Positions 1-64,000 of a DNA stretch of 64,000 bases are shown piece after piece (position 1 is the first letter of the stretch; each line of letters opens with the position of its first letter). Origin of the DNA: Anaerolineaceae bacterium (GTDB lineage Bacteria > Chloroflexota > Anaerolineae > Aggregatilineales > Phototrophicaceae); assembly GCA_026708325.1 (NCBI GenBank), contig JAPOVC010000014.1, positions 372,001-436,000 on the forward strand. The letters run 5' to 3'. The notes under the pieces are model-generated. The model ran no database searches, was not told the origin of the DNA, and was given only the letters and a program-made list of their open reading frames with translations. Both the position numbers and the translations under genes were made by a program.

Positions 1-72
1 ATCAGGCGGTTTGGCAATGTCCCGCAGTTCAACGGCGTCAGGTCGGCTGTCGTACTTGACAAGAGCCTGCAT
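1..72 (-). CDS. Zinc-type medium-chain dehydrogenase, N-terminus only (partial)
   Basis: Only the first 24 codons lie in the window; the gene runs off the left edge. The visible start (MQALVKYDSRP, then VELRDI) resembles the N-terminal GroES-like domain of medium-chain zinc dehydrogenases acting on polyols, sugars or threonine. Its ATG shares one base with the TGA of the isomerase gene before it (TGATG), so the two are probably translationally coupled. It is the last visible gene of the larA-like/sulfatase/isomerase operon and would be expected to oxidise a sugar or sugar-acid intermediate. The zinc ligands are outside the window, so the family call rests on a short stretch. Confidence 0.55.
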   Translation of the reverse strand, partial: MQALVKYDSRPDAVELRDIAKPPD

Positions 73-971
73 CACTCACTGTCTCCAAAGTAGATATCGC
101 AGAGATTCCGCAGGAAAAGCAGGGATTCCTGCATTTCGTCCAGGCCGTTCACGCCATCTTCAATGCTTATCCAGCCGGTATAGCCCTGGTCCGCCAGGAT
201 CTGCATGATCGCCGGATAGTCGTTCATGCCCTTGCCGGTGACGCCATGGCGCAGATTGGGCGAATAGCCAAGGGTGCCGTCGCTCTGGCGCAATTCTTCC
301 AGAGTGGTGCCCTTCGCCAGCCAGCGATCGCTGGCGTGCATGCTGACGACTCGCGGCGCCACGGCTCTCAACAATTCCAGGGGATCGTCGCCGGCGACGA
401 TGGCGTTCGAGGGATCGTACTGGACGCCGAAATGCGGATGGTCCGGGATGGCCGCCAGCAACTCGAGAAACACGTCCATTTTCTGGGCGAATTCCGGATA
501 CTCCCAGAATCCGTCCTTGTAGTGGTTCTCAAGTCCCAGCACGATGTCCAGTTCTTCCGCCACAGGAAGCAGGTCCTGAATGCATTCAGCCACCCATTCG
601 ACACCCTGGCTGAGATCGACGTCGGGATAGCGTTGCCCGCTTAGAACGCGGCAAACCGAACCAGGTCCGCCCAGCTGGCGTGTGACCCGCATGACCTCGA
701 CATGCGCCTCAACCGCCCGCGCCCGCCCGTCGGCGTCGCGGACCGTGAAATTGGGAGAGCAGCACATCATGGGCATGGCGAAACCGGCCCGCTCAAGAGC
801 ATCTCCAACGCTGTCCAGATATGCGGAATCGAAGCTCTCCAGGAAGCCATCGTAGAGCTCCAGACCGTCGGCGTCCAGCGACCGCGCCATGTCGATCCAG
901 CGAAAGAGGGAAAGGCTGCGTTCACCGGCAATCTGCTGTTCGAAAGCCTTGGGGTAGGCGGCCAGTTTCAC
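72..971 (-). CDS. Sugar phosphate isomerase/epimerase-like TIM barrel protein
   Basis: This is a 299-residue protein of the xylose-isomerase-like TIM barrel (AP_endonuc_2) superfamily, which interconverts sugars or sugar derivatives using a divalent metal. The usual metal ligands are visible in order: GLENH (Glu), FGVQYDPSN (Asp), SMHASD (His) and SIEDGV (Glu). I chose the GTG that begins VKLAAYPKAF because family members start there. The frame stays open upstream to a TTG at 1034, so the start is uncertain. It lies 75 bp after the sulfatase gene and overlaps the dehydrogenase start by one base. The substrate cannot be told from sequence; the context suggests a sugar from a sulfated or acidic glycan. 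Confidence 0.8.
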   Translation of the reverse strand: MKLAAYPKAFEQQIAGERSLSLFRWIDMARSLDADGLELYDGFLESFDSAYLDSVGDALERAGFAMPMMCCSPNFTVRDADGRARAVEAHVEVMRVTRQLGGPGSVCRVLSGQRYPDVDLSQGVEWVAECIQDLLPVAEELDIVLGLENHYKDGFWEYPEFAQKMDVFLELLAAIPDHPHFGVQYDPSNAIVAGDDPLELLRAVAPRVVSMHASDRWLAKGTTLEELRQSDGTLGYSPNLRHGVTGKGMNDYPAIMQILADQGYTGWISIEDGVNGLDEMQESLLFLRNLCDIYFGDSE

Positions 972-1046
972 GGTCCAGGATTCTCTGCCATGCGAAGAAC
1001 AGGCGGCAGCCACTCTACTCAGGCGCGCCTGCAATTGCCAGTGCGA

Positions 1047-2384
1047 CTAGAGGGAATAGGGGACCGTGCCAGTCTCATCGACCGTATAGCCCCAGCGACG
1101 GATGTACTCGTCACCATGCAGAAACTCGTCACCCTGGCGGGCGAGCATCTCCGTCAGACGCTCGTCCAGTTGCAGGCAAAGGTCTCCGCAGGCGGGGTCA
1201 TCGATTCTGTTTTGCAGTTGCCAGGGATCTTCCTCGTTGTCGTAGAGTTGCCAGGGGCCCTCAAGGGTTCGCGTGTAGGTGTGGCGCCGCGTTCGCAGCC
1301 CGCGAAATTCGCGCCCGCCAACGTTGCGCGTCCATTCGCCGAAGGGATGGTAGCAGGCCAGCAGGGCCGCGCCATCTGAAGGGTCCGGGGATGAATGACG
1401 AATGTGGTCGCTGAAATCCAGTCCCTCGACGGAAGCGGGCAGGGGCACGTCGCACAGGCCCAGCAGGGTGGGCATGATGTCTGGCGCGTTGATGAGGGCA
1501 TCCGACTCACGTGCGGCGACACCCGGGCAGCGCAGCAGGAAGGGCACGCGTATCGACTCTTCCCAGGGTCTCTGCTTGCGCACAGTGCCCTGTGAACCGA
1601 GCATGTCGCCATGGTCGGATGTAAAGACTAAAATGGTGTTGTCGTCCAGGCCGGTCTCGGCGAGTGTCTCCAGCAACGCTGCCGCACAGTCGTCCAGGGC
1701 CGTGCAATGCGCATAGTAGCCCGCCAGCCATTCCCGCGCCTCGCGGGCAGACTCTTCCGGCACATTGGGGCGCAAATTTATGTCTTCAGGTCGATAGCGC
1801 CGGCGATACGCTTCCGGGGCCGTCTCGTAGGGATTGTGTGGCGGGCCCCAGGAAAGGACCAGCAGAAAGGGCCTGTCCCCATCCCTTGCGCGCAGATAAC
1901 GCTGCGCGTCGCGCGTCTGGGCGATGGCGTCATAGCCTTCCCAGAAACGCTTCTCCCTGCCATTTCCTTCGTAGTAGGCAGAGCAATTGTATTCGTGGGT
2001 GCATTCCAGCGTCTTCCAGTAGTCGAAGCCGTGACGCCGTTCGGGCGGAATGTACTCCGAGCGGCCGTGACCGTCGATATGCCACTTGCCAATCCAGGCC
2101 GTGTCGTAGCCAGCCTGGGAGAAGGCCTCCCCAAGCCCTGTGCCGCTGTCGGCCAGGGGCACGTCGTTGACGAAAATGCCGTGGGTCAGGGGATACTGGC
2201 CGGTGAGCAGACTGCCACGCCAGGGCGAACACACCGGCCAGCCCGAAACCGCGTGGGTGAAATTTACGCTTCTCCCTGCGAGACGGTCCAGATGCGGCGT
2301 GGCGACCTGTTCATTCCCGGCGTAACCCGTATCCTGGGCGCGCCATTGATCGGCGAAGACAAAAACGACGTTGGGTTTGTTCAT
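1047..2384 (-). CDS. Sulfatase (Cys-type, formylglycine-dependent)
   Basis: This 445-residue protein hydrolyses sulfate esters. The N-terminal metal-site segment VVFVFADQWR and the activation motif C52-S-P-W-R56, followed by GSLLTG, identify a type I sulfatase whose Cys must be converted to formylglycine by a sulfatase-modifying enzyme (not in the window). There is no obvious signal peptide, so it probably acts in the cytoplasm on an imported sugar sulfate. The frame is open for another 117 codons upstream, but that region is the other-frame copy of the racemase-like gene. The ATG used here overlaps that gene's TGA as ATGA. Substrate is unknown. Confidence 0.9.
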   Translation of the reverse strand: MNKPNVVFVFADQWRAQDTGYAGNEQVATPHLDRLAGRSVNFTHAVSGWPVCSPWRGSLLTGQYPLTHGIFVNDVPLADSGTGLGEAFSQAGYDTAWIGKWHIDGHGRSEYIPPERRHGFDYWKTLECTHEYNCSAYYEGNGREKRFWEGYDAIAQTRDAQRYLRARDGDRPFLLVLSWGPPHNPYETAPEAYRRRYRPEDINLRPNVPEESAREAREWLAGYYAHCTALDDCAAALLETLAETGLDDNTILVFTSDHGDMLGSQGTVRKQRPWEESIRVPFLLRCPGVAARESDALINAPDIMPTLLGLCDVPLPASVEGLDFSDHIRHSSPDPSDGAALLACYHPFGEWTRNVGGREFRGLRTRRHTYTRTLEGPWQLYDNEEDPWQLQNRIDDPACGDLCLQLDERLTEMLARQGDEFLHGDEYIRRWGYTVDETGTVPYSL

Positions 2385-3679
2385 GCGATTGCCGGCTCCT
2401 GAACCATGCTCTCTTTCAGCCAGGGGATGGTCTGCGGACCTTCGGGCAAGATGGCGATGCGGGCGTTTGAACCGTATCGCCGCAGCAGTTGGTCCAGCAG
2501 GGCGGGAATGTCCCGGCAAGGAAGCAACAGGGCGTTTTCGATCTGACTGTCGCTGAGGCCATCGGCATACACGTACACGTCTGCGCGCGCCTGTATGCGG
2601 GCCTGGATTTGTGCCTGCCACTGGTCCTGACGAGTCTCCTGCGCCTTCAACACATTGCTCGCCAGTTCGGTCGCGTTTGCTGCCTCGTTCAGCAACTGGC
2701 CATAGAGTCCATGCTCGGGAACGCCCTCGGCGCACTCGGCGGCGATGATTATGCTGCCGCCTGGCCTGACGATTTGTTCGGCAGCACTCATTCCCTTGAC
2801 AGCCTGATACAGGTTCATGTCAAGCGGCCAGCCCGAGTTGGTGGTGATGACGATGTCGCAGGGTTGCTCCACGGCCACCATGGAGGAGGCGCGCACGAAG
2901 TCGATGCCGGCATCGTGTGCACTGGCCAGTTCACCGGCAAATACTCCTGTGATTTCCTTGTCGCTGTTCAGGCTGACGTTGAGCAGCAGGTCCGGCCGGG
3001 TGAGCAATGCGGCCTCACGCGCCTCTTCCCAGATCGGGTTGCCATGCGTAATTCCCCAGGTCGCGCGTTCGTCCGCAATCATGCCGGCGTCGTGGTTGCC
3101 AAAGACCGTGCGCTGACCGGCCATGCCTGGCATCACCGCCTTGCCCCCGCCGGAAAAGCCGGCGAAGAAATGGGGCTCGATGAAACCGGTAAGAATCTTG
3201 ACATCGGCCTCCAGGTAATCGCGGTTGATCCAGAGCTCATGACCGAAGGAAGAGCGTCCGATACAGACCTGCGTGTCCCCGCTGACCGCATCATTCTGGA
3301 CGATGCGATAGCGGGCGACGATGTCCGCGCCCAGCATCTGTTCCAGTTCCACGCGTGAATTGGGTCGGTGCGTTCCGAGAGCGTTGCACAACAGGATGTT
3401 GTCATCGGGCAGGTGCGCCAGTTCTTCCAGAATCGCCGGCAGAATCAGATGGTTGGGCGTGGGCCGGGTGATGTCGCTGAAAACAATGGCCACGGTATTG
3501 TCTTCGTTTGCCAGTTCACGCAGGGGCCGCGTGCCAGTCGGGGCACGTAAGGCGTTGCGCAACGCTGCTTCCGGATCGGCAAGCGCCGGAACAAAGCGAT
3601 TCTCAATGACCCTGACATTGTGGTCATCCGGCAATTCCAGGGGTAACCCCTGTTTGCCGTAGGCCAGTGTGACCCTCAT
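2381..3679 (-). CDS. LarA-family nickel-pincer racemase/epimerase (DUF2088)
   Basis: This 432-residue protein belongs to the lactate racemase family, which uses a nickel-pincer nucleotide to racemise 2-hydroxy acids. Residues known from Lactobacillus plantarum LarA (His108, His174, Lys184, His200) all appear here at a constant offset of minus four: H104, H170, K180 and H196. All key residues are therefore kept. Homologs act on various 2-hydroxy acids, so lactate should not be assumed; in this operon a sugar acid is likelier. The cofactor genes larB, larC and larE are not in the window. The ATG has GGAG 8 bases upstream. It is the first gene of the minus-strand operon. Confidence 0.87.
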   Translation of the reverse strand: MRVTLAYGKQGLPLELPDDHNVRVIENRFVPALADPEAALRNALRAPTGTRPLRELANEDNTVAIVFSDITRPTPNHLILPAILEELAHLPDDNILLCNALGTHRPNSRVELEQMLGADIVARYRIVQNDAVSGDTQVCIGRSSFGHELWINRDYLEADVKILTGFIEPHFFAGFSGGGKAVMPGMAGQRTVFGNHDAGMIADERATWGITHGNPIWEEAREAALLTRPDLLLNVSLNSDKEITGVFAGELASAHDAGIDFVRASSMVAVEQPCDIVITTNSGWPLDMNLYQAVKGMSAAEQIVRPGGSIIIAAECAEGVPEHGLYGQLLNEAANATELASNVLKAQETRQDQWQAQIQARIQARADVYVYADGLSDSQIENALLLPCRDIPALLDQLLRRYGSNARIAILPEGPQTIPWLKESMVQEPAIA

Positions 3680-3703
3680 TCCCACTCCGTTTCCCGCTAC
3701 TGG

Positions 3704-3756
3704 TTGCAATTCACTGGCAATTCCGCGATTATCCGCGGGACATGCGTAAATTGCCA
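3704..3756 (+). promoter_or_regulatory. Candidate operator-promoter between larA-like and GH4 genes
   Basis: A plausible promoter for the GH4 gene is TTGCAA (3704-3709), a 17-bp spacer, and GATTAT (3727-3732). The -10 box sits inside an inverted repeat, CCGCG (3723-3727) with CGCGG (3734-3738). A second, wider pair, TGGCAATT (3715-3722) and AATTGCCA (3749-3756), brackets it. This is the layout of a repressor-controlled sugar promoter. The boxes match consensus only 4 of 6 each, and the regulator is not in the window. Confidence 0.4.
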
Positions 3757-3770
3757 ACAGGAGGCGGGCC

Positions 3771-5147
3771 ATGAGTGGAGTCCAGCACCCCAAGGTGGTT
3801 GTCATCGGCGCCGGCAGTCTGTTTTTCGGGCGCAAGGCGATTTGGCAAATGGTGCATTCGCCGCATTTGAACCAGGGGACGCTGGCGCTGGTCGACAATA
3901 ACCCCGGCCGGCTGGATCGCATGGCCCGACTGGCGGAAATGGTCATCGACGAGACCGGCGTTCCGCTGCAACTGGAGGCCGCAAGCGACTGGAAGGAGGT
4001 CTTGCCCGGCGCGGATTTCGTCGTGCTCAGTTTCGCCGAACGGACCGTGTACTTCCGTGGCATAGATTGCACGATTTCGGAAAAGTATGGAATACGCATG
4101 TGTTCCGGCGACACGATTGGCCCGGGCGGCATTTTCCGCGCGATGCGTGAGCTGCCGGTCATCATGGATTGCGCGAGCGACATCGAGCGTCTGTGCCCGG
4201 ATGCCTGGGTCATCAACTACATCAATCCTTCCACGGTCAATGGTATGGCCCTGGAGCGCTACGCACCCCAATTGCGCAGCTTCGCGCTCTGCGACAGCCT
4301 GCACATGCCGCATATCAAGAACCGCCAGGCGCGGCAGGCCGGGATCGTCGCTGCGGATGAAACGCTGAGCGAGTCGCAGGACGAGGCATTCGACCTGCGC
4401 ATAGCCGGGGTCAACCACTTCACCTGGATGCTCAGGGCCGAGTACGAGGGCAGGAATGTCATGCCCGATATCGCCGCAGCCCTGCGAGAGCTGTCCCGGC
4501 AGGAAAACAATGAGGCTGGCGCCAAGCGTCGGCACAACCATGCCATCGCCTGTGCCCTGCACGACGCATTCGGCATCGTGCCGGTCTGCGTCAGCCACAC
4601 CAAGGAATACGTTCGCTATTGGCAGGGACGAGGCGAACTGCCAGACGAGATTCCACCGCTGGCCATCTGGGAAACCGAAGACCGCTATGAATTGCACGCC
4701 GCCATGTGGCAGCAGGTCGACGGATTCGTCAGCGGCGCCATACCTGCAAGCGAATTCATGACCATGTTTGGACCGGACCACGCCACCGATATCATCGAAA
4801 ACATGGTCGGCGACCTCGGCAAGCCCTACTACGTCAACACGCCCAACCGGGGCGCCGTGAGCAACATGAGCGACGATGCCTTCCTTGAGTTGCTATGCGA
4901 TGTGGATATGCAGGGACCCGTGCCGCGCCCCGTTGGCGAAATGCCGCGCGGCATCCGTGGCATGCAGGAAGTTGTGCTGGACACTCACGAATTGACAGCC
5001 GAGGCCGTAGTCAAACGCGACCATGGCCTCTTGCGGCGGGCCATGCTCAGCGATCCCCTGGTGTCGTCAATGGCTGACGCCGACGCCATTCTGGGTGAGT
5101 TGCTGAAAGCTGAGCAGGACGTGCTGCCCGAGGCCTGGTACGCCTAA
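3771..5147 (+). CDS. Family 4 glycosidase (NAD- and metal-dependent)
   Basis: This 458-residue enzyme belongs to glycoside hydrolase family 4, which cleaves alpha- or beta-glycosides (glucosides, galactosides, galacturonides, 6-phospho-sugars) by an oxidation-elimination mechanism. Visible features are the dinucleotide fold VVVIGAGSLFFG near residue 10, the segment GDTIGPGGIFRA near 115, the substrate-site INPS near 151, and the metal ligands C174 (ALCDSLH) and H216 (AGVNHFTW). The ATG is preceded by AGGAGG. It is divergent from the racemase/sulfatase operon. Its 3' end overlaps the next minus-strand gene by four bases (CTAA). The exact glycoside is unresolved; an alpha-galactosidase, alpha-glucosidase or galacturonidase is possible. 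Confidence 0.88.
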   Translation: MSGVQHPKVVVIGAGSLFFGRKAIWQMVHSPHLNQGTLALVDNNPGRLDRMARLAEMVIDETGVPLQLEAASDWKEVLPGADFVVLSFAERTVYFRGIDCTISEKYGIRMCSGDTIGPGGIFRAMRELPVIMDCASDIERLCPDAWVINYINPSTVNGMALERYAPQLRSFALCDSLHMPHIKNRQARQAGIVAADETLSESQDEAFDLRIAGVNHFTWMLRAEYEGRNVMPDIAAALRELSRQENNEAGAKRRHNHAIACALHDAFGIVPVCVSHTKEYVRYWQGRGELPDEIPPLAIWETEDRYELHAAMWQQVDGFVSGAIPASEFMTMFGPDHATDIIENMVGDLGKPYYVNTPNRGAVSNMSDDAFLELLCDVDMQGPVPRPVGEMPRGIRGMQEVVLDTHELTAEAVVKRDHGLLRRAMLSDPLVSSMADADAILGELLKAEQDVLPEAWYA

Positions 5148-7027
5148 CCGTCCCCGCTGGCCTGCGCAGTGTCGTCTTCTGCCTCGCCCTCGTTCAGGCG
5201 CGCCAGCGCAGCCAGGCCCGCTTCATCGAAGGCCAGCGTCAGGGTCGCCCGCAGCGAATTCAGGGTAGCCGGTCTGACGTCCACATAGCCTGCGGCCTGC
5301 CAGTTGCGCAGGTTCTCTTCACTGGCCAGATACCAGAGGAAAGCCTGAAGTTGCGGCAGGGTAAGGCGGCTGCTGTTGGCGGCAAGCCAGGTGGTCCGGG
5401 ACAGCGGCCAGCTGCCGTCACGAATGCTTTCAGGCGAGGGAGCCACGCAGCCGTCGCCGACGTCCAGGGGCAGCAGTCGAATGCGTTCCTGGCCACTTTC
5501 CAGCACGCGCTGGTATTCCAGCCAGGTCATGAACGTAAGGGCGCCGGGCACATTTGCCGTAGCCGCTGCCCTGTAAAGGGGATCGTCGTCGAATTCAATG
5601 TCCGCTCGACCCAGGAGCCCGGCTTCTGCGACAGCCAGTACCTGGTCCATCGTCGTGCTGCCGGGACGCGGCGCGAAGAGGATCAGCGCTTCGTCCGCAT
5701 ATTCATTGTTCAGGTCCTGCCAGTTCAGAATCGAGCCTGATGATTCGGCCCGCCAGACGGTCCCCAGTTCTGCATTGCCCATACATTCTGGCGCCGCGCC
5801 ACTGGCAATGGCCAGCAACACCAGGGCACTGCTGCCCAGCGAGAAGGTTTCGATGTCGATGCTGCTTTCGCTGCAGGCGGCCAATTCTTCTTCCAGGGGG
5901 AGACGGTCAACGAACACCAGGTCCAGCGCGCCTGCACAGAGATCCCGCAGACCGGCTGCTGCACCCTGATGAAGAATCGTGGTCGAAAGCCCCTGGTTTT
6001 GGGCCTGAAACGCTTCCAGCGTGGAATTCACGAAACTGAAGGTCGTGCCGCTACCACCGATTCGCAGCGCGCCGGCAATGGTATCAGGAATGACGAAATC
6101 GCCGGCCACCAGAGGGGCCGCATCGCCTGCTTGCGCTGCGCTCAATCGTTCACGGTTGTCCCTGAAAACCGCTTCCGTCGGTGGAGTGAATCCGGCCGAG
6201 CGAACAATCCCCGCAGCATCGTCGCCCGCCACCAGCTCCAGAAGTTCACTGACGCCCGCATCCGCAAGTCGGGCGACACTGGCATAGAGCAGCAACTGGC
6301 TGGCCGCCGGGTAGAGACCATCCTCAACGGATTCAGCGGAGGGCGCCCGGCACCCCTCGCTGTCCGCCGTGTCAAGGGAAAGGACTGTGGCGTCCCCAAC
6401 CTTTTCCAGCAGGGAAACGCCGATGGTGCCGGGAGTTGAACTGACCTCCGTCACGGCATCCGTCGTGACCTGGGCGTCGCTGCGTAGCCCGTCGCCGCTG
6501 ACAATGGCGTCCAGCAGGCTGTAGCTTGCTGTCAACTCGGGAGGGACATGGACCGACAGGTTCAACTCTTCCGGCGCGTCATCCAACAACTGACTCCAGG
6601 TCGTCGCTGTCCCGGTGGCACTGGGCGCAAAAATCTCACTCAATTGCTTTTCATCAAGGCAAGGGGCCAGTTCCGCGACCCCGGGGTGGGCGATCAGGGC
6701 CAGAATGTTGTGGCCAAGGGTAAATTCGACAAGTGAAACGTCGTTTACGTTGCACACCTGCAGCAGGTCCTGGTCGATGGCCTGCGTTGAAGTGCTGAGC
6801 GCAGAAGCGCCCTCACACAGCATGGTCAGACCTGTGCGCGACCCCGTTGTCTCACTGACCAAATCGCCTTCGAGTTCTGCTGCTGCTATCATGGCCTGCA
6901 GCAGGGGCTCGACGATCGCTGAGCCCGTGACCCGCGTGGCGCCGTCCTGCGCCAGCAGCGCCGGGCCAGAGAGCAGAAATGCGAACAGCAGGACCACAGG
7001 TGCAGACAGTCGAAGACTGGGGACCAT
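5144..7027 (-). CDS. Secreted protein with two PstS-like phosphate-binding modules
   Basis: This 627-residue protein has a signal peptide (about residues 1-26, ending ALLAQ) and then two diverged copies of a PstS/PBP-like fold. Module one (about 30-285) begins RVTGSAIVEPL; module two (about 315-605) begins LRIGGSGTTFSF. Both keep a matching cysteine pattern (LC-x-GA, then two more Cys) and the same late block (GCRAPSAESVEDG versus GCVAPSPESIRDG). The tail after 605 is acidic. No phosphate transporter genes lie nearby. I use the ATG at 7027, which has GGAG 8 bases upstream, rather than the GTG at 7036 that overlaps that GGAG. The ligand is inferred, not shown. Confidence 0.75.
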   Translation of the reverse strand: MVPSLRLSAPVVLLFAFLLSGPALLAQDGATRVTGSAIVEPLLQAMIAAAELEGDLVSETTGSRTGLTMLCEGASALSTSTQAIDQDLLQVCNVNDVSLVEFTLGHNILALIAHPGVAELAPCLDEKQLSEIFAPSATGTATTWSQLLDDAPEELNLSVHVPPELTASYSLLDAIVSGDGLRSDAQVTTDAVTEVSSTPGTIGVSLLEKVGDATVLSLDTADSEGCRAPSAESVEDGLYPAASQLLLYASVARLADAGVSELLELVAGDDAAGIVRSAGFTPPTEAVFRDNRERLSAAQAGDAAPLVAGDFVIPDTIAGALRIGGSGTTFSFVNSTLEAFQAQNQGLSTTILHQGAAAGLRDLCAGALDLVFVDRLPLEEELAACSESSIDIETFSLGSSALVLLAIASGAAPECMGNAELGTVWRAESSGSILNWQDLNNEYADEALILFAPRPGSTTMDQVLAVAEAGLLGRADIEFDDDPLYRAAATANVPGALTFMTWLEYQRVLESGQERIRLLPLDVGDGCVAPSPESIRDGSWPLSRTTWLAANSSRLTLPQLQAFLWYLASEENLRNWQAAGYVDVRPATLNSLRATLTLAFDEAGLAALARLNEGEAEDDTAQASGDG

Positions 7028-7138
7028 ACCGGACACTCCGGGGATTCATACGCAGGGTCAAGGCATTGTACTGGCAAGGTCTTCATTTTCCAGTCGCACT
7101 TCGCAACGGCCTGATGTAGCCTGCATGTGGAGGCGCCC

Positions 7139-7549
7139 GTGAACGACGAATTCACACTTTACAGGCTGGTCGGCGGCGACGAGACCTTCCAGCAACTTGT
7201 GGATGCATTCTATGACCGCATTGAGCGGGATCCGCTGTTGCGCCCCATGTTTCCCGCCGATCTTGAGCCCGGCAAGCAGAGACAGTACCTGTTCCTGACG
7301 CAATTTTTTGGTGGACCGGCCCGTTACAACGAGCAACGGGGTCACCCGCGTCTCCGCTTACGCCACAGTCCATTTCCTATTGACGAGGCCGCGCGCAGAC
7401 GGTGGCTTGAGCACATGCTGGCCGCCATTGACGAAACCGGCATCGACGAGCCCATGCGGAGCGTAATGCGCAACTACTTTGACCGCGCCTCGGCCATGCT
7501 GGTCAACCGGGCCGGCCCTGCCGATGCGGAGGATCCACGGCAGGGTTAG
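7139..7549 (+). CDS. glbO: Group 2 truncated hemoglobin (GlbO type)
   Basis: This 136-residue heme protein matches mycobacterial GlbO closely in pattern: FYDRIERD (B helix, Tyr B10), then FFGGPARYNEQRGHPRLRLRH with the proximal His in RHSPF, then Trp G8 in RRRWLEHM. Such proteins bind oxygen and peroxide and act in oxidative or nitrosative stress. The GTG at 7139 is chosen because GGAGG lies 5 bases upstream; an in-frame GTG also exists at 7127. The 3' end overlaps thyX by four bases (TTAG). Confidence 0.9.
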   Translation: MNDEFTLYRLVGGDETFQQLVDAFYDRIERDPLLRPMFPADLEPGKQRQYLFLTQFFGGPARYNEQRGHPRLRLRHSPFPIDEAARRRWLEHMLAAIDETGIDEPMRSVMRNYFDRASAMLVNRAGPADAEDPRQG

Positions 7550-8271
7550 CTGTCGTTGTTCAGCACCATGGTCTCAAAGGCTTCGGCCGTCCAGGGCAGG
7601 GCAGGGCGGAAAAAATGTTCGAGGATGGCCCTGGCGTAAACGCGGATTTCATGCTGCGCGTCCTCTGCCATGCGCAGTTTCATGAAGTGCATGAGATTGT
7701 GCGCGTCCACCTTCATCACCCAGGTGTAGTAGACGCTGAACCCAGGCAGAAAGACCCGCGCCAGCTCTCTTGAAACACCCGCGTCCAACGCCTGCCGGTA
7801 AAGCCTGAAAGAGTTTTCATAGTGCGCAATCAGATCTCTTGTCAGTCCTGTTGCGCTGACGTCGTCCAGTTCGCCTTCGCTGGCCTGGCGGTTGCTGCGG
7901 GCTTGCAGGCGCCACACCTCCGGCACGTAAAAGTCATGTTCCTCGAAAGGCGTGTAGCGCCCGGACTGGGCGTTGGCACTCCAGGTGCGATGCCGCACCC
8001 ATTGCCACCAGGTCAGCAGGGGAGCGCGGCAACGAAACTTGAATTCCACCATTTCAAAGGGCGAGGTGTGCCGGTGGCGCATCAGAAAAAACAGCAGCTT
8101 CCTGTCCCGCTCCGTGCCCTTGCTCTCACCCAGATAGGAAACGCGGGCTGCATTGACGATCGCCAGGTCTCCACTTATTCCCGAATCGGGATGCGGCATC
8201 AGGTCCAGCAACTCGATGTAGCCCTTGTCAAGGACCCTGATTCTCTTGCCAATCAGCGAATCGCCGGACAT
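7546..8271 (-). CDS. thyX: Flavin-dependent thymidylate synthase
   Basis: ThyX makes dTMP from dUMP using methylenetetrahydrofolate and FAD, releasing tetrahydrofolate rather than dihydrofolate. The 241-residue protein carries the signature RHRTWSANAQSGRY in its first half and a C-terminal FAD/dUMP-binding region (KVDAHNLMHFMKLR). GGAG lies upstream of the ATG. It follows ruvA by 17 bp and is probably the last gene of the yebC-ruvC-ruvA-thyX unit. The tandem use of thyX and thymidine kinase (27589) suits a bacterium with no thyA. Confidence 0.96.
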   Translation of the reverse strand: MSGDSLIGKRIRVLDKGYIELLDLMPHPDSGISGDLAIVNAARVSYLGESKGTERDRKLLFFLMRHRHTSPFEMVEFKFRCRAPLLTWWQWVRHRTWSANAQSGRYTPFEEHDFYVPEVWRLQARSNRQASEGELDDVSATGLTRDLIAHYENSFRLYRQALDAGVSRELARVFLPGFSVYYTWVMKVDAHNLMHFMKLRMAEDAQHEIRVYARAILEHFFRPALPWTAEAFETMVLNNDS

Positions 8272-8288
8272 ATCCGCTCCATTGCTGT

Positions 8289-8858
8289 TCAGGTAAAGAA
8301 CTGCAGGGCCAGGCGCAGTCGCACTTCGACGTCATCGGGAGAATCCGGGGGCAGGGCCTGCATGGCTGCCTGGGCTTCCGCAAGACTGTATCCGAGTGCC
8401 GTCAACGCGTCCATGACTTCCACGTCACTTGCGGACAGTGAAGTGGACGGAAGTGTCGCCAGGCCGTCCCAAAGCTTGTCCCTCAGCTCTACAACAATCT
8501 TCTCGGCAGTTTTTCGGCCAACGCCGGGGACTCGCCTGATGAGTTCCGGCCTTTCGCCCAACACTGCCTGACGCAAATTTTCCGGACTCATGGTGGACAG
8601 AATGGACAAGGCCAGCCGGGGCCCAATTCCGCTGACCTTCATCAGGTTGCGAAACAACTCGCACCAGGCGTAATCGGAGAAACCGTAAAGGGTGAAACCG
8701 TCGTCGCGCACGACCATGACGGTGTGCAAAAAAAGCTCGGCATTCAACGCATGGTGCTGCGGTCCCGGCGTGAAGACCTGGTAACCGACGCCATTGACGT
8801 CAAGGACAACGTAGTCCTCGCCAAAGGAAGAGACCACCCCCCTCAGGCTGACGATCAC
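8289..8858 (-). CDS. ruvA: Holliday junction branch migration protein RuvA
   Basis: RuvA binds Holliday junctions as a tetramer and loads the RuvB motor. The 189-residue protein shows the N-terminal OB fold (MIVSLRGVV, VNGVGYQV), the two helix-hairpin-helix motifs (VSGIGPRLALSIL and VPGVGRKTAEKIV) and a C-terminal RuvB-contact domain (MDALTALGYSLAEAQ). The start is a GTG that overlaps the ruvC stop as GTGA, so the two are coupled. ruvB is encoded separately at 30509. Confidence 0.96.
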   Translation of the reverse strand: MIVSLRGVVSSFGEDYVVLDVNGVGYQVFTPGPQHHALNAELFLHTVMVVRDDGFTLYGFSDYAWCELFRNLMKVSGIGPRLALSILSTMSPENLRQAVLGERPELIRRVPGVGRKTAEKIVVELRDKLWDGLATLPSTSLSASDVEVMDALTALGYSLAEAQAAMQALPPDSPDDVEVRLRLALQFFT

Positions 8859-9355
8859 GTCCCGGCATCCTGCAAACTGCGATACCGGGCGCTGTGGAGG
8901 TCGGTAATGGCCACTGCCAGGGCATCGGCTGCATCGTCCGGTCGAGGCCTGTCCTCCATCCCAAGCAGGATGCGTACCATTTCCTGCATCTGTGTCTTGC
9001 CGGCAGCGCCGTAACCGGCAATGGCCTGTTTGACCATGTTGGGTTTGTATTCGTAAACTGACAGACCGGCGGTGGCGAGCGTCAGCAAGATGACTCCGCG
9101 CCCCTGCGCGACCGTGATGGCAGTCGTCACATTTCGCGCAAAGAACATCTCTTCGACACCGGCCCGCTCCGGGCGCCAGTTCGCAATGATTTCTTCCAGT
9201 TCTTCATGAATGTGCTGCAGGCGCAAATGCATCGGATGGCCTGCTTCGGTGGTAATCACGCCATGACCCGGCGAAACGAGCGAACCGTCCGGCCTCTCCT
9301 GAACCAGCCCCCAGCCCACGCTGGCCGTGCCGGGATCAATGCCAAGAGAAAGCAT
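8855..9355 (-). CDS. ruvC: Crossover junction endodeoxyribonuclease RuvC
   Basis: RuvC resolves Holliday junctions by paired nicks. The 166-residue protein has the RNase H fold with its four acidic residues visible: D7 in GIDPGT, the first Glu of VEEMFFARN, and the two Asp in DDAADALAVA. The ATG shares its base with the TAA of yebC (TAATG), and the stop overlaps ruvA, giving a tightly coupled yebC-ruvC-ruvA order seen in many bacteria. Confidence 0.97.
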   Translation of the reverse strand: MLSLGIDPGTASVGWGLVQERPDGSLVSPGHGVITTEAGHPMHLRLQHIHEELEEIIANWRPERAGVEEMFFARNVTTAITVAQGRGVILLTLATAGLSVYEYKPNMVKQAIAGYGAAGKTQMQEMVRILLGMEDRPRPDDAADALAVAITDLHSARYRSLQDAGT

Positions 9356-10104
9356 TAGCTGCTTTCGTACGCCTCGGCCAGGTCTTCGCTGATTTGCAGA
9401 TTCGAAAACACGGATTGCACGTCGTCCAGTTCTTCCAGCCTCTCATGCAGGCGCATGTTTTGCAGCGCTTTTGCCTGCGGCAGGCCGGTTTCGTTGGCGG
9501 GCTCCCAACGCAGGCCGGATTCGGCTATTGTAAATCCGGCGTCAGCCAGCGACTGTTCCACGTTGGCCAGCATTTCATAGGGCGTCCAGACCTCGACCAA
9601 CCCTGCTTCTTCCACGACGTCGTCGGCACCGGCCTCCGCTGCGAGAAGGAACACTTCCTCAAAGTCAGGCGATCCCTCCAGGGAGATGAATCCCTTGCGC
9701 TGGAATTGCCAGGTGACGGCGCCAGCCGATGCCAGACTGCCGCCGGATTTGTTGAGCGCGTGCTTGATTTCCGCCAGAGTGCGGTTGCGGTTGTCCGTAA
9801 GCGTATCGATGAGATAGGCGACGCCATCCGGTCCGTAACCTTCGTAAGTGATCTCGACCAGGTCCTCACCTTCCAGCTGGCCCGAGCCGCGGAGAATTGC
9901 GCGTTCGATGTTTTCCCGCGGCATGTTTCCCGCCTTGGCCTTGGCAACGGCCAGTTTCAGCCGCGGGTTACTGGATTCGTCGGCGCCTCCCTCCCGGGCT
10001 GCTACCGTGATTTCCCGTGCCAGACGTGTGAAGATCTTTCCTCTTCTCGCGTCTTCCGCACCCTTCTTGCGCTTGATGGTAGACCATTTGCTGTGTCCGG
10101 ACAT
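9355..10104 (-). CDS. yebC: YebC/PmpR family protein
   Basis: A 249-residue YebC/TACO1 family protein, starting with the family signature MSGHSKWSTIKRKKGAED and continuing with RLAREITVAAREGG and the central LTDNRNRTLAEIKHAL. Members were first described as transcription regulators and are now also linked to relief of ribosome stalling at difficult sequences. GGAGG precedes the ATG by 5 bases. It heads the ruv operon and has its own recognisable promoter (10131-10159). Confidence 0.95.
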   Translation of the reverse strand: MSGHSKWSTIKRKKGAEDARRGKIFTRLAREITVAAREGGADESSNPRLKLAVAKAKAGNMPRENIERAILRGSGQLEGEDLVEITYEGYGPDGVAYLIDTLTDNRNRTLAEIKHALNKSGGSLASAGAVTWQFQRKGFISLEGSPDFEEVFLLAAEAGADDVVEEAGLVEVWTPYEMLANVEQSLADAGFTIAESGLRWEPANETGLPQAKALQNMRLHERLEELDDVQSVFSNLQISEDLAEAYESS

Positions 10105-10130
10105 GGGTCCCTCCAGGCAACGCCTGAGGA

Positions 10131-10159
10131 ATTGTAGCCCAGGCCCAGGACAGTGTCGA
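10131..10159 (-). promoter_or_regulatory. Sigma70-type promoter of yebC operon
   Basis: On the minus strand TCGACA (10159-10154), a 17-bp spacer and TACAAT (10136-10131). Each box matches consensus at five of six positions. The predicted transcript starts about 20 bases before the yebC ATG. Confidence 0.6.
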
Positions 10160-10168
10160 GACGGGCTG

Positions 10169-10177
10169 TGCTATACT
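10169..10177 (+). promoter_or_regulatory. Extended -10 promoter for gene at 10233
   Basis: TGcTATACT, an extended -10 element about 55 bases before the ATG at 10233 and divergent from the yebC promoter. No good -35 at 17 bp; AGGACA at 10147-10152 is 19 bp away. Confidence 0.5.
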
Positions 10178-10232
10178 TGCCGCCTTGCGCAAGCGAAGAA
10201 TTTCCTCCCTGCTGCAGGAGCATTTCATCAGG

Positions 10233-11618
10233 ATGACAACGGCTTCGTCGGGGGTCAGGGAAGAATCGCAACGGGCCAATCCCCAAATTCTTGCCTGGTC
10301 CATCCTGCTGTTGTCTTTCGCCTTTTTTTGCCTGCTGTTTGCCTCGTTTCTGGTCACCGCAGAGAACTTTCTCTTTCAGTCTTCCCTTCCGATGGAAGTG
10401 ATACTGAATGTTGGCCGTGGTACGGTGAGTGTTTCCGATCTGGCAAATCCCGTTGAACAGGTTGGAATCAACGGGTCAGCGATTGCGGATGGAGTCATCG
10501 TCCGCACGGACCCGCAGTCGCAGGGGACCATCAATTTTATCGATGGCGAAGAGGGGGAAGAACGTTTGCTGGCAACGCTTACCCTGCAAAGGAATTCCCG
10601 GGTCACCCTGCTCAGCGCCCAAAGACCGCGATTCCCCTGGAGCCGGCGTGGACACGAAATCGCCCTTCAGGATGTGATCGGTGAAATGAATCTCACGATA
10701 TCGGACTTTGTCGGCCAGGACATGCACGTGTTTGGCAGGACGCCGGGACGCGCCTGGTTGCAAATGTCCGGGCCCGGCACCTACACCATTGAGGGTGCAT
10801 CAGAAGAATTGCGTTTGTTTAACCATGACGGTCAGGTGCGCCTGGAATCGGCGGACGGCTTGCAAAGTCGAGACGTTTCGCCCGGCGCACAGGGTGCCGT
10901 ACTTTACGAGACTCCGCGGGTTGAAATCCGGCCGGGATACGTAAATTTGCTGAAGGATGAGGATTTCGCCCAACTGCAGGGTGGCGCGTCAACATCGGAT
11001 GGCACTGCCTGGACATGTGACCATGGGCAATCGGACAGTCCACCCGGCGCACATGAGATTCTGGATGCTTTCGGACTGGAATCGCTGCGCTTCTTGCGTG
11101 ATGGTGGCGTGACCTCACACGGAGAAAACTTCTGTGTGCAACAGTTCGGCCAAAGGGGGCTGGACCTGAAGCAATTTGACCTCGATTACCTCTCCATAAG
11201 AGTGTCTTTCTTCGTTGAGCGCGCGTCCCTTGGTTCCTGTGGCACGCATGGCAGTGAATGTCCGCTGATGCTCAGAATGGATTACCTGAACCAGGAATAC
11301 CTTGAACCGCAACAGGGCCTGCAACCGGGCGAAACCGGTGTTCGGGCCGTTCCACCCGGCGGCGACGCGATAAAGTGGCACCACGGCTTTTTCACCCATA
11401 CCCGGGAAGAATGGCCGATGCGCTGCGATACCTGCATACAGGACCACGAACTCATCCACGAAAAGAGCTGGTACGTCTACGAGAGCCCCAATTTACTGAC
11501 CTTGTTCTCCCCGAATCCGCCTCCTGAAATCATCGTCGGAGTCTGGGTCTATGCCTCGGGGCACGAGTATGACGTTCGCGTTCGGGACGTAGCCTTGCTG
11601 GCCAAACAAAGGTCATGA
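10233..11618 (+). CDS. Membrane-anchored extracellular protein, function unknown
   Basis: A 461-residue protein I do not recognise. A short cytoplasmic start is followed by one strong membrane helix (about 20-45, ILLLSFAFFCLLFASFLV). The following 200 residues are beta-rich with a FecR-like look (NVGRGTVSVSDL, then a glycine-rich GVIVRT and INFIDGEEGE), though too weak to assign. The last 200 residues contain paired cysteines (MRCDTCIQ, and GSCGTHGSECP) and look like a beta-sandwich ending in a YDVRVRDVALL strand. The frame is open upstream to a TTG at 10185, but the ATG at 10233 has AGGAG 12 bases before it. It stands alone between divergent yebC and the zinc-ribbon gene. Confidence 0.75.
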   Translation: MTTASSGVREESQRANPQILAWSILLLSFAFFCLLFASFLVTAENFLFQSSLPMEVILNVGRGTVSVSDLANPVEQVGINGSAIADGVIVRTDPQSQGTINFIDGEEGEERLLATLTLQRNSRVTLLSAQRPRFPWSRRGHEIALQDVIGEMNLTISDFVGQDMHVFGRTPGRAWLQMSGPGTYTIEGASEELRLFNHDGQVRLESADGLQSRDVSPGAQGAVLYETPRVEIRPGYVNLLKDEDFAQLQGGASTSDGTAWTCDHGQSDSPPGAHEILDAFGLESLRFLRDGGVTSHGENFCVQQFGQRGLDLKQFDLDYLSIRVSFFVERASLGSCGTHGSECPLMLRMDYLNQEYLEPQQGLQPGETGVRAVPPGGDAIKWHHGFFTHTREEWPMRCDTCIQDHELIHEKSWYVYESPNLLTLFSPNPPPEIIVGVWVYASGHEYDVRVRDVALLAKQRS

Positions 11619-11642
11619 CCGAGAGCCGCCCTGGTGCGTGAA

Positions 11643-11671
11643 TTGCGCAGATCGCCAGCCACTGCTACAGT
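11643..11671 (+). promoter_or_regulatory. Promoter of zinc-ribbon gene
   Basis: TTGCGC (11643-11648), a 17-bp spacer, and TACAGT (11666-11671) preceded by TGc, so both a -35 and an extended -10 are present. The predicted start is about 40 bases before the GTG at 11718. Confidence 0.5.
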
Positions 11672-11717
11672 GCTGCTGTCGCGAATCTGGTCTGGTGGTC
11701 TTTAAAAAGGGGCGTTT

Positions 11718-12263
11718 GTGGGCGACCTGAGTTCCGAAAACCTGTTGACAGGTCTGGCCCTGTATGTCGCGCTGACGGCCGTTGCAGTCTGGGCCACGCT
11801 GGTCATTTGGAGTTGGCAGGATGCGGGCCTGCGATCCCGCAGCACTGCCCTCCGCTTTCTGGTGGCAATTCTGGTTGCCGTGCTGAATGTGCCGGGCCTG
11901 TTCATTTACCTGATGCTGCGGCCACGCCAAACGCTCGGAGAAAGCTATGAAAGGTCTCTGGAGGAGGAAGTATTGCTTCAGGGAATCGTGGAGCGAATGG
12001 CTTGCCCTTCCTGCAAGGCCCACACGCGGACGGAATGGCAACTGTGCCCGGCCTGCAACACGCGGCTCCGCAGGCCCTGCACCCGCTGCGGCAATCTCCT
12101 TGAATCGGATTGGGAGCGCTGCCCCTGGTGCGCCTCTCGCCAGCCTCTGACCAGTGACGAAGACTGGTCAATTACGCCACAACGCGTTCGTCCTCCAGCG
12201 GCGGGCGGCACGGGTAGAGCCAGTGCTGTGGGAGAGCTCGGGCAGCAGGGCGAAAGAAACTAA
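11718..12263 (+). CDS. Membrane protein with double zinc ribbon
   Basis: A 181-residue protein with two N-terminal membrane helices (about 9-31 and 45-68) followed by a cytoplasmic double zinc ribbon. Four CxxC knuckles are spaced regularly: CPSC, CPAC, CTRC and CPWC (about residues 96-138). The tail is rich in Pro, Gly and Ala. Such small membrane zinc-ribbon proteins are common in Chloroflexota and have no assigned function. The start is a GTG preceded by AAAGGGG. The stop overlaps that of pyruvate kinase by four bases. Confidence 0.8.
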   Translation: MGDLSSENLLTGLALYVALTAVAVWATLVIWSWQDAGLRSRSTALRFLVAILVAVLNVPGLFIYLMLRPRQTLGESYERSLEEEVLLQGIVERMACPSCKAHTRTEWQLCPACNTRLRRPCTRCGNLLESDWERCPWCASRQPLTSDEDWSITPQRVRPPAAGGTGRASAVGELGQQGERN

Positions 12264-13735
12264 AGCTCGTCGGCTTCGCCGACGACGTGGACCTTCAAAA
12301 AGTTCGTCTGGCCACCAATTCCAAACGGGACACCGGCGATGATCACAAGGCGGTGCCCACGTTCCACCATGCCCGCCCGGTTGGCCGCGCGGACCACCGT
12401 GCCAATCATCTCGTCAGTTGTGCTGAAGTGTGGCACGAGCATGGGTATGACACCCCAGACAAGCGCCATTCTGCGAAAGATGTGATCGCTGGGCGTCACG
12501 CACAAAATTGGCGTGCGGGAACGTTCGCGGGCGATCTGGCGGGTCGTATAGCCGCTGTGCGTTGAGGTCACAATGGCACGGCAGTCCAGCACCGCGGCTA
12601 TGCGGCTGGTGGCTTCGCTGATGGCATCGGACATTCGCTCGCGTTCTTCATGGTCCGGATGCGCCTGAATTCGCCCCGGCGTCCAGCCGGAGAGCAAGGC
12701 ACGTTCCGCAATGACGGCGATGCTGGCCATGGTTTCGACTGAAATGACCGGGTAGCTGCCGACGGCCGTCTCATTGCTAAGCATGACAGCGTCACTGCCA
12801 TCCATGATCGCGTTGTAAACATCGCTGGCTTCGGCCCGCGTAGGCCTTGGGCTCTCCACCATGGAATTGAGCATTTGCGTCGCCGTTATGACGGGTTTGC
12901 CCGCCTGGTTGCACAGACGAATGATATGCTTCTGATGGCCGGGAACCTCTTCTGCCGGTGTCTCAACGCCCAGGTCGCCCCGCGCGACCATAATGCCGTC
13001 CGATTCTGCGACGATTTCCTCTATGTTTTGCAACGCTTCCCGTTTTTCGATTTTCGCAATCAACCAGGGGTCGACCTCACACCCGGACTCTTCAATCAGG
13101 GAGCGGAGGTCCTGCAAGTCGCGTCCACTGCGCACAAAGGACAGCGCTACGAAGTCGGTCTGTTTCTGCAGTGCAAACTTCAGGTCCACGCGGTCCTTGT
13201 CGGTAATGGCGGACAGCGTGAGACGGGCTGTCGGTGCCGTGACGCCCTTGCGCGAATACAGGGCGCCCCCGGTAATGACGCGGCAAGTCAGTGTCTCTTC
13301 ATCCCTGGCCGTGACCAGAAACTCGAGGTCACCGTCATCCAGCAGCAGCGGCATACCCTGATGGACGTCGCGCATAAACTCCGGATGGGGCAGGAGCAGG
13401 GTGTGGCGGTCACTGTTCGCCAGCGATTCATTGAGGGTCAAGCGAACGCAGTCGCCCTGGTCAAGGTCAAGGGGTTCCTGTTGTATCTGTCCTATGCGTA
13501 TCTTTGGCCCCTGCAGATCGCACATAATGGCGACAACTTCATTTTCTTCACGGGCAACGTGACGAATGCGATCGATGGTTTCACCATGAATATCGTGTTC
13601 GCCGTGCGAAAAATTGATGCGCGCCACGTTCATGCCGCCACGAATGATGGCTCGCAGGGTCCCCTCGTCGCTGGAGGCCGGGCCAATGGTTGCCACAATC
13701 TTGGTGCGTTTCTGGTCAAGCCGGCTACCGGACAA
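12260..13735 (-). CDS. pyk: Pyruvate kinase
   Basis: Pyruvate kinase makes ATP and pyruvate from phosphoenolpyruvate in the last step of glycolysis. The 491-residue protein begins KRTKIVATIGPASSDEGTL, has the NFSHG motif, the metal-site segment MVARGDLGVE, and the active-site region IATQMLNSM-type (ITATQMLNSMVESPRPTRAE). The C-terminal allosteric domain is present. The start is a TTG with GGAGG 6 bases upstream, which decides it. It lies 14 bp downstream of eno and is probably co-transcribed with it. Confidence 0.97.
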   Translation of the reverse strand: MSGSRLDQKRTKIVATIGPASSDEGTLRAIIRGGMNVARINFSHGEHDIHGETIDRIRHVAREENEVVAIMCDLQGPKIRIGQIQQEPLDLDQGDCVRLTLNESLANSDRHTLLLPHPEFMRDVHQGMPLLLDDGDLEFLVTARDEETLTCRVITGGALYSRKGVTAPTARLTLSAITDKDRVDLKFALQKQTDFVALSFVRSGRDLQDLRSLIEESGCEVDPWLIAKIEKREALQNIEEIVAESDGIMVARGDLGVETPAEEVPGHQKHIIRLCNQAGKPVITATQMLNSMVESPRPTRAEASDVYNAIMDGSDAVMLSNETAVGSYPVISVETMASIAVIAERALLSGWTPGRIQAHPDHEERERMSDAISEATSRIAAVLDCRAIVTSTHSGYTTRQIARERSRTPILCVTPSDHIFRRMALVWGVIPMLVPHFSTTDEMIGTVVRAANRAGMVERGHRLVIIAGVPFGIGGQTNFLKVHVVGEADEL

Positions 13736-13749
13736 GGGTTTCCTCCGGA

Positions 13750-15107
<1,358 letters not shown>

Positions 15108-15174
15108 TCTACCCAAATGTGATAAGGTGACCGCGAATGGAGTTGCTTGCGGGTTGAGGCGACGGTTGACCAAC

Positions 15175-16353
15175 ATGCAGGGCATATCACGGCGTCAGGT
15201 CTATCTGGACCATTCTGCCTCAACGCCTGTTGACGACAGGGTGATGGATGCCATGATGCCCTGGTTTACGCAGGACTTTGGCAACGCCTCGTCCCTCCAC
15301 GGGCCGGGGCGCAAGGCCGAGCAGGCGATCGAGGATGCGCGCGAAACCGTGGCGCGAATCCTCAACTGTCATCCAGGTGAAATTGTGTTCAACGGCGGTG
15401 GCACGGAGGGCGACAATCACGCCATACGGGGCGGCGCATGGCATATGCGCCATGCAGGCCATGGCGCACATCTCGTCAGCAGTCCCGTAGAGCACAGCGC
15501 AGTCGGGGAAACGTTGGTCCGCCTGTCTGAGGTCCAGGGCTTTACGCATAGCCTGACGCCTGTCGATCACTACGGCCGCTGTACGCCGGACGCCTTACTG
15601 GCGACCTGCCGCTCCGATACGGTGTTGGCAAGCTTCATGCTGGCCAACAACGAGGTGGGTAGCCTGCAGCCCGTGTCGGAGCTGGCCGGGATTGCGCGTG
15701 AGCAGGGAATTCTGTTTCATTGCGATGCTGTCCAGGCCGCCGGGCAACTGCCGCTCGACGTTTTCGAACTCGGTGTAGACCTGCTCAGCATTTCCGGTCA
15801 CAAATTTTACGGTCCGAAGGGCGTAGGCGCGCTCTACCTGCGCAGCGGAATCACCCTTGAATCAAACCTGACGGGCGGCAGTCACGAAGACGGGCGCCGG
15901 GCGGGAACGCACAACACGCCGCTCATTGTCGGCCTTGCCCGGGCCCTGGAACTTGCGGAGCAGGAAAGGGAGGAGCACGTCGCGCGCTTCCGACGCATGC
16001 GCGATCACTTGATCGAACAGGTCATGCTGCGAGTACCTGGCGCGGAACTGAGCGGGCATCCGGTCGAGCGCCTGCCCGGACATGCCAGCTTTGTGCTGGA
16101 TGGCATCGACAGCGGGACCTTGCTCATGCATCTGGACGTCAACGGCGTGGCGGCCAGCGGCGGCTCGGCCTGCAAAACGGGCAACCCGGAACCCTCCGCC
16201 GTATTGCTGGCGATGGGCTACGACGAGCGCCAGGCGACCGGCGGCTTGCGCCTCACGGCAGGCCGCAGCACCAGCGAAGACGACATTGACTATGCCGTAA
16301 ACGTGCTTGCAAGCTCGGTAGAGAAACTGCGGCGACTGGTGGTAGCGACATGA
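15175..16353 (+). CDS. Cysteine desulfurase (IscS/NifS family)
   Basis: This PLP enzyme moves sulfur from cysteine to an active-site Cys for Fe-S cluster assembly and tRNA thiolation. The 392-residue protein begins VYLDHSASTPVDDRV, has the PLP lysine in SGHKFYGPKG, the PLP-binding HCDAVQAAG, and the persulfide Cys in GGSACKTGNPEPS. The short loop form GGSACxTG fits group I. The open frame extends upstream to 15022, overlapping eno antisense, so I use the internal ATG. It overlaps mnmA by four bases, so it probably supplies sulfur to MnmA. No iscU or suf genes lie nearby. Confidence 0.93.
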   Translation: MQGISRRQVYLDHSASTPVDDRVMDAMMPWFTQDFGNASSLHGPGRKAEQAIEDARETVARILNCHPGEIVFNGGGTEGDNHAIRGGAWHMRHAGHGAHLVSSPVEHSAVGETLVRLSEVQGFTHSLTPVDHYGRCTPDALLATCRSDTVLASFMLANNEVGSLQPVSELAGIAREQGILFHCDAVQAAGQLPLDVFELGVDLLSISGHKFYGPKGVGALYLRSGITLESNLTGGSHEDGRRAGTHNTPLIVGLARALELAEQEREEHVARFRRMRDHLIEQVMLRVPGAELSGHPVERLPGHASFVLDGIDSGTLLMHLDVNGVAASGGSACKTGNPEPSAVLLAMGYDERQATGGLRLTAGRSTSEDDIDYAVNVLASSVEKLRRLVVAT

Positions 16354-17429
16354 GCAAACGGGTCGTCGTTGCGATGAGCGGCGGCGTGGACAGTTCGGTG
16401 GCCGCAGCCCTGCTCAAGCAGCGGGGATACGAAGTCATCGGCATGATGATGCGCCTGTGGGCCGAACCCGCCGCCGACGGCCTGGCCCACAATCGTTGTT
16501 GCACGCCAGGCCAGATGGCGGATGCGCGCAGAATCGCGAACCTGCTGGACATACCCTTTTACGTGCTGGATACGAGGGACGTATTTCGCCGGCGAATTGT
16601 GGACTTTTTCATCGAGGGTCACCGGCAGGGAGTCACGCCCAATCCCTGTCTCGAATGCAACCGGCATATTCGCTTTGACTGGTTGCAGGGTCATGCGCTG
16701 GCCCTCGATGCCGACTATCTGGCGACCGGCCACCACGCGCGCATCAGTCGCGGTCCAGACGGCAGGTACCAGTTGCTGCGCGCGGTGGACCGGCAAAAAG
16801 ACCAAAGTTACGTGCTCAGCGTCATGGGGCAGAAGCAACTGGCGCACGCCCTGTTTCCGATCGGCGACTATTGCAAGTCTGAAGTGCGGGATCTGGCAAG
16901 GGAATTCGGCCTGCCCACCGCCGCCAAACAGGACAGTCAGGACCTATGCTTTCTCGGCGACGGCGACTATCGGCGCTTCCTCCGTGATCACGCCCCGGAA
17001 TTGTTGAGGGCCGGACCGGTGTTACGGCGCGATGGCACGCAACTGGGGGAGCACAGCGGGCTGGCCAATTACACCATCGGCCAGCGCCGGGGACTTGGGA
17101 TCAACTCGCCCGTGCCCATGTACGTCTTCGACAGACAGGCGCGCGACAATGCCTTGATCGTTGCAGAACGGGAAGAACAGGGCGCGCGGCGATTGCAGGC
17201 AGAACGTTTCAACTGGGTCGCCGGAACCCCGCCGGACAAGAAAATCGCCGCCGCCGTCAGCATCCGCTATGGCACCAGGCCCCAACCCGCGACGGTCACT
17301 CCTCTCGACCAGTCCGTGGTTGACGTTGCATTTGAACAGCCGCAGGTCGGGGTGGCGCCGGGACAGGCCGCCGTGGTTTACGCCGACGAAAACTGCCTTG
17401 GTGGCGGCGTCATTCGCTCAGCCGAATAG
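16350..17429 (+). CDS. mnmA: tRNA-specific 2-thiouridylase MnmA
   Basis: MnmA adds sulfur to position 2 of wobble U34 in tRNAs for Lys, Glu and Gln, using ATP and a persulfide. The 359-residue protein has the PP-loop SGGVDSS (10-16), the first catalytic Cys in NPCLECN, and the second in KQDSQDLCF. The GLANYTIGQRRGLGI segment and the C-terminal beta barrel are complete. ATGA overlap with the desulfurase gene shows direct coupling. Its 3' end overlaps the convergent A24-like gene by 12 bp. Confidence 0.97.
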   Translation: MSKRVVVAMSGGVDSSVAAALLKQRGYEVIGMMMRLWAEPAADGLAHNRCCTPGQMADARRIANLLDIPFYVLDTRDVFRRRIVDFFIEGHRQGVTPNPCLECNRHIRFDWLQGHALALDADYLATGHHARISRGPDGRYQLLRAVDRQKDQSYVLSVMGQKQLAHALFPIGDYCKSEVRDLAREFGLPTAAKQDSQDLCFLGDGDYRRFLRDHAPELLRAGPVLRRDGTQLGEHSGLANYTIGQRRGLGINSPVPMYVFDRQARDNALIVAEREEQGARRLQAERFNWVAGTPPDKKIAAAVSIRYGTRPQPATVTPLDQSVVDVAFEQPQVGVAPGQAAVVYADENCLGGGVIRSAE

Positions 17430-18137
17430 TCTCGCAGGGAACATCCCCAATTCCGAAGCCAGCAAGGCGCCAGCCAGCAGGAAGGGCGCAAGGGGCAGGG
17501 CAGAACGTAACGTCACGCGCCCGGCCAGCAACAGGGCTACAGCCGCAGCGCCGGCGCTCAAGACGCCCAGGAAAAGCGCCAACACTACGGTAGGCCAGCC
17601 GGTGTAAAGCCCACACACGCCCGCGAGGAGGGCATCAGCCGCGCCAAAGGGGTCGATTTCCGGCAGCTCGCGCCGGAAACGAAGCGCAAGCCGAAGATAA
17701 AGCCTGCCGCCAGCGTACAGAACCGAACCAGCCAGTGTACCGGCGATGCCGCCCGTTAGCGCAGTCCCCAGGGCGTCTGATTGTGCCGCCAGGGCAAGAG
17801 TCAGTATTGCAGCGAGAGCCAGGGACAAGGGGGCAATTCGTCGATGTTCAATGTCGATGCCGGCAATCAGTACGAACAGTCCCAACAGCGTAATTTCCAA
17901 AAGTCCGGTCGGCGACGAGTCTTCATTGCAGCGCAACTGCAGGACAACGACAAGAATCAGTATCAGGGCAGCGTACAGCAATGATTTAGGCAGGAAACGA
18001 CGCATACGGAGAGATGTCGCGAGCGAGAGCTTGCCCTTGTCGCCTTCTCTTGAGAGTCCTGCAGCAGGCAATTGATCTGAAAGTACCGCTACAAGAGCCC
18101 CTGTGACCGTTGCTGCCAGGAGGCAGGAACCTGACAT
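17418..18137 (-). CDS. A24 prepilin peptidase-like membrane protein with altered motif
   Basis: A 239-residue protein with about seven membrane segments that resembles type IV prepilin peptidases. The first catalytic region is AGIDIEHRRIAP (compare D-x3-H-x-IP). The second, expected as GxGD, reads FGAAD here, keeping the Asp but not the second Gly. The C-terminal PLAPFLLAGALLA block resembles the family PFGPFLA block. The N-terminal cysteine-bearing cytoplasmic domain of PilD is missing. No pilin or secretion genes are nearby. It could be an active small A24 protease with another substrate, or a degenerate relative. Confidence 0.6.
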   Translation of the reverse strand: MSGSCLLAATVTGALVAVLSDQLPAAGLSREGDKGKLSLATSLRMRRFLPKSLLYAALILILVVVLQLRCNEDSSPTGLLEITLLGLFVLIAGIDIEHRRIAPLSLALAAILTLALAAQSDALGTALTGGIAGTLAGSVLYAGGRLYLRLALRFRRELPEIDPFGAADALLAGVCGLYTGWPTVVLALFLGVLSAGAAAVALLLAGRVTLRSALPLAPFLLAGALLASELGMFPARLFG

Positions 18138-18141
18138 ACTT

Positions 18142-18678
18142 TCAGGGGATTTTCGGCGCCGGGGGCAAGAGAGTCAACGCCAGCCACAGGGCCAGAATGA
18201 CCGCCACTGCGGCGCTGGCCCAAATGGCCAGACCTTGCTGTCCGGTTTCCTCTTCTGGCAAAAGGTCCGGAGCGGAGCTGCCGATTTGCAGGGGCACGCG
18301 GCTCGCCTCGCCCGACGCGATTCGCCAGGCGCCCAGTTCAGCCTTGCCGTTGGCAAAACCAACGATCAATTGACAAACGTCGGGCCATGCTGCTGCTCGT
18401 ATGTCCTCTGCAGAGGGCAGTGGCTTCCCTTCCGGATGCGAATGCCAGATGGCGCACAACTCCAGCCCTTCGCGTTCAAATGCGAACAGGGCCCGCACCA
18501 GTTGCGAGGCATCCATCTCATAGCGGCGCGATGCGTCTGTTGCGACGTTATCAATCAAAACAATGCGACGCGCCTTCCCGCCCACGCCCCCCAGCAGACC
18601 GCATGCCTCCTGCGGCGCCCTGGACGCCGCGTGCTGCAGCAACCGGGCTACCTGATGGTGTTCAAGTCTCAGATGCAC
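18142..18678 (-). CDS. JAMM/MPN+ metalloprotease-like protein with C-terminal membrane helix
   Basis: A 178-residue protein with a JAMM (JAB/MPN+) zinc peptidase signature: Glu in PQEACGLLGG, then HSHPEGKPLPSAED, matching HxHPx6SxxD exactly. Bacterial relatives cleave ubiquitin-like sulfur carriers or small peptides. One C-terminal helix (about 150-170, LAIWASAAVAVILALWLALTL) would hold it in the membrane with the catalytic domain in the cytoplasm. The GTG at 18678 is chosen because the frame upstream is a shadow of the next gene. Overlaps and short gaps link it to the A24-like and beta-rich genes. No ubiquitin-like protein is seen nearby. Confidence 0.75.
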   Translation of the reverse strand: MHLRLEHHQVARLLQHAASRAPQEACGLLGGVGGKARRIVLIDNVATDASRRYEMDASQLVRALFAFEREGLELCAIWHSHPEGKPLPSAEDIRAAAWPDVCQLIVGFANGKAELGAWRIASGEASRVPLQIGSSAPDLLPEEETGQQGLAIWASAAVAVILALWLALTLLPPAPKIP

Positions 18679-19084
18679 AGGGTTCGTCCCCTGATTTGGC
18701 CTCCGGGACAAAGAAAGTCTGGATGACCTGGTGCTGGGGCGGATTGCGGGATTCATAGAATAGGGCGACGGTCAAGGTGTACAGGCCTGCCGGGTCGTCC
18801 ACGTCTCGCAGGTGCAACGTGAACTCCATATCATTGCTTATGGTTTCAATGACGTCGAGTTCACTGACAATGCGATCGTCCTCATCGTGCGCCACCAGAA
18901 TGAGATTTGGCCGCTCGTGAAAGGCCGTCAATCGCACGTGAACGCGCACTCGAATTCTGTCCGGCCAGGGCGTCGCCGTGACCTCGGTTATTCTGACTTC
19001 GTCTTTGGGGAGTGGGACCGCATCCTGCGGCAGAATCGGAATGTCCAGAGGAATTCTCCTGTCAGTCCTGGTGCTGCAGGCCAT
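18662..19084 (-). CDS. Small beta-rich protein, function unknown
   Basis: I do not recognise this roughly 130-140 residue protein. The core (VRITEVTATPWPDRIRVRV, then FTLHLRDVDDPAGLYTLTVALFYES) alternates charged and hydrophobic residues like an immunoglobulin-type beta-sandwich, with no signal peptide. The start is uncertain. The ATG at 19084 overlaps the ACT gene by 23 bp and has no ribosome site. A well-placed AGGAG 7 bases before an in-frame CTG at 19048 hints at rare CTG initiation. It sits between the ACT and JAMM genes in one operon and may be their partner. Confidence 0.55.
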   Translation of the reverse strand: MACSTRTDRRIPLDIPILPQDAVPLPKDEVRITEVTATPWPDRIRVRVHVRLTAFHERPNLILVAHDEDDRIVSELDVIETISNDMEFTLHLRDVDDPAGLYTLTVALFYESRNPPQHQVIQTFFVPEAKSGDEPCASET

Positions 19085-19496
19085 GCAGCACAGCCAGCGC
19101 CTTTTCCGCATGTTCGGCCATGACCAGCAAGTGGTCACGGCTGAAGGATGCAAAGGGAAGCAGGGGAATGCCGGCGTCAGCAAGCGCCGTGCTGACAGCC
19201 GCAACCAGCCCGGTCAGTTCCGGTTCCATGACCACATTGATGGTGATGAGTTTGCAGATCTCGTCGGCAACGTCGGCATCCGGCAGTCTCGCGCGGAAGT
19301 TTTCCACAGCGGCAGCGGAAAGAATCAGGGACACCTCCTTGCTGTCAACAACCATGGCGCAAAAGGGTTCGCCAATTTCAGCAACAACTCCGGCCGCTGC
19401 TGTGGTCGCGTTGGGCGGAAGACGCAGCAGCCGGTAGGTAACCCCGTCGCTCTCAAAGGTGGCCGCAGCCAGCGCCTGCCTTGCTGTTGGCGTCAT
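19062..19496 (-). CDS. ACT-domain protein (CASTOR/ACT_7 type)
   Basis: A 144-residue protein whose C-terminal half (ELTGLVAAVSTALADAGIPLL, then ASFSRDHLLVMAEHAEKAL) matches the ACT_7/CASTOR type of amino-acid-binding domain, with a diverged first domain before it. Such domains sense free amino acids. The ATG has AGGA 6 bases upstream. It follows the SerK/SbnI-like gene by 8 bp, which suggests amino-acid (perhaps serine) sensing for the neighbouring gene products; that link is inference. Confidence 0.75.
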   Translation of the reverse strand: MTPTARQALAAATFESDGVTYRLLRLPPNATTAAAGVVAEIGEPFCAMVVDSKEVSLILSAAAVENFRARLPDADVADEICKLITINVVMEPELTGLVAAVSTALADAGIPLLPFASFSRDHLLVMAEHAEKALAVLHGLQHQD

Positions 19497-19504
19497 TGCC
19501 GTTC

Positions 19505-20323
19505 CTATTCGTCAAACTGGTAAGTCGATTCGGCGTAAAAGCGCACTTCCCTGCGGGCCAGTTTTTGGCGCAGCCATTCCTGCAAGTCTTCATTTTTTTG
19601 CCCGGGACTGCGGCCGTCTTCCACAAGGTGACGCACCGGATAGTTGATTTTCAGGGCACGTCCGCTGATGATATGGCGGCTCACGCCCGGTGGAATCCAG
19701 GCCCTTTCCCGCGCGGCAGTGACGATGTCCCTGAATGTGACCCCGGGAAAGCGCAGCAGGGCCACCATCTCCGGGAAGTGTTCGCGCGCCTGGGACAGTT
19801 TCTCAAGCACGCTGCGATACAGCACGGCGTTGCGCTGGTATACCGCAACGATCTGACAGAGCAGGGCATTGCGCGAGTGAGGGTCCTGTTCTCCGGCCAT
19901 CAGATTCATTTGGGTCCCGTCGGTCAAAACAAGGCTGGCGACCGGCCGGCTGTCGCTGTTGTCCTCCATGGTCAGGCCAGGCAATTCTGCCAGGCCGTCA
20001 AGCAAGTCTGTTTCGTTCCAGTTGCTGACGATGTGATTCCAGGTATCCAGCTGGATCTGACCGCTGTCCCAGTCCACAACCTGAACCGGCAGATGTGGAA
20101 ACCCGAGTGCGCGCAGCGCATGGCATCGGTTGGCGCCATCAAGTATGACGAAGCTCTGCTCGTCGATCGGGGCAACGACCGGCGGGTTGATGATATACTC
20201 ATCCTTCCGAAACCGTTCCATCAATGGCCGTGAACGCTGGGAATCATGTGATTCATGCGCATGAAGACTCTCGGCCGGCACAATTCGCAGGTCCGGCACC
20301 GGTGCGCGCAGGTTGTCTGTCAC
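19505..20323 (-). CDS. ParB/sulfiredoxin-fold protein, SerK/SbnI-like
   Basis: A 272-residue protein with a ParB N-terminal (sulfiredoxin-like) fold: ESLHAHESHD, then VILDGANRCHALRALG and VQVVDWDSG. The spacing and the HE and DGxxR motifs resemble the free-serine kinases SerK of Thermococcus and SbnI of Staphylococcus rather than chromosome-partition ParB, and no parA or helix-turn-helix is present. The rest (FPGVTFRDIVTAARE) is family-specific. The GTG at 20323 has GGAG 8 bases upstream; a TTG two codons earlier is too close to it. A serine kinase is a hypothesis; the ACT gene next door supports an amino-acid link. Confidence 0.65.
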   Translation of the reverse strand: MTDNLRAPVPDLRIVPAESLHAHESHDSQRSRPLMERFRKDEYIINPPVVAPIDEQSFVILDGANRCHALRALGFPHLPVQVVDWDSGQIQLDTWNHIVSNWNETDLLDGLAELPGLTMEDNSDSRPVASLVLTDGTQMNLMAGEQDPHSRNALLCQIVAVYQRNAVLYRSVLEKLSQAREHFPEMVALLRFPGVTFRDIVTAARERAWIPPGVSRHIISGRALKINYPVRHLVEDGRSPGQKNEDLQEWLRQKLARREVRFYAESTYQFDE

Positions 20324-20350
20324 GCTCAAAACTCCGGATTAACCGAATTG

Positions 20351-20361
20351 AGCGTAGCACA
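20351..20361 (-). promoter_or_regulatory. Possible extended -10 of SerK-like operon
   Basis: TGcTACGCT read on the minus strand, about 25 bases before the start of the SerK-like gene. The hexamer is weak (TACGCT), with no clear -35. Confidence 0.25.
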
Positions 20362-20389
20362 GGACCCGGGCAGAGTGCAAAGGGGAGCA

Positions 20390-20929
20390 ATGGGCGCCGC
20401 CCTGCAAGGCGCTGACGATAACGAGGGACGTTGGTTAACGGTCCCGCGTACCGTCGCCTTTGTATGCCACGAAGAATCGGTGTTGATGATCAAACGCCGC
20501 CAGGACAGCCGCGTCTACCCAGGCCGCTATAACGGAGTAGGCGGCCACCTGGAACGGGACGAAGATCCAGCCTCCGGCGTTCTCAGAGAAATTTCCGAAG
20601 AGACCGGACTGGAAGTCTCGCATTTGCGACTGCGTGCTGTCTACAACATCGATCCGGGGGGGCGACAAGGCGTCCTGCTGTTTGTCTTCACCTGCACCTG
20701 CGATAGCCCGGCCCTTTCAGGCCCTTCGCAAGAAGGTGAATTGCACTGGATTTTGCGAGAGGACCTTCAGTCCCTGCCGCTGGTCGAGGATTTGCCACAG
20801 ATGTTGCCATTGATTCTTGATATGGCAGACGAAGCTGCTCCGCTCTTCGTGCATGCCAGCTACGATTGCAACGACAAACTGCAACTGCGTATTTCCCAGG
20901 TGGATACCGACGTCGACCAGTTCCAGTGA
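20390..20929 (+). CDS. Nudix hydrolase
   Basis: A 179-residue Nudix protein that hydrolyses nucleoside diphosphate derivatives, possibly oxidised dNTPs. The Nudix box is complete: GGHLERDEDPASGVLREISEE then TGLEV, matching GX5EX7REUXEEXGU. The family N-terminal strand VAFVCHEESVLMIKRR and a following GGRQGVLLFVFTC fit MutT-like enzymes. The ATG at 20390 has GGGGAG just upstream; the frame is open further but reads through the divergent promoter. It is coupled by GTGA overlap to the small secreted protein gene. Confidence 0.88.
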   Translation: MGAALQGADDNEGRWLTVPRTVAFVCHEESVLMIKRRQDSRVYPGRYNGVGGHLERDEDPASGVLREISEETGLEVSHLRLRAVYNIDPGGRQGVLLFVFTCTCDSPALSGPSQEGELHWILREDLQSLPLVEDLPQMLPLILDMADEAAPLFVHASYDCNDKLQLRISQVDTDVDQFQ

Positions 20930-21333
20930 AGGACCGGCGACCCTTGAGAACGGCCACACGGCGTTTGTTTCGCCTGTTCTTCGTGTTGTTTTGGCTGATA
21001 TTGATCTCCACACCCTGTCTGGCGCTTGCGCTGGCATCCCAGGGCGAAATCCGCCTGCGCAGCGGTCCGGCGCCGGAAGAAGAGTTGCGATTGTGGCTCG
21101 TGCAGGACGCTCAACGCGCGGGACTCGCCATTTCTCATGTATCGCGGCACGATTATGAACTCAGGAAATGCTTTCAGACTGAGGCCCGTTTCCTGCTGTG
21201 GCGTGGTCAGCAACTGGATGAAGAAACAGCCACCACGTTTTGCAGTTGCTACAGCATTGAGGACGAGACATATCAGCAGCAGGAGATTATCGCTGGCTCC
21301 TGCCCGGCGCCTGGCGTAGAAGCCGATGACTGA
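20926..21333 (+). CDS. Small membrane-anchored or secreted protein, unknown
   Basis: A 135-residue protein with a hydrophobic segment near the start (about 14-36, LFFVLFWLILISTPCLALAL) and a polar domain holding four cysteines (Cys-Phe-Gln, Cys-Ser-Cys, and SCPAPG near the end). No family recognised. The GTG overlaps the Nudix stop by GTGA; a TTG at 20944 is an alternative start. The context gives no function. Confidence 0.55.
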   Translation: MKDRRPLRTATRRLFRLFFVLFWLILISTPCLALALASQGEIRLRSGPAPEEELRLWLVQDAQRAGLAISHVSRHDYELRKCFQTEARFLLWRGQQLDEETATTFCSCYSIEDETYQQQEIIAGSCPAPGVEADD

Positions 21334-21637
21334 GTTGATTCAGTCTCTGGACCCCAACAATCCGCTTGTTTTGGCCGGGGCCTGTGCCCTGCTGTGCGTG
21401 GCCGGCCTTGCCCTGTCCCTGGGCCTGCAAGCGCTTGGTGGCGTACTCGAACTCATCAGCGGACTGGCTGCCGTTTTCATGGAATTGTTGTCGGGCGGCC
21501 CCGTCGCCTGGTGCGGCTGTCTGGCACTTGTCGCGCTCCTGGTGGGTGGCGGCGTCGCGGCGGTTATGCTCGTTCAGGGCCTGGCCGCCTGCGGCACGCC
21601 CGAGGCGATCAATTTCTGCGCCCTGATCGGTCGCTGA
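21326..21637 (+). CDS. Small membrane protein, unknown
   Basis: A 103-residue, strongly hydrophobic protein with two or three predicted helices (about 15-37, 38-55, 62-90), rich in Gly, Ala, Leu and Cys. It overlaps the preceding gene by eight bases, so the three genes from the Nudix hydrolase form one unit. No family recognised. Confidence 0.5.
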   Translation: MTELIQSLDPNNPLVLAGACALLCVAGLALSLGLQALGGVLELISGLAAVFMELLSGGPVAWCGCLALVALLVGGGVAAVMLVQGLAACGTPEAINFCALIGR

Positions 21638-21644
21638 AAGTCCG

Positions 21645-22502
21645 TCAGCGCAACAGGTCCGGAATTTGCTCCGGGTTTTCCGCAACGCGGGCGCCGGCAT
21701 TGCGCAACGCATCAATCTTGCTGGCTGCCGTGCCTTCACTGCCCTCAATAATGGCGCCGGCATGCCCCATACGCGTGCCCTCCGGCGCGCTGGCCCCGGC
21801 AATAAACGCGGCTACCGGCTTCGTCATTTGCTCCCGGATGAATTCGGCTGCGTCGATTTCTGCGCGCCCGCCGATTTCTCCGAGGATAGCAACCTTTTCT
21901 GTTTGCGGGTCTTCTTCAAACAAACGCAGGACATCGACAAAACTCGTGCCGATGACGGGGTCGCCACCGATTCCGATGCAGGTTGTCTGGCCCATGCCGG
22001 CCTGGGAAAGCGCGTAAACGACTTCATAGGTCAGGGTACCGCTGCGCGAGACTACGCCAACGTTTCCAGGCGTCGCGATGAAACCCGGCATGATGCCGAT
22101 TTTGGCCAACCCCGGGGAAAGCAACCCCGGGCAATTGGGACCGACAAGACGGCAGCCCGTTTGGTTCACATGTTGCATAACCTTCATCATCTCCCGCACC
22201 GGAATGAATTCGGTCAGGCACACGACGAGTCGAATGCCGGCAAAGGCGGCTTCACAAATGGCGTCCGGCGCAAATGCCGCCGGAACAGCGACGAGGCTGA
22301 CGTCCGCACCAGTGACCTTGACGGCGCTTTCGACCGTGTCAAAGACGGGTTTGCCCTCAAACCATTCGCCACCTTTGCCCGGTGTCACACCGCCGGCAAC
22401 GGCAGTGCCGTATTCGATCATCTTGCGGGTGTGAAAGCCGCCTTCGCGTCCCGTGATGCCCTGGACGATGACGCTACTGTGATCGTCAACAAGAATGCTC
22501 AT
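21645..22502 (-). CDS. sucD: Succinate-CoA ligase, alpha subunit
   Basis: SucD binds CoA and carries the phosphohistidine of succinyl-CoA synthetase, which makes ATP or GTP in the TCA cycle. The 285-residue protein has the CoA-binding Rossmann start ([15 protein letters not shown]), [23 protein letters not shown] and the phospho-His in [10 protein letters not shown]. It follows sucC by one base, the usual order. Confidence 0.96.
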
Positions 22503-22503
22503 G

Positions 22504-23664
22504 TCAGAGGTTCTTTCCCGCAGCGTCCACTGCCATGCGAGCCGCTTCCGTCAGGGTGCCCGCCGCATAGATGCCGGACAGCCCGGCTTCGTTGATGATG
22601 CTCCGGCCTTCTTCCGCGTTGGTCCCCTGCAGCCGAATGATCATGGGCACCTTCAGCTGGACTTCCTCACAGGCTGTGAGAATGCCATGGGCGACTTCAT
22701 CGCCGCGGGTAATGCCGCCAAAAATGTTGCAGAGCACAACCTTCACATTCTCATCTGACAGGATTATTCGCAAGGCGGTCGCTACGGTATCGGCCCTGGC
22801 GCCACCGCCAATGTCCAGAAAGTTGGCGGGACCGATGCCGTGGGCCTCGCCGTACAGAAGGGTCATGTCCATGGTGGTCATGGCCAGACCGGCGCCATTC
22901 ACCATGCATCCGATTTGCCCGTCGAGGCGGACATAACTGATGCCGGCTTCCCGGGCCATTGTCTCCGCCCCGGACAGTTCGGAGGAATCATGCATGGCTG
23001 CCAGTTGCGGCTGTCGCGGCAGGGCGTTGTCATCAATCACCATTTTGCCGTCCAGCGCCAGCAGGGAGTCGTCTTCGGTGATGACAAGCGGGTTGATTTC
23101 AGCCAACTCGGCATCACTCTCTTCAAAGCAGCGAACCAGGGCCGCCACGATCTGGCCGAATGCACGCCAGTGTTTTCTTGGCAAATCCATGGCGCTGGCA
23201 AGCCTGACCGCCTGGAAGGTGAACAGGCCCGCGACGGGGTCCACGTGTTCGCGAACAATCGCTTCCGGCCTGAGGCGGTTGATTTCCTCGATCTCGACTC
23301 CGCCCTCGGCCGAAGCCATCAGGACGGGTCTGGCTTCCGCCCGGTCGTTGGCGACTCCCAGATAGATTTCCTGGGCGATGCTGGCTGCCGGATCGATCAG
23401 GACCGACCGGACCCTGTGCCCCTTGATCTGCATGCCGAGGATGGCGCTGGCGTGTTCGCGAGCTTCTTCCGGCGTGTTTGCCAACCTTATGCCGCCAGCC
23501 TTGCCACGGCCGCCTGCCAGCACCTGCGCCTTGACCACGACCGCACAGCCGGCTTGCCGGGCCAGGGCGTAGGTTTCATCGGGGGTCCGGGCCACATGGC
23601 CCGTCGGCACGGGAATGCCGAATTCCGCAAAGCGGGACTTGGATTGATATTCGTGGAGATTCAA
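22504..23664 (-). CDS. sucC: Succinate-CoA ligase, beta subunit
   Basis: SucC holds the ATP-grasp nucleotide site of succinyl-CoA synthetase. The 386-residue protein begins [20 protein letters not shown], with [34 protein letters not shown] (metal site) and [13 protein letters not shown]. The start is a TTG with GAGG 5 bases upstream, which supports it over any later ATG. It has its own promoter and forms a two-gene operon with sucD. Confidence 0.96.
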
Positions 23665-23702
23665 GATTCCTCATCTTGAGACAGGCTGTCGGGAGCCTGT
23701 GA

Positions 23703-23732
23703 AGTATAGCGCAATCACGGGCAGGGACTCAA
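23703..23732 (-). promoter_or_regulatory. Promoter of sucCD
   Basis: On the minus strand TTGAGT (23732-23727), an 18-bp spacer and TATACT (23708-23703), about 40 bases before the TTG start of sucC. Confidence 0.5.
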
Positions 23733-23771
23733 TCGCCTCTTTGCGAAAATGGCGCAAATCTTCCGGGGGCC

Positions 23772-23780
23772 TGGTATAAT
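23772..23780 (+). promoter_or_regulatory. Extended -10 promoter of LysM operon
   Basis: TGgTATAAT, a perfect extended -10 element, about 55 bases before the first LysM gene. No -35 is apparent. Confidence 0.6.
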
Positions 23781-23838
23781 GTCTTGAGTCTTTCCAAATG
23801 GTGACCATTCACTTTCAGTCAACTGGCCGGATGTGACA

Positions 23839-25068
23839 ATGACCCCACTAAAGTCGATCGCCTTGCTCTTGCTGCCCCTTGTGTTGCTTGTCGGTCTGGC
23901 CGGCACATCCAGTGCCCAAAACGGAAATGCACTGGAGAATCCGGGCTTTGAAGGGGAATTCGGCACAAGAGACGGCGATTCGCTCCTTGAGGTTGCCGTG
24001 GACTGGATACCGTGGCACCGGGAACCGCAAGGGGACAATGCCCCGACCTGGGAACTTTTGCAGCCAGAATTCATTTCTGCCCGGGAATCGGATGAATTCT
24101 CCTACGTTCATGAAGGCGAAAACGCCCAGTCACTGCGCAGCTTCTATGCCACATTCGACGCCGGGCTTTTTCAGCAAGTTGAGGATGTGGAAACAGACTC
24201 CTGGTTGCGCTTTAGCGCTTTCGCATGGGTATGGTCATCCGTCACGGATGACAGGGAACAAAGCGAAAGGGATGGAGACGTTTTTGTGCAGGTCGGCATT
24301 GACCCCGGCGGCGGGACCGATCCGGCAAGCGAAGATGTTGTCTGGTCAGAGATTTCCTACGAGATTTATGACAGTTGGCGTGAATATGTAGTGGTCACCC
24401 AGGCCAGGGACGAGGACGTGACGGTCTTCCTTCGTGCTCTGGTCAACGATCCCGTGCGCAATACGCAGGTCTGGTTTGACGAGACAAGACTGGTCCTGGA
24501 TGCATTCGACGAAGACGTTATATCGGCGATGGCTGTAGCCATAGGCCCCACGCCCTTCCCGACCTCGGTTCCGGTCTACCACGTTGTGGGCGAGAGCGAG
24601 ACGCTGGATTCCATTGCCCTGCGCTATGCCACGAGCGTCATGGCCATTCTGGAAGCCAACAGTTTGAGCAACGCAAGCCTGGTTCATCCAGGCAACCAGC
24701 TGTCCATCCCCTCGGGAATCGCTCCGGTTGCGACTCCCTTGCCGGAGCTGGACGCCAGTGCGGCCTGGTATGTGGTCAGGGCCGGCGATACCTTTTCCGG
24801 AATCGCCGACCTTTACGGCATTGAGGTGAACGAACTTGCTGAACTAAACGTCGGCGTGAATGTGAATTTCCTGGTGGTGGGCCAGGCGCTGGTCGTGCCG
24901 GCGGTGCCTGCGCCACCTGCCAGCAGCCAGAACTACACAGTTCGACGCGGCGACACACTCAATGACATTGCCCTGAGATTCGGCGTGACGATCGAAGATC
25001 TCGCGCGTGTCAACAACATCACAGTGACCAGTATTCTCGACGTGGGCCAGGTACTGATCATTCCGTGA
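23839..25068 (+). CDS. Secreted protein with three LysM domains
   Basis: A 409-residue exported protein. A signal peptide (about 1-27, ending TSSAQ) is followed by a roughly 200-residue beta-rich module (NPGFEGEFGTRDGD, RFSAFAWVW, QVWFDETRLVLD) like a carbohydrate-binding domain, then three LysM repeats (YHVVGESETLDSIALRY, WYVVRAGDTFSGIADLY, YTVRRGDTLNDIALRF) that bind peptidoglycan. The first LysM has ESE in place of the usual GD and may be weaker. ATG at 23839 is used; a GTG two codons earlier is possible. The stop overlaps the next LysM gene (GTGA). Confidence 0.85.
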   Translation: MTPLKSIALLLLPLVLLVGLAGTSSAQNGNALENPGFEGEFGTRDGDSLLEVAVDWIPWHREPQGDNAPTWELLQPEFISARESDEFSYVHEGENAQSLRSFYATFDAGLFQQVEDVETDSWLRFSAFAWVWSSVTDDREQSERDGDVFVQVGIDPGGGTDPASEDVVWSEISYEIYDSWREYVVVTQARDEDVTVFLRALVNDPVRNTQVWFDETRLVLDAFDEDVISAMAVAIGPTPFPTSVPVYHVVGESETLDSIALRYATSVMAILEANSLSNASLVHPGNQLSIPSGIAPVATPLPELDASAAWYVVRAGDTFSGIADLYGIEVNELAELNVGVNVNFLVVGQALVVPAVPAPPASSQNYTVRRGDTLNDIALRFGVTIEDLARVNNITVTSILDVGQVLIIP

Positions 25069-26378
25069 AATCTCCCGCCCTCATACGAATACCCTTTGTC
25101 TTCCTGATCGCAGGCCTGCTTGCATTCTGGCCGCTTCAGGCAGGCGTCGCCCAGGAGGCGGGCGAAGGCAGCCTTTACATCGTGCAGCGGGGGGACACGC
25201 TCTTCAAGATAGCTGCCACATTCGGCAGTTCCGTTGAGGCATTCACCGAAGTCAACAACCTCAGCAACCCCTCGCTCATTTTCGTTGGGCAGCAACTGCA
25301 GGTCCCCCTGGCTCCCGCCCCTGCAGCCCCCGCGCCCTTGCCTTCATTCATTGAACCGGTGCTGAACGTTGCCCGTGGTTCTGTGCTTACCCACCGGGTC
25401 TCACGAGGCGATTCGCTTTCACAAATCGCTGCAGAATTCGAGTTGGCCCTTGATGACCTTGTGAATCACAACGAAATCGAAAACGCCTCTCTCCTGCACG
25501 TTGGCCAGATCATCGAAATTCCCGGCCTCAAACCCACGTACATCGATGCCCCCTGGCCCGAACCCGTAACCGCCCTTCAAACCGGTCCTGCCATACTGCA
25601 GGAAGGCCAAAGCGCCCGACTGTTGCTGCAAACCTCAAGGCCTTCCCAATTGAGTGGCGACTTTCTGGGTAATCAACTGAATTTCATTTCTGACGAAAGT
25701 GGTCTTACGCACTGGGCACTTATGGGTGTTCCTCTGGACACCGGGGCCGGGTATCAAACCCTGGCTATCGACGTGGATGATGGTGAAAGACTGATTGGCT
25801 TCCAGTGGCCCATCGAAATCCATGAAGGGATCTTTGGCAGGGAAGCAATCATTCTCCCCCAGGACGATCTCGACACCCTGGACCCGGAAACCGAGCGTGT
25901 CGAACAGGAGTTATTGCAGCATCTGGTATCTGGATTTCGGCCGGGGCGCTGGTTTGACGGCCTCATGTTGAGGCCCTCCGTCGGCAGAATTGTTTCGCGC
26001 TTCGGTACGCTGCGCAGCTATAACCGCGGCCCATACGACCGCCTTCACCGCGGCGTCGATTACGCCGCACCGACCGGCACCGAGATTCGGGCGGTGGCGG
26101 ATGGCCTGGTCGTGCTGGCCGCCGATTTAAACGTGCGTGGCCTCTCCGTCATGATCGACCACGGCCTGGGTGTATTTTCCGGCTACTGGCACCTGTCCGA
26201 AATGGAAGCAATTATCGGCGATTTCGTTCGGGCCGGCGACAGCATTGGCAAGATGGGCAACACCGGTCGATCGACCGGTTCACACCTTCACTGGCAATTG
26301 TGGGTCAACGGCGTAGCCGTCAATCCCTTGCAGTGGTTGTACACGGATTTCACCAGCCTGGGCAACGCTCAGGAATAG
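25065..26378 (+). CDS. LysM and M23-family murein hydrolase
   Basis: A 437-residue exported protein: signal peptide (about 1-28), two LysM repeats (YIVQRGDTLFKIAATF and HRVSRGDSLSQIAAEF), a linker domain, then a C-terminal M23/LytM zinc peptidase. The catalytic motifs are intact: HRGVDYAAPTGT (HxxxD) and SHLHWQLW (HxH). It would cut peptide cross-links in the wall during growth or division; it may instead be an activator, but the full zinc site argues for catalysis. Coupled by overlap to the preceding LysM gene, which may target the same sites. The 3' end overlaps the convergent gene by ten bases. Confidence 0.9.
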   Translation: MKSPALIRIPFVFLIAGLLAFWPLQAGVAQEAGEGSLYIVQRGDTLFKIAATFGSSVEAFTEVNNLSNPSLIFVGQQLQVPLAPAPAAPAPLPSFIEPVLNVARGSVLTHRVSRGDSLSQIAAEFELALDDLVNHNEIENASLLHVGQIIEIPGLKPTYIDAPWPEPVTALQTGPAILQEGQSARLLLQTSRPSQLSGDFLGNQLNFISDESGLTHWALMGVPLDTGAGYQTLAIDVDDGERLIGFQWPIEIHEGIFGREAIILPQDDLDTLDPETERVEQELLQHLVSGFRPGRWFDGLMLRPSVGRIVSRFGTLRSYNRGPYDRLHRGVDYAAPTGTEIRAVADGLVVLAADLNVRGLSVMIDHGLGVFSGYWHLSEMEAIIGDFVRAGDSIGKMGNTGRSTGSHLHWQLWVNGVAVNPLQWLYTDFTSLGNAQE

Positions 26379-27511
26379 TGCGCCTCGTCCAGGGCCTCGA
26401 AATCCGTGAACAGGAAATGGTCGTGGTAGTAATGAATCCAGAGGAATGACAGAATCGCCGTGTAATAGGCGATGTCAAAGTGCCGGTTTGGGTCGATGTC
26501 CGGAATGATTGTGCCGGCAATCGCGTATACCAGCAGAAAGATGAGGAGCGAGCCGCCCAGCATCAGGGTGCTGAGGACGTAGAGCCCGCGCGTGTTTTCG
26601 CCGCGACTGAAGCGCGCGACCAGTGGGGCCTGGCGGTCGAATCGCGGCTGACTGCGCTGTTTCAGTTTGATGATGTAAAAGGTAAGCGGCAGGTACTGAA
26701 AGGAGTGCCAGGTGTTGGCGCCCTGAAATGCGGTGTCCAGATTCTCGAACCCCGCCAGCGGAAAGAAGACGGCCACGGTCAGGGTGATGAAAATAGTCTT
26801 GGGCCAGTTGATCTGGCCTGAGCGGTATTCCATCACAGTCTTGACCGCGTAAAGGCCCAGGGCGACGAGAAACACGGCGGCAGCGGCCGTAAAGAACCAT
26901 GCGCCCTGAAACAAATGCGGAATGACTGCCGTGAGATCATTGGTGCCTACGCGGAAGTTTCCTTCACTGATTTTCAATGCCGCCATGGGGAACAGGCAGG
27001 TCAGGATCAGGGCGTAGTCGATCAGGCGGGCTGCAGTGCTGATTTCAGGACGCTTCATCACCTTGTGTTCCCGGTGGTTATAGAGCTCTGTCACGTAGGT
27101 TGCCTGATGCAGCACGTGCAGCATGGCCCAGAAAAAGAAGATGGTGAGCAGGAGCGTGAGATTGAGAAAGGCCAGCGAAACGACGACAAGCGGGATGATG
27201 ATGGAGGAACGCAAAAGCATCGGGTAGCGCCGGCTGAAATCCCGGTCAAGGCCCGTGCGCAGGAAGGTTGACATCATGTGGGGGCCACCGACGGCAACGG
27301 CCACAAAGGCATTGATGGTATTGCGGCTCAGGTCCGGATCCAGGCCCAGTTGATTGACACCCAGGAGATAAAGCAAATAGGGGACCGGGACCAGCAAAAC
27401 GCTGAGAATGATGAAGCTCAAGTCCCAGCGTCGGTCCTTTAGCCAAAGGCCGGGTTGCTGCCGTGGCGCTTCCTGCTCCGCAAATTGAAAGGGGCGGGCC
27501 CTGACTGCCAT
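26369..27511 (-). CDS. Histidine-rich multi-pass membrane protein, unknown
   Basis: A 380-residue protein with about eight membrane helices and many histidines near their ends: VGGPHMMSTF, HVLHQATYV, LYNHREHK, NTWHSFQYL and HYYHDHFLF. This pattern resembles membrane enzymes that bind iron or another metal, such as desaturases or Brp/Blh carotenoid oxygenases (which have a GxPHG-like site), but no known signature is complete, so no function is assigned. The ATG at 27511 has GGAG 6 bases upstream; the frame is open to a TTG at 27568. It stands alone between convergent LysM and upstream tdk. Confidence 0.65.
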   Translation of the reverse strand: MAVRARPFQFAEQEAPRQQPGLWLKDRRWDLSFIILSVLLVPVPYLLYLLGVNQLGLDPDLSRNTINAFVAVAVGGPHMMSTFLRTGLDRDFSRRYPMLLRSSIIIPLVVVSLAFLNLTLLLTIFFFWAMLHVLHQATYVTELYNHREHKVMKRPEISTAARLIDYALILTCLFPMAALKISEGNFRVGTNDLTAVIPHLFQGAWFFTAAAAVFLVALGLYAVKTVMEYRSGQINWPKTIFITLTVAVFFPLAGFENLDTAFQGANTWHSFQYLPLTFYIIKLKQRSQPRFDRQAPLVARFSRGENTRGLYVLSTLMLGGSLLIFLLVYAIAGTIIPDIDPNRHFDIAYYTAILSFLWIHYYHDHFLFTDFEALDEAHYS

Positions 27512-27588
27512 CACTTGCTCCACTCTTTCGGTCAGGGCGAGTTTAGCACAATTTAGTTTGTCATGCAAAGTATTTTCGGGCAGGGGTG

Positions 27589-28167
27589 TCAGGCGTCCCT
27601 GCGAAGCTCGTGGTGGGACCGGCAGCGGGCCTCATAGCTTTCGCTGGCGCCCACGAGAATGACCGGGTCGTTCACGTGCGCGGGTTGGCCGTTGACCAGA
27701 CGCTGCGTGCGGCTGGCCGGTTCGCCACAAACAGTACAGATGGCATTGAGTTTGGTCACTTCCTCGGCGACCGCCATCAGCACGGGGATCATGCCAAAGG
27801 GCTCCCCGCGGAAGTCCGTGTCGAGGCCGGCAACCATGACCCTCAGGCCACGGTTGGCGAGCGTTTCCACGGTTGCCAGCAGGTTGTTGTCGAAGAATTG
27901 CGCCTCATCGATGGCGACAACTGTGGTGTCCGGGTGCAGTAACCCGGGCAGAAGGTCCGTACTGGCAATCTGCACGGCTGTCACGTGACTGTCGTCATGA
28001 CTGCTGATGCGCCCGCTGCCGCCGAAGCGATCGTCAAGACTGTGCTTGAAGACCTGCACCCTCTTTTTGGCGATGACCGCGCGCCGCACCCGGCGGATCA
28101 ACTCTTCGGTCTTGCCGGAGAACATACTGCCGCAAATGACTTCCACGCGACCTGTTGTTGGGCTCAC
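27589..28167 (-). CDS. tdk: Thymidine kinase
   Basis: A 192-residue type II thymidine kinase that salvages thymidine to dTMP. It has the P-loop [14 protein letters not shown], the DEAQFF motif, the lasso/zinc region [13 protein letters not shown], and a C-terminal ARCRSHHEL completing the zinc site. The start is a GTG preceded by GGGG. It follows the bL31-fusion gene, from which a hairpin separates it. Confidence 0.95.
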
Positions 28168-28195
28168 CTTGCCCCGTCCCTTTCCGGCACGAAGA

Positions 28196-28219
28196 CAGAC
28201 ACGCGCTTCTGCGTGTCTG
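28196..28219. terminator. 9-bp hairpin between bL31-fusion gene and tdk
   Basis: CAGACACGC (28196-28204), loop GCTTCT, GCGTGTCTG (28211-28219): a perfect 9-bp stem. On the minus strand it is followed by only a short pyrimidine run (TCTTC), so it may be a weak terminator, an attenuator reducing tdk expression, or an RNA-processing structure at the end of the ribosomal-protein operon. Confidence 0.35.
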
Positions 28220-28254
28220 CCAGGTCTTGCACAACCGGATTCTGTCAGTGTACG

Positions 28255-28713
28255 TCAGGCACCTTCGGGAAGTTCATAGCCCAGCGTACGCAATTCCCGC
28301 TTCACGTCGGCCAGCGCCTTGCGACCGATCCCCGGGATTTCCAGGATGGCGCTGTCGCCTTGTTCCAGTCTTTCCATGAACTGGCCCACTTCCTCGATAC
28401 CCTGGTCGATGAAGATGTTCAAATGACGCTTTGCCAGTCCAAGGTCGGTCATTGGCCGTTGAGGTGATACGCGCGCCGCCTGGCGCGCCTGCTCTTCCTG
28501 CAAAATGTCTTCGCGAATCTGCAAACGCTTCAGGAAGCGGTCCACCTGGCCTTCGGTGTCCACGATGCGCTGCTCGCCGGTGTAAAAGGGGTGGCAGCGG
28601 GAGCAAATGTCCGTGCGCAGTTCCGGGACGGTCGCGCCGGTGGTCCAGCTGTTGCCGCAGGAACAGGTTACCGGGGCTTCAGGATACCACTGCGGATGTA
28701 TCGCTTCTTTCAT
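28255..28713 (-). CDS. rpmE: Ribosomal protein bL31 fused to an RNA polymerase alpha-CTD-like domain
   Basis: A 152-residue protein, about twice the length of bL31. Residues 1-55 are a zinc-type bL31 ([10 protein letters not shown], Cys at 17, 19, 37 and 40, [13 protein letters not shown]). A charged, helical linker (about 56-86) leads to residues 87-148, which align along their length with the C-terminal domain of the RNA polymerase alpha subunit: [13 protein letters not shown], then [20 protein letters not shown]. Positions matching the DNA-contact residues of E. coli alpha (R265, N268, G296, K298) are R96, N99, G130 and K132. It is the third gene of the rplU-rpmA operon, overlapping rpmA by four bases. 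The fold call is firm; any DNA- or polymerase-linked role is inference. Confidence 0.88.
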
Positions 28714-28994
28714 TGGAGCGCAACCTCCTGCGGCCTCTCGGCCAGAACGCTGATGCGTTGGCGACCGCGCTTGCCGCGAATGCGCTCAAACGTGACGTAG
28801 CCGGTCGTGGTGGCAAAGATCGTGTAGTCACGTCCCATGCCCACGCCCAGGCCGGGATGATATTTCGTGCCGCGCTGGCGCACAATAATGTTGCCAGGGA
28901 TGACCTGCTCGCCACCGTAGCGTTTCACGCCAAGGCGCTTGGAGTTGCTGTCGCGGCCATTGCTGCTGGAGCCACCGCCCTTTTTGTGTGCCAT
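28710..28994 (-). CDS. rpmA: 50S ribosomal protein bL27
   Basis: A 94-residue bL27, which reaches the peptidyl-transferase centre with its N-terminus. It begins [16 protein letters not shown], with no cleavable N-terminal extension of the Firmicute type, followed by [19 protein letters not shown]. It lies 15 bp after rplU and overlaps the bL31-fusion gene. Confidence 0.97.
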
Positions 28995-29009
28995 TGCCCT
29001 CTCCTGACC

Positions 29010-29327
29010 TCAGTTCTGCAGGGAAATATCCTCGACCAGCAAGCGGGTGAAATACTGACGGTGACCCTGCTTGCGGCGATAGTTCGTCCGTGGATTGTAC
29101 TTGAAAACAATGATTTTCTTGCCGCGGCCCTGCTCCTGCACTCTTACGCGCACACTCGCGCCTTCAACAACAGGTTGACCGATGACGGTGTTGTCGCCGT
29201 CTTCAACCAGCAGAACGTCCGTGATATTAAAGCTCTCGTCGACTTCGTAGGGGAGTCGCTCGACGTCGATCGTCTTGCCGACTTCTGCGCGAAACTGGCG
29301 TCCGCCAGTCCGAATTACCGCATACAT
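29010..29327 (-). CDS. rplU: 50S ribosomal protein bL21
   Basis: A 105-residue bL21 that binds 23S rRNA. It begins MYAVIRTGGRQFRAEVG and ends with the rRNA-binding FKYNPRTNYRRKQGHRQYFT. It heads the rplU-rpmA-rpmE operon and has a strong promoter overlapping the queA stop codon, then a leader of about 90 nt. Confidence 0.97.
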   Translation of the reverse strand: MYAVIRTGGRQFRAEVGKTIDVERLPYEVDESFNITDVLLVEDGDNTVIGQPVVEGASVRVRVQEQGRGKKIIVFKYNPRTNYRRKQGHRQYFTRLLVEDISLQN

Positions 29328-29420
29328 GGGAGTCTCCAGGCTTCTCTTGCCTCCGCCGGCTGGCCCGGGTTCATTCCGGCTCCGACGGGGAAATCTGGCA
29401 ACGCTTGTGCCCTTCAGGGC
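29328..29420 (-). promoter_or_regulatory. Possible structured 5' leader of rplU operon
   Basis: From the predicted start (about 29420) to the rplU ATG there are about 93 nt. The RNA would begin with a GCCC-TGAA-GGGC hairpin (29420-29409), followed by a GCCGG/CCGGC pairing further down and a purine-rich ribosome site (CTGGAG). Ribosomal-protein operons are often autoregulated through such leaders; no known leader motif is recognised. Confidence 0.3.
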
Positions 29421-29426
29421 GGGCGC

Positions 29427-29455
29427 AGTATAGCGGTCGGCAAGTGCCGGGTCAA
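29427..29455 (-). promoter_or_regulatory. Sigma70 promoter of rplU-rpmA-rpmE operon
   Basis: On the minus strand TTGACC (29455-29450), a 17-bp spacer, TATACT (29432-29427). The -35 box contains the TGA stop codon of queA. Confidence 0.65.
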
Positions 29456-30492
29456 CAGTCTGTTTGCGGCCCTATAAACATGACGTCGCCGAAAGAATAG
29501 AAGCGATAGCCATAGTCGCGGGCCATTTCATAGGCCCGCAACACCTTCTCCCTCCCGGCCAGCGCGCAAACCATCAGCAACAGGGTCGTACGTGGCAGGT
29601 GAAAGTTGGTGATGAGACCATCAATCGCACGCCAGCGATATCCAGGAGCTATGAACAGGGACGTGTTGCCGTCAAATGCCGCGACCCTTTCCCCCGGGGC
29701 GGCGCTTGCAGCAGCGCTCTCCAGGGTACGGGCCGAGGTCGTCCCGACCGCGATGATTCGTCCGCCTGCCCTTGCCGCCCGGTTGATGGCTGCCGCAGCT
29801 GCGGGACTGAGCCTGGCTTCTTCGCTGTGAATACTATGGTCGCCCACCTTGTCAACCTTGACCGGCTGGAACGTGTCCAGTCCGATATGCAGGGTGCAAT
29901 AGACCAGTTGGACGCCACGCCCTTTCAGACGCGCCAGCAAGCTCCTGGTGAAGTGCAGGCCGGCCGTTGGCGCCGCCGCAGAACCCTCGTGTCGACTGTA
30001 CACGGTCTGGTAGCGCTCGCGGTCAGTCAGCGGCTGCCTGATGTACGGGGGCAGGGGAGTGTGACCCAGCGATGCCAGTTCGTTGTTGATGCCCTGGCTG
30101 AATTGCAGGACTCGCAGGCCCGCTTCGCGTTCTTCGCGCACGGAAACGCAAATATCGCTTCCGACAAGCTGCAGGCTTGCGCCGGCCCGCAAGCCCTTGC
30201 CACGCACAAGACCCAGCCATTGCCGGTCTTCGAGTTGACGCAGCAGCAGAATTTCCGCCTTGCCACCGGTGGCCCTACGGGTCGCCAGGAGGCGCGCTGG
30301 AATAACGCGCGTGTCGTTCAATACTAGCACGTCACCCGGTCGCAGAAAACGTCCCAGTTCATGGAAATGGTGATGGGCGACCTTTCCGCTCTCGCTGTCC
30401 AGCAGCATGAGCCGGGCGTTGTCCCGCGGCTCGACAGGTTGTTGTGCGATGCGATCCCGCGGAAGTTCGTAATCGAAGTCTGCGATGTTCAT
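29452..30492 (-). CDS. queA: S-adenosylmethionine:tRNA ribosyltransferase-isomerase QueA
   Basis: QueA transfers the ribosyl part of SAM to 7-aminomethyl-7-deazaguanine in tRNA, forming epoxyqueuosine. The 346-residue protein begins DFDYELPRDRIAQQPVEPRD and holds VLVLNDTRVIPARL, TAGLHFT, and the C-terminal ITNFHLPRTTLLLMVCALAG. It lies 16 bp after ruvB, a frequent bacterial order. Confidence 0.97.
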   Translation of the reverse strand: MNIADFDYELPRDRIAQQPVEPRDNARLMLLDSESGKVAHHHFHELGRFLRPGDVLVLNDTRVIPARLLATRRATGGKAEILLLRQLEDRQWLGLVRGKGLRAGASLQLVGSDICVSVREEREAGLRVLQFSQGINNELASLGHTPLPPYIRQPLTDRERYQTVYSRHEGSAAAPTAGLHFTRSLLARLKGRGVQLVYCTLHIGLDTFQPVKVDKVGDHSIHSEEARLSPAAAAAINRAARAGGRIIAVGTTSARTLESAAASAAPGERVAAFDGNTSLFIAPGYRWRAIDGLITNFHLPRTTLLLMVCALAGREKVLRAYEMARDYGYRFYSFGDVMFIGPQTDC

Positions 30493-30508
30493 GCTGTCGC
30501 CCTGCAGT

Positions 30509-31546
30509 TCAGACGCCAGGCAGGCGCTCCTGAATGTCCTGGCCCTCGCTCCCCTGTTCGACGCCCAGGTGTTTCATGGCGCTGCGGGTGGCGACGCGGC
30601 CGCGGGGCGTGCGCTCCAGGAAACCCAACTGGAGCAAAAAGGGCTCATACACATCCATAATCGTGCTGCTGTCTTCACTGATCGAGGCTGCAATAGTGTC
30701 CAGACCCACAGGGCCGCCATCGTATTTATCGATGATGGCCGCCAGAATGCGCCGGTCGACGTCGTCCAGCCCCAGAGTGTCGACTTCCATCAGGCCAAGA
30801 GCGTCCGCGGCGACGTCGGCAGTGATGATGCCGTTGGCCCGCACCTGGGCATAATCCCGCACGCGCCGCAGCAGTCGCAGCGCCACGCGCGGTGTGCCGC
30901 GGGCCCGACCTGCAATTTCCTCCGTGCCGCCAGGCTCGATGCGTATGTCCTGCATGCGGGCTGCACGAACGATAATTTCCCGAATCGCGTCAAGTTCGTA
31001 GAAATCCAGTCGAAAGCTGGCCCCGAACCTGTCCCGCAGCGGGCTTGCCAGCAGCGACAATCGCGTCGTGGCGCCGATCACCGTGAAGCGGGGCAGGTTC
31101 AGGCGGACGTTCTTCGCCGCCGGCCCCTTGCCAATGACGATATCGAGCGCATATTCCTCCATGGCCGGGTATAGCACTTCTTCAACCGCCCGGCCGAGAC
31201 GGTGCACTTCGTCGATGAATAGAATGTCATTTTCGCGCATGTGAGTCAGGATGGCGGCAAGATCGCCGGCGCGTTCAACCGAAGGGCCGGCAGTGATGCG
31301 AATGTTGCAATTCATTTCATTGGCGACGACATGGGCGAGGGAGGTCTTGCCAAGCCCGGGAGGGCCATAAAAGAGAATGTGATCGACCGGCTCGCTGCGC
31401 ACCTGGGCCGCTTCCACCAGGATTCGCAGGTTTTCCCGCACCCGAAGCTGGCCGATGACGTCCACAAGGCGTTGCGGGCGCAGGGTGTGATTCTCACGCT
31501 CGCCCTGGCGGCGTTGGCCGCCAACCATACGATCCCCCGGGACCAT
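30509..31546 (-). CDS. ruvB: Holliday junction DNA helicase RuvB
   Basis: RuvB is the AAA+ ring motor that drives branch migration with RuvA. The 345-residue protein has Walker [14 protein letters not shown], Walker [11 protein letters not shown], sensor 1 GATTR, arginine finger region SPLRDRFG and the winged-helix end ([15 protein letters not shown]). ATG at 31546 has GAGGG 6 bases upstream; another ATG lies six codons later. It shares its promoter region with divergent upp. Confidence 0.97.
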
Positions 31547-31576
31547 CGCAGCCCTCGTCCGCTTGCAGAAGAGTCA

Positions 31577-31584
31577 AGTATACT
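31577..31584. promoter_or_regulatory. Symmetric -10 element between ruvB and upp
   Basis: The palindrome AGTATACT gives a TATACT -10 box on both strands, overlapping by four bases, so ruvB and upp could be driven by one bidirectional promoter. For ruvB, TTGCGG lies 16 bases upstream (31604-31599). No good -35 is seen for upp. Confidence 0.4.
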
Positions 31585-31624
31585 GGTGGCGGTTTCACCC
31601 GCAAGCGCAGGGAAGGGCAGTGCC

Positions 31625-32248
31625 ATGGCTAGGCTGTACGTTTCCAGTCATCCGCTCGCCATTCACAAGTTGACGCAACTTCGCTCCGTGGAGACCGACC
31701 ATCGGTCCTTCCGTGAGCTTGTGCGCGAACTGGCCCTGCTGATTTCCTATGAAGTCACCGCGGACCTGGATTTGACGGAGCACAATGTTGAAACGCCGCT
31801 GGGCATCGCCGAAGGTGGCAGTTGCGGCGAGACCATCGGCCTTGTGCCCGTATTGCGTGCCGGCCTTGGCCTGGTCGACGGCGTGATGGAGTTGCTGCCC
31901 AGCGTTCAGGTCTGGCACATCGGTCTCTATCGCGATGAAGAGACGCTGCGCCCCGTCGAGTATTACAACAAGCTGCCCACGGAACCGACGGTCAACGTCT
32001 GCATTGTTCTGGACCCGATGCTGGCCACTGGCGGCTCCGCTGTGGCGACGATCGATATTCTCAAGCGCTGGGGCGTGCGTCGGATCAAGTACATGGGCCT
32101 GATTGCCGCTCCCGAAGGCGTGGAACGACTGGCCACAGCCCACCCCGACGTACCCATTCACGTCGCAGCGGTGGACCGGCAACTGAACGAAGTGGGGTTT
32201 ATCATGCCCGGCCTGGGTGACGCCGGCGACCGTCAGTTTGGCACGTGA
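31625..32248 (+). CDS. upp: Uracil phosphoribosyltransferase
   Basis: Upp salvages uracil to UMP with PRPP. The 207-residue protein begins [18 protein letters not shown] and shows [13 protein letters not shown], the PRPP loop [12 protein letters not shown] and the uracil-binding C-terminus ([20 protein letters not shown]). The frame is open upstream over ruvB, but the ATG at 31625 gives the family start. Confidence 0.96.
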
Positions 32249-32298
32249 CAGGCCGTACAGGGCAACACTGGCGGGCGCGATCAATTGAGGCGAAGCGA

Positions 32299-33081
32299 CT
32301 ATGAATTGCTGCCGGCTGCCTTTTCCCGCGCGGCAATGGCAACCAGCGCCGTGAAGTCCTCAACGTCCAGCGACGCGCCGCCGACAAGCGCCCCGTCAAT
32401 TTCCTGTTCAGCCATGTATTGCGACATGTTGTCTGGCTTGACGCTGCCGCCATACAGAATTCGCACTTGCTGCGAAATGCCGGCCCCGTAGAGTTCTGCC
32501 AGCGTGGCGCGGACGCAGTCGCCGATGACGTTGCGGGCGATCTCCGCGCTCGCATTGCGGCCGGTGCCTATCGCCCAGACCGGCTCATAGGCAAGAATGA
32601 CACGACACATGTCTGCGGCTTCCACGTCCTGCAGCGCCGCGCGGACCTGGCCGCCGACCACGTCAAAGGTCTCGCTCGCCTCGTATTGCTGCAGGTTCTC
32701 GCCAACGGCCACGATGGGCGTCAGGTCGGAGGACAGGGCTGCCTTAACCTTGAGGTTAACGCGCTCATCCGTCTCGCCCAGCCATGCCCTGCATTCGGAA
32801 TGGCCGACAATCGCGTGGGAAGCAATCCCTTTCAGCATGGCCGCCGAGACCTGGGAGGTGTAAGCGCCCTGGGGTTCGAAATGCGCGTCCTGGGCGCTGA
32901 CCCGGACGCCGCTTCCGCGCATGGCCTCGGCCACGGCCGTCAGGGCAAGAAAGGTGGGCGCGACGATTCGCTCCACGCTCTCGTAAGCCGCAATGGACGG
33001 CAGCAGTTCGCGTGCAAAGGTCGCCGATTCGGCGACCGACTTGTGCATCTTCCAGTTGCCGGCAATGACGGGAACGCGCAT
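32299..33081 (-). CDS. tpiA: Triosephosphate isomerase
   Basis: A 260-residue TIM barrel that interconverts DHAP and glyceraldehyde 3-phosphate. Catalytic residues are visible: Lys in AGNWKMHKS, His in VGHSECR and Glu in AYEPVWAIGTG; the phosphate loop ends in LYGGSVKPDN. It follows pgk by 30 bp as the last gene of a six-gene operon. Confidence 0.97.
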   Translation of the reverse strand: MRVPVIAGNWKMHKSVAESATFARELLPSIAAYESVERIVAPTFLALTAVAEAMRGSGVRVSAQDAHFEPQGAYTSQVSAAMLKGIASHAIVGHSECRAWLGETDERVNLKVKAALSSDLTPIVAVGENLQQYEASETFDVVGGQVRAALQDVEAADMCRVILAYEPVWAIGTGRNASAEIARNVIGDCVRATLAELYGAGISQQVRILYGGSVKPDNMSQYMAEQEIDGALVGGASLDVEDFTALVAIAAREKAAGSNS

Positions 33082-33111
33082 CAGGACTCCGTTTCTCGCG
33101 GATTTTGCAAG

Positions 33112-34311
33112 TCAGTCATCTGTTTGTCGCTCATCCAGCGCCTCGACGCCGGGCAAGACCCGGCCTTCCAGCATCTCCAGACTGGCGCCGCCGCCAGTGG
33201 AAATGTGGGAGACCGAGGCGGCCAGGCCCGCTGCTTCCACGGCGGCCGCTGAATCACCACCTCCTATGATGGTGGTGGCGCCGGACGCGGTGGCTGCGGC
33301 CAGAAGTGCCGCCACTTCATTGCTCCCCCTGGCGAAGGGCTCCAGTTCAAACACGCCCATCGGCCCGTTCCAGACTATCGTGCGGGCGCCCTTTAGCTCC
33401 GCTGCAAAACGCCGCAGGGTCGCGGGGCCAATGTCGTAAATCGCCCAGCCTGGGGGGACACCTTCATTCAAACTGATGCAACGAAGGTCGGCGTCTTCCG
33501 AAAAGGAGTCGCCAAGGATCGCATCGGTGGGCAGGACGATTCGCCGCGCATGCTCTTCAAGAAGATTCCTGGCAACACCAACCGCGTCTTCCTCCACCAG
33601 CGAAGCGCCCAGGTCAAGGCCACCAGCCCGGAAGAAGGTGTTCGCCATGCCGCCGCCAATCAGCAGGCGGTCGACCCTTTGCAGCAAGGCCTCGATGACG
33701 CGAATCTTGTCCGAGACCTTGGCGCCGCCCAAAATGGCGACGAATGGACGGCGCGGAGCTTCAAGGGCCCTTGCCAGATAGTCCAACTCGCGCTCCATCA
33801 ACAATCCGCCCACTGCCGGCAGGAAATGTGCGACGCCAACTGTCGAGGCATGGGCGCGATGGGCTGCGCCAAAGGCATCGTTGACAAAAATGTCGGCCAG
33901 AGAGGCCAGCGAGCGGGCAAAGGCCGGGTCATTCGACGTCTCGCCCGGGTCGAAGCGGGTGTTTTCGAGGAGCAGTATCCCTCTCTCCGGCAACCTGGAC
34001 AGTGCCGAATGCGTGAGAGGGCCGCCGCAATCCGCAGAAAAATACAACTCCCGTCCCAGGAGTTCCCCCAGCCGTTCGGCCACCGGCCGCAGCGACCATC
34101 CTGGGTCCGCCTGGCCCTTCGGTCGTCCAAGGTGTGAAAGCAAAGCAAGCGCCTTTGGCCCACGCTCAAGCACATAATGCAGCGTAGGGATGGCGGCACG
34201 GATGCGCGCGTCGTTGCTTACGACGCCGTCTCGAAGCGGGACGTTAAAATCGACCCGCATGAGCACGCGTTTGCCCGTCAGGGAGACGTCACGGACGCTT
34301 TGCTTGTTCAA
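33112..34311 (-). CDS. pgk: Phosphoglycerate kinase
   Basis: A 399-residue kinase making ATP from 1,3-bisphosphoglycerate. It begins SVRDVSLTGKRVLMRVDFNVPL and has SHLGRPKG, ILGGAKVSDKI, the hinge region and the C-terminal nucleotide loop GGGDSAAAVE with HISTGGGASLEMLEG. The start is a TTG overlapping the DUF1461 gene by 23 bp; GGAG lies 9 bases upstream. Together with tpiA and the eno-pyk pair it covers lower glycolysis apart from GAPDH and phosphoglycerate mutase. Confidence 0.97.
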   Translation of the reverse strand: MNKQSVRDVSLTGKRVLMRVDFNVPLRDGVVSNDARIRAAIPTLHYVLERGPKALALLSHLGRPKGQADPGWSLRPVAERLGELLGRELYFSADCGGPLTHSALSRLPERGILLLENTRFDPGETSNDPAFARSLASLADIFVNDAFGAAHRAHASTVGVAHFLPAVGGLLMERELDYLARALEAPRRPFVAILGGAKVSDKIRVIEALLQRVDRLLIGGGMANTFFRAGGLDLGASLVEEDAVGVARNLLEEHARRIVLPTDAILGDSFSEDADLRCISLNEGVPPGWAIYDIGPATLRRFAAELKGARTIVWNGPMGVFELEPFARGSNEVAALLAAATASGATTIIGGGDSAAAVEAAGLAASVSHISTGGGASLEMLEGRVLPGVEALDERQTDD

Positions 34312-35011
34312 GACCTGTTACTCCGGAATCTCTGCGGCGCCAGTATATCAACTGCCGCAGGGTCTTCCAGCCAGTCGCAGTCGGGTTTGTCAGCCAAATG
34401 AGAGCAAGGGCCTGCAAGGCCGTCAGTCCTGCCAGAAAGAGCAGGGCATCAATCCAGAAGCGCTCGGGGAACAAACGAATCAGGGTGTCCGAATATGCAA
34501 AATACCAGGTGCCGCTGGCGAAGAACAGCCGATGGAATTCAGTGAAAGCCTGGTCCCAACTGGCTGCCGAAAACACCAGGATCGCCAGCAACAGGGCCAG
34601 GGTAAGGCGCGCACCGCGTTGAAGCGCCTGGCGCAACACGCCCCTCCTGTGACAAATCGCACTGCCGACGCCAAGAAGCGTCAATGCCGCGAATGCAAGG
34701 CGGTACACGTGCCCTGTCAGCAGCTTGACGTCATGCAAATGCCGCAACTCCCTGGCATTGAAGGCCTTCTGCCCGTCGGGAGTGATCAGATCCGCCAGGG
34801 CATTGAGTTCCTGGTCATTTCCCAGCCAGTTGGTGACACGGGCCGCGAGTTCGATGCGGTCTGACGTGGAAAGCCCGTAGCTGTCCCGCGGGAAGCCGGG
34901 CCTTGTATAGGCAGCGCTCAGCCAGAAGGGCGTCATGACCAGCAGGATGTTGCCCAGGACCAGCAGGGCCGGGGTCATGAGCGTCACAAGCAGATTGGCG
35001 AGCCCTGTCAC
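34289..35011 (-). CDS. DUF1461 integral membrane protein
   Basis: A 240-residue protein of the DUF1461 (TIGR01906) family, recognised by the conserved block FHRLFFASGTWYFAYSDTLI followed by RLFPERFWIDA. It has about five membrane helices with an extracytoplasmic loop between the first two (residues about 35-95). Function unknown in all members. GTG start overlapping the MBL gene stop (GTGA). Confidence 0.8.
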   Translation of the reverse strand: MTGLANLLVTLMTPALLVLGNILLVMTPFWLSAAYTRPGFPRDSYGLSTSDRIELAARVTNWLGNDQELNALADLITPDGQKAFNARELRHLHDVKLLTGHVYRLAFAALTLLGVGSAICHRRGVLRQALQRGARLTLALLLAILVFSAASWDQAFTEFHRLFFASGTWYFAYSDTLIRLFPERFWIDALLFLAGLTALQALALIWLTNPTATGWKTLRQLIYWRRRDSGVTGLEQAKRP

Positions 35012-35694
35012 GTCGCTGGACCATCCGACGCTGAAAGGTAGCGCAGGTAGTCCAGCACGAAGGGGTTGCTGCGGCGCTCGGCTCCGATGGTGGTAGGACC
35101 CATGTGGCCCGGCAAGACGCGCGTTTCATCCGGCAGGGCAAACAGACGCCCGGTGATGGAGCGCATGAGCGTGTTCAGGTCTGCGTTGGGGAAGTCCGTC
35201 CGCCCGATGCTGCCGGCGAACAGGCAGTCGCCACCAAACAGCACGGCAGTTTCCGGCTGATAGAAGGCGACGTGGTCCGGGGCATGCCCTGGCGTGAAGA
35301 TGGAGCGCAACTCGATGCCGGGCAGACCGCAGGACTCATCGTCGTTTGTCAGGAGACGGTCCGGGACGGGCAGGGCAGGGAAGAGTTGCTGCAGGACGGG
35401 ATCATCGATTCGCCCGGTCTGCAGACGCGGTGATGCCTGGTGAATGCAAAGGGGCGCCGACGTAAGTCTCACCAGGTCCGCCGCGGCCATCACATGGTCC
35501 AGATGGCCGTGAGTGATCAATATACGGGATATTTTCCAGCCGGCCGACGCCGCAGCCGCAACCAGGCGTTCTGCATCGTCCACGGGGTCGATAACAATCG
35601 CCTCGCCTGTAGCATGACTTCCGATGATGTAGGCGTTGGTCGCAAACGCGCCCAGCGCAAGTGTCAATACTTCAGGCTTCAACTGACTCTCCAT
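35008..35694 (-). CDS. MBL-fold metallohydrolase (glyoxalase II-like)
   Basis: A 228-residue metallo-beta-lactamase-fold hydrolase. The binuclear metal motif THGHLDHV (HxHxDH) is complete, with further ligands in FTPGHAPDHV, FGGDCLF and LPGHMG. This pattern fits the YcbL/glyoxalase-II-like thioester hydrolases, but the substrate is open. It overlaps murJ by 23 bp and DUF1461 by four. Confidence 0.85.
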   Translation of the reverse strand: MESQLKPEVLTLALGAFATNAYIIGSHATGEAIVIDPVDDAERLVAAAASAGWKISRILITHGHLDHVMAAADLVRLTSAPLCIHQASPRLQTGRIDDPVLQQLFPALPVPDRLLTNDDESCGLPGIELRSIFTPGHAPDHVAFYQPETAVLFGGDCLFAGSIGRTDFPNADLNTLMRSITGRLFALPDETRVLPGHMGPTTIGAERRSNPFVLDYLRYLSASDGPAT

Positions 35695-37378
35695 TCGACT
35701 TTCTGCGACGCCGCCAAATGTGCCACAGGAGACGAATTTCAGACATCCCCAGCAAAGAGGCGCTGAGCAGGAACACCGCTGCGCCGATCAGCACCTGCAG
35801 CATGACTTGCAGGGCGTCGCCGACGATCCCGCCAGGCAGCGGGAGCAGGGAGAGCAGGGGGGTCGAAAGCACGATTGCCAGCGCCATCAAGAGACTCGAA
35901 GCCGTCGTCCTGAGCAGGGTCTGTGCCAGCGCGCTTTCTTTTATGCCGCGCCAGCGCCGGCGCAGAATCCAGAGCAACACGGCGACTTCAAAGGCCGTCC
36001 CCAGGGAGTTTGCGAGGGCGAGACCGGCCACACCCCGGTCCAGGTCCTGAAGTGGAAGCAGGGCGAGGGGCCCGGCGAGGCTTCCATTGTTTTCAACCAG
36101 CAAAACCCCGCTCAAAAGAAAGGCGCCGGCCAGGTTGATCGTCGCCCCGCCCAGAGCAGCCCACAGCGGCGTCACCGTGTCCTTGTCTGCATAATAGCTG
36201 CGGGCAACGACCTCAAGCACGGAATGAACGACGAGGCCAAGCGCGAAGAAACGCAAGGTGGACGTGACCAGGGAAGAGGCTGAGGCATCGAAAGCGCCGC
36301 GCTCCAGCAAGGCAACGATCGCTTGCCCCAACAGGATCAGACCGACGGCGGCGGGAATGCTGGCGACCAGAATGAAACGAAGCGCACCGGCCATGAAGTC
36401 CCGTTTGCCATCGTCATCCCCCATTTCGCTGAGTGCCGCCAGAGTCGGGAAGATCACCGTTCCCATCGCCGTTCCAATCAGCGTTTGCGGGATCTGCATC
36501 ACACGCCAGCCCCAGCTTAGGGCGCTGACCGAACCCTCTCCCAACCTGGAAGCGATGTTGTTCATCACCAGAAAATTGAGGCTGAAGACCCCGAGCCCGG
36601 CGATGCGGGGCAGCATCAGCCGCAGAATTTCGCGCAGGCGCGGGTCCGCGAGATCGATCAGGGGCCACCAGCGCGCCCGAAAATGCAGCAATCCCGGCAC
36701 CTGGATTCCCAGGTGCAGGAGGGCGCCCAGCACGGCGCCCCAGGCGATGCCATTGATGCCAATGGTCGGAATCAGGAAGATGACGCCAAAGAGGATGCCC
36801 ACGTCATAGAGCACCGGCGCCAGGGCCGGCAGGAGAAAGTGATTGTGGCTTTGCAAAATCCCCATGCACAGCCCGCTGACGGAGAAAATCAGGGTCGTCA
36901 GCAGCAGGATCCGCATCAAGACGACGGTCCGCTCCTGGGCTTCGGCGTCGAAGCCCGGGGCCACCAGATTGGCCGTCAGCCAGGAAGCGCCAAGGAAAGT
37001 CAGGAGGCTCAGCAACAGCGTCACCAGAAAGACCGAGTTGATGACGAGGGACGCTGTGCGCCAGGCGCCGTGCCTGTCGCCCCGGGCCAGCAGGCCGCTG
37101 AAGACCGGAATGAAGGCGTGGGCCATCGCGCCACCGGCAATCAGTGTGTATATCAGTTCCGGCAAGCCGTTGGCGGCAACATAGGCGTCGTAGTCGCTGC
37201 TGAGGCCGAAAACCTGGGCGATGACGACAGTCTGGACAAGACTGATGAGCTTGGCGCCGGCAAATGCCAGTATCACCAGCAGTGTCGAGCGCGCCAGTCT
37301 GCGTCGGTGGCGCGCGGGAGATTCCCCTACCTGTTGTGCAACCAATTTACAACGCCGCCAGCGCCGCGCGCGCCTCAT
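35672..37378 (-). CDS. murJ: Lipid II flippase MurJ/MviN
   Basis: A 568-residue MATE-like transporter with about 14 membrane helices that flips the peptidoglycan precursor lipid II. Family features are the N-terminal RSTLLVILAFAGAKLISLVQ, GGAMAHAFIPVFS in helix 2, GILQSHNHFLLPALAPVLYD, and the later RSYYADKDTVTP. The ATG at 37378 overlaps the C39 gene by 32 bp; a TTG at 37345 just after that gene's stop is possible but has no ribosome site. Its presence implies a peptidoglycan wall, matching the LysM and M23 genes. Confidence 0.93.
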   Translation of the reverse strand: MRRARRWRRCKLVAQQVGESPARHRRRLARSTLLVILAFAGAKLISLVQTVVIAQVFGLSSDYDAYVAANGLPELIYTLIAGGAMAHAFIPVFSGLLARGDRHGAWRTASLVINSVFLVTLLLSLLTFLGASWLTANLVAPGFDAEAQERTVVLMRILLLTTLIFSVSGLCMGILQSHNHFLLPALAPVLYDVGILFGVIFLIPTIGINGIAWGAVLGALLHLGIQVPGLLHFRARWWPLIDLADPRLREILRLMLPRIAGLGVFSLNFLVMNNIASRLGEGSVSALSWGWRVMQIPQTLIGTAMGTVIFPTLAALSEMGDDDGKRDFMAGALRFILVASIPAAVGLILLGQAIVALLERGAFDASASSLVTSTLRFFALGLVVHSVLEVVARSYYADKDTVTPLWAALGGATINLAGAFLLSGVLLVENNGSLAGPLALLPLQDLDRGVAGLALANSLGTAFEVAVLLWILRRRWRGIKESALAQTLLRTTASSLLMALAIVLSTPLLSLLPLPGGIVGDALQVMLQVLIGAAVFLLSASLLGMSEIRLLWHIWRRRRKSNGESVEA

Positions 37379-38738
37379 CGTAGAAGCGATTTAGCTGAAT
37401 GGCCTGGGTGTAGGCGTTGCGCGCACCCTGCAGGTCACCGCGCTGTTGCATGACGCGACCTTGCCAGTACCAGGTCTCTTCGACAAAGCGCGCGCCATTG
37501 CCCATGTTGACATTGACCAAGGCCTGAACGTCGTCAAGGCGTCCGGCATGGAAATAGGACTCAAAGGGGCCGAACTGGTACCAGGTCATGCGCCAGGGAA
37601 GTGTCCCGATGCGACGCGCCTGATCAAAGGCGGTGGCAGCCTCGGCGTGCCGACCCAGACGCACCAGCGAGCTGCCCATGTTGAACCAGGCGTAGGCGTT
37701 CTGCCGGTCGGCCCGCGCTTCGTCCCGCGCGGTTTCCAGGGCGACTTCTGCAGCGCCGGCAGGAGTCACCAGATCTCCAAGAATCCGGCGCAACGTGGCT
37801 TCCTGTTCCGGCTTGTACAAGACAATGAAGCTGCGGTTGAAGGGTTGCCAGTTGCCATCCAGTTCCTCATAGCTTTCCGTCATCCCGGCAGAGTTCTCAC
37901 CGGCCCCCAGGAAACTGTCATAGAGCCAAAACGTGTCGGAAGCATCGTGGTAGGCGATGAGAGTCTGGTAGTGACCCAGCCAGTCATATCCTTCGGGCGT
38001 AAAGCCCGTCTCCACGACGACTGGCATGTCGGCTGCGAGCAGTTGCTTCAGCAGGTTGATATTTCCGCCCATTCGCGTGACGGCCCGGACGTCCGTCGCC
38101 TCGTTGACAAAGGCCACCATCTCATGCGGGCTGACGTTCTTGTCTTCCCGATGCGGCTTGAGTCGATCGGCAATGACAATTTGCCCGCGATTCCAGCCGA
38201 AGTAGCTCAGGGCCATGGCCAGATTCGCCGGCCCGCAATTGTTCCAGGTTTGCGTGATGTGGGTAAAGCCTGTCAAACGCAGGGACGCGGGGATTTCGCT
38301 TTCCGTCACCTGCGTAACAAGCAGGGGCGGTGGCGCTGTCCAGGTCGGTGAAGGAGGAGGCGTTGCAGTGGGAACGGGGCTGGCGGTCGCCGTGACCATG
38401 ACCGGCACCGTCGCTGTGGGCCCGGGGGTGCTTGTGGACGGCTCGTCCGTCACCGTGGCATTGGGTAGCGGCAATTCGGCAAGCAAGTCGGATGCAGCAA
38501 GGCCGCCTTCCACCGGCACGGCAGTTGGCAAGGTTCCACCTGGAGGCGTGGGGACCATCAGGGCCCGCATGAATGGCAACTGGTCGATGATGCGTTGTTG
38601 CTGACCGGGCAACAGCACATGGCGAAAACCATACACGGCTCCGACACCCGCTGCCGCCAGAATTGCCACGGCAAGCAGCAACATGAGCACAACATACAGT
38701 GGACGACGGCCAGACCGTCTTCCCCGTCGATAGCGCAT
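37347..38738 (-). CDS. Membrane-anchored C39-like peptidase with TPR repeats
   Basis: A 463-residue protein: basic start, one membrane helix (about 14-36), a Pro/Thr-rich linker (about 62-140), a papain-like C39-type domain, and C-terminal TPR repeats. Likely catalytic residues are Cys in TWNNCGPANLAMAL, His in WLGHYQTLIAY and Asp in LYDSFL. TPR units are seen from about 345 (NAYAWFNMGSSLVRLGRHAEA) to the end (GDLQGARNAYTQAIQLN). It probably cleaves or binds peptides outside the cell. It is the first gene of the operon leading to murJ. Confidence 0.82.
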   Translation of the reverse strand: MRYRRGRRSGRRPLYVVLMLLLAVAILAAAGVGAVYGFRHVLLPGQQQRIIDQLPFMRALMVPTPPGGTLPTAVPVEGGLAASDLLAELPLPNATVTDEPSTSTPGPTATVPVMVTATASPVPTATPPPSPTWTAPPPLLVTQVTESEIPASLRLTGFTHITQTWNNCGPANLAMALSYFGWNRGQIVIADRLKPHREDKNVSPHEMVAFVNEATDVRAVTRMGGNINLLKQLLAADMPVVVETGFTPEGYDWLGHYQTLIAYHDASDTFWLYDSFLGAGENSAGMTESYEELDGNWQPFNRSFIVLYKPEQEATLRRILGDLVTPAGAAEVALETARDEARADRQNAYAWFNMGSSLVRLGRHAEAATAFDQARRIGTLPWRMTWYQFGPFESYFHAGRLDDVQALVNVNMGNGARFVEETWYWQGRVMQQRGDLQGARNAYTQAIQLNRFYDEARAALAAL

Positions 38739-38902
38739 CAGCGAATCTCTGCCGCCACGACCGCAGACTGCCAGATCGGCAACGTGAAATCAGAACGACC
38801 CACGGGATGACATGCCTTGTCTGGCGAGATTGACATCAGGTCGAACTTGCCTTCGGGCGAAGCTGGTGTTCCGGTGCGCGACAATCACAAGATGTTGTTG
38901 GA

Positions 38903-38920
38903 TGATAAGTATCCTTATCA
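38903..38920. repeat. Inverted repeat TGATAAG-N4-CTTATCA
   Basis: A perfect 7-bp inverted repeat in the 216-bp gap between the C39 operon and smpB. On the minus strand its centre reads GATACT, a possible -10, about 165 bases before the C39 gene. It could be an operator. No other element is seen in the gap apart from an isolated plus-strand TTGACA (38830-38835) with no matching -10. Confidence 0.35.
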
Positions 38921-38954
38921 GCAGTAATGTGCTGTCGGGGAACGCAAGGAATGA

Positions 38955-39410
38955 TCAGCCACGTTGATTAAGCGCCCGTTCAATTTGCCTTTGACTGTCC
39001 CGCTTCGCTATGGTCCGCCGCTTGTCATATTGCCGCTTGCCTCGCGCCAGGGCGATTTCCAGTTTGGCCAGTCCGTGGTCCAGATAAAGTGTAGTGGGGA
39101 CTGCCGCCACGCCACGTTCCCGCAACTCTGATGAGATATGCCGGATTTCACGGCGATGCAACAACAGTTTGCGTGGCCGCAGGGGATCGCTGTGTCCGAA
39201 ACGGCCGGCTTCCTCATAGACGGCAATGTGGCAGCCCACCAGCCAAAGCTCGCCCTCGCGCTCCTGAACATAACCTTCCCGCAGGCTAACGCGGCCTGCG
39301 CGTATCGACTTAATCTCCGAGCCCGTCAGGACCAGGCCGGCCTCGTAGCGGTTTCCCAGGAAGTAATCGTGCGCTGCCTTGCGGTTTCGGGCAATGACTT
39401 TTACGGCCAT
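38955..39410 (-). CDS. smpB: SsrA-binding protein SmpB
   Basis: SmpB delivers tmRNA to stalled ribosomes. The 151-residue protein begins MAVKVIARNRKAAHDYFL, then AGLVLTGSEIKSIRAGRVSL, and ends in the basic tail KRQYDKRRTIAKRDSQRQ that mimics the codon-anticodon pair. The frame is open 18 codons upstream, but the family start is this ATG. No tmRNA gene is seen beside it. Confidence 0.95.
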   Translation of the reverse strand: MAVKVIARNRKAAHDYFLGNRYEAGLVLTGSEIKSIRAGRVSLREGYVQEREGELWLVGCHIAVYEEAGRFGHSDPLRPRKLLLHRREIRHISSELRERGVAAVPTTLYLDHGLAKLEIALARGKRQYDKRRTIAKRDSQRQIERALNQRG

Positions 39411-39454
39411 GATCGGTACCGAAGTGACTGAATGGTTGCCGTTTCCCTGCCAGA

Positions 39455-39463
39455 ATTGTACCA
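39455..39463 (-). promoter_or_regulatory. Extended -10 promoter of smpB
   Basis: TGgTACAAT on the minus strand, about 45 bases before the smpB ATG. No good -35. Confidence 0.45.
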
Positions 39464-39492
39464 TAGGGTAGTAATTGCATGAGGCATCGCTG

Positions 39493-41127
39493 ATGACTAC
39501 ATCCCACTCATTGCCACTGATTCTTTACGCGGATCAGGACCAGTTGCAATCAAGTCAACTGGAACAAATCCTCGAACGGGAAAACTTTAGCGTCCGCTGC
39601 GTGGCAAATGGTGGGGAGGCCCTGTCGAACGCCCGCCGTCTCTTGCCCTCCATCGCCATACTAAACGCAGAATTGCCCGGTGTGGGCGGTCTTGAAATCT
39701 TGCGCCAATTGCGCAGTGACGCTTCAACTGCCGGTATCCCGGTCATCATCACGAGTTCTTCTCCTCGCCGGTCTTCGGCGGGAAATCTTATCCCTGAACT
39801 GCATGGCGAAGACTGGCTCTACAAACCCTTCAGCCCACGGGAGTTGCTGTCGCGAATTCAGAAAAAACTGCAGTCCTCGCAATTGCACACGGACTTGCAA
39901 CAACGCACCAGGGAACTGGAAATCCTGTTGCAGGCCATTGGGCAACTCAATCGGGTCAAGACAGTCAATGAGCTTCTGGATCTCATGCCCAGGCTAACGC
40001 TTCAATTGTTGCCGGGCTCATTGGTCGCCCTCGGTCGACTGGGCCAGGATGGCCAACTCCGATCAAGGTTGGTGCATCACCAGGACAGCGAGACATCGAC
40101 TGCGGGGCAGGAAGCCGTGTTTCTGTCCATATTGCAAAGCACGCATGAATCCAACCTCCTCAATGATGCAACAGACCTGCCGTCGGGCTGGACAGGCTGC
40201 ATGGTTTCTGTGACCCGGCATGGCGAAGACATGCAGGCCAACTGCCTGGTGGCCAGCAGCACTGACAGGTACAGCGAACGCCAACTGAAGCTGCTGGAAG
40301 GACTGAATCATCAGGCTGTGCTTGCGCTTCATGATGCCCAGTTGCTCGAAGTGATAACGAAACAAAACATGGATTTGGAAGAGACCGTGCGCGAGCGCAG
40401 TGCGGACCTGGAAACTGCGCAGAACATGCTCATCCGCAGCGAAAAGCTGGTGACAATCGGTCATCTGGCAGCCGGACTCGCCCACGAGATCAATAACCCG
40501 CTGCAGCCGATTCGCATCCTGCTTGACGACATGCTGGAAGACATCCGTGAGGGTGTTCTGCCGGAAGCCGGGGACGTGGTTCGCATTCAGGAGAGCATCG
40601 ACAGGATTACCAGGACGGTTGGCCAGGTACTGGGATTCACGCGCCGCGACCGTGAAGACTCGGTCTTTGCTTCACTCGACCCTGGAGAATTGCTGGAAAA
40701 TGTCGTTCAACTAAACCGAAAACTCTTTCGGAAGGATGGACTGGGCCTGGAAGTCAACCTGCCTCCGCTCCCGCCCGTCCTTGGCAACCGCGACCAGCTT
40801 GAGCAGGTCTTCATCAATCTGTTTCTCAATGCCCGTTCGGCCATGTCACGCGGCAACACTCTTAACCTTTCCGCGTCGCTCGTTCAGGAGATGGTAGAGA
40901 TTCGGGTTTGCGATAGCGGGCAAGGCATTGCCCCGGAGCACCTGCAGGAAATCTTCGAACCCTATTTTACGACCCGTGAAGAAGGCCGCGGTCTGGGGTT
41001 GTTCATCAGCAACAGCATCATCCAGCAGCATCGCGGGACCATTCGGGTCGAAAGCGTGCCGGGTGAAGGCGCGACTTTCATCGTTCACATTCCTGTCGAG
41101 GCGGAAATCGGCGACAGGTCGCCCTAA
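39493..41127 (+). CDS. Histidine kinase with an N-terminal degenerate receiver domain
   Basis: A 544-residue soluble sensor kinase. Residues 8-125 form a receiver domain, but the phospho-acceptor Asp is Asn (N58 in IAILNAELPG) and one acidic-pocket residue is Gln (D14-Q15); the conserved Lys (LYKPFSP) remains. A coiled coil and GAF-like domain (about 135-295) lead to a HisKA domain with His in GLAHEINNPLQPI and an HATPase domain (NLFLNARSAM, DSGQGIAPEH, GRGLGLFIS). It should autophosphorylate but its receiver should not be phosphorylated. ATG at 39493 has GAGG 8 bases upstream. No partner regulator is adjacent. Confidence 0.88.
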   Translation: MTTSHSLPLILYADQDQLQSSQLEQILERENFSVRCVANGGEALSNARRLLPSIAILNAELPGVGGLEILRQLRSDASTAGIPVIITSSSPRRSSAGNLIPELHGEDWLYKPFSPRELLSRIQKKLQSSQLHTDLQQRTRELEILLQAIGQLNRVKTVNELLDLMPRLTLQLLPGSLVALGRLGQDGQLRSRLVHHQDSETSTAGQEAVFLSILQSTHESNLLNDATDLPSGWTGCMVSVTRHGEDMQANCLVASSTDRYSERQLKLLEGLNHQAVLALHDAQLLEVITKQNMDLEETVRERSADLETAQNMLIRSEKLVTIGHLAAGLAHEINNPLQPIRILLDDMLEDIREGVLPEAGDVVRIQESIDRITRTVGQVLGFTRRDREDSVFASLDPGELLENVVQLNRKLFRKDGLGLEVNLPPLPPVLGNRDQLEQVFINLFLNARSAMSRGNTLNLSASLVQEMVEIRVCDSGQGIAPEHLQEIFEPYFTTREEGRGLGLFISNSIIQQHRGTIRVESVPGEGATFIVHIPVEAEIGDRSP

Positions 41128-42305
41128 CTGACCGCTTCCCAGGAGGCCTGAAACTCCATCAGCGTCAACGTGCCCTGCCCCCACTCAAGGGCGCTTTGCA
41201 GCGGCGCGGCGACAATTCGAAGCACCGCGCCCTCATTTGCGCAGTCCAGCACCTTCACTCCGAGTGCGGGGGCGCTGTTGAGTAGTTGCGCTGCGAAGCC
41301 GGACATCAACTCCATCGCTTCGTTCACGGTGCTGCGCAAGCCCAGTGAGCCATGCAGACAAACGCTTGCAAGGGCCACACTGCCGAATTGGGAGCTTTCC
41401 AAAAGAGGAGAATTGGCAGCCAGTTGAAGACCCGCCTCCGCGTACGTCGCAAGGTAAAAGGAAGTAAACTCCGCGGGATCGGTCTGAACGGGGAATGGAA
41501 AGGTAGGCACGGGGACCGGCGTTACCGTTGGCAAGGGAACAGGAGTCTCCATCCCGGCATCCACATCCGTTCCCGACCCGTCCCCGGAATCAGAGACCGC
41601 AGGAGCGGGCGAAACCGGCGCCGGTGTCAATACGGGGCCAGTCTGACCACCTCCAGGAGCTGCTGCGACTGTCGCCTCGCCAGGGGCGGAATCCCCCAGG
41701 GATGCGGCCGTCTGTGGCTCCATTCCGGGGCCCGACGTGACCGTGTCCGTCCGACCTGCGTCTTCAACTCCTGTCGCAACCGCCGCGTCCATCGTCGCCA
41801 TGGCAGTCGCTTCCACCGCCTGGGCAACTTCTGTGTCCGGAACGGTCGTGGGAGTCGCCAGGTTCAGTTCGATGCCGAAATAACGCAACATCAACCAGCC
41901 ACCGGCGATCAGCAGGATGACCAGCACCAGGTAACTGACCGGAGTCGAATAGTCGTCGAAGCCGCCCGGAAAGTGTAAGGATGGCATGCGCGGTCTGGAG
42001 AATCGTGGCCGCGACAGCTGCCAGTCCCGCCCACCTCCGGAACCCAGGCCTGAGGGAAAGCGGTCGTCCAGGGCGGATAGCAGGGAACGCGCCTGCTGAT
42101 CGTTGGGGTCGAGGCGCAACACTTCATCAAGCGCCTCCCTGGCGGCTGTGGCATCCCTGACCGAATGCGCGAGAAGCCACCAGGCATCGGTGTTGTCCGG
42201 ATCCTGCTCCAGCAGGGAACGGATCAGATTCTCAGCATCTTCCAGGTTGCCGGCTTCAATATAGGCATGAGCCTGGGCGAGAATTTGGACGCTCGATCCG
42301 CTCAT
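41124..42305 (-). CDS. TPR protein with central membrane helix
   Basis: A 393-residue protein with two N-terminal TPR units (AHAYIEAGNLEDAENLIRSL; NTDAWWLLAHSVRDATAARE), one membrane helix (about 123-142, SYLVLVILLIAGGWLMLRYF), a long Pro/Ala/Thr-rich linker (to about 275) and a folded C-terminal domain (about 280-390). The TPRs would be cytoplasmic and the C-terminal domain external. GGGAGG precedes the ATG. It lies downstream of tRNA-Leu on the same strand. No function assigned. Confidence 0.75.
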   Translation of the reverse strand: MSGSSVQILAQAHAYIEAGNLEDAENLIRSLLEQDPDNTDAWWLLAHSVRDATAAREALDEVLRLDPNDQQARSLLSALDDRFPSGLGSGGGRDWQLSRPRFSRPRMPSLHFPGGFDDYSTPVSYLVLVILLIAGGWLMLRYFGIELNLATPTTVPDTEVAQAVEATAMATMDAAVATGVEDAGRTDTVTSGPGMEPQTAASLGDSAPGEATVAAAPGGGQTGPVLTPAPVSPAPAVSDSGDGSGTDVDAGMETPVPLPTVTPVPVPTFPFPVQTDPAEFTSFYLATYAEAGLQLAANSPLLESSQFGSVALASVCLHGSLGLRSTVNEAMELMSGFAAQLLNSAPALGVKVLDCANEGAVLRIVAAPLQSALEWGQGTLTLMEFQASWEAVS

Positions 42306-42403
42306 CCCTGCCTCCCGGTGTCATAAAGGCGCAGGTTCCTGGTTTCGGGAGATTGCCCGATTGCGCGGCAGTTCACGGCGCAAGACGATGCGGGCCTGTA
42401 ATG

Positions 42404-42485
42404 TGCCCCGGAGAGGATTTGAACCTCCACCCCCGAAAGGACACAGCCCTCAACCGTGCGCGTCTGCCTGTTCCGCCACCGGGGC
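42404..42485 (-). tRNA. tRNA-Leu (anticodon GAG)
   Basis: An 82-nt class II tRNA. The acceptor stem GCCCCGG pairs with CCGGGGC, followed by discriminator A. The D-loop region is TGGCGGAACAGGCAGACGC. The anticodon loop TTGAGGG is closed by CACGG/CTGTG with one G-T pair, giving anticodon GAG (Leu, CUC/CUU). A long variable arm and the T arm GGAGGTTCAAATCCTCT follow. CCA is not encoded. Confidence 0.95.
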
Positions 42486-42495
42486 AATCGGCACA

Positions 42496-42523
42496 AGTAT
42501 AGCGTCGGCGCCCTTGCTGTCAA
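42496..42523 (-). promoter_or_regulatory. Promoter of tRNA-Leu
   Basis: On the minus strand TTGACA (42523-42518), a 16-bp spacer and TATACT (42501-42496), ending 10 bases before the mature 5' end of the tRNA. Confidence 0.65.
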
Positions 42524-42550
42524 TGCCACGCTACCAGGGCATGCATTTTG

Positions 42551-42559
42551 TGCTACACT
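42551..42559 (+). promoter_or_regulatory. Extended -10 promoter of plsX-fabF
   Basis: TGcTACACT, about 25 bases before the plsX ATG. No clear -35. Confidence 0.45.
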
Positions 42560-42583
42560 CTGCGGCGACTTGCAGGAGAAGGC

Positions 42584-43585
42584 ATGCGCATAGCTGTTGA
42601 CGCCATGGGCAGCGACAATTGCCCGGTTCCAGATGTTACCGGCGCCGTAATGGCCGCCAGCGAAAACGACCTTGGCATCGTTCTTGTAGGCGATACCGGG
42701 CGCATTAGCAAGGCACTGGACAGGCACAGGGTCAATGGCTTGCCCATCGAAATCTGCCACAGTTCCCAGGCCGTCACCATGACGGACCGACCCGCCGTCG
42801 CCAGCAAGGGCAAACCCGACTCATCCATGCACGTCGGCATGCGCATGGTCAGGGACGGCCAGGCCGATGCCTTTGTCAGTATGGGCAACACCGGCGCCGC
42901 GCTGACCATTGCGACGCTGTTTACCCTGCGACGAATATCCGGCGTTAAACGGCCGGCCGTCAGCGGCATCTTCCCTATCGGGCACAAGATCGTGATCCTG
43001 CTGGATATCGGCGCCAATACCAATTCAAGGCCAGAATGGCTTCTGCAATTCGCCCTGATGGGACAGATCTACGCACAGAATGTCCTCAATATTTCAGTTC
43101 CCCACGTCGGTCTGATTTCAAACGGCGAGGAAGAAGGCAAGGGCGACGACCTGGTGCGGCAGACGGACCCGCTGCTGCGCAACAGTGGCCTGAATTATGT
43201 CGGGAACATCGAACCGAAGGACGTCTTTGGAGGCAAGGTTGACGTCGTCATCAGCGACGGCTTTCTTGGCAACATGCTGGTCAAGACCTTTGAGTCCACT
43301 TCCCGCTACGTAACCCGACTGATCTATGAAGAAATCCGTTCTGACCCCCTTTCCCTGCTCGCAGGCGCCATCCTTCAGCCGGCTTTCAGGCGCGTCAAGC
43401 GCCGGGCGGACACTTTTGAGGTAGGTGGCGCGCCTCTTCTGGGCGTCAATGGTGTGGTTATAATCGGGCATGGTCGATCCAATGCCAGAGCGGTCTGCAA
43501 TGCGATTCGGCAGGCGGCCCGTGCAGTGGAAGGCAACGTCATTGAGGCCATACGCTCTGGCGTTCAAACCCATCCTGTTGGTTAG
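42584..43585 (+). CDS. plsX: Phosphate acyltransferase PlsX
   Basis: PlsX makes acyl-phosphate from acyl-ACP for phospholipid synthesis. The 333-residue protein begins MRIAVDAMGSDNCP, and has SMGNTGAALTIA, DIGANTNSRPEWLLQFALMG, GLISNGEEEGKGD and SDGFLGNMLVKT. AGGAG lies upstream of the ATG. It precedes fabF by 21 bp, linking phospholipid and fatty acid synthesis. Confidence 0.95.
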   Translation: MRIAVDAMGSDNCPVPDVTGAVMAASENDLGIVLVGDTGRISKALDRHRVNGLPIEICHSSQAVTMTDRPAVASKGKPDSSMHVGMRMVRDGQADAFVSMGNTGAALTIATLFTLRRISGVKRPAVSGIFPIGHKIVILLDIGANTNSRPEWLLQFALMGQIYAQNVLNISVPHVGLISNGEEEGKGDDLVRQTDPLLRNSGLNYVGNIEPKDVFGGKVDVVISDGFLGNMLVKTFESTSRYVTRLIYEEIRSDPLSLLAGAILQPAFRRVKRRADTFEVGGAPLLGVNGVVIIGHGRSNARAVCNAIRQAARAVEGNVIEAIRSGVQTHPVG

Positions 43586-43606
43586 CGGGACAGGAGCCAG
43601 GCTGCC

Positions 43607-44869
43607 ATGGACTTGTTGCGAAACGGACGTCCCAGGGTCGTCGTGACCGGGCTGGGCGCAGTGACTGCCCTCGGAAATGCACGGTCGCTATGGGAAGGAC
43701 TGAAGGCGGGCCGCTCCGGCATTCGCCGGCTGGAAACGATTGAAACGGAGCACGTGCCGGTCAAGATCGGCGGCGAAGTGCGGGAGTTTGACCCGACCGA
43801 ATTCATCGAGCGCAAGGAAGCCAGGCGCATGGGCCGCGCCTCCCAGTTTGCTGTGGCTGCCTCAAAAATGGCGATCGACGATGCAGGCCTGAGCGTTGAT
43901 GAGATTGAGGCCCAGGGGGAAAAGGTCGGAGTTGTCATGGGCACGTCGCTGGGCGCCCACGAGATGGCGGAAACCAGCACCTGGCGTTACAAGACCAGCG
44001 GCTACCGCAAACCCAATCCATTGTCGCTCATCAATTCCCTGCCCAACATGCCGGCCCATTATGTCAGCCGTTTCCTCCGCGCCCTGGGGCCGCTAAATGC
44101 CCCGTCGACGGCATGCGCCGCCGGCACCCAGGCCGTTGGCGATGCAAGTGATCTCATTCGCAACGGACGTTCCGATGTGGCGATTGCCGGTGGCGTTGAG
44201 GCCGTCTTGCAGGACTATGCCCTGGCCGGCTTTGAGGCCATGCAGGCCCTTGCAGCCGGCTACAATGACAATCCGGAAAAAGCCAGCCAGCCCTTTGACC
44301 TCAATCGCTCCGGCTTCGTTTTCAGCGAGGGCTGTGGCGTCCTCATCCTGGAGAGCCTCGCCCACGCGTTGCGTCGCGGGGCGCGCATCTATGCGGAGAT
44401 TCTGGGGCATGCCTCGTCCTCGGATGCCTATCACATCGCCGCCCTGGACCCCGAAGGGGGCGGCGCCATCCGCTCCATGCAATGGGCACTGGACGATGCC
44501 CACGTCGACCCCTCCGAGCTCCAGTACGTCAACGCCCACGGCACCTCGACCCAGGCCAATGACAAAATGGAGACCCTCGCCATACATCGTATTTTTCGTG
44601 AACACGCGCCCGGTCTGGCGGTATCTTCAACCAAAAGCATGATGGGACATGCGCTGGGCGGTTCCGGCGCCATAGAGGCCATCGCCAGCGCGATGTCCCT
44701 GTTTGAGCGGGTGCTGCACCCGACCATCAATTACCAGACGCCGGACCCCGAATGCGACCTGGACTACGTTCCCAACGAAGCCCGCGATGTCCCGGAACTG
44801 AACATGCTGATGTCCAACAGCTTTGGCCTGGGCGGCCAAAACGCCTCGATCGTCATGTCGCGTTTCTGA
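43607..44869 (+). CDS. fabF: 3-oxoacyl-ACP synthase II
   Basis: A 420-residue condensing enzyme that extends acyl-ACP in fatty acid synthesis. The catalytic triad is visible: Cys in PSTACAAGTQ, His in NAHGTSTQAND and His in MMGHALGGSGAIE, with the FabF-type ending SFGLGGQNASIV. It follows plsX. The acyl carrier protein gene lies elsewhere at 61937. Confidence 0.95.
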   Translation: MDLLRNGRPRVVVTGLGAVTALGNARSLWEGLKAGRSGIRRLETIETEHVPVKIGGEVREFDPTEFIERKEARRMGRASQFAVAASKMAIDDAGLSVDEIEAQGEKVGVVMGTSLGAHEMAETSTWRYKTSGYRKPNPLSLINSLPNMPAHYVSRFLRALGPLNAPSTACAAGTQAVGDASDLIRNGRSDVAIAGGVEAVLQDYALAGFEAMQALAAGYNDNPEKASQPFDLNRSGFVFSEGCGVLILESLAHALRRGARIYAEILGHASSSDAYHIAALDPEGGGAIRSMQWALDDAHVDPSELQYVNAHGTSTQANDKMETLAIHRIFREHAPGLAVSSTKSMMGHALGGSGAIEAIASAMSLFERVLHPTINYQTPDPECDLDYVPNEARDVPELNMLMSNSFGLGGQNASIVMSRF

Positions 44870-44938
44870 TCAGACGGTGGTCTCCCGCGGCCCGGACTGA
44901 AAATTCAGCTTGAGGTCAGCCGGGTTCCAGGGCCCGCC

Positions 44939-44952
44939 CCTTTCATGAAAGG
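44939..44952. repeat. 14-bp perfect palindrome upstream of trmFO
   Basis: CCTTTCATGAAAGG reads the same on both strands. It lies in the 134-bp gap between fabF and trmFO, just upstream of a possible -10 (CATACT, 44960-44965), where an operator could act. No regulator can be named. Confidence 0.35.
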
Positions 44953-45003
44953 CCAAAGCCATACTTTCCTACTTGATGCGGCACATGGCGGCAGAGACAA
45001 CAC

Positions 45004-46368
<1,365 letters not shown>

Positions 46369-46378
46369 ACTGCCACCA

Positions 46379-47701
46379 GTGAACGACTATCGCTACGACG
46401 ACAACGAACACAGGGAAAGAGCCATTTTGGTGGGCGCGGCGATCAAGGGCAGCAACCCCTTGCTGGGCCTCGACGATTCGCTCGACGAACTGGCCCTGCT
46501 GGCGGACACGGCCGGCATGATGGTTTGCGGCAGAGCCAGCCAGCAGGTGGAACGCATTGACCCGGCGACCTGGATTGGTTCCGGCAAGGTGGATGAAGTC
46601 TGTTCCCTGATCGATGAATCTGACGCCGAAGTAGTGGTGTTTGACGACGAACTCTCGCCGCGTCATCAGCGCGAACTGGAGAAGCGCTTTGGCGAAGACG
46701 TCAAATTGCTGGACCGCTCGGCATTGATTCTGGATATTTTTGCCCAGCACGCCAGCACACGCGAAGGCGCGCTGCAGGTTGAGCTCGCCCAGTACGAGTA
46801 CCGCCTGCCGCGCTTGACCCGGCAATGGACGCATCTGGCCCGTCAGGCTGGAGGCGGCGCGGCGCGGGGCGGCGCAGGAGGTGTGGGACTGCGCGGCCCC
46901 GGCGAGACCCAGCTGGAAGTGGACCGCCGTGAAATTGGCCGCAAGATCCGAAAACTGAAACAGGACCTGTCCCAGGTCCGGGCGCACAGGGGCCGCTACC
47001 GCTCGCGCCGTACCCGTGGCAACATCCCGGTGGTCGCGCTGGTCGGTTATACCAACGCCGGCAAGTCCACTCTTTTTCGCGCCCTGACTGAGTCCAGCGT
47101 CTACGTCGCCGACCAGCTCTTTGCAACCCTTGATCCCACCACCCGCAAGACCCCGTTGCCTTCCGGCCGCGAAATCCTGCTGACGGACACTGTGGGCTTC
47201 ATTCAGAAGTTGCCCACCACGTTGATCGAGGCCTTTCAGGCCACGTTGGAGGAAGTGCTGGATGCCGACATGGCCCTGCACGTCGTGGATGCCTCGCATC
47301 CCAACGCACTTCAACATATTGAGGCGGTGGAGGATACGCTGGCCGCCATCGAAATGCCCCGTGTGCCCCATCTCCTGGTCTGGAACAAACTGGACCTGGC
47401 CGACGCCGAAGCGAAACAGCCACGCCTTCCGGGTGACCTCTATGCCGACGTCGCCGCGGTGTCGGCGCTCAAGGGAACGGGGCTGGACAACTTGCTTCAA
47501 CGGATTGAGAGTTTGCTGGCCGAAGGTGAACACGAGGTCCGGCTGCACCTGCCCTGGGACCGCGGAGACCTGATTTCGGTCCTCTATGATTCTGCAACCG
47601 TGGACCAGGTGGAACACAGGCCCGACGGCGTGACACTGACGGCTTCCCTCTCCGCCAGCCTCTACGACCGCTACAGAGAGTTTCTCGTCCCCACGCCATG
47701 A
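46379..47701 (+). CDS. hflX: Ribosome-splitting GTPase HflX
   Basis: HflX is a GTPase that dissociates stalled or idle ribosomes. The 440-residue protein has the N-terminal nucleotide-binding domain (WIGSGKVDEV, VVVFDDELSPRHQREL), the glycine-rich GGVGLRGPGETQLEVDRR, and G motifs GYTNAGKST (G1), TDTVGFIQKLP (G3) and NKLD (G4). The start is a GTG with a weak ribosome site 10 bp after trmFO. The stop overlaps the next gene as ATGA. Confidence 0.95.
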   Translation: MNDYRYDDNEHRERAILVGAAIKGSNPLLGLDDSLDELALLADTAGMMVCGRASQQVERIDPATWIGSGKVDEVCSLIDESDAEVVVFDDELSPRHQRELEKRFGEDVKLLDRSALILDIFAQHASTREGALQVELAQYEYRLPRLTRQWTHLARQAGGGAARGGAGGVGLRGPGETQLEVDRREIGRKIRKLKQDLSQVRAHRGRYRSRRTRGNIPVVALVGYTNAGKSTLFRALTESSVYVADQLFATLDPTTRKTPLPSGREILLTDTVGFIQKLPTTLIEAFQATLEEVLDADMALHVVDASHPNALQHIEAVEDTLAAIEMPRVPHLLVWNKLDLADAEAKQPRLPGDLYADVAAVSALKGTGLDNLLQRIESLLAEGEHEVRLHLPWDRGDLISVLYDSATVDQVEHRPDGVTLTASLSASLYDRYREFLVPTP

Positions 47702-48759
47702 GCGTTGGCCATTGCACCCGCCTTCTGCGTTCTCCTGAAGAGATGCAGGAAACCGTGGCCCTGCAACAGGAAATCTGGCATTCGCCCGGCGTCGAGGTCA
47801 TGCCGGTTCACGCCCTGTTAGCCACGTCAAAAAATGGCGGGCAGGTCCTGGGCGCATTCGTCGATGGCGCCCTGGCCGGAATGACCGTCGGGATGGCCGC
47901 CTGGCGCGACGGCCAACGTTTTCTGCTTTCCCACATGGCCGGCGTCCATCCGCGCTTTCAGGGCTCTGGCATCGGCACTGCCCTCAAATCGCGCCAAAGA
48001 GAAATAGCGCGTGACGCCGGCTATCGCAGCATTCGCTGGACCTTTGATCCCTTGCAACGAGGCAATGCCAATTTCAACTTTCGCCTGCCAGGAGTCAGTT
48101 CAGACCGATACTACGTGGACTACTACGGCGAAATGGAAGACGGGATCAATGCCGGCTTGCCCAGCGACCGGCTGGAAGCGCACTGGCCCACCCGCGGCAG
48201 ACGGCGACGCAAATCACCGGCGCCTGCATCGCCTGACCAACTCTTGCTCGCTTCCAACCGGGAGGGGCATCCAGAACACAGCGGCCCTGGCGAAAGTGAG
48301 GACGTCACCGGCATCGAGATTCCTGGGTCTCTGGCTGTGCTTAAGGAGAAGGACCCCTCGCTGGCGCTGGACTGGCGTCTGGCCGTACGAGAGGCCTTTG
48401 TCACGGCATTCGCCCGCGGGTTCCGGGCCGTGGACTTCATTTCCATGGATGAAAGGCCGGTCTATGTGCTTGCCGCGCCGCAACCCTGGTACCTCTACGT
48501 GTTGCAATGCAGTGACGGGTCGCTGTATACGGGCATAAGCGTGGACGTACAGCGCCGTCTTGGTCAGCATCAGGCAGGAAAGGGAGCCGTCTATACCGCC
48601 ATGCGCCGTCCCCTGCGCCTGCTGGCCTTCTGGCGTTATACCGGACAGGGGGCAGCCCGTCGCGCGGAAGCCGGCTTCAAGCAGTTGCCCAGAGCTGCCA
48701 AATTCGACCAGATAGCGTCGGCAACGACCTGGCAGGGCGGAAAACATCAGCGCCTGTAA
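47698..48759 (+). CDS. COG3375-like acetyltransferase fused to a GIY-YIG nuclease domain
   Basis: A 353-residue two-domain protein. Residues 1 to about 255 match the COG3375 GNAT-like family: the acetyl-CoA loop HPRFQGSGIGTALKSRQRE, then WTFDPLQRGNANFN and the late IEIPGSLAVLKEKDP and DWRLAVREAF blocks. Residues about 262-345 are a YhbQ-type GIY-YIG domain (WYLYVLQCSDGSLYTGISVD, RRLGQHQAGKG, then EAGFKQLPRAAK). The fold motifs Tyr, Arg and Glu are present, so the nuclease part may be active. It is coupled by ATGA to hflX. The reason for joining the two activities is unknown. Confidence 0.83.
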   Translation: MSVGHCTRLLRSPEEMQETVALQQEIWHSPGVEVMPVHALLATSKNGGQVLGAFVDGALAGMTVGMAAWRDGQRFLLSHMAGVHPRFQGSGIGTALKSRQREIARDAGYRSIRWTFDPLQRGNANFNFRLPGVSSDRYYVDYYGEMEDGINAGLPSDRLEAHWPTRGRRRRKSPAPASPDQLLLASNREGHPEHSGPGESEDVTGIEIPGSLAVLKEKDPSLALDWRLAVREAFVTAFARGFRAVDFISMDERPVYVLAAPQPWYLYVLQCSDGSLYTGISVDVQRRLGQHQAGKGAVYTAMRRPLRLLAFWRYTGQGAARRAEAGFKQLPRAAKFDQIASATTWQGGKHQRL

Positions 48760-48775
48760 GGCAATTTGCCAGTTA

Positions 48776-48784
48776 TGGTAGTAT
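48776..48784 (+). promoter_or_regulatory. Possible extended -10 promoter of amino-acid binding protein gene
   Basis: TGgTAGTAT about 38 bases before the ATG at 48822. No clear -35. Confidence 0.35.
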
Positions 48785-48821
48785 TCTCATTTACCTTTGG
48801 GTGTAGAAAAAGGATCGTTCC

Positions 48822-50306
48822 ATGAGGAAGAAGTTTGCCCTGTTGCTGGCGTCCCTCATACTGCTCGTTCCGGCCCTTGCGGCTGGGGCGCAGGACCTGC
48901 CGGACCTCGGTGGCGCGACCATCACCGTGGCCGTCGAGAACGCCTACAAGCCCTTCAGCTTTATCGACGAGGCCAGCGGCGAAGCCGTCGGCTGGGACTA
49001 CGACACGCTCCACGAACTCTGTGACCGCCTTAACTGCGTGCCCGAATTCATCGAAACCGCCTGGGACGGCATGATCCTCGCCGTCTCCAACGGTGAATAC
49101 GACATGGCCGCCGACGGCATCACCATCAAGCCCGATCGCGCCGAAATCGTGGACTTCTCCGATGGCTACGTCTCCCTCGTGCAGGTCCTGCTCGGACGCA
49201 TCGACGAGATGCGCTTCGACGGTGGTGAGGCCCTCGCCGCGGACGAAAGCCTGCTGATCGGCGTCCAGCCCGGCACCACCAACTACTGGGTGGCGCTGGA
49301 ACTGGTCGGTGAGGAGCGCCTCGTCACCTACGAGACCTTCCCCGTCGCCGTGCAGGCCCTGATCGCCGGTGACGTCGACGCCGTCGTGATGGATGACGTC
49401 GCCGGTCAGGGTTACGTCGGCGTCAACGCCGACCTGCTGCAGATCGTCGGCGATCCGCTGACCTCCGAGGAAGAACTTGGATTCATCTTCCCGCTCGGCT
49501 CGGAGCTGCGCGATGCCATGAACGCCGGCCTCGATTCCATGCGCGAGGACGGCACGCTGGAGGCCATCAACAACAAGTGGTTCCTCGGGGCCGAACCTGC
49601 CGCGGCACTGCCGGACCTCGGTGGCGCGACCATCACCGTGGCCGTCGAGAACGCCTACAAGCCCTTCAGCTTTATCGACGAGGCCAGCGGCGAAGCCGTC
49701 GGCTGGGACTACGACACGCTCCACGAACTCTGTGACCGCCTTAACTGCGTGCCCGAATTCATCGAAACCGCCTGGGACGGCATGATCCTCGCCGTCTCCA
49801 ACGGTGAATACGACATGGCCGCCGACGGCATCACCATCAAGCCCGATCGCGCCGAAATCGTGGACTTCTCCGATGGCTACGTCTCCCTCGTGCAGGTCCT
49901 GCTCGGACGCATCGACGAGATGCGCTTCGACGGTGGTGAGGCCCTCGCCGCGGACGAAAGCCTGCTGATCGGCGTCCAGCCCGGCACCACCAACTACTGG
50001 GTGGCGCTGGAACTGGTCGGTGAGGAGCGCCTCGTCACCTACGAGACCTTCCCCGTCGCCGTGCAGGCCCTGATCGCCGGTGACGTCGACGCCGTCGTGA
50101 TGGATGACGTCGCCGGTCAGGGTTACGTCGGCGTCAACGCCGACCTGCTGCAGATCGTCGGCGATCCGCTGACCTCCGAGGAAGAACTTGGATTCATCTT
50201 CCCGCTCGGCTCGGAGCTGCGCGATGCCATGAACGCCGGCCTCGATTCCATGCGCGAGGACGGCACGCTGGAGGCCATTAACAACAAGTGGTTCCTCGGA
50301 GCCTGA
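48822..50306 (+). CDS. Amino-acid ABC transporter binding protein with two identical domains
   Basis: A 494-residue exported protein. A 25-residue signal peptide (ending AGAQD) is followed by a 232-residue family 3 solute-binding domain ([50 protein letters not shown]), a five-residue linker EPAAA, and a second copy identical in every residue. Each copy is a full two-lobed polar amino-acid binder. Codon use is unusually rich in CTC, GTC and GCC, as in a highly expressed gene. AAGGA lies 7 bases before the ATG. The permease gene follows after 45 bp. The duplication should be confirmed as real, not an assembly effect. Confidence 0.9.
48897..49592 (+). repeat. Direct repeat copy 1 (696 bp)
   Basis: First of two tandem copies offset by 711 bp. 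Copies differ at only two bases (49568 C versus 50279 T; 49589 G versus 50300 A), both silent. Confidence 0.97.
49608..50303 (+). repeat. Direct repeat copy 2 (696 bp)
   Basis: Second copy, separated from the first by a 15-bp in-frame spacer coding EPAAA and ending at the stop codon of the gene. Confidence 0.97.
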
Positions 50307-50351
50307 TCAGGCGCCAGGGCGGGCCCGAACCAGACAAGGAGTCTCAGACAC

Positions 50352-51254
50352 GTGGCTCCGCACCGTAGTCGCAGTTTCCAGCAGACATCGCTGGAAATCG
50401 CGGCGCGGCAAGCGCGTTCCCGGGTCGGGCCTGTAGACTGGCTCTACAGTTTCCCGTGGTGGGCGCTGACGATGGTCGTCGTCGGCGTCCTCATCGGCAT
50501 CAGCATTGCCGCGGATGCCATCTACTCGGATATCTTCGGCAAATTGCAGGCCGGCATCGCCATGTCCTTGCGCGTTGCCGGCTTTGCCTACGTCAGCGCC
50601 ATCCTGATTGGACTGGTGGTAGGCATGATTCGTTCCAGCGCTCCCCGCCCCGGCAAGGGCGTCGCGGGCCGCCTGGGAAGTCTGCTGCACCTGTTTCTCT
50701 ACAACCTTGCATCACTATACGTGGCGATCATGCGCGGCCTGCCGATATTGATCGTGTTGCTCATCTTCGCCTTCGTCATCGTTCCTGCGGTTAGGCGCTG
50801 GATTACCGAAGTGACTGGCGTGGCATTCACGTTTCGCGGCAGCTCCTGGGAATCGGCGGTAATCGCCCTGGCCTTCACCTATGGCGCTTTCCTCTCGGAG
50901 ACCTTTCGCGCGGGCATTCAGTCCATTGAGACGGGTCAAAGCGAGGCTGCCCGGTCCCTTGGCATGACCTGGTTCCAGTCGATGCGATTCATCATCCTGC
51001 CGCAGGCCATACGTCGCATTCTGCCGCCCCTGGGAAACGACCTGGTCGCCATGATCAAGGACTCGGCGCTGGTCTCCATCCTCGGCGTTCGCGACATCAC
51101 GCAAATCGCCAAGGTGTCTTCCGGCGCATCCTTCCGTTACCTGGAGACTTATTCGGTCGCCGCGATGATTTACCTGCTTCTGACGTTTCTCGGCATGCTG
51201 GGCGTCGGACTTGTCGAACGGCGCAACCGAAACTACCCCGGTGAGGACTCCTGA
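50352..51254 (+). CDS. Amino-acid ABC transporter permease
   Basis: A 300-residue HisM/GlnP-type permease with about six helices. The N-terminal start of the family (ASLYVAIMRGLPILIVLLIF) and the ATPase-contact EAA loop (SEAARSLGMTWFQSMRFIILPQAIRRILPPLGN) are clear. The start is a GTG with AAGGAG 10 bases upstream. It belongs with the preceding binding protein; no ATP-binding subunit follows, so one must be encoded elsewhere. Confidence 0.93.
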   Translation: MAPHRSRSFQQTSLEIAARQARSRVGPVDWLYSFPWWALTMVVVGVLIGISIAADAIYSDIFGKLQAGIAMSLRVAGFAYVSAILIGLVVGMIRSSAPRPGKGVAGRLGSLLHLFLYNLASLYVAIMRGLPILIVLLIFAFVIVPAVRRWITEVTGVAFTFRGSSWESAVIALAFTYGAFLSETFRAGIQSIETGQSEAARSLGMTWFQSMRFIILPQAIRRILPPLGNDLVAMIKDSALVSILGVRDITQIAKVSSGASFRYLETYSVAAMIYLLLTFLGMLGVGLVERRNRNYPGEDS

Positions 51255-52207
51255 GTCCCGACTGCTGCCGGCAGGCGGGCCCAATAGATGTCCGGGCTGA
51301 ACATGCTATGCACGAAAATCCGCATGTCCGGCGATATCGTAAGCCCGGCCAGCGGCGCTTCAAGATCCGTAAACAGGACTTGCTCCACATCCTCGTTGCT
51401 GCAGCCTTCAGGGGTGCTGCAGAGTTCCGGCTGGACCCTGCTGACAACACCGCGAGTGCCCAACGAGTGGGAGAAATAAAGCCAGCCGTCCTCGGCCAGC
51501 ACCAGGCTGGTGGCGTTTTGCAGACCGGACACCAGGGGGCGCGTATCCGCCGGCACACCACTGTCGGACAGCACTTCGTTGCGCGGCGCCCATTCGATGG
51601 CTCTGCGGGCGCTGCCGGTGTTGGCCACGTAGACCCGCTCCTCGTCCAGGGCGATCCCGGTTGGTGAGCGCAATCCCTGTATCACTTCGCGCGCAGCGCC
51701 GCCGCGATATACCAGCATGGCCCGATTCTGTTTCAGACTGGTAACCAGAAAGTCCTGTTCGCCCAGCGCTGCGATTCCCCAGGGGCCGTCAAGATCGCCC
51801 CGGACCTCCCGCACACCGCTTCGGGTTACGCGCAACAGGGCGTCGCGCTCGTAGTCCGGTGCCCAGATTGTCAGGATGCCGGAGTTGTCACGATCAACAT
51901 GAAGAGAATGGGCATTCAGCACGCCATAGATGTAGGGTCGGGTGCTGGCATCGCGCGAATTGATTTCGTACAGGGTCGAATCGCCCGTGCAGGCCGCATA
52001 GAGATAGTCTGCGAACCAGTACAGGGCGTTGGGGCGCTGAACGTTTCCCGTCAGCAGAAAGAGTTGCTCCTGTCGCAAGGGCAGTTCCACGCTTGATTCT
52101 GGAGCTGCTTCGGCTTGCGGAGTCTCCTCGACCTCGGCCTGTGCAGCCAGGGCGAGGGCCGCCAGCAGGGTTACAGTCAATGACAAAAAAGTGGCCAGTC
52201 GCCGCAT
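51233..52207 (-). CDS. Secreted NHL/SMP-30-like beta-propeller protein
   Basis: A 324-residue exported protein with a signal peptide (about 1-24) and repeated beta-propeller blades of the form GPWGIAALGEQDFLVTSL, SPTGIALDEERVYVAN and NATSLVLAEDGWLYFSHS. Such proteins bind or hydrolyse small molecules or serve as scaffolds; no catalytic site is identified. Its 3' end overlaps the permease by 22 bp in the convergent orientation. Confidence 0.75.
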   Translation of the reverse strand: MRRLATFLSLTVTLLAALALAAQAEVEETPQAEAAPESSVELPLRQEQLFLLTGNVQRPNALYWFADYLYAACTGDSTLYEINSRDASTRPYIYGVLNAHSLHVDRDNSGILTIWAPDYERDALLRVTRSGVREVRGDLDGPWGIAALGEQDFLVTSLKQNRAMLVYRGGAAREVIQGLRSPTGIALDEERVYVANTGSARRAIEWAPRNEVLSDSGVPADTRPLVSGLQNATSLVLAEDGWLYFSHSLGTRGVVSRVQPELCSTPEGCSNEDVEQVLFTDLEAPLAGLTISPDMRIFVHSMFSPDIYWARLPAAVGTQESSPG

Positions 52208-52509
52208 AGATCCTCAAGTCCCTGAATCGTGATCCATTATCCGCGTGAAACGCCAGAAACGCCAGCGGCTGTTATACTTCGAATATTCAGGATGTAATGT
52301 ATTCAGGCACAGGATTGTTTCACTGTTGTCGTATCCTTCGATCCCTCCATGTTGACAAAGAGGGGTCAGGCAATTGCCCGGCGCTTCCTGGTAACCCGCA
52401 TGTTGCGTCCCTGAATTGCTTGAGGGATGGACTGTGAAAGCGATCAGGAAGGTGAGCGCCCTTTGGCGTTACAAAGCAAACTGGCCCGTATTCCCCTGGA
52501 ATCGGCAGC
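52208..52509. other. Intergenic region between beta-propeller and lipoprotein genes
   Basis: Longest gene-free stretch (302 bp). It holds an extended -10 element (52270-52278), an isolated TTGACA (52352-52357), the palindrome GGCAATTGCC (52369-52378) and an imperfect TCCCT/AGGGA hairpin near 52408-52427. No ORF or known riboswitch is recognised. A long 5' leader for the lipoprotein mRNA is possible. Confidence 0.4.
52270..52278 (+). promoter_or_regulatory. Extended -10 promoter upstream of polysaccharide cluster
   Basis: TGtTATACT with no clear -35, 230 bases before the lipoprotein ATG, which would leave a long 5' leader. Confidence 0.45.
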
Positions 52510-54027
52510 ATGCGCTTGCCTCGACTGACAGAGCTGGCACTGTTGTGTTGCCTGGCGCTGCTGACGCTTTCCTGTAGCCCTTCCCGGCAGGGAGGGGACC
52601 TGCTGGTGACGCTGCTGACCGACGGTTCGGAGCGTTCCATTCTGGTGCCTGCATCCACTTCTGTGTCTTCCCTGCTCGAACAGGCGGATGTCGTGCTGGG
52701 CCCCCTCGATCGGATCGAGCCCCCACTGACCACCATGCTGCTTGATGACACCCGCATTACGATCGTCCGGGTGCTTGAAGAGGAGCGCTGCCAGCGCCAC
52801 CCCATTCCCTTTCGGGTAGTTGGCCCTGGCGAAACTGCCAGCGGCGCCACCCAACGCGTTCAGACGGGCTTGCCGGGAGAGGAAGAACGCTGCCATCGAA
52901 TTCGATTTGAGGACGGAATCGAACGGGACCGCGTGGAAACCAGCCGTGTCGTCATTCGAGAAGCGGTTGATGAAGTCTGGCAGGAAGACACCCTGACCGA
53001 AGTCGAGCCGCTTTCCTTTCCCGGGACTCTGGTCTGGTTGAGCGGCGGCAATGCATGGCTGGCGCGCGGGAACAGCGACCGGTTGCGCCAGTTGACGCAG
53101 GACGGGAAACTGGATGGCAGGGTGCTGTCGCTTTCTGCCGACGGCAACCGCCTACTCTACACAAGAAAACAGGTTGAAGAGCGAAATAATTCGGGTGGCA
53201 ATGCATTGTGGCTCATCCAGGACCTGGACAATCCTTCCAATATTGTTCGGCTGCTGCCGGAGAACGTACTTCATGCCGGCTGGAGGCCAGGAAGTGCCGT
53301 GGAATTCGCCTATACGGACAGCGCGGCGAAGAAGAGTGTCTCGATTTTGCGCATTGATCCCGATACAGGAGAGATCCTGTCGTTTCGCGAACTGCTGGCA
53401 CCGAATCCTGAGGACGGAGCGCAGCATGCCATCACAGGTTTCAATTGGTCAGGTGATGGCAGGCAGCTCTCCTGGGTGCAGGGGGCTTCCATCGGAATAA
53501 TGGATATGAACGGCAACAACGTCTCCTTGTCATCGGGTGAAACCGGCATTGGGAACGCGACGGCCCCTTGCGCCAGTCATGCTCCGGTCTGGTCCCCTGA
53601 CAACCGCTTCGTCGCGATCGCTTCGCCGGCAAGGTTGGATGCGCCTTCATCGCTTTCCATCATCGACTGGAAGGGTGAATTGCAGGTCCCGCTGGTGACA
53701 AACGTTGGGCCCTGCCCCGCACCCGCGTGGGCGCCGGTTCGGGAGTCCGGATTGCTGGCCCATTTGCAGGCCAGGGACCCCGACCGCCCTGTCTCGCGCG
53801 CGGGTCATGAACTGATGATTCTTGATCGCGACGGCAGCAATCAGACATTGCTTTTCCCGGATGCCGGTCAGCCCGGTCTTGAGCCACAGCAAGTGGTCTG
53901 GAGCTCGGACGCGCGGCTGCTCGCCCTGATCTGGCAGGAACAACTTTGGCTTGTCGACGTCCTCAGCGCCGAGGCATGGCCATTTCCATTCTCCGGCGAC
54001 GTTTCCCGCATTGAGTGGTCTCGCTGA
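52510..54027 (+). CDS. Lipoprotein with DUF348, G5 and TolB-like propeller domains
   Basis: A 505-residue lipoprotein. The signal peptide ends in a lipobox (LTLSC, Cys about 22). Residues about 30-90 form a DUF348 domain (RSILVPASTSVSSLLEQADVV), about 90-155 a G5 domain (RCQRHPIPFRVV, then RIRFEDGIERDRVETSR), and about 170-505 a TolB-like beta-propeller (LSLSADGNRLLYTR, APVWSPDNRFVAIASPA). DUF348-G5 modules occur in wall-associated proteins and G5 binds sugars or zinc. Its TGA shares a base with the next ATG (TGATG), coupling it to the glycosidase-ligase fusion. Confidence 0.8.
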   Translation: MRLPRLTELALLCCLALLTLSCSPSRQGGDLLVTLLTDGSERSILVPASTSVSSLLEQADVVLGPLDRIEPPLTTMLLDDTRITIVRVLEEERCQRHPIPFRVVGPGETASGATQRVQTGLPGEEERCHRIRFEDGIERDRVETSRVVIREAVDEVWQEDTLTEVEPLSFPGTLVWLSGGNAWLARGNSDRLRQLTQDGKLDGRVLSLSADGNRLLYTRKQVEERNNSGGNALWLIQDLDNPSNIVRLLPENVLHAGWRPGSAVEFAYTDSAAKKSVSILRIDPDTGEILSFRELLAPNPEDGAQHAITGFNWSGDGRQLSWVQGASIGIMDMNGNNVSLSSGETGIGNATAPCASHAPVWSPDNRFVAIASPARLDAPSSLSIIDWKGELQVPLVTNVGPCPAPAWAPVRESGLLAHLQARDPDRPVSRAGHELMILDRDGSNQTLLFPDAGQPGLEPQQVVWSSDARLLALIWQEQLWLVDVLSAEAWPFPFSGDVSRIEWSR

Positions 54028-57000
54028 TGCGTCAGTCGGTTCTGGTCCTTGTCTCGCTGGCCGCCGTTGCCGGCAGCCTGGTGGCAACGCTGGTTACCGT
54101 TGTCGAACGCGATCGTCTGCTGCGCGGGTACGCCAATGCCACACAGATGATTGACCTTCCCCCGGTGCAGCCAGAACTCGGCGTCAATGCCGAGTTGACG
54201 CAATACACGGCAGACGAACTGGACGATCACCTTACCCGCATGGACAGGGCGGGCATCACCTGGCTGCGTCAGCAATTCCGGTGGAATGAAATCGAAACGC
54301 AGCCGGGAGTATATGACTGGGACGAAACGGACAACATCGTCGCCGCCCTTGCGGACCATCCGCAAATGCGACTGGTCGCCGTTTTGCTAAACACCCCCGC
54401 CTTTGCCCGCAGCGTTGACCACGTAACAGCCCCACCGCGAGACCCGGCCGCATTCGCCGCCTTCGCGCAGGTCTTCGCAGGCCGTTATGGGGATGTTATC
54501 GACTATTACCAGATTTGGGACGAGCCCAACCTGACAGACGCATGGGGGCAACTGGACCCGTCGCCGACGCATTACCTTAAGATGTTGCAGGCCGCCTGGC
54601 GGGTCATTCATGACGTTGATGCAGAAGCTACCGTCATCGCTGCCGCTCTGGCGCCAACCACCGAAAAGGGGCCACGCAACGTCAGCGACATCGACTATCT
54701 GGCGTCCCTGTATGCGCTCGGCGCCGCCGACTGGATGGACGTCGTCGCCGCCAAGCCCTATGGCTTCGATACTTCACCGGACGATCGCCGTGTGTCGCCC
54801 GACCACCTGAACTTTTCGCGCATCATCGCCCTGCGCGAACTCATGACGCGCCATGGCGATGGCGACAAGCCCATGCATGCCAGCGCCTGGGGCTGGAACA
54901 GCCTGCCGGAAGACTGGAGTGGCGCGCCTTCAATTTGGGGTGCAGTGACCAGCGAACAACGCAGCGAGTGGACTCTGGCGGCGCTGGAACGGGCGCAACG
55001 GGAATGGCCCTGGCTGGGCGCCATGATCTTGCAGCATTGGCAGCCGCCGTACCCGGTTGACGATCCGCAACAGGGTTTCGCGCTGCTGGATGCCAACAAT
55101 CAGGAGACGCCCACCCTGCTGGCGCTTGAAGCGCGCGCGCCCGCCAGAGGCGCAGGGGTCGGCTTTCACCCGGTGGACAGCCCATGGGCGCAGTACAGCG
55201 GCCAGTGGTCCTTTGGTATCCAGGGCGCAGACTTCGGTTGGTCCAATGACAGCGAAGTGCTGTTTGACTTCATCGGTGAGGAAGTAGCCCTGCGCGTGCG
55301 GGAAGGGGATTATGTCGCCTGGTTTTACGCCAGCGTAGACGGGGAACCGGCCAACGCCCTGCCCCGCGATCCGAAGGGCAATGCCTACCTCACCCTGACC
55401 AGCGCCACCCGTCAGCCCAGGGAACAGCTCGTGACCCTGGCCCGCGATCTGGGTCCGGGTCCGCATCGCCTGACGCTTTCGGCAGTTGATCTGGTGGCGC
55501 AGGAACGCCAGCCACGTTGGGCGTTTGGCGGCTTCGCAGTCGGCCTGGGCGATCCTGCGCTCAGCTGGCAGCGGCAAATCAGCGCCGGCCTGCTGGCAAC
55601 CGTGGTGTCGGCTTTTGCCCTGTTCCAGTCGCTCAGGGGCCTCGAATGGCGAGGGCTGCTGGATCGCCTGGCAGGCAAATGGCCCTCTCCGCCCTTTGGG
55701 CCCGAACGCCTTGTCGGCCTTCTTGCTTCGCTTATCCTGATGGTCGGCATGTTGTTTACCTGGGGAGACGCGTTGCCGGCACTGGTCCGGCGTGAGGCAC
55801 TCCACCCCTTGCTGGCCGTCTTCACCGCCGGGCTCGTCCTCCTGCAGCCCGGGCCATTGATCACCCTCGTTGCCCTGTTGCTTCTCTTTGTATTGTTCTT
55901 CAATCGTCCGGCACTGGGACTGATGCTCACGCTCTTTTGGGCGCCCTTCTACCTGTTTCCGCTCCAGCTCTTCCGCTTCGCCTTTCCACTGGCGGAGGTG
56001 ATGATCCTGCTAACCACCCTGGCATGGAGTAGCCGACAGTTGCTGAATTGGGCGCGACAGCACAAGGGACTGCTCCAAAGATCACCGTCTGCGCCTCGAG
56101 TTCGTGCGGTGAATTCACTGGATTTGCTGCTGTTGCTGTGGCTGCTGTTTGGGTTGGTCGCCTTCACCTGGTCACGGGAAAGCGGGCCGGCCCTGACCGA
56201 ATTGCGCGTTCTCTTTGTCGAGCCCGCCCTCTTCTATTTGATCTTCCGACACGAAGCGCGGGACCTGAAGACGCGAACTCAACTGACGGACGCCCTGCTC
56301 GCGGCCGGGTTGCTGGTCGCGTTGATTGGCCTGTGGCTCTTCTTCAGGGGCGAAGGGGTTATCACCGCTGAGGGTGGGGCCCGTCGACTGGTCAGCGTTT
56401 ACGGCTCTCCCAACAATGCCGCCCTTTTCCTCGGGCGTTGTTTGCCATTTGCGCTGGCCTGGACGCTGTCGGGGCCCTGGCAGCTGCGTCGCTGGCTGGC
56501 GCTTGCGATCAGCGTTGTCTGCCTGCTGGCCTTCCTCCTGACGCAAAGTGCCGGTGGATTGCTGCTGGGCCTGCCGCTTTCGCTGGCGACCCTTGCGCTG
56601 ATCCACTGGCGGCGCCGTGCAATCCTGCCACTGGTTGGTCTGTCCGCGGTCGGCGCTGCCACTTTCGCCATTCTCACGGCCAGCAGCCCGCGCTTTGCCC
56701 GCCTGCTCGATTTTACCAGCGGCACGGTGCGCATCCGTTTGCAACTGTGGCAAAGTACCCTGGCCATGTTGCGCGACGACCCCCTGCGTGGCCTTGGGCT
56801 GGACCAGTTTCTCTACGCCTATCGTGACATCTGGATTCTGCCGGACGCCTGGCGTGAGCCCAATTTGTCCCATCCCCACAACATCCTGTTTGACTTCTGG
56901 GTCCGCCTGGGCCTGGCGGGCCCGCTGCTTTTGATCGCCCTGCTGGCCGCCTTTTGGCGCGGAGCGCTCCAGGCCCTGCGCCGCGTATCCCGATATGAAG

Positions 57001-57158
57001 AAAAAGCCCTGCTGGCCGGCGCCGCAGGCTCCATGGTCAGCCTTGTTGCGCACGGTCTGGTCGACAACAGTGTGTTCATCCACGACCTGGTGTACGTCTT
57101 TGTCCTGCTCCCAGGTCTCGTATGCAACGCAGGGATGGACGAAAAACGGGCCGATTGA
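54027..57158 (+). CDS. Glycosidase-like domain fused to O-antigen-ligase-like membrane domain
   Basis: A 1043-residue protein. One N-terminal helix (about 4-26) leads to an external GH39/cellulase-like TIM barrel (about 45-400) with acid/base Glu166 in YQIWDEPNL. The expected nucleophile segment (usually TEFGW) reads S286-A-W-G-W290, so the nucleophile Glu is Ala. A beta-sandwich (about 400-500) follows, then about 11-12 helices with a Wzy_C/WaaL-like motif ([12 protein letters not shown], then [12 protein letters not shown], about 905-945). It may recognise one glycan and join another to it. The frame is open four codons upstream. Confidence 0.8.
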
Positions 57159-57170
57159 GCAACGCTCATG

Positions 57171-57179
57171 TGGTAAACT
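57171..57179 (+). promoter_or_regulatory. Extended -10 promoter of UXS-like gene
   Basis: TGgTAAACT in the 51-bp gap before the gene at 57210; no good -35. Confidence 0.35.
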
Positions 57180-57209
57180 GCCCGCGCTGCTCCAGTTCCG
57201 GAGGACGAG

Positions 57210-58145
57210 TTGCGACTGCTGATTACCGGTGGCGCCGGTTTCATTGGGTCCCATCTCTGTGACCGGGCGCTTGCCGAAGGCCACGACGTCGTGGCCATGG
57301 ACAGTCTCATCACCGGCAATCGCGCCAACATTGCACACCTCGAAGACAACCCGGCCTTTCGCTTCATCCAGCACGACGTTACAAGGTACATTGACTTTGA
57401 GGGGCCGCTGGACGTCGTGCTGCATTTTGCTTCACCTGCCAGCCCGGTCGACTACGTCAAACTGCCCATCCAGACCCTCAAGGCCAGTTCGCTGGGAACG
57501 CACAATGCCCTTGGTCTGGCGCGCGCCCGCGGCGCCCGCTTCCTGCTGGCCTCAACCTCCGAGGTCTATGGGGACCCGAAAGTGCATCCCCAGCATGAAA
57601 GCTACGTCGGTCACGTTGATACGTTGGGTCCGCGTGGTGTCTATGACAACGCCAAACGTTATGCGGAAGCGCTTACCATGGCTTTCCACCGCGTTCATGG
57701 CATCGATACCCGAATCGTTCGCATTTTCAACACCTACGGGCCTCGCATGCGCCTGGCAGATGGCCGCGTTGTGCCCAATTTCATCGCACAGTCCCTGCGT
57801 GGCGAGCCGCTCACGGTATACGGCGATGGCTCCCAGACCCGCAGTTTTCAGTACGTCAATGACCTGATTGAGGGCGTTTGGCGCCTGCTCGAAACGCCCT
57901 GTCACGAACCGGTGAACATTGGCAATCCGCGAGAAATGACGATTATGAACTTTGCCATGGTCGTCAATGAATTGACGAACAATCCGGCGGGGATCATATT
58001 CAAGACCGATTCACGGATGACGGGCGACCCCCAGACGCGTCAGCCGGACATTTCCCGCGCGCGGAAGGTGCTTGGCTGGGAGCCGCAGGTGGGCTTGCGC
58101 GAAGGACTCGCCAGCACCATTGATTTCTTCCGGAATGTGATGTGA
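57210..58145 (+). CDS. NAD-dependent nucleotide-sugar epimerase/decarboxylase (UXS-like)
   Basis: A 311-residue short-chain dehydrogenase of the extended type. It has the NAD site [14 protein letters not shown], the UDP-glucuronate decarboxylase-like [11 protein letters not shown] and [14 protein letters not shown], and the catalytic Tyr-Lys in YDNAKR (YDEAKR in most UXS). It would make UDP-xylose or a related sugar for the glycan cluster; an epimerase role is possible. The start is a TTG with GGAGGA 4 bases upstream. The stop overlaps the next gene (GTGA). Confidence 0.88.
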
Positions 58146-59617
58146 TCGCAACGTTTGGAAGGATACAAGCGCCGGACCGGTTTGTTCCTGCCCTGCTGCT
58201 TCTGGCAGTTCTGACAGGTCTGGCGCTGGTTTTCCTTCCGGAATCCCTTCTGCTCACAGCGACCGTGCTGGCCCTGCTTGCGCTGCCTTGTCTGATTTCG
58301 TCCCGGGCCGCGTTGTTTCCGCTTCTGGTTTTGGCTCCCATGCGCGTCCTTATTCAGACCGAGGTCGGTCCGGTCCTCCCCCTGGATATCGGCCAGGTCC
58401 TGTTCCTGGTTTGGCTATTGGTCTGGGGCCTGCACCACATTGCGCTGCGCCAGCGTCTGCCGCGTCTTTTGCTGCCGCCGGTCGTTGTTCCCCTCCTGGT
58501 TTTCCTGCTGGTCGCCGGCATTTCGCTGCTCAACGCAGTCTCTGTCGCTGCCTGGCTACGTGAGTGGCTCAAGTGGATGTCGATCGTCCTGGTCATTTTG
58601 ATCGTTGGCAACAGCATGCAGGTCCGTGCCTGGCGCTGGCCTGTGCGGGCCCTGCTGCTGGCTGGCGCCGTCAACGCTACAGTGGGCCTGTACCAGTTTT
58701 TCGGAGGCAGCGGCGCCCTGCATTTTCTGGTCGGCGGTCGTTTCTTTCGTGCCTTTGGCACCTTTGGCCAACCCAATCCGCTGGGTGGTTTCATGGCCCT
58801 GTTGCTTCCCCTTGCCCTGTGTCTCCTGCTGGCCGGCCTCAGGCGCTGGCTCCGGACCCGTTGCAAGGCGGACCTGCTCTCCCTGTGTGTCCGGGCCCTG
58901 CCGACCGCCTTGTTGCTCGCCGGCCTGGTGGCTTCATGGAGCCGGGGCGCGTGGCTGGCTTTCCTCGTCGCCATGCTCGTGACGCTGCTGGCCCTGCCCC
59001 GGCGATTTGTGCATGGTCTGCAGCTTGCGGGCGGCGTGTTGCTATTGACTGCACTGCTGTGGTCGACGGGAGTATTGCCCGCTTCCCTCGGCGAACGCCT
59101 TGCCAGTTCGACCGAGGGTTACCTTGGCTTCGACGACATGCGCGGGGCCGACATCAACCCGGGGAATTACGCTGTGGTCGAGCGCCTGGCGCACTGGCAG
59201 GCCGCATTGAACATGGCATCGGCACGTCCCTGGACAGGCGTTGGACTGGGGAACTACGAACACGCCTATCCGCAGCATCGACTGATCGACTGGCCGGAAG
59301 CACTTGGCCACGCCCACAATTACTGGCTCAACCAGTTGGCAGAAACCGGCCTGACAGGAATGGCGGCCTGGTGTTTCATGTGGCTGGCCATCGTCCTGTT
59401 TACCTTGCGCGCCCGCCAACATCCTGACGACGAGGCCCGACTGGTGGTCGTCGGCCTGCTCGGCGCGTGGACCAGCCTTGCCGTCCACAGCCTCTTCGAC
59501 AACCTGTTTGTAAACAATCTGTTCCTGCACGTCGGCTTCCTGCTGGGCGTCCTTGCCGTGCTGCACCGCCAGGCATGTGAATTTAAATCCAGGCCCGTGA
59601 TTCACATCGGGCAATGA
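58142..59617 (+). CDS. O-antigen ligase/polymerase family protein
   Basis: A 491-residue membrane protein with about 11-12 helices and the Wzy_C/WaaL signature: [15 protein letters not shown] followed by [18 protein letters not shown] near residues 360-405. Such proteins polymerise or transfer lipid-linked glycans outside the membrane. It is separate from the fused ligase-like domain at 54027, so the cluster has two. GTG start coupled to the UXS-like gene. Confidence 0.85.
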
Positions 59618-60192
59618 ACAGACTGGTGCACAACAACCCCCTGGACCGCGCCATTGTGGCCCTGGCCAGCCGTTCCGGCGCACGGGCCCGGGAAGTTGAA
59701 CGCTTCCTTCGCTTTTCGGTCGTCGGCGTCATTGGCGCGGTGGTTGACCTGGGAACGCTCACGCTGTTGCAGGCCACCCTGCTGCCACCCACGTCGGATT
59801 TCAGGGTTCAACTGGCGACCGGCACGGGCTTTATCGTTGCAGTCCTGAACAATTTTCTGTGGAACCGCTACTGGACCTATCCCGATTCCCGTTCCCGCAG
59901 TGTTCACCGCCAACTTGCCCAGTTCACACTGGTCAACGCGGTCGGGCTGGTTGTGCGGACCACCCTGATTTCCCTGACCTATGCCTCTTTGGGCAACTTG
60001 TTGCTGCCCGCCGCCCTGCCATTGATTCGATTTTGGCGCCCTGGTTACGAGCCCTCATTCACTGCCGAGGCAAAAGTCGGCACGACGGCGGCCTGGGTGA
60101 TCGCCGTCATAGTGGTCATGCTCTGGAATTTCTTCATCAACCGATACTGGACTTACAGCGACGTCGATCATGGTGCCGGGCATCGGAATTGA
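59614..60192 (+). CDS. GtrA family membrane protein
   Basis: A 192-residue protein with four helices of the GtrA type, thought to flip polyprenyl-linked sugars. Two repeats of the motif N-NFLWNRYWTY and WNFFINRYWTY end the helix pairs. ATGA overlap with the ligase gene; the 3' end overlaps the glycosyltransferase gene by 23 bp. Confidence 0.85.
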   Translation: MNRLVHNNPLDRAIVALASRSGARAREVERFLRFSVVGVIGAVVDLGTLTLLQATLLPPTSDFRVQLATGTGFIVAVLNNFLWNRYWTYPDSRSRSVHRQLAQFTLVNAVGLVVRTTLISLTYASLGNLLLPAALPLIRFWRPGYEPSFTAEAKVGTTAAWVIAVIVVMLWNFFINRYWTYSDVDHGAGHRN

Positions 60193-61321
60193 CTACACGC
60201 CGGCGTGGGAACAGGGCGCGGGCATTGGACGCTATGTTCGTGAACTGGTCGCCGCCCTGGCCCGGGAAGACAGGGACAGAGCCTGGCGCCTGTTTGTTGC
60301 CGGCTCGCGCAAGAGTCGCTTGCCGAAGCCGCCAGGGGAAAACTTCCATTGGCGGCCCGCGCCGTTTTCGGCAAGGTCGCTGCAGAGACTCTGGTTCCGC
60401 GCCCACCTTCCCCTGCCGGTCGAAACATTCACCGGCCCACTGACCCTGTTTCATGCCACCGATTTCGTGCTGCCACCGGTAAGACGCGGGACCAGGACAC
60501 TTGTTCAGGTCCATGACCTGTCTTTCCTGCGGGTGCCGGAAACGTCGCCGCCCGCCCTTCGATCCTGGCTGGAACACGTCGTTCCGGCCTCGGTGAGACG
60601 CGCCGATCACGTGTTGGCCGACTCATCCGCTACGCGCGACGATCTCCTTGAGCATTACAAAGAGACTCCAGGCACAAGGATCACTGTGCTCCATGGCGGC
60701 GTGGACGAGCGCTTCCTGCCCGAGCCTGCCGGGAAGCAGCTGGCCGCCCGCAAGAAGTACGGACTTGACCAATGGCCCTTCATTTTCTCCGTTGGCACGC
60801 TTCAGCCGCGCAAGAACCATGGTCGCCTGGTGCAGGCCCTTTCCCGCCTGGTGGAGGGCGGTCTGGACCTGCATTTGGTCATTGCAGGTGGCGCCGGGTG
60901 GCTGTCAGAGCCCTTCCATCAACAACTTCGGGAAAGTGAAATCGAAGACCGCGTGCATTTGACCGGTTTCGTGGACGATGCCGACCTGCCAGCACTTTAC
61001 AGCGCCGCGGAGGTCTTCGCCTTCCCTTCCCTCTACGAGGGCTTCGGCCTGCCAGTGCTGGAAGCCATGGCCTGCGGTACTCCGGTCGTCACTTCTGATC
61101 TTTCGTCACTACCGGAAGTAGCGGGAGATGCAGCCCTGCTGACAGACCCCCTGGATGTTGAAGCCCTTGCGGATGCCCTGCGGCGGCTGATCAGTGACAG
61201 CCAGTTGCGCCAGCAATTGATTCGGGCCGGTCAGACAAGAGCCGGGCAATTCACCTGGAGAAGGGCGGCCCTGCAATTGCTTGACGTTTATCGCAGGGTG
61301 GGAGACTCGCCTGCGCCATGA
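60170..61321 (+). CDS. Glycosyltransferase family 4 (GT-B)
   Basis: A 383-residue GT-B enzyme that adds a sugar from a nucleotide donor. The N-terminal acceptor loop GAGIGRYVRELVAAL, the linker SVGTLQPRKNHGRLVQA, and the donor site PSLYEGFGLPVLEAMACGTPV followed by SSLPEVAGDAAL are all present. Part of the coupled polysaccharide operon. Confidence 0.93.
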   Translation: MVPGIGIDYTPAWEQGAGIGRYVRELVAALAREDRDRAWRLFVAGSRKSRLPKPPGENFHWRPAPFSARSLQRLWFRAHLPLPVETFTGPLTLFHATDFVLPPVRRGTRTLVQVHDLSFLRVPETSPPALRSWLEHVVPASVRRADHVLADSSATRDDLLEHYKETPGTRITVLHGGVDERFLPEPAGKQLAARKKYGLDQWPFIFSVGTLQPRKNHGRLVQALSRLVEGGLDLHLVIAGGAGWLSEPFHQQLRESEIEDRVHLTGFVDDADLPALYSAAEVFAFPSLYEGFGLPVLEAMACGTPVVTSDLSSLPEVAGDAALLTDPLDVEALADALRRLISDSQLRQQLIRAGQTRAGQFTWRRAALQLLDVYRRVGDSPAP

Positions 61322-61935
61322 AACGCGCATTGCTCCCGTTGTGGCCGGTTGGGTTGGGCTTGCTGGCCTGTTTCCTGCCCTGGATGGAAAGCGCAGGAAA
61401 TACCTTGACTCTTAATCTTTGGGACCTGGCCGAATGGTGCAGCATCAATCCCCTTTCCCGCCATGCCAACATTCCTCTGGGAGCCAGCCTCGGTTTGCGC
61501 AGTTTGCCGCTCTTCCTGCTGGCCCTCGCCATCTGGCGCGACGCGATGCCCACGCCTCTGCGTATGACACTAACCCTGTTGACGGCCATCGCCGTGCTTC
61601 CCCCACCGGAATTTCTGTTGGGAGATGCGGGCGACCCCAATCACCGCCAACAACTTGCTCTTGGATTCGTGGCGTTGCTCTGCGGTTTTGCCTGCAGGTT
61701 TCCCTTCGTACGACGACCGCTGATTCTTCGGGGTACGGGATTGATTGCGATGGCAGTTGCGTGGCTATCCCTTTCAGCAGCGCTTGCCCTGCAAAAGGGT
61801 CTTGGGCTGGAGACGCATCCCGGCCCCGGATTTCTTTTGTTTATGTTCGCCATGCTGTGGCTGGAAGTGTTTGGCTTGCAAAACATCAGGGCGACCCGAC
61901 ACGAGTCGCCCTGGAGATTCCTGGTGGGGAGTTGA
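61318..61935 (+). CDS. Membrane protein, unknown
   Basis: A 205-residue protein with about five or six helices and no recognised family. It overlaps the glycosyltransferase stop by ATGA and ends the polysaccharide operon one base before convergent acpP. A role in glycan export is only a guess from position. Confidence 0.6.
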   Translation: MKRALLPLWPVGLGLLACFLPWMESAGNTLTLNLWDLAEWCSINPLSRHANIPLGASLGLRSLPLFLLALAIWRDAMPTPLRMTLTLLTAIAVLPPPEFLLGDAGDPNHRQQLALGFVALLCGFACRFPFVRRPLILRGTGLIAMAVAWLSLSAALALQKGLGLETHPGPGFLLFMFAMLWLEVFGLQNIRATRHESPWRFLVGS

Positions 61936-61936
61936 G

Positions 61937-62179
61937 TTAACCCTCGTCACCCATCTTTTCGATATAGCTGACGGCCTCACCTACGGTAGTAATCGTTTGC
62001 GCGTCTTCGTCGGTGATTTCGCCGCCGAATTCTTCTTCAAAGGCCATGATGAGTTCCACCAGGTCCAGTGAATCGGCTTCGAGGTCTTCGCGGAAACGGG
62101 CCTCGGGCACGACCCGGTCTTCATCCACACCCAGCAATTCAATCACAATCTTTTTGACACGCTCGTCAGTCGATTCCAT
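61937..62179 (-). CDS. acpP: Acyl carrier protein
   Basis: An 80-residue acidic carrier protein with the phosphopantetheine site at Ser37 in [10 protein letters not shown]. It starts [18 protein letters not shown]. It serves FabF and PlsX (42584-44869) although encoded apart from them. Confidence 0.95.
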
Positions 62180-62230
62180 CGTTTCCTCCTGGTCAGTCGA
62201 GCGCCTGGCTCATGGACCGCAAGTGGCAGA

Positions 62231-62259
62231 AGTATACCGCTTCCCGCAACGCTTGCCAA
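62231..62259 (-). promoter_or_regulatory. Sigma70 promoter of acpP
   Basis: On the minus strand TTGGCA (62259-62254), a 17-bp spacer, TATACT (62236-62231), five of six in each box. Confidence 0.65.
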
Positions 62260-62261
62260 TG

Positions 62262-62290
62262 TTGACAGTCCATTTTGCCCCAGGTAGGAT
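62262..62290 (+). promoter_or_regulatory. Sigma70 promoter of fni operon
   Basis: TTGACA (62262-62267), a 17-bp spacer, TAGGAT (62285-62290), 30 bases before the fni ATG. Its -35 lies two bases from the -35 of the divergent acpP promoter. Confidence 0.6.
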
Positions 62291-62319
62291 CGTTCCGGCC
62301 ACAACCGGAACCGGAACGC

Positions 62320-63372
62320 ATGAACGAATTGCGGGGATCGCCGGAAATCGAAGCTCGCAAGGCGGACCATATACGCATAAACCTTGAAGAAAACGTGCAG
62401 TTTCCCGTGCTTGAGACGGGTCTGGAACAGTTTCGGCTGGAGCACAGGGCCCTGCCGGAACTCAATCTCTCGGAAGTTTGCACAACTACTGAATTCCTTC
62501 GGAAATGCCTCGCGGCGCCCCTTCTCGTTTCCTCCATGACCGGTGGTACGGAACTGGCGCGCCGAATCAATCTGAATTTGGCCGCCGCCTGTCAGGAACA
62601 CAACATCGCCATGGGCGTAGGCTCGCAAAGGGCGGCCATCGAGGACCCGTCCCTTGCCGGCAGCCTGCAGGTGCGCGGGGTTGCGCCAGACATCCTGCTG
62701 TTGGCCAACGTTGGCGCCGTGCAACTGAATTACGGCTACGGGACCGACCAGTGCCGGCGAGCGGTGGACATGATTGAGGCCAACGCGCTGATTTTGCACT
62801 TTAACGCCTTGCAGGAAGCGGTGCAGCCCGAAGGCGACGTAAATTTTGCCGGCTTGTTGCGTAAGGTCGAAAGGGTCTGCATGACTCTTGGCGTGCCGGT
62901 AATCGCCAAGGAAGTTGGCTGGGGCTTTTCCGTTCAGGACGCGCGGGACCTGGCGAGCGCCGGAGTCGCAGCGATCGACGTGGCGGGCTCCGGCGGGACC
63001 TCATGGAGCGAAGTGGAATACCATCGCGCGCCGGACCGATTCCACGCGCGGGTCGCCGCCGCCTTCGCCAACTGGGGTATTCCCACCGCGCAGGCCATCA
63101 CCAACGCCCGCGAGGGCGCGCCCGGCCTTCCCGTGATTGCCAGCGGTGGCCTGCGGGACGGCATCGACGTCGCCAGGTGTATGGCCCTCGGCGCCAGCCT
63201 GGCCGGGCTGGCCAGTCCCTTCCTCAAGGCGGCCAATGAGTCGCAGGAAGCGGTCGACGAACTCATCCGCATACTGAAAAAGCAGCTCGAAATCAGCATG
63301 TTTTGCACGGGGGCCCGCGATATCGAGGCCCTGCGCAACACGCCCCTGTTGAGAGTGCAACGGGAAAAGTAA
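62320..63372 (+). CDS. fni: Isopentenyl-diphosphate delta-isomerase, type 2
   Basis: A 350-residue FMN- and NADPH-dependent enzyme converting IPP to DMAPP. It begins [12 protein letters not shown] and has [29 protein letters not shown], the FMN-site [21 protein letters not shown] and the phosphate loop [21 protein letters not shown]. The frame is open 15 codons upstream. It is followed after one base by the prenyl synthase, giving two steps of isoprenoid synthesis in one operon. Confidence 0.95.
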
Positions 63373-63373
63373 C

Positions 63374-64000
63374 ATGTTTGCCGCCTTGCAGGAGCGTTAT
63401 GGCACGGCGCTGGACGACTATATCGATGAACTGTTGACCCTGTTGCCATCCGACACACCACAGCTGGCAACCATGGTGCGCTATCCCCTGGGTCTCGTAG
63501 ATGAAACGGGCAGTCCAGACTATGCGTCACGCGGCAAACGGATCCGGCCTGTCCTGCTACTGCTCGCCAACGAAGCGGCCGGCGGCAACTGGCATGCGGC
63601 GATTCCGGCGGCGGCAGCGGTTGAATTCCTGCATAACTTTTCCCTGGTACATGACGACATTCAGGACAACAGTTCCACGCGCCGGGGACGCCCGGCAGTC
63701 TGGAAACTGTGGGGGCGGTCCCAGGGGATAAACGTTGGCGATTTGCTTTTTGCCTTGTCCTTCTCCGCCCTCCAGGGACTGGGACGAAGGGGCGTCACTG
63801 CGAAGACCCGTCTCGCGGTAGAAGATGCCCTGACGGGAAGTTGCCTGGAGCTAACTCGCGGGCAATATCTGGACCTGCATTTCGAGGACTGCACGTCCGT
63901 TGCCCTGGACCGCTACCTGTCGATGATCATGGGCAAATCAGCAGCGCTGCTGTCATCCTGCGCCCGGATTGGCGCCACCCTGGCCGGCGCCAGTGCAGAT
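63374..64000 (+). CDS. Polyprenyl (geranylgeranyl-type) diphosphate synthase, partial
   Basis: The first 209 codons of a trans-prenyltransferase; the gene runs off the right edge. It begins MFAALQERYG and shows the family motifs GKRIRPVLLLLANEA, FLHNFSLVHDDIQD (the first Asp-rich motif, DDIQD) and RRGRPAVWKLWG, then GINVGDLLFAL. The second Asp-rich motif is outside the window, so chain length cannot be judged; the residues before DDIQD (F-S-L-V-H) allow a C15-C20 product or longer. Confidence 0.9.
   Translation, partial: MFAALQERYGTALDDYIDELLTLLPSDTPQLATMVRYPLGLVDETGSPDYASRGKRIRPVLLLLANEAAGGNWHAAIPAAAAVEFLHNFSLVHDDIQDNSSTRRGRPAVWKLWGRSQGINVGDLLFALSFSALQGLGRRGVTAKTRLAVEDALTGSCLELTRGQYLDLHFEDCTSVALDRYLSMIMGKSAALLSSCARIGATLAGASAD

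Follow-up and report, generated by a model that had tools for sequence, protein, structure and literature searches.

Two stretches of coding DNA that are almost letter-for-letter identical and lie in one reading frame raise the question of whether the gene was doubled only recently or whether an old doubling is kept uniform, and of what a binding protein with two equal domains might offer its transporter. We addressed this question in a 64,000-nucleotide stretch of DNA from a Chloroflexota bacterium (the window), in which the ORF at 48822-50306 (+ strand) encodes a protein of 494 amino acids with two family-3 amino-acid-binding domains (SBP_bac_3). Comparison of the ORF, the repeats and the codons confirmed the preliminary description of this gene, namely 696-bp copies with two silent differences and an EPAAA linker. 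The direct repeats are spaced at 711 bp and joined in frame by the 15-bp sequence GAACCTGCCGCGGCA, which encodes the linker (Table 1), and the two domains are 100% identical as proteins. The silent mismatches are at unit position 672, where 49568 has C and 50279 has T, and at unit position 693, with G at 49589 and A at 50300. Both lie within 25 bp of the end of the unit (P=0.003 for this clustering by permutation), and the unbroken identical run of more than 670 bp is far above chance.

Table 1. Features of the twin-domain gene and its permease (window positions), and third domains in the sister genus g18 (positions in the loci named)
Feature	Coordinates	Strand	Basis or remark
Signal peptide, 25 residues, no lipobox cysteine	48822..48896	+	sequence; lipobox scan of relatives; pLDDT <50 at residues 1-23
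Substrate-binding domain 1 (SBP_bac_3), 232 codons	48897..49592	+	repeat comparison, profile match, model
Linker EPAAA, 15 bp; homologous in same-genus species (EPVAA, EPAAV)	49593..49607	+	pLDDT <50 at residues 256-261
Substrate-binding domain 2; silent differences 50279, 50300 (partners 49568, 49589)	49608..50303	+	repeat comparison
Single amino-acid-type ABC permease (BPD_transp_1)	50352..51254	+	profile match; order kept in relatives
Third domain after UGA	L039:6411-7112, L055:5914-6614, L056:6414-7115, L080:6411-7112, L069:86-784		in frame with two-domain ORF

The window protein matched the SBP_bac_3 profile (PF00497) in two stretches with 224.8 bits against a cut-off of 26.4 (E=3e-67), and each repeat copy spans a complete domain in this search. 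Its AlphaFold2 model (mean pLDDT 87) shows two confident domains separated by a disordered linker, and the pTM of 0.50 indicates that their relative arrangement is not fixed. The model has the type II periplasmic-binding fold, matching 4f3p, 2q2c and others with Z of about 30 and rmsd of 1.4-1.9. Each modelled domain matches glutamine-, arginine/lysine/histidine- and ancestral arginine-binding proteins with Z of about 27-30, no one ligand being singled out by these structure matches, and the sequence matches of the domains are to ancestral amino-acid-binding proteins and ArtJ. The twin binder is likely to bind a polar or cationic amino acid. The single-domain proteins GlnH, ArtJ, LAO/ArgT and AncQR share with it the fold, the SBP_bac_3 family and an apparent amino-acid pocket, but they have one domain per protein where the window protein has two. 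The protein had been described as a double binder anchored to one signal peptide; a single signal peptide is indeed present, but it has no lipobox, as is the case for most other two-domain members in the lipobox scan, and thus the protein seems to be secreted or signal-anchored, with no indication of lipid anchoring.

Taken with the relatives of the gene, the data argue strongly for a reading that we hold to be highly probable: the twin binder is the substrate-binding protein (SBP) of an amino-acid ABC importer with tethered domains of the same specificity, its doubling is old and conserved, and recombination between the repeats homogenises the copies. From Anaerolineae genomes we gathered 52 distinct two-domain ORFs, two domains being the rule, and at least 50 Anaerolineae genes encode such a protein with a single permease downstream of it.

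The two copies might conceivably be a product of assembly, a one-domain gene or a larger array having been misassembled as two copies, since more than 670 identical bp in a direct repeat are difficult with short reads and could be collapsed or miscounted. Nearly all loci compared are metagenome assemblies, the copy number in the window was read from the assembly rather than from reads, and the contigs of at least nine relatives break inside the tandem array, so that the number of near-identical arrays is probably underestimated and some of them may contain more copies than were assembled. However, two copies, set apart by 5 differences other than those of the window, are also present in a same-genus MAG with a 1.5-Mb contig (L004/L033); in the one-contig genome G029/L009 the two copies are 99.1% identical, and in L005 they are more diverged. 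With two copies assembled independently in two same-genus MAGs, and with the copies in L005 and G029/L009, we regard an artefact as very unlikely.

The preliminary description had left the choice between a very recent duplication and copies kept uniform by gene conversion. Two silent mismatches over 696 bp would, taken alone, fit a tandem duplication in the window lineage with no prior history, but both same-genus species, L004 and L005, have a two-domain gene, and the DNA encoding their linkers (EPVAA and EPAAV) is homologous to the 15-bp linker of the window, which places the duplication before the split of the three. The two-domain architecture, moreover, recurs across the family and the order. 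Within-gene mismatches over the 696 positions number 2 in the window, 5 in L004 and 45 in L005. Between window and L004 there are 28-32 differences, mostly at third positions; at 27 sites the two copies within each are alike and differ from the two of the other, and only one site (693) is still position-specific in the two species. Since the linker is homologous and yet joint changes so outnumber position-specific ones, the copies must have been homogenised after the species split. A recent duplication is rejected by the common linker, as otherwise identical junctions would have arisen three times, and by these same-genus site patterns, and we give it hardly any credence; of the two options offered, the one that stands is gene conversion, or unequal exchange to the same effect. 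Selection on codons rather than recombination would find an argument in the strong protein-level constraint that the 100% identical domains imply, but it has next to no probability, as silent sites vary freely between species (the 28-32 between window and L004) while doing so jointly in both copies, and many silent differences separate the copies in relatives.

Silent sites at which species differ while the two copies in a gene change jointly are a mark of concerted evolution, and the family shows its defining pattern, with copies within a gene closer to each other than to their orthologues after an ancestral duplication common to both. DNA identity between domains 1 and 2 within a gene ranges from 62.8 to 99.9% (first 48 of the 52 ORFs), with patchy identical tracts that are significantly clustered in 11 of 52 genes (P<0.01); in L040, 134 comparable codons in a row are free of silent change. 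The two domains are sisters in the tree in 25 of 52 genes. In L039 domain 2 resembles domain 1, and its identity to orthologues is 73-75% compared with 90-95% for domain 1; judged by sequence, this domain 2 is evidently one replaced by domain-1-like sequence. Closeness of copies and mosaic identical tracts are also known from other tandem repeats under concerted evolution, and the present family differs from the usual gene-conversion repeats in that the units are two whole 232-residue binding domains in one bacterial ORF. We propose that recombination between the 711-bp direct repeats, either gene conversion or expansion and contraction through unequal exchange, repeatedly overwrites one copy with the other, which explains why the window copies are identical except for the last 25 bp. 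Gene conversion and unequal crossing-over via a three-copy intermediate are indistinguishable here.

The gene order in the window comprises an HflX-type GTPase, a GNAT/GIY-YIG gene, the SBP gene and the single permease; the name of the first, upstream of the GNAT/GIY-YIG gene, is one we take from its sequence. The gene at 47698-48759, directly upstream of the SBP gene, encodes a fusion of a GNAT acetyltransferase with a GIY-YIG domain. The order HflX, GNAT, SBP and permease is also found in L034, L037, L066 and L067, where HflX and GNAT were identified by eye, and in this same chromosomal place L066 has a one-domain SBP and L034, L037 and L067 have a two-domain SBP. With its BPD_transp_1 domain, the permease supplies the cognate operon partner of a polar amino-acid ABC importer, and its best NCBIfam names are of the Ehu/Gln/Art type, under the cut-off. 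Further downstream, 52510-54027 encodes a protein in which DUF348 and G5 domains were recognised together with a weak match to a WD40-like propeller. The 1047-residue product of 54015-57158 carries an O-antigen ligase domain (Wzy_C) at its C terminus, preceded by a long stretch that has no Pfam match at 1e-3.

No cognate ATPase gene is adjacent to the SBP-permease pair in the window. The nearest ATPase of the polar-amino-acid type is on another contig (G000:C4:14107-14826), where it adjoins another permease; it is the only ATPase of the genome to pass E 1e-40 in a search with the one that neighbours a related SBP-permease pair (L070). In L035, permeases and an ATPase are found just upstream of the SBP-permease pair, and this arrangement suggests that the ATPase encoded on contig C4 serves the twin binder and its permease.

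The closest known system is GlnPQ of Lactococcus lactis (PMC8025302; PDB 6h30), which likewise has tandem family-3 substrate-binding domains (SBDs) on a flexible linker serving one importer. In GlnPQ, however, the SBDs are fused to the permease, whereas the window SBP is separate (stop at 50306, permease ORF from 50352); the GlnPQ linker has 14 residues against 5; SBD1 and SBD2 differ in specificity whereas the window domains are identical in sequence; and the window, unlike GlnPQ, has no adjacent ATPase. Ligand binding by each SBD of GlnPQ is independent of the other, and strongly shortened linkers altered domain behaviour (PMC8025302), so that with a five-residue linker some interaction between the twins is possible. 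In the model that we propose, one signal peptide exports both domains, each would close on its ligand independently, both would pass the ligand on to the one permease, which is probably a homodimer, and the polar-amino-acid-type ATPase encoded elsewhere would power it. By analogy with GlnPQ, the twins should be two equal, independent binders that bring more loaded domains near one permease. The anatomy agrees with the earlier proposal of a double binder for a single permease, a free two-domain SBP preceding one permease gene; the benefit is one that we infer. Our literature searches found GlnPQ and no report of the twin-domain SBP family described here. Tandem SBDs are thus already known, and this old, homogenised family is a conserved but variable variant of them.

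The preliminary description had suggested that copy number may vary between cells; the variation seen here is between species, which clearly differ in the number and order of SBP domains, with one at the same locus, two as the usual state and three in frame in one genome. All three forms, whose existence in relatives the preliminary description had proposed to search for, were found: one domain in L066, two in the 52 ORFs and three in G274. In the latter (G274:C253, L149) an unbroken three-domain ORF lies in an 820-residue open frame, with domains 1 and 2 at 92.6% nucleotide identity and domain 3 at about 76% to both. One domain lineage of the sister genus g18 (starred, 100) is second in L052 and L053 and first in L011, L046, L050, L060, L062 and L104, and such a shifting position is what an array that expands and contracts should produce. 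Recombination, a cost of carrying long direct repeats, would thereby both keep the copies identical and let domain number drift between species. In this family nature provides binders with one, two or three domains, in one case at the same place and including identical pairs, and with them one can study how an ABC importer responds to the number of tethered sites while specificity is unchanged. The family is also a clear example from bacteria of concerted evolution at the level of domains, and it points to a candidate for a conserved readthrough stop codon. As a separate observation, L060 has a decayed and internally deleted remnant of a third domain (~6395-6550) directly behind a TAG stop.

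The readthrough candidate comes from five g18 genomes (L039, L055, L056, L080 and L069, the last including only the end of domain 2), in which an intact third SBP domain follows in frame directly after the ATG-TGA that ends the two-domain ORF; the window gene itself has no third domain behind its stop. The sequence ATG TGA CTG CC is invariant at the stop in all five, and the corresponding place in L039, the in-frame linker 1, encodes EEEMMLPDL. The third domains form one clade (100, starred) while in the permease tree their hosts split into two separate clades, which indicates that the arrangement is old or has moved. They are under purifying selection, with pN/pS of about 0.2 and neutrality rejected down to P of 1e-25, by which a dead remnant is rejected for all five. 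In the first 40 codons after the stop pN/pS is 0.13-0.17 in comparisons with the distant L069, so that this stretch too is constrained, whereas among the four close species it has, taken by itself, too few changes to be informative. In the five genomes the third domain has neither a start nor a signal peptide of its own, and reinitiation was rejected on the absence of an ATG start-stop overlap and of a signal peptide and on the constraint directly after the stop in the L069 comparisons. Genome-wide reassignment of TGA is unsupported, as the permease matches listed in the third-domain genomes have no internal stop, and the code therefore looks standard.

Decoding of this UGA as selenocysteine is less likely: SelB is present in 7 of 7 genomes tested, but no conserved hairpin follows the UGA (z-scores -0.5 to -1.2). 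Among E. coli stop codons UGA leaks most, and it is mostly read as tryptophan (PMC11126739). From the sequences, low-level readthrough, by which some of the molecules would gain a third, diverged binder, suggests itself as the simplest reading. We give an even chance to the fuller proposal, that the leaky UGA in g18 yields mostly a two-domain and in a minority a three-domain binder, so that one gene would make two receptor forms. If true, a transport gene on a bacterial chromosome would have conserved, programmed readthrough of a stop codon, which would be unusual.

Two relatives, L072 and L151, have one family-3 SBP domain in a very long ORF (1444 and 1078 residues, respectively), and in L151 this domain is followed by what appear to be two more binding domains of another type, similar to each other.

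Follow-up and report, generated by a model that had tools for sequence, protein, structure and literature searches.

A PslG-like barrel lacking its nucleophile glutamate is fused to a Wzy_C ligase/polymerase domain in Chloroflexota

Organization of the locus and domain layout of the fused protein

The window analysed here, a 64,000-nucleotide stretch of contig JAPOVC010000014.1 from an Anaerolineaceae bacterium, carries on its forward strand a run of genes around a frame that is open from the ATG at 54027 for 1043 aa, with its stop at 57158. A GTG 12 bases further upstream is a possible alternative start, but we prefer the ATG because it overlaps the stop of the upstream gene (TGATG). The genes and features, all on the + strand, with the evidence for each, are:

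52510–54027, +, G5/DUF348 and propeller-like protein whose stop overlaps the ATG of the fused gene (Pfam; conserved upstream neighbour)
54027–57158, +, fused gene of 1043 aa, a pseudo-GH39 barrel joined to a Wzy_C ligase/polymerase (open frame; ATG overlapping the upstream stop)
54030–54119, +, N-terminal helix, residues 2–31, likely membrane anchor (helix in the model; hydrophobic sequence)
54165–55154, +, PslG/GH39-type barrel, residues 47–376 (phmmer to PslG; VIA match to 9g17)
54519–54524, +, D165–E166, with E166 at the acid/base position and D165 instead of the usual Asn (alignment with PslG and relatives)
54753–54761, +, K243-P-Y245, sixth strand, where PslG has His-x-Tyr (alignment)
54885–54887, +, A287, nucleophile position, Glu276 in PslG (alignment)
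55146–55574, +, jelly-roll domain, residues 374–516, CE2-N/CBM35-like (model, structure matches, sub-cut-off Pfam CE2_N)
55800–57125, +, polytopic WaaL-fold ligase/polymerase domain, residues 592–1033 (Pfam Wzy_C; Foldseek to 7tpg_B)
56877–56921, +, 15-residue segment fitting H[NSQ]X9GXX[GTY] (sequence motif)
57210–58145, +, nucleotide-sugar epimerase/dehydratase family protein (family matches; locus conservation)
58142–59617, +, second Wzy_C protein, barrel-less, with the same HN motif at residue 392 (Pfam, locus conservation, motif)
59614–60192, +, GtrA-family membrane protein (Pfam; locus conservation)
60170–61321, +, GT4 glycosyltransferase (family matches; locus conservation)
61318–61935, +, small hydrophobic protein (locus conservation)

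Frame, Pfam, phmmer and a predicted model of the whole protein (pLDDT 83.5 on average and over 90 for most of the barrel) agree that a glycosidase-like barrel and a polytopic Wzy_C/WaaL-like domain lie in one chain, as the initial annotation of this DNA had it, and the residues it singled out, E166 (in WDEPN), Ala287 (in SAWGW) and an HPHN starting at 949, are all found in numbering from the ATG at 54027. The jelly-roll domain and the second Wzy_C gene, two genes downstream, were both absent from that annotation.

The C-terminal domain scored well above the Pfam cut-off for Wzy_C (E 1.5e-18; 67.4 bits versus 31.7), and the model matched the WaaL structure 7tpg_B (Foldseek E 1.6e-8, TMt 0.66). 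WaaL was absent from the VIA matches for the full-length model because the barrel fills that list, so this absence says nothing against a WaaL fold. The motif H[NSQ]X9GXX[GTY] is known from WaaL. H949, H951, R904 and R787 are conserved in the ligase domain and can be set beside the conserved periplasmic residues H338, R288 and R215 of WaaL (cited in passages of PMC3643930) at the level of residue type. Assignment as an IctB bicarbonate transporter (TIGR00947) was rejected, at 51 bits against a curated cut-off of 366. Between barrel and ligase, the jelly roll (model pLDDT 87) has the fold of CE2-N/CBM35, with Z 13.3 to 2waa and 11.4 to the CBM35 structure 2w47; Pfam CE2_N gave 24.5 bits there, below its cut-off of 27.9.

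The barrel has the PslG fold but lacks its nucleophile

A phmmer search of solved structures gave PslG (E 9e-17), and the model matched the (β/α)8, GH39-type fold of PslG with Z 33.5 (VIA, 9g17). GH39 is a retaining family and, in PslG, Glu276 is the nucleophile and Glu165 the acid/base (passages of PMC11912335). E166 of the window protein aligned with E165 of PslG on strand 4, so that this GH39 feature is present; the nucleophile on strand 7 is absent, since SAWGWN aligned with TEWGWS of PslG and placed A287 opposite E276. Another Glu at the nucleophile position of a structure model was one outcome that the initial annotation had set against its own reading; at the level of sequence, the alignment put none there. 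The Asn that precedes the acid/base is also absent, the motif being WDEPN and not WNEPN, and hence a second active-site residue, D165, is altered besides that at 287.

Loss of catalytic residues recurs among fused barrels of the class

We surveyed these positions in 279 of 298 barrel ORFs, having dropped window copies, identical domains and those below 230 aa or 150 bits; 12 rows truncated at a contig end do not enter the fused and stand-alone counts, which are of non-identical rows. Rows assigned to the class of the window's organism are the loci below L211 plus L234 and L235, the class of the 49 record-titled loci being partly inferred from similarity. Position 287 was Glu in 53 and another residue in 115 of the 168 fused barrels of the class, a sample in which window-like rows are over-represented because the window protein was the query for gathering matches. 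This is beyond chance, and the loss noted in one protein is recurrent in proteins of the same architecture and is not confined to the window protein. Nor is it an assembly artefact, Ala being kept in the L034 and L035 orthologues of 80–90% identity. Both catalytic Glu were present in 34 of the 168 and at least one was missing in 134: the catalytic pair has been lost across the class. Asn at 165 was found in 0/168.

Fused barrels outside the class had Asn-Glu and Glu intact in 35/39 and were broken in 1/39. Among stand-alone or split barrels, both Glu were present in 58/61 (Glu287 in 59/61; Glu166 in 59 of the 60 with a letter there), the three exceptions being L202 (Ala, in a cut row of the fused type), the upstream partner at L240 (Ala) and L124 (of fused type and apparently split, Gln). 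After clustering at 70% identity, the pair was broken in 90/111 fused barrels of the class and 1/15 outside it, and 27/30 stand-alone barrels kept both Glu. The tree required only about 14 changes between Glu and non-Glu, with losses nested in related lineages.

Within the 73 rows of the window's subclade, D165, E166 and Y245 were each present in 73/73 and K243 in 72/73, and position 287 was occupied by any of six letters (N, H, Q, A, S or E). Among all broken-pair rows, position 287 was no more constrained than ordinary variable columns, its entropy of 2.97 bits ranking 267 of 324; N168, Y183, D238 and G289 were each kept in 135/135 rows, W164 in 133/135 and Y245 in 126/135. On the ligase side, broken-pair rows with a letter at the position had H949 and H951 in 131/131 and R904 in 132/132. 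Both catalytic residues were lost in 17/135 broken rows. E166 was lost in 36/207 fused rows, in sister lineages, and in most of these an amide (Q in 18, N in 15), able to form hydrogen bonds but without acidity, took its place. Coupling of Glu287 loss to the state of E166 was rejected (median p 1), as was clear covariation of D165 with K243, which co-occur in 126/207 fused rows (median p 0.25 on independent pairs).

Separate and tandem barrel genes in other lineages

A contig scan with the full-length protein gave 49 loci, with titles all of Chloroflexi/Chloroflexota or of groups taken to lie there. Other lineages encode an intact barrel on its own, in a gene that adjoins the Wzy_C gene, with operon order unchanged; at L274, L275 and L276 the split barrel and Wzy_C genes are adjacent and followed by the same epimerase and second Wzy_C genes. 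The initial annotation had named a split of the fusion into two unrelated genes as evidence against its reading: the split does occur, but the genes are adjacent and in the same operon order, not unrelated, and the adjacency of the partners in one operon argues for a functional link. Still other lineages have an intact barrel gene immediately before the fused one, and L215 and L240 are tandem pairs with one partner broken, one each way. None of the 58 class loci whose upstream sequence reaches 900 bases or more has such a stand-alone barrel there. The genome of the window contains eight other matches, of which those in the alignment keep both Glu.

Probable capture of a hydrolase as a putative glycan-binding module

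The barrel is very probably not a retaining hydrolase: the nucleophile loss is real and recurs across the class, which gives good support to the view that it has ceased to be a normal retaining glycosidase. The best explanation, and on balance the probable one, is a captured hydrolase turned non-hydrolytic glycan-binding module of a ligase/polymerase. Fusion would have joined a membrane-anchored PslG-like hydrolase to a glycan ligase or polymerase of the WaaL/Wzy type, and the hydrolase would then have lost its hydrolytic machinery. Its cleft may still bind the glycan, either growing or lipid-linked, on the outer side of the cytoplasmic membrane and hand it to the ligase site of the same chain, perhaps with the help of the CBM-like jelly roll, and specificity or chain length could thereby be set without cutting. 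From sequence we predict as likely that the barrel binds glycan, and give about even chances to its guiding the ligase. The glycan-receptor idea of the initial annotation is plausible and fits the retention of pocket residues, the presence of a CBM-like jelly roll, the invariance of the ligase residues and, in sister lineages, the frequent Q/N at the acid/base position. Contrary to this explanation, the 34 class members with both Glu (and a residue other than Asn at 165) may be active, and in P. aeruginosa PslG with E165Q and E276Q failed to restore Psl production (passages of PMC6813494), which means that catalysis is required in the closest relative studied. We also counted against it the TMt of the 7tpg match and the small number of nested changes.

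Free drift at 287 and the broken rows without either catalytic residue could also reflect a barrel reduced to a vestigial spacer or a scaffold for folding, positioning the ligase or partner proteins without binding glycan, yet the conservation in broken rows of cleft-side N168, Y183, D238, W164 and Y245 is not expected of a pure spacer, though some of these residues may serve the fold, and with D165, E166 and Y245 invariant in the window's subclade we regard it as unlikely. The same subclade residues, together with K243, stay nearly fixed despite a variable 287, and D165 and K243 occur together in over half of the fused rows, as might be seen if D165, E166 and K243, or else a substrate-supplied group, replaced the nucleophile in an inverting hydrolase, lyase or ligase-coupled transglycosylase. 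Against such rewiring stand the loss of E166 in sister lineages, the retaining mechanism of GH39 (PMC11912335, in part), the non-significant D165–K243 link and the position of D165 beside E166, not on the opposite face as judged from the clan's fold; it is decidedly improbable. Equally improbable is the related proposal, drawn from the residue pattern, that in the subclade the D165/E166/K243/Y245 site without a fixed nucleophile was re-purposed to carry out a new reaction on the nascent glycan, such as a transfer or one with inversion, coupled in-chain to the Wzy_C site. Finally, the intact barrels elsewhere in the genome, and the upstream or tandem ones of other lineages, raise the idea that the broken barrel is a putative partner or regulator of intact stand-alone barrels, but with no such gene upstream in any of the 58 class loci this is the least probable reading.

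Relation to known systems and significance

The barrel of the window protein resembles PslG, a GH39-type endoglycosidase of P. aeruginosa, in fold and acid/base Glu, and also in inner-membrane association and a place in a polysaccharide locus (PMC6813494, in part). Unlike it, the barrel has Asp and Ala287 and is fused to a ligase, PslG being a separate protein with Asn-Glu and nucleophile Glu276 whose activity is required for Psl production (same passages). WaaL O-antigen ligase/Wzy_C (7tpg) shares the fold, a Wzy_C score over the cut-off, the HN-X9-G motif and, as far as residue type goes, conserved His and Arg with the window protein, which adds the N-terminal pseudo-barrel and jelly roll. 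The Klotho pseudo-GH1 co-receptors likewise have membrane-anchored glycosidase-like domains that lack catalytic Glu and are used in binding, although some residual activities are reported (passages of PMC5715364); they differ in being animal hormone co-receptors of the GH1 type with no fused glycan ligase. Closest in gene order, with homologous barrel and Wzy_C, are the split and tandem operons of other Chloroflexota, where the barrel stands as a gene of its own or is duplicated, and in most cases retains its catalytic residues. Neither a GH39–Wzy_C fusion nor its broken active site was found in the literature searched, mainly abstract openings plus passages of PMC11912335, PMC3643930, PMC11340318, PMC6813494, PMC9075953 and PMC5715364.

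These operons form a natural series, from a separate intact hydrolase beside the ligase, through an intact hydrolase in tandem with the fused enzyme, to a fused, disabled hydrolase, and suggest that a so far uncharacterised surface-glycan operon with a pair of Wzy_C enzymes is widespread. Polysaccharide loci often carry a hydrolase of debated purpose. Should glycan binding have survived in the disabled barrel, such hydrolases would serve polysaccharide synthesis in part through recognition rather than cleavage, and the Asn/Glu/Glu series found in nature offers a direct route to testing that role.

Domain architecture of the fusion

The fused gene begins with an ATG that has one base in common with the stop codon of the gene before it (TGATG), which makes co-translation of the pair probable. 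In the predicted structure of its product (29 sequences, mean pLDDT 83.5, barrel mostly >90) the chain divides as follows:

54027–57158, + strand: fused ORF, 1043 aa
residues 2–31: N-terminal helix
residues 47–376: barrel
residues 374–516: jelly roll
residues 540–589: linker, poorly predicted
last segment of the chain: helical membrane part

PslG is the closest solved relative of the barrel by sequence (E 9e-17) and by structure (9g17: Z 33.5, rmsd 3.4 over 325 residues; 4zn2: Z 33.2, rmsd 2.4 over 307 residues), followed by other GH39 enzymes. The membrane part passes the Pfam Wzy_C cut-off, and Foldseek matches it to 7tpg_B, a structure of the WaaL ligase (E 1.6e-8, TM by target 0.66). Modelled alone (pLDDT 87), the jelly roll resembles the CE2 esterase N-domain (Z 13.3) and CBM35 (Z 11.4); its Pfam CE2_N score was under the cut-off.

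Loss of catalytic glutamates

The positions assigned in the initial annotation, E166 (in WDEPN), A287 (in SAWGW) and HPHN at 949–952, were all confirmed. E166 and A287 align, respectively, with the acid/base Glu165 and nucleophile Glu276 of PslG, as identified in PMC11912335. The window barrel moreover has D165 at a position occupied by Asn in PslG and in almost every stand-alone relative so that, relative to PslG, two positions are altered rather than one.

Relatives comprised 150 rows among the matches listed in the class search, 49 loci from a genome-wide scan, eight paralogues from the window's own genome and 60 stretches picked from a search of 400 genomes of the phylum, 143 of which had a match at 1e-30. 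The barrel query matched 190 of 199 class genomes at E 1e-3 or better, stand-alone paralogues included; one class family (f29, 0/9 genomes) was the only one with no match at this threshold. Among the matches listed, the 168 non-identical fused barrels of the class (membership of 49 record-titled loci being partly assigned by similarity) carry at position 287 Glu (53), Asn (29), Ala (25), His (23), Ser (13), Gln (8), Gly (6), Asp (5), Thr (3), Arg (2) or Phe (1). At least one catalytic Glu is missing, a state we call broken, in 134/168 of these listed barrels, and Asn165 is present in none of the 168. Counting every broken fused row (135), the nucleophile alone is gone from 99, the acid/base alone from 19 and both from 17. 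Of the 39 fused barrels from outside the class, 35 have Asn-Glu plus the nucleophile Glu, three combine the two Glu with Asp165, and the remaining one, L215, is broken. Stand-alone or split barrels retain Glu287 in 59/61 cases and both Glu in 58/61; the exceptions are L202 (Ala, a truncated row of fused type), the upstream partner in L240 (Ala) and L124 (Gln, of fused type and apparently split).

The contrast between barrels inside and outside the class is partly due to ancestry. On a FastTree tree built after masking the four active-site columns, the minimum number of changes was 14 for Glu/non-Glu at the nucleophile, 15 at the acid/base and 49 for the letter at 287; since the root is uncertain and related rows share events, row numbers do not equal numbers of losses.

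Position 287 varies in broken rows as much as an ordinary column does (2.97 bits, rank 267 of 324), with N168, Y183, D238 and G289 each conserved in 135/135 and W164 in 133/135. The ligase residues are likewise kept in the broken rows that reach that far (H949 and H951, 131/131; R904, 132/132). Within the window's subclade (73 rows), D165, E166 and Y245 are invariant and K243 is found in 72, with 287 being Asn (30), His (19), Gln (9), Ala (8), Ser (5) or Glu (2); in a quick IQ-TREE run on 78 rows, 287 required at least 20 letter changes versus 17 for the median column. Acid/base substitutes outside this subclade are mostly amides (18 Gln and 15 Asn among 36), which suggests a need there for hydrogen bonding and not for acidity.

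Gene neighbourhood, split and tandem forms

Most of the 49 loci with a sufficiently long contig share the order G5/propeller protein, fused gene, epimerase, second Wzy_C, GtrA, GT4 and small hydrophobic protein. Exceptions have the fused gene only (L055, L069), an epimerase without the second Wzy_C (L071, L073) or the epimerase ~2–4 kb further off (L065, L075). In the window, the gene two places downstream of the fusion (58142–59617) encodes the second Wzy_C ligase/polymerase, which lacks a barrel; its conservation goes with that of the fused gene. Elsewhere in the window, 47698–48759 combines a GNAT acetyltransferase and a GIY-YIG nuclease domain in a single frame, and the solute-binding protein gene at 48822–50306 consists of two head-to-tail copies (688/690 bases and 230/230 aa identical), reflecting a recent duplication, gene conversion or an assembly effect; a related locus, L035, has the same layout with 669/690 bases identical.

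The initial annotation had held that relatives in which the fusion splits into two unrelated genes would refute its reading. A split does occur in other lineages, but the two genes are adjacent and in the same operon order. Barrel and Wzy_C are separate neighbouring genes in L211, L212, L213, L214, L263 and L267, and are parted by one in-frame stop in L236 and L258; in L274, L275 and L276 the same epimerase and second Wzy_C come next. The fused gene is immediately preceded by a stand-alone barrel gene in 28 of the 37 phylum-batch loci with enough upstream sequence (two of the 37 being class members) and in none of the 58 class-batch loci. Tandems with one broken partner occur in both directions: in L215 the fused barrel is broken and the upstream one intact, and in L240 the reverse holds. 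The upstream stand-alone barrel of L240 (680–1936) lacks both Asn165 and the nucleophile, and the adjoining fused barrel is intact.

Possible role of the fused barrel

PslG and WaaL are already known kinds, and Klotho is a known pseudo-glycosidase (PMC5715364); in the literature searched, which covered few subscription papers, we found no description of a pseudo-GH39 barrel fused to a ligase and distributed across a class. On the simplest account, the barrel of the fusion retained its cleft for glycan but no longer cuts, and we infer, in line with the initial annotation, that it may bind glycan and guide the ligase. A strong caveat is that P. aeruginosa PslG failed to restore Psl production when Gln replaced both Glu (PMC6813494); the same double mutant appears in PMC9075953. 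The barrel must therefore have taken on a different function, unless a live paralogue acts elsewhere, and live paralogues are present in the window's own genome (e.g. L271:9152–10804). At L271:9152–12684 the gene of this stand-alone barrel, which keeps both catalytic Glu, overlaps one for a PMT_2-type membrane glycosyltransferase, so that a GH39-like barrel and an enzyme of this kind are paired a second time. The three arrangements plausibly form a series: a separate live hydrolase beside the ligase, a live hydrolase in tandem with the fusion, and a fusion whose hydrolase is disabled.
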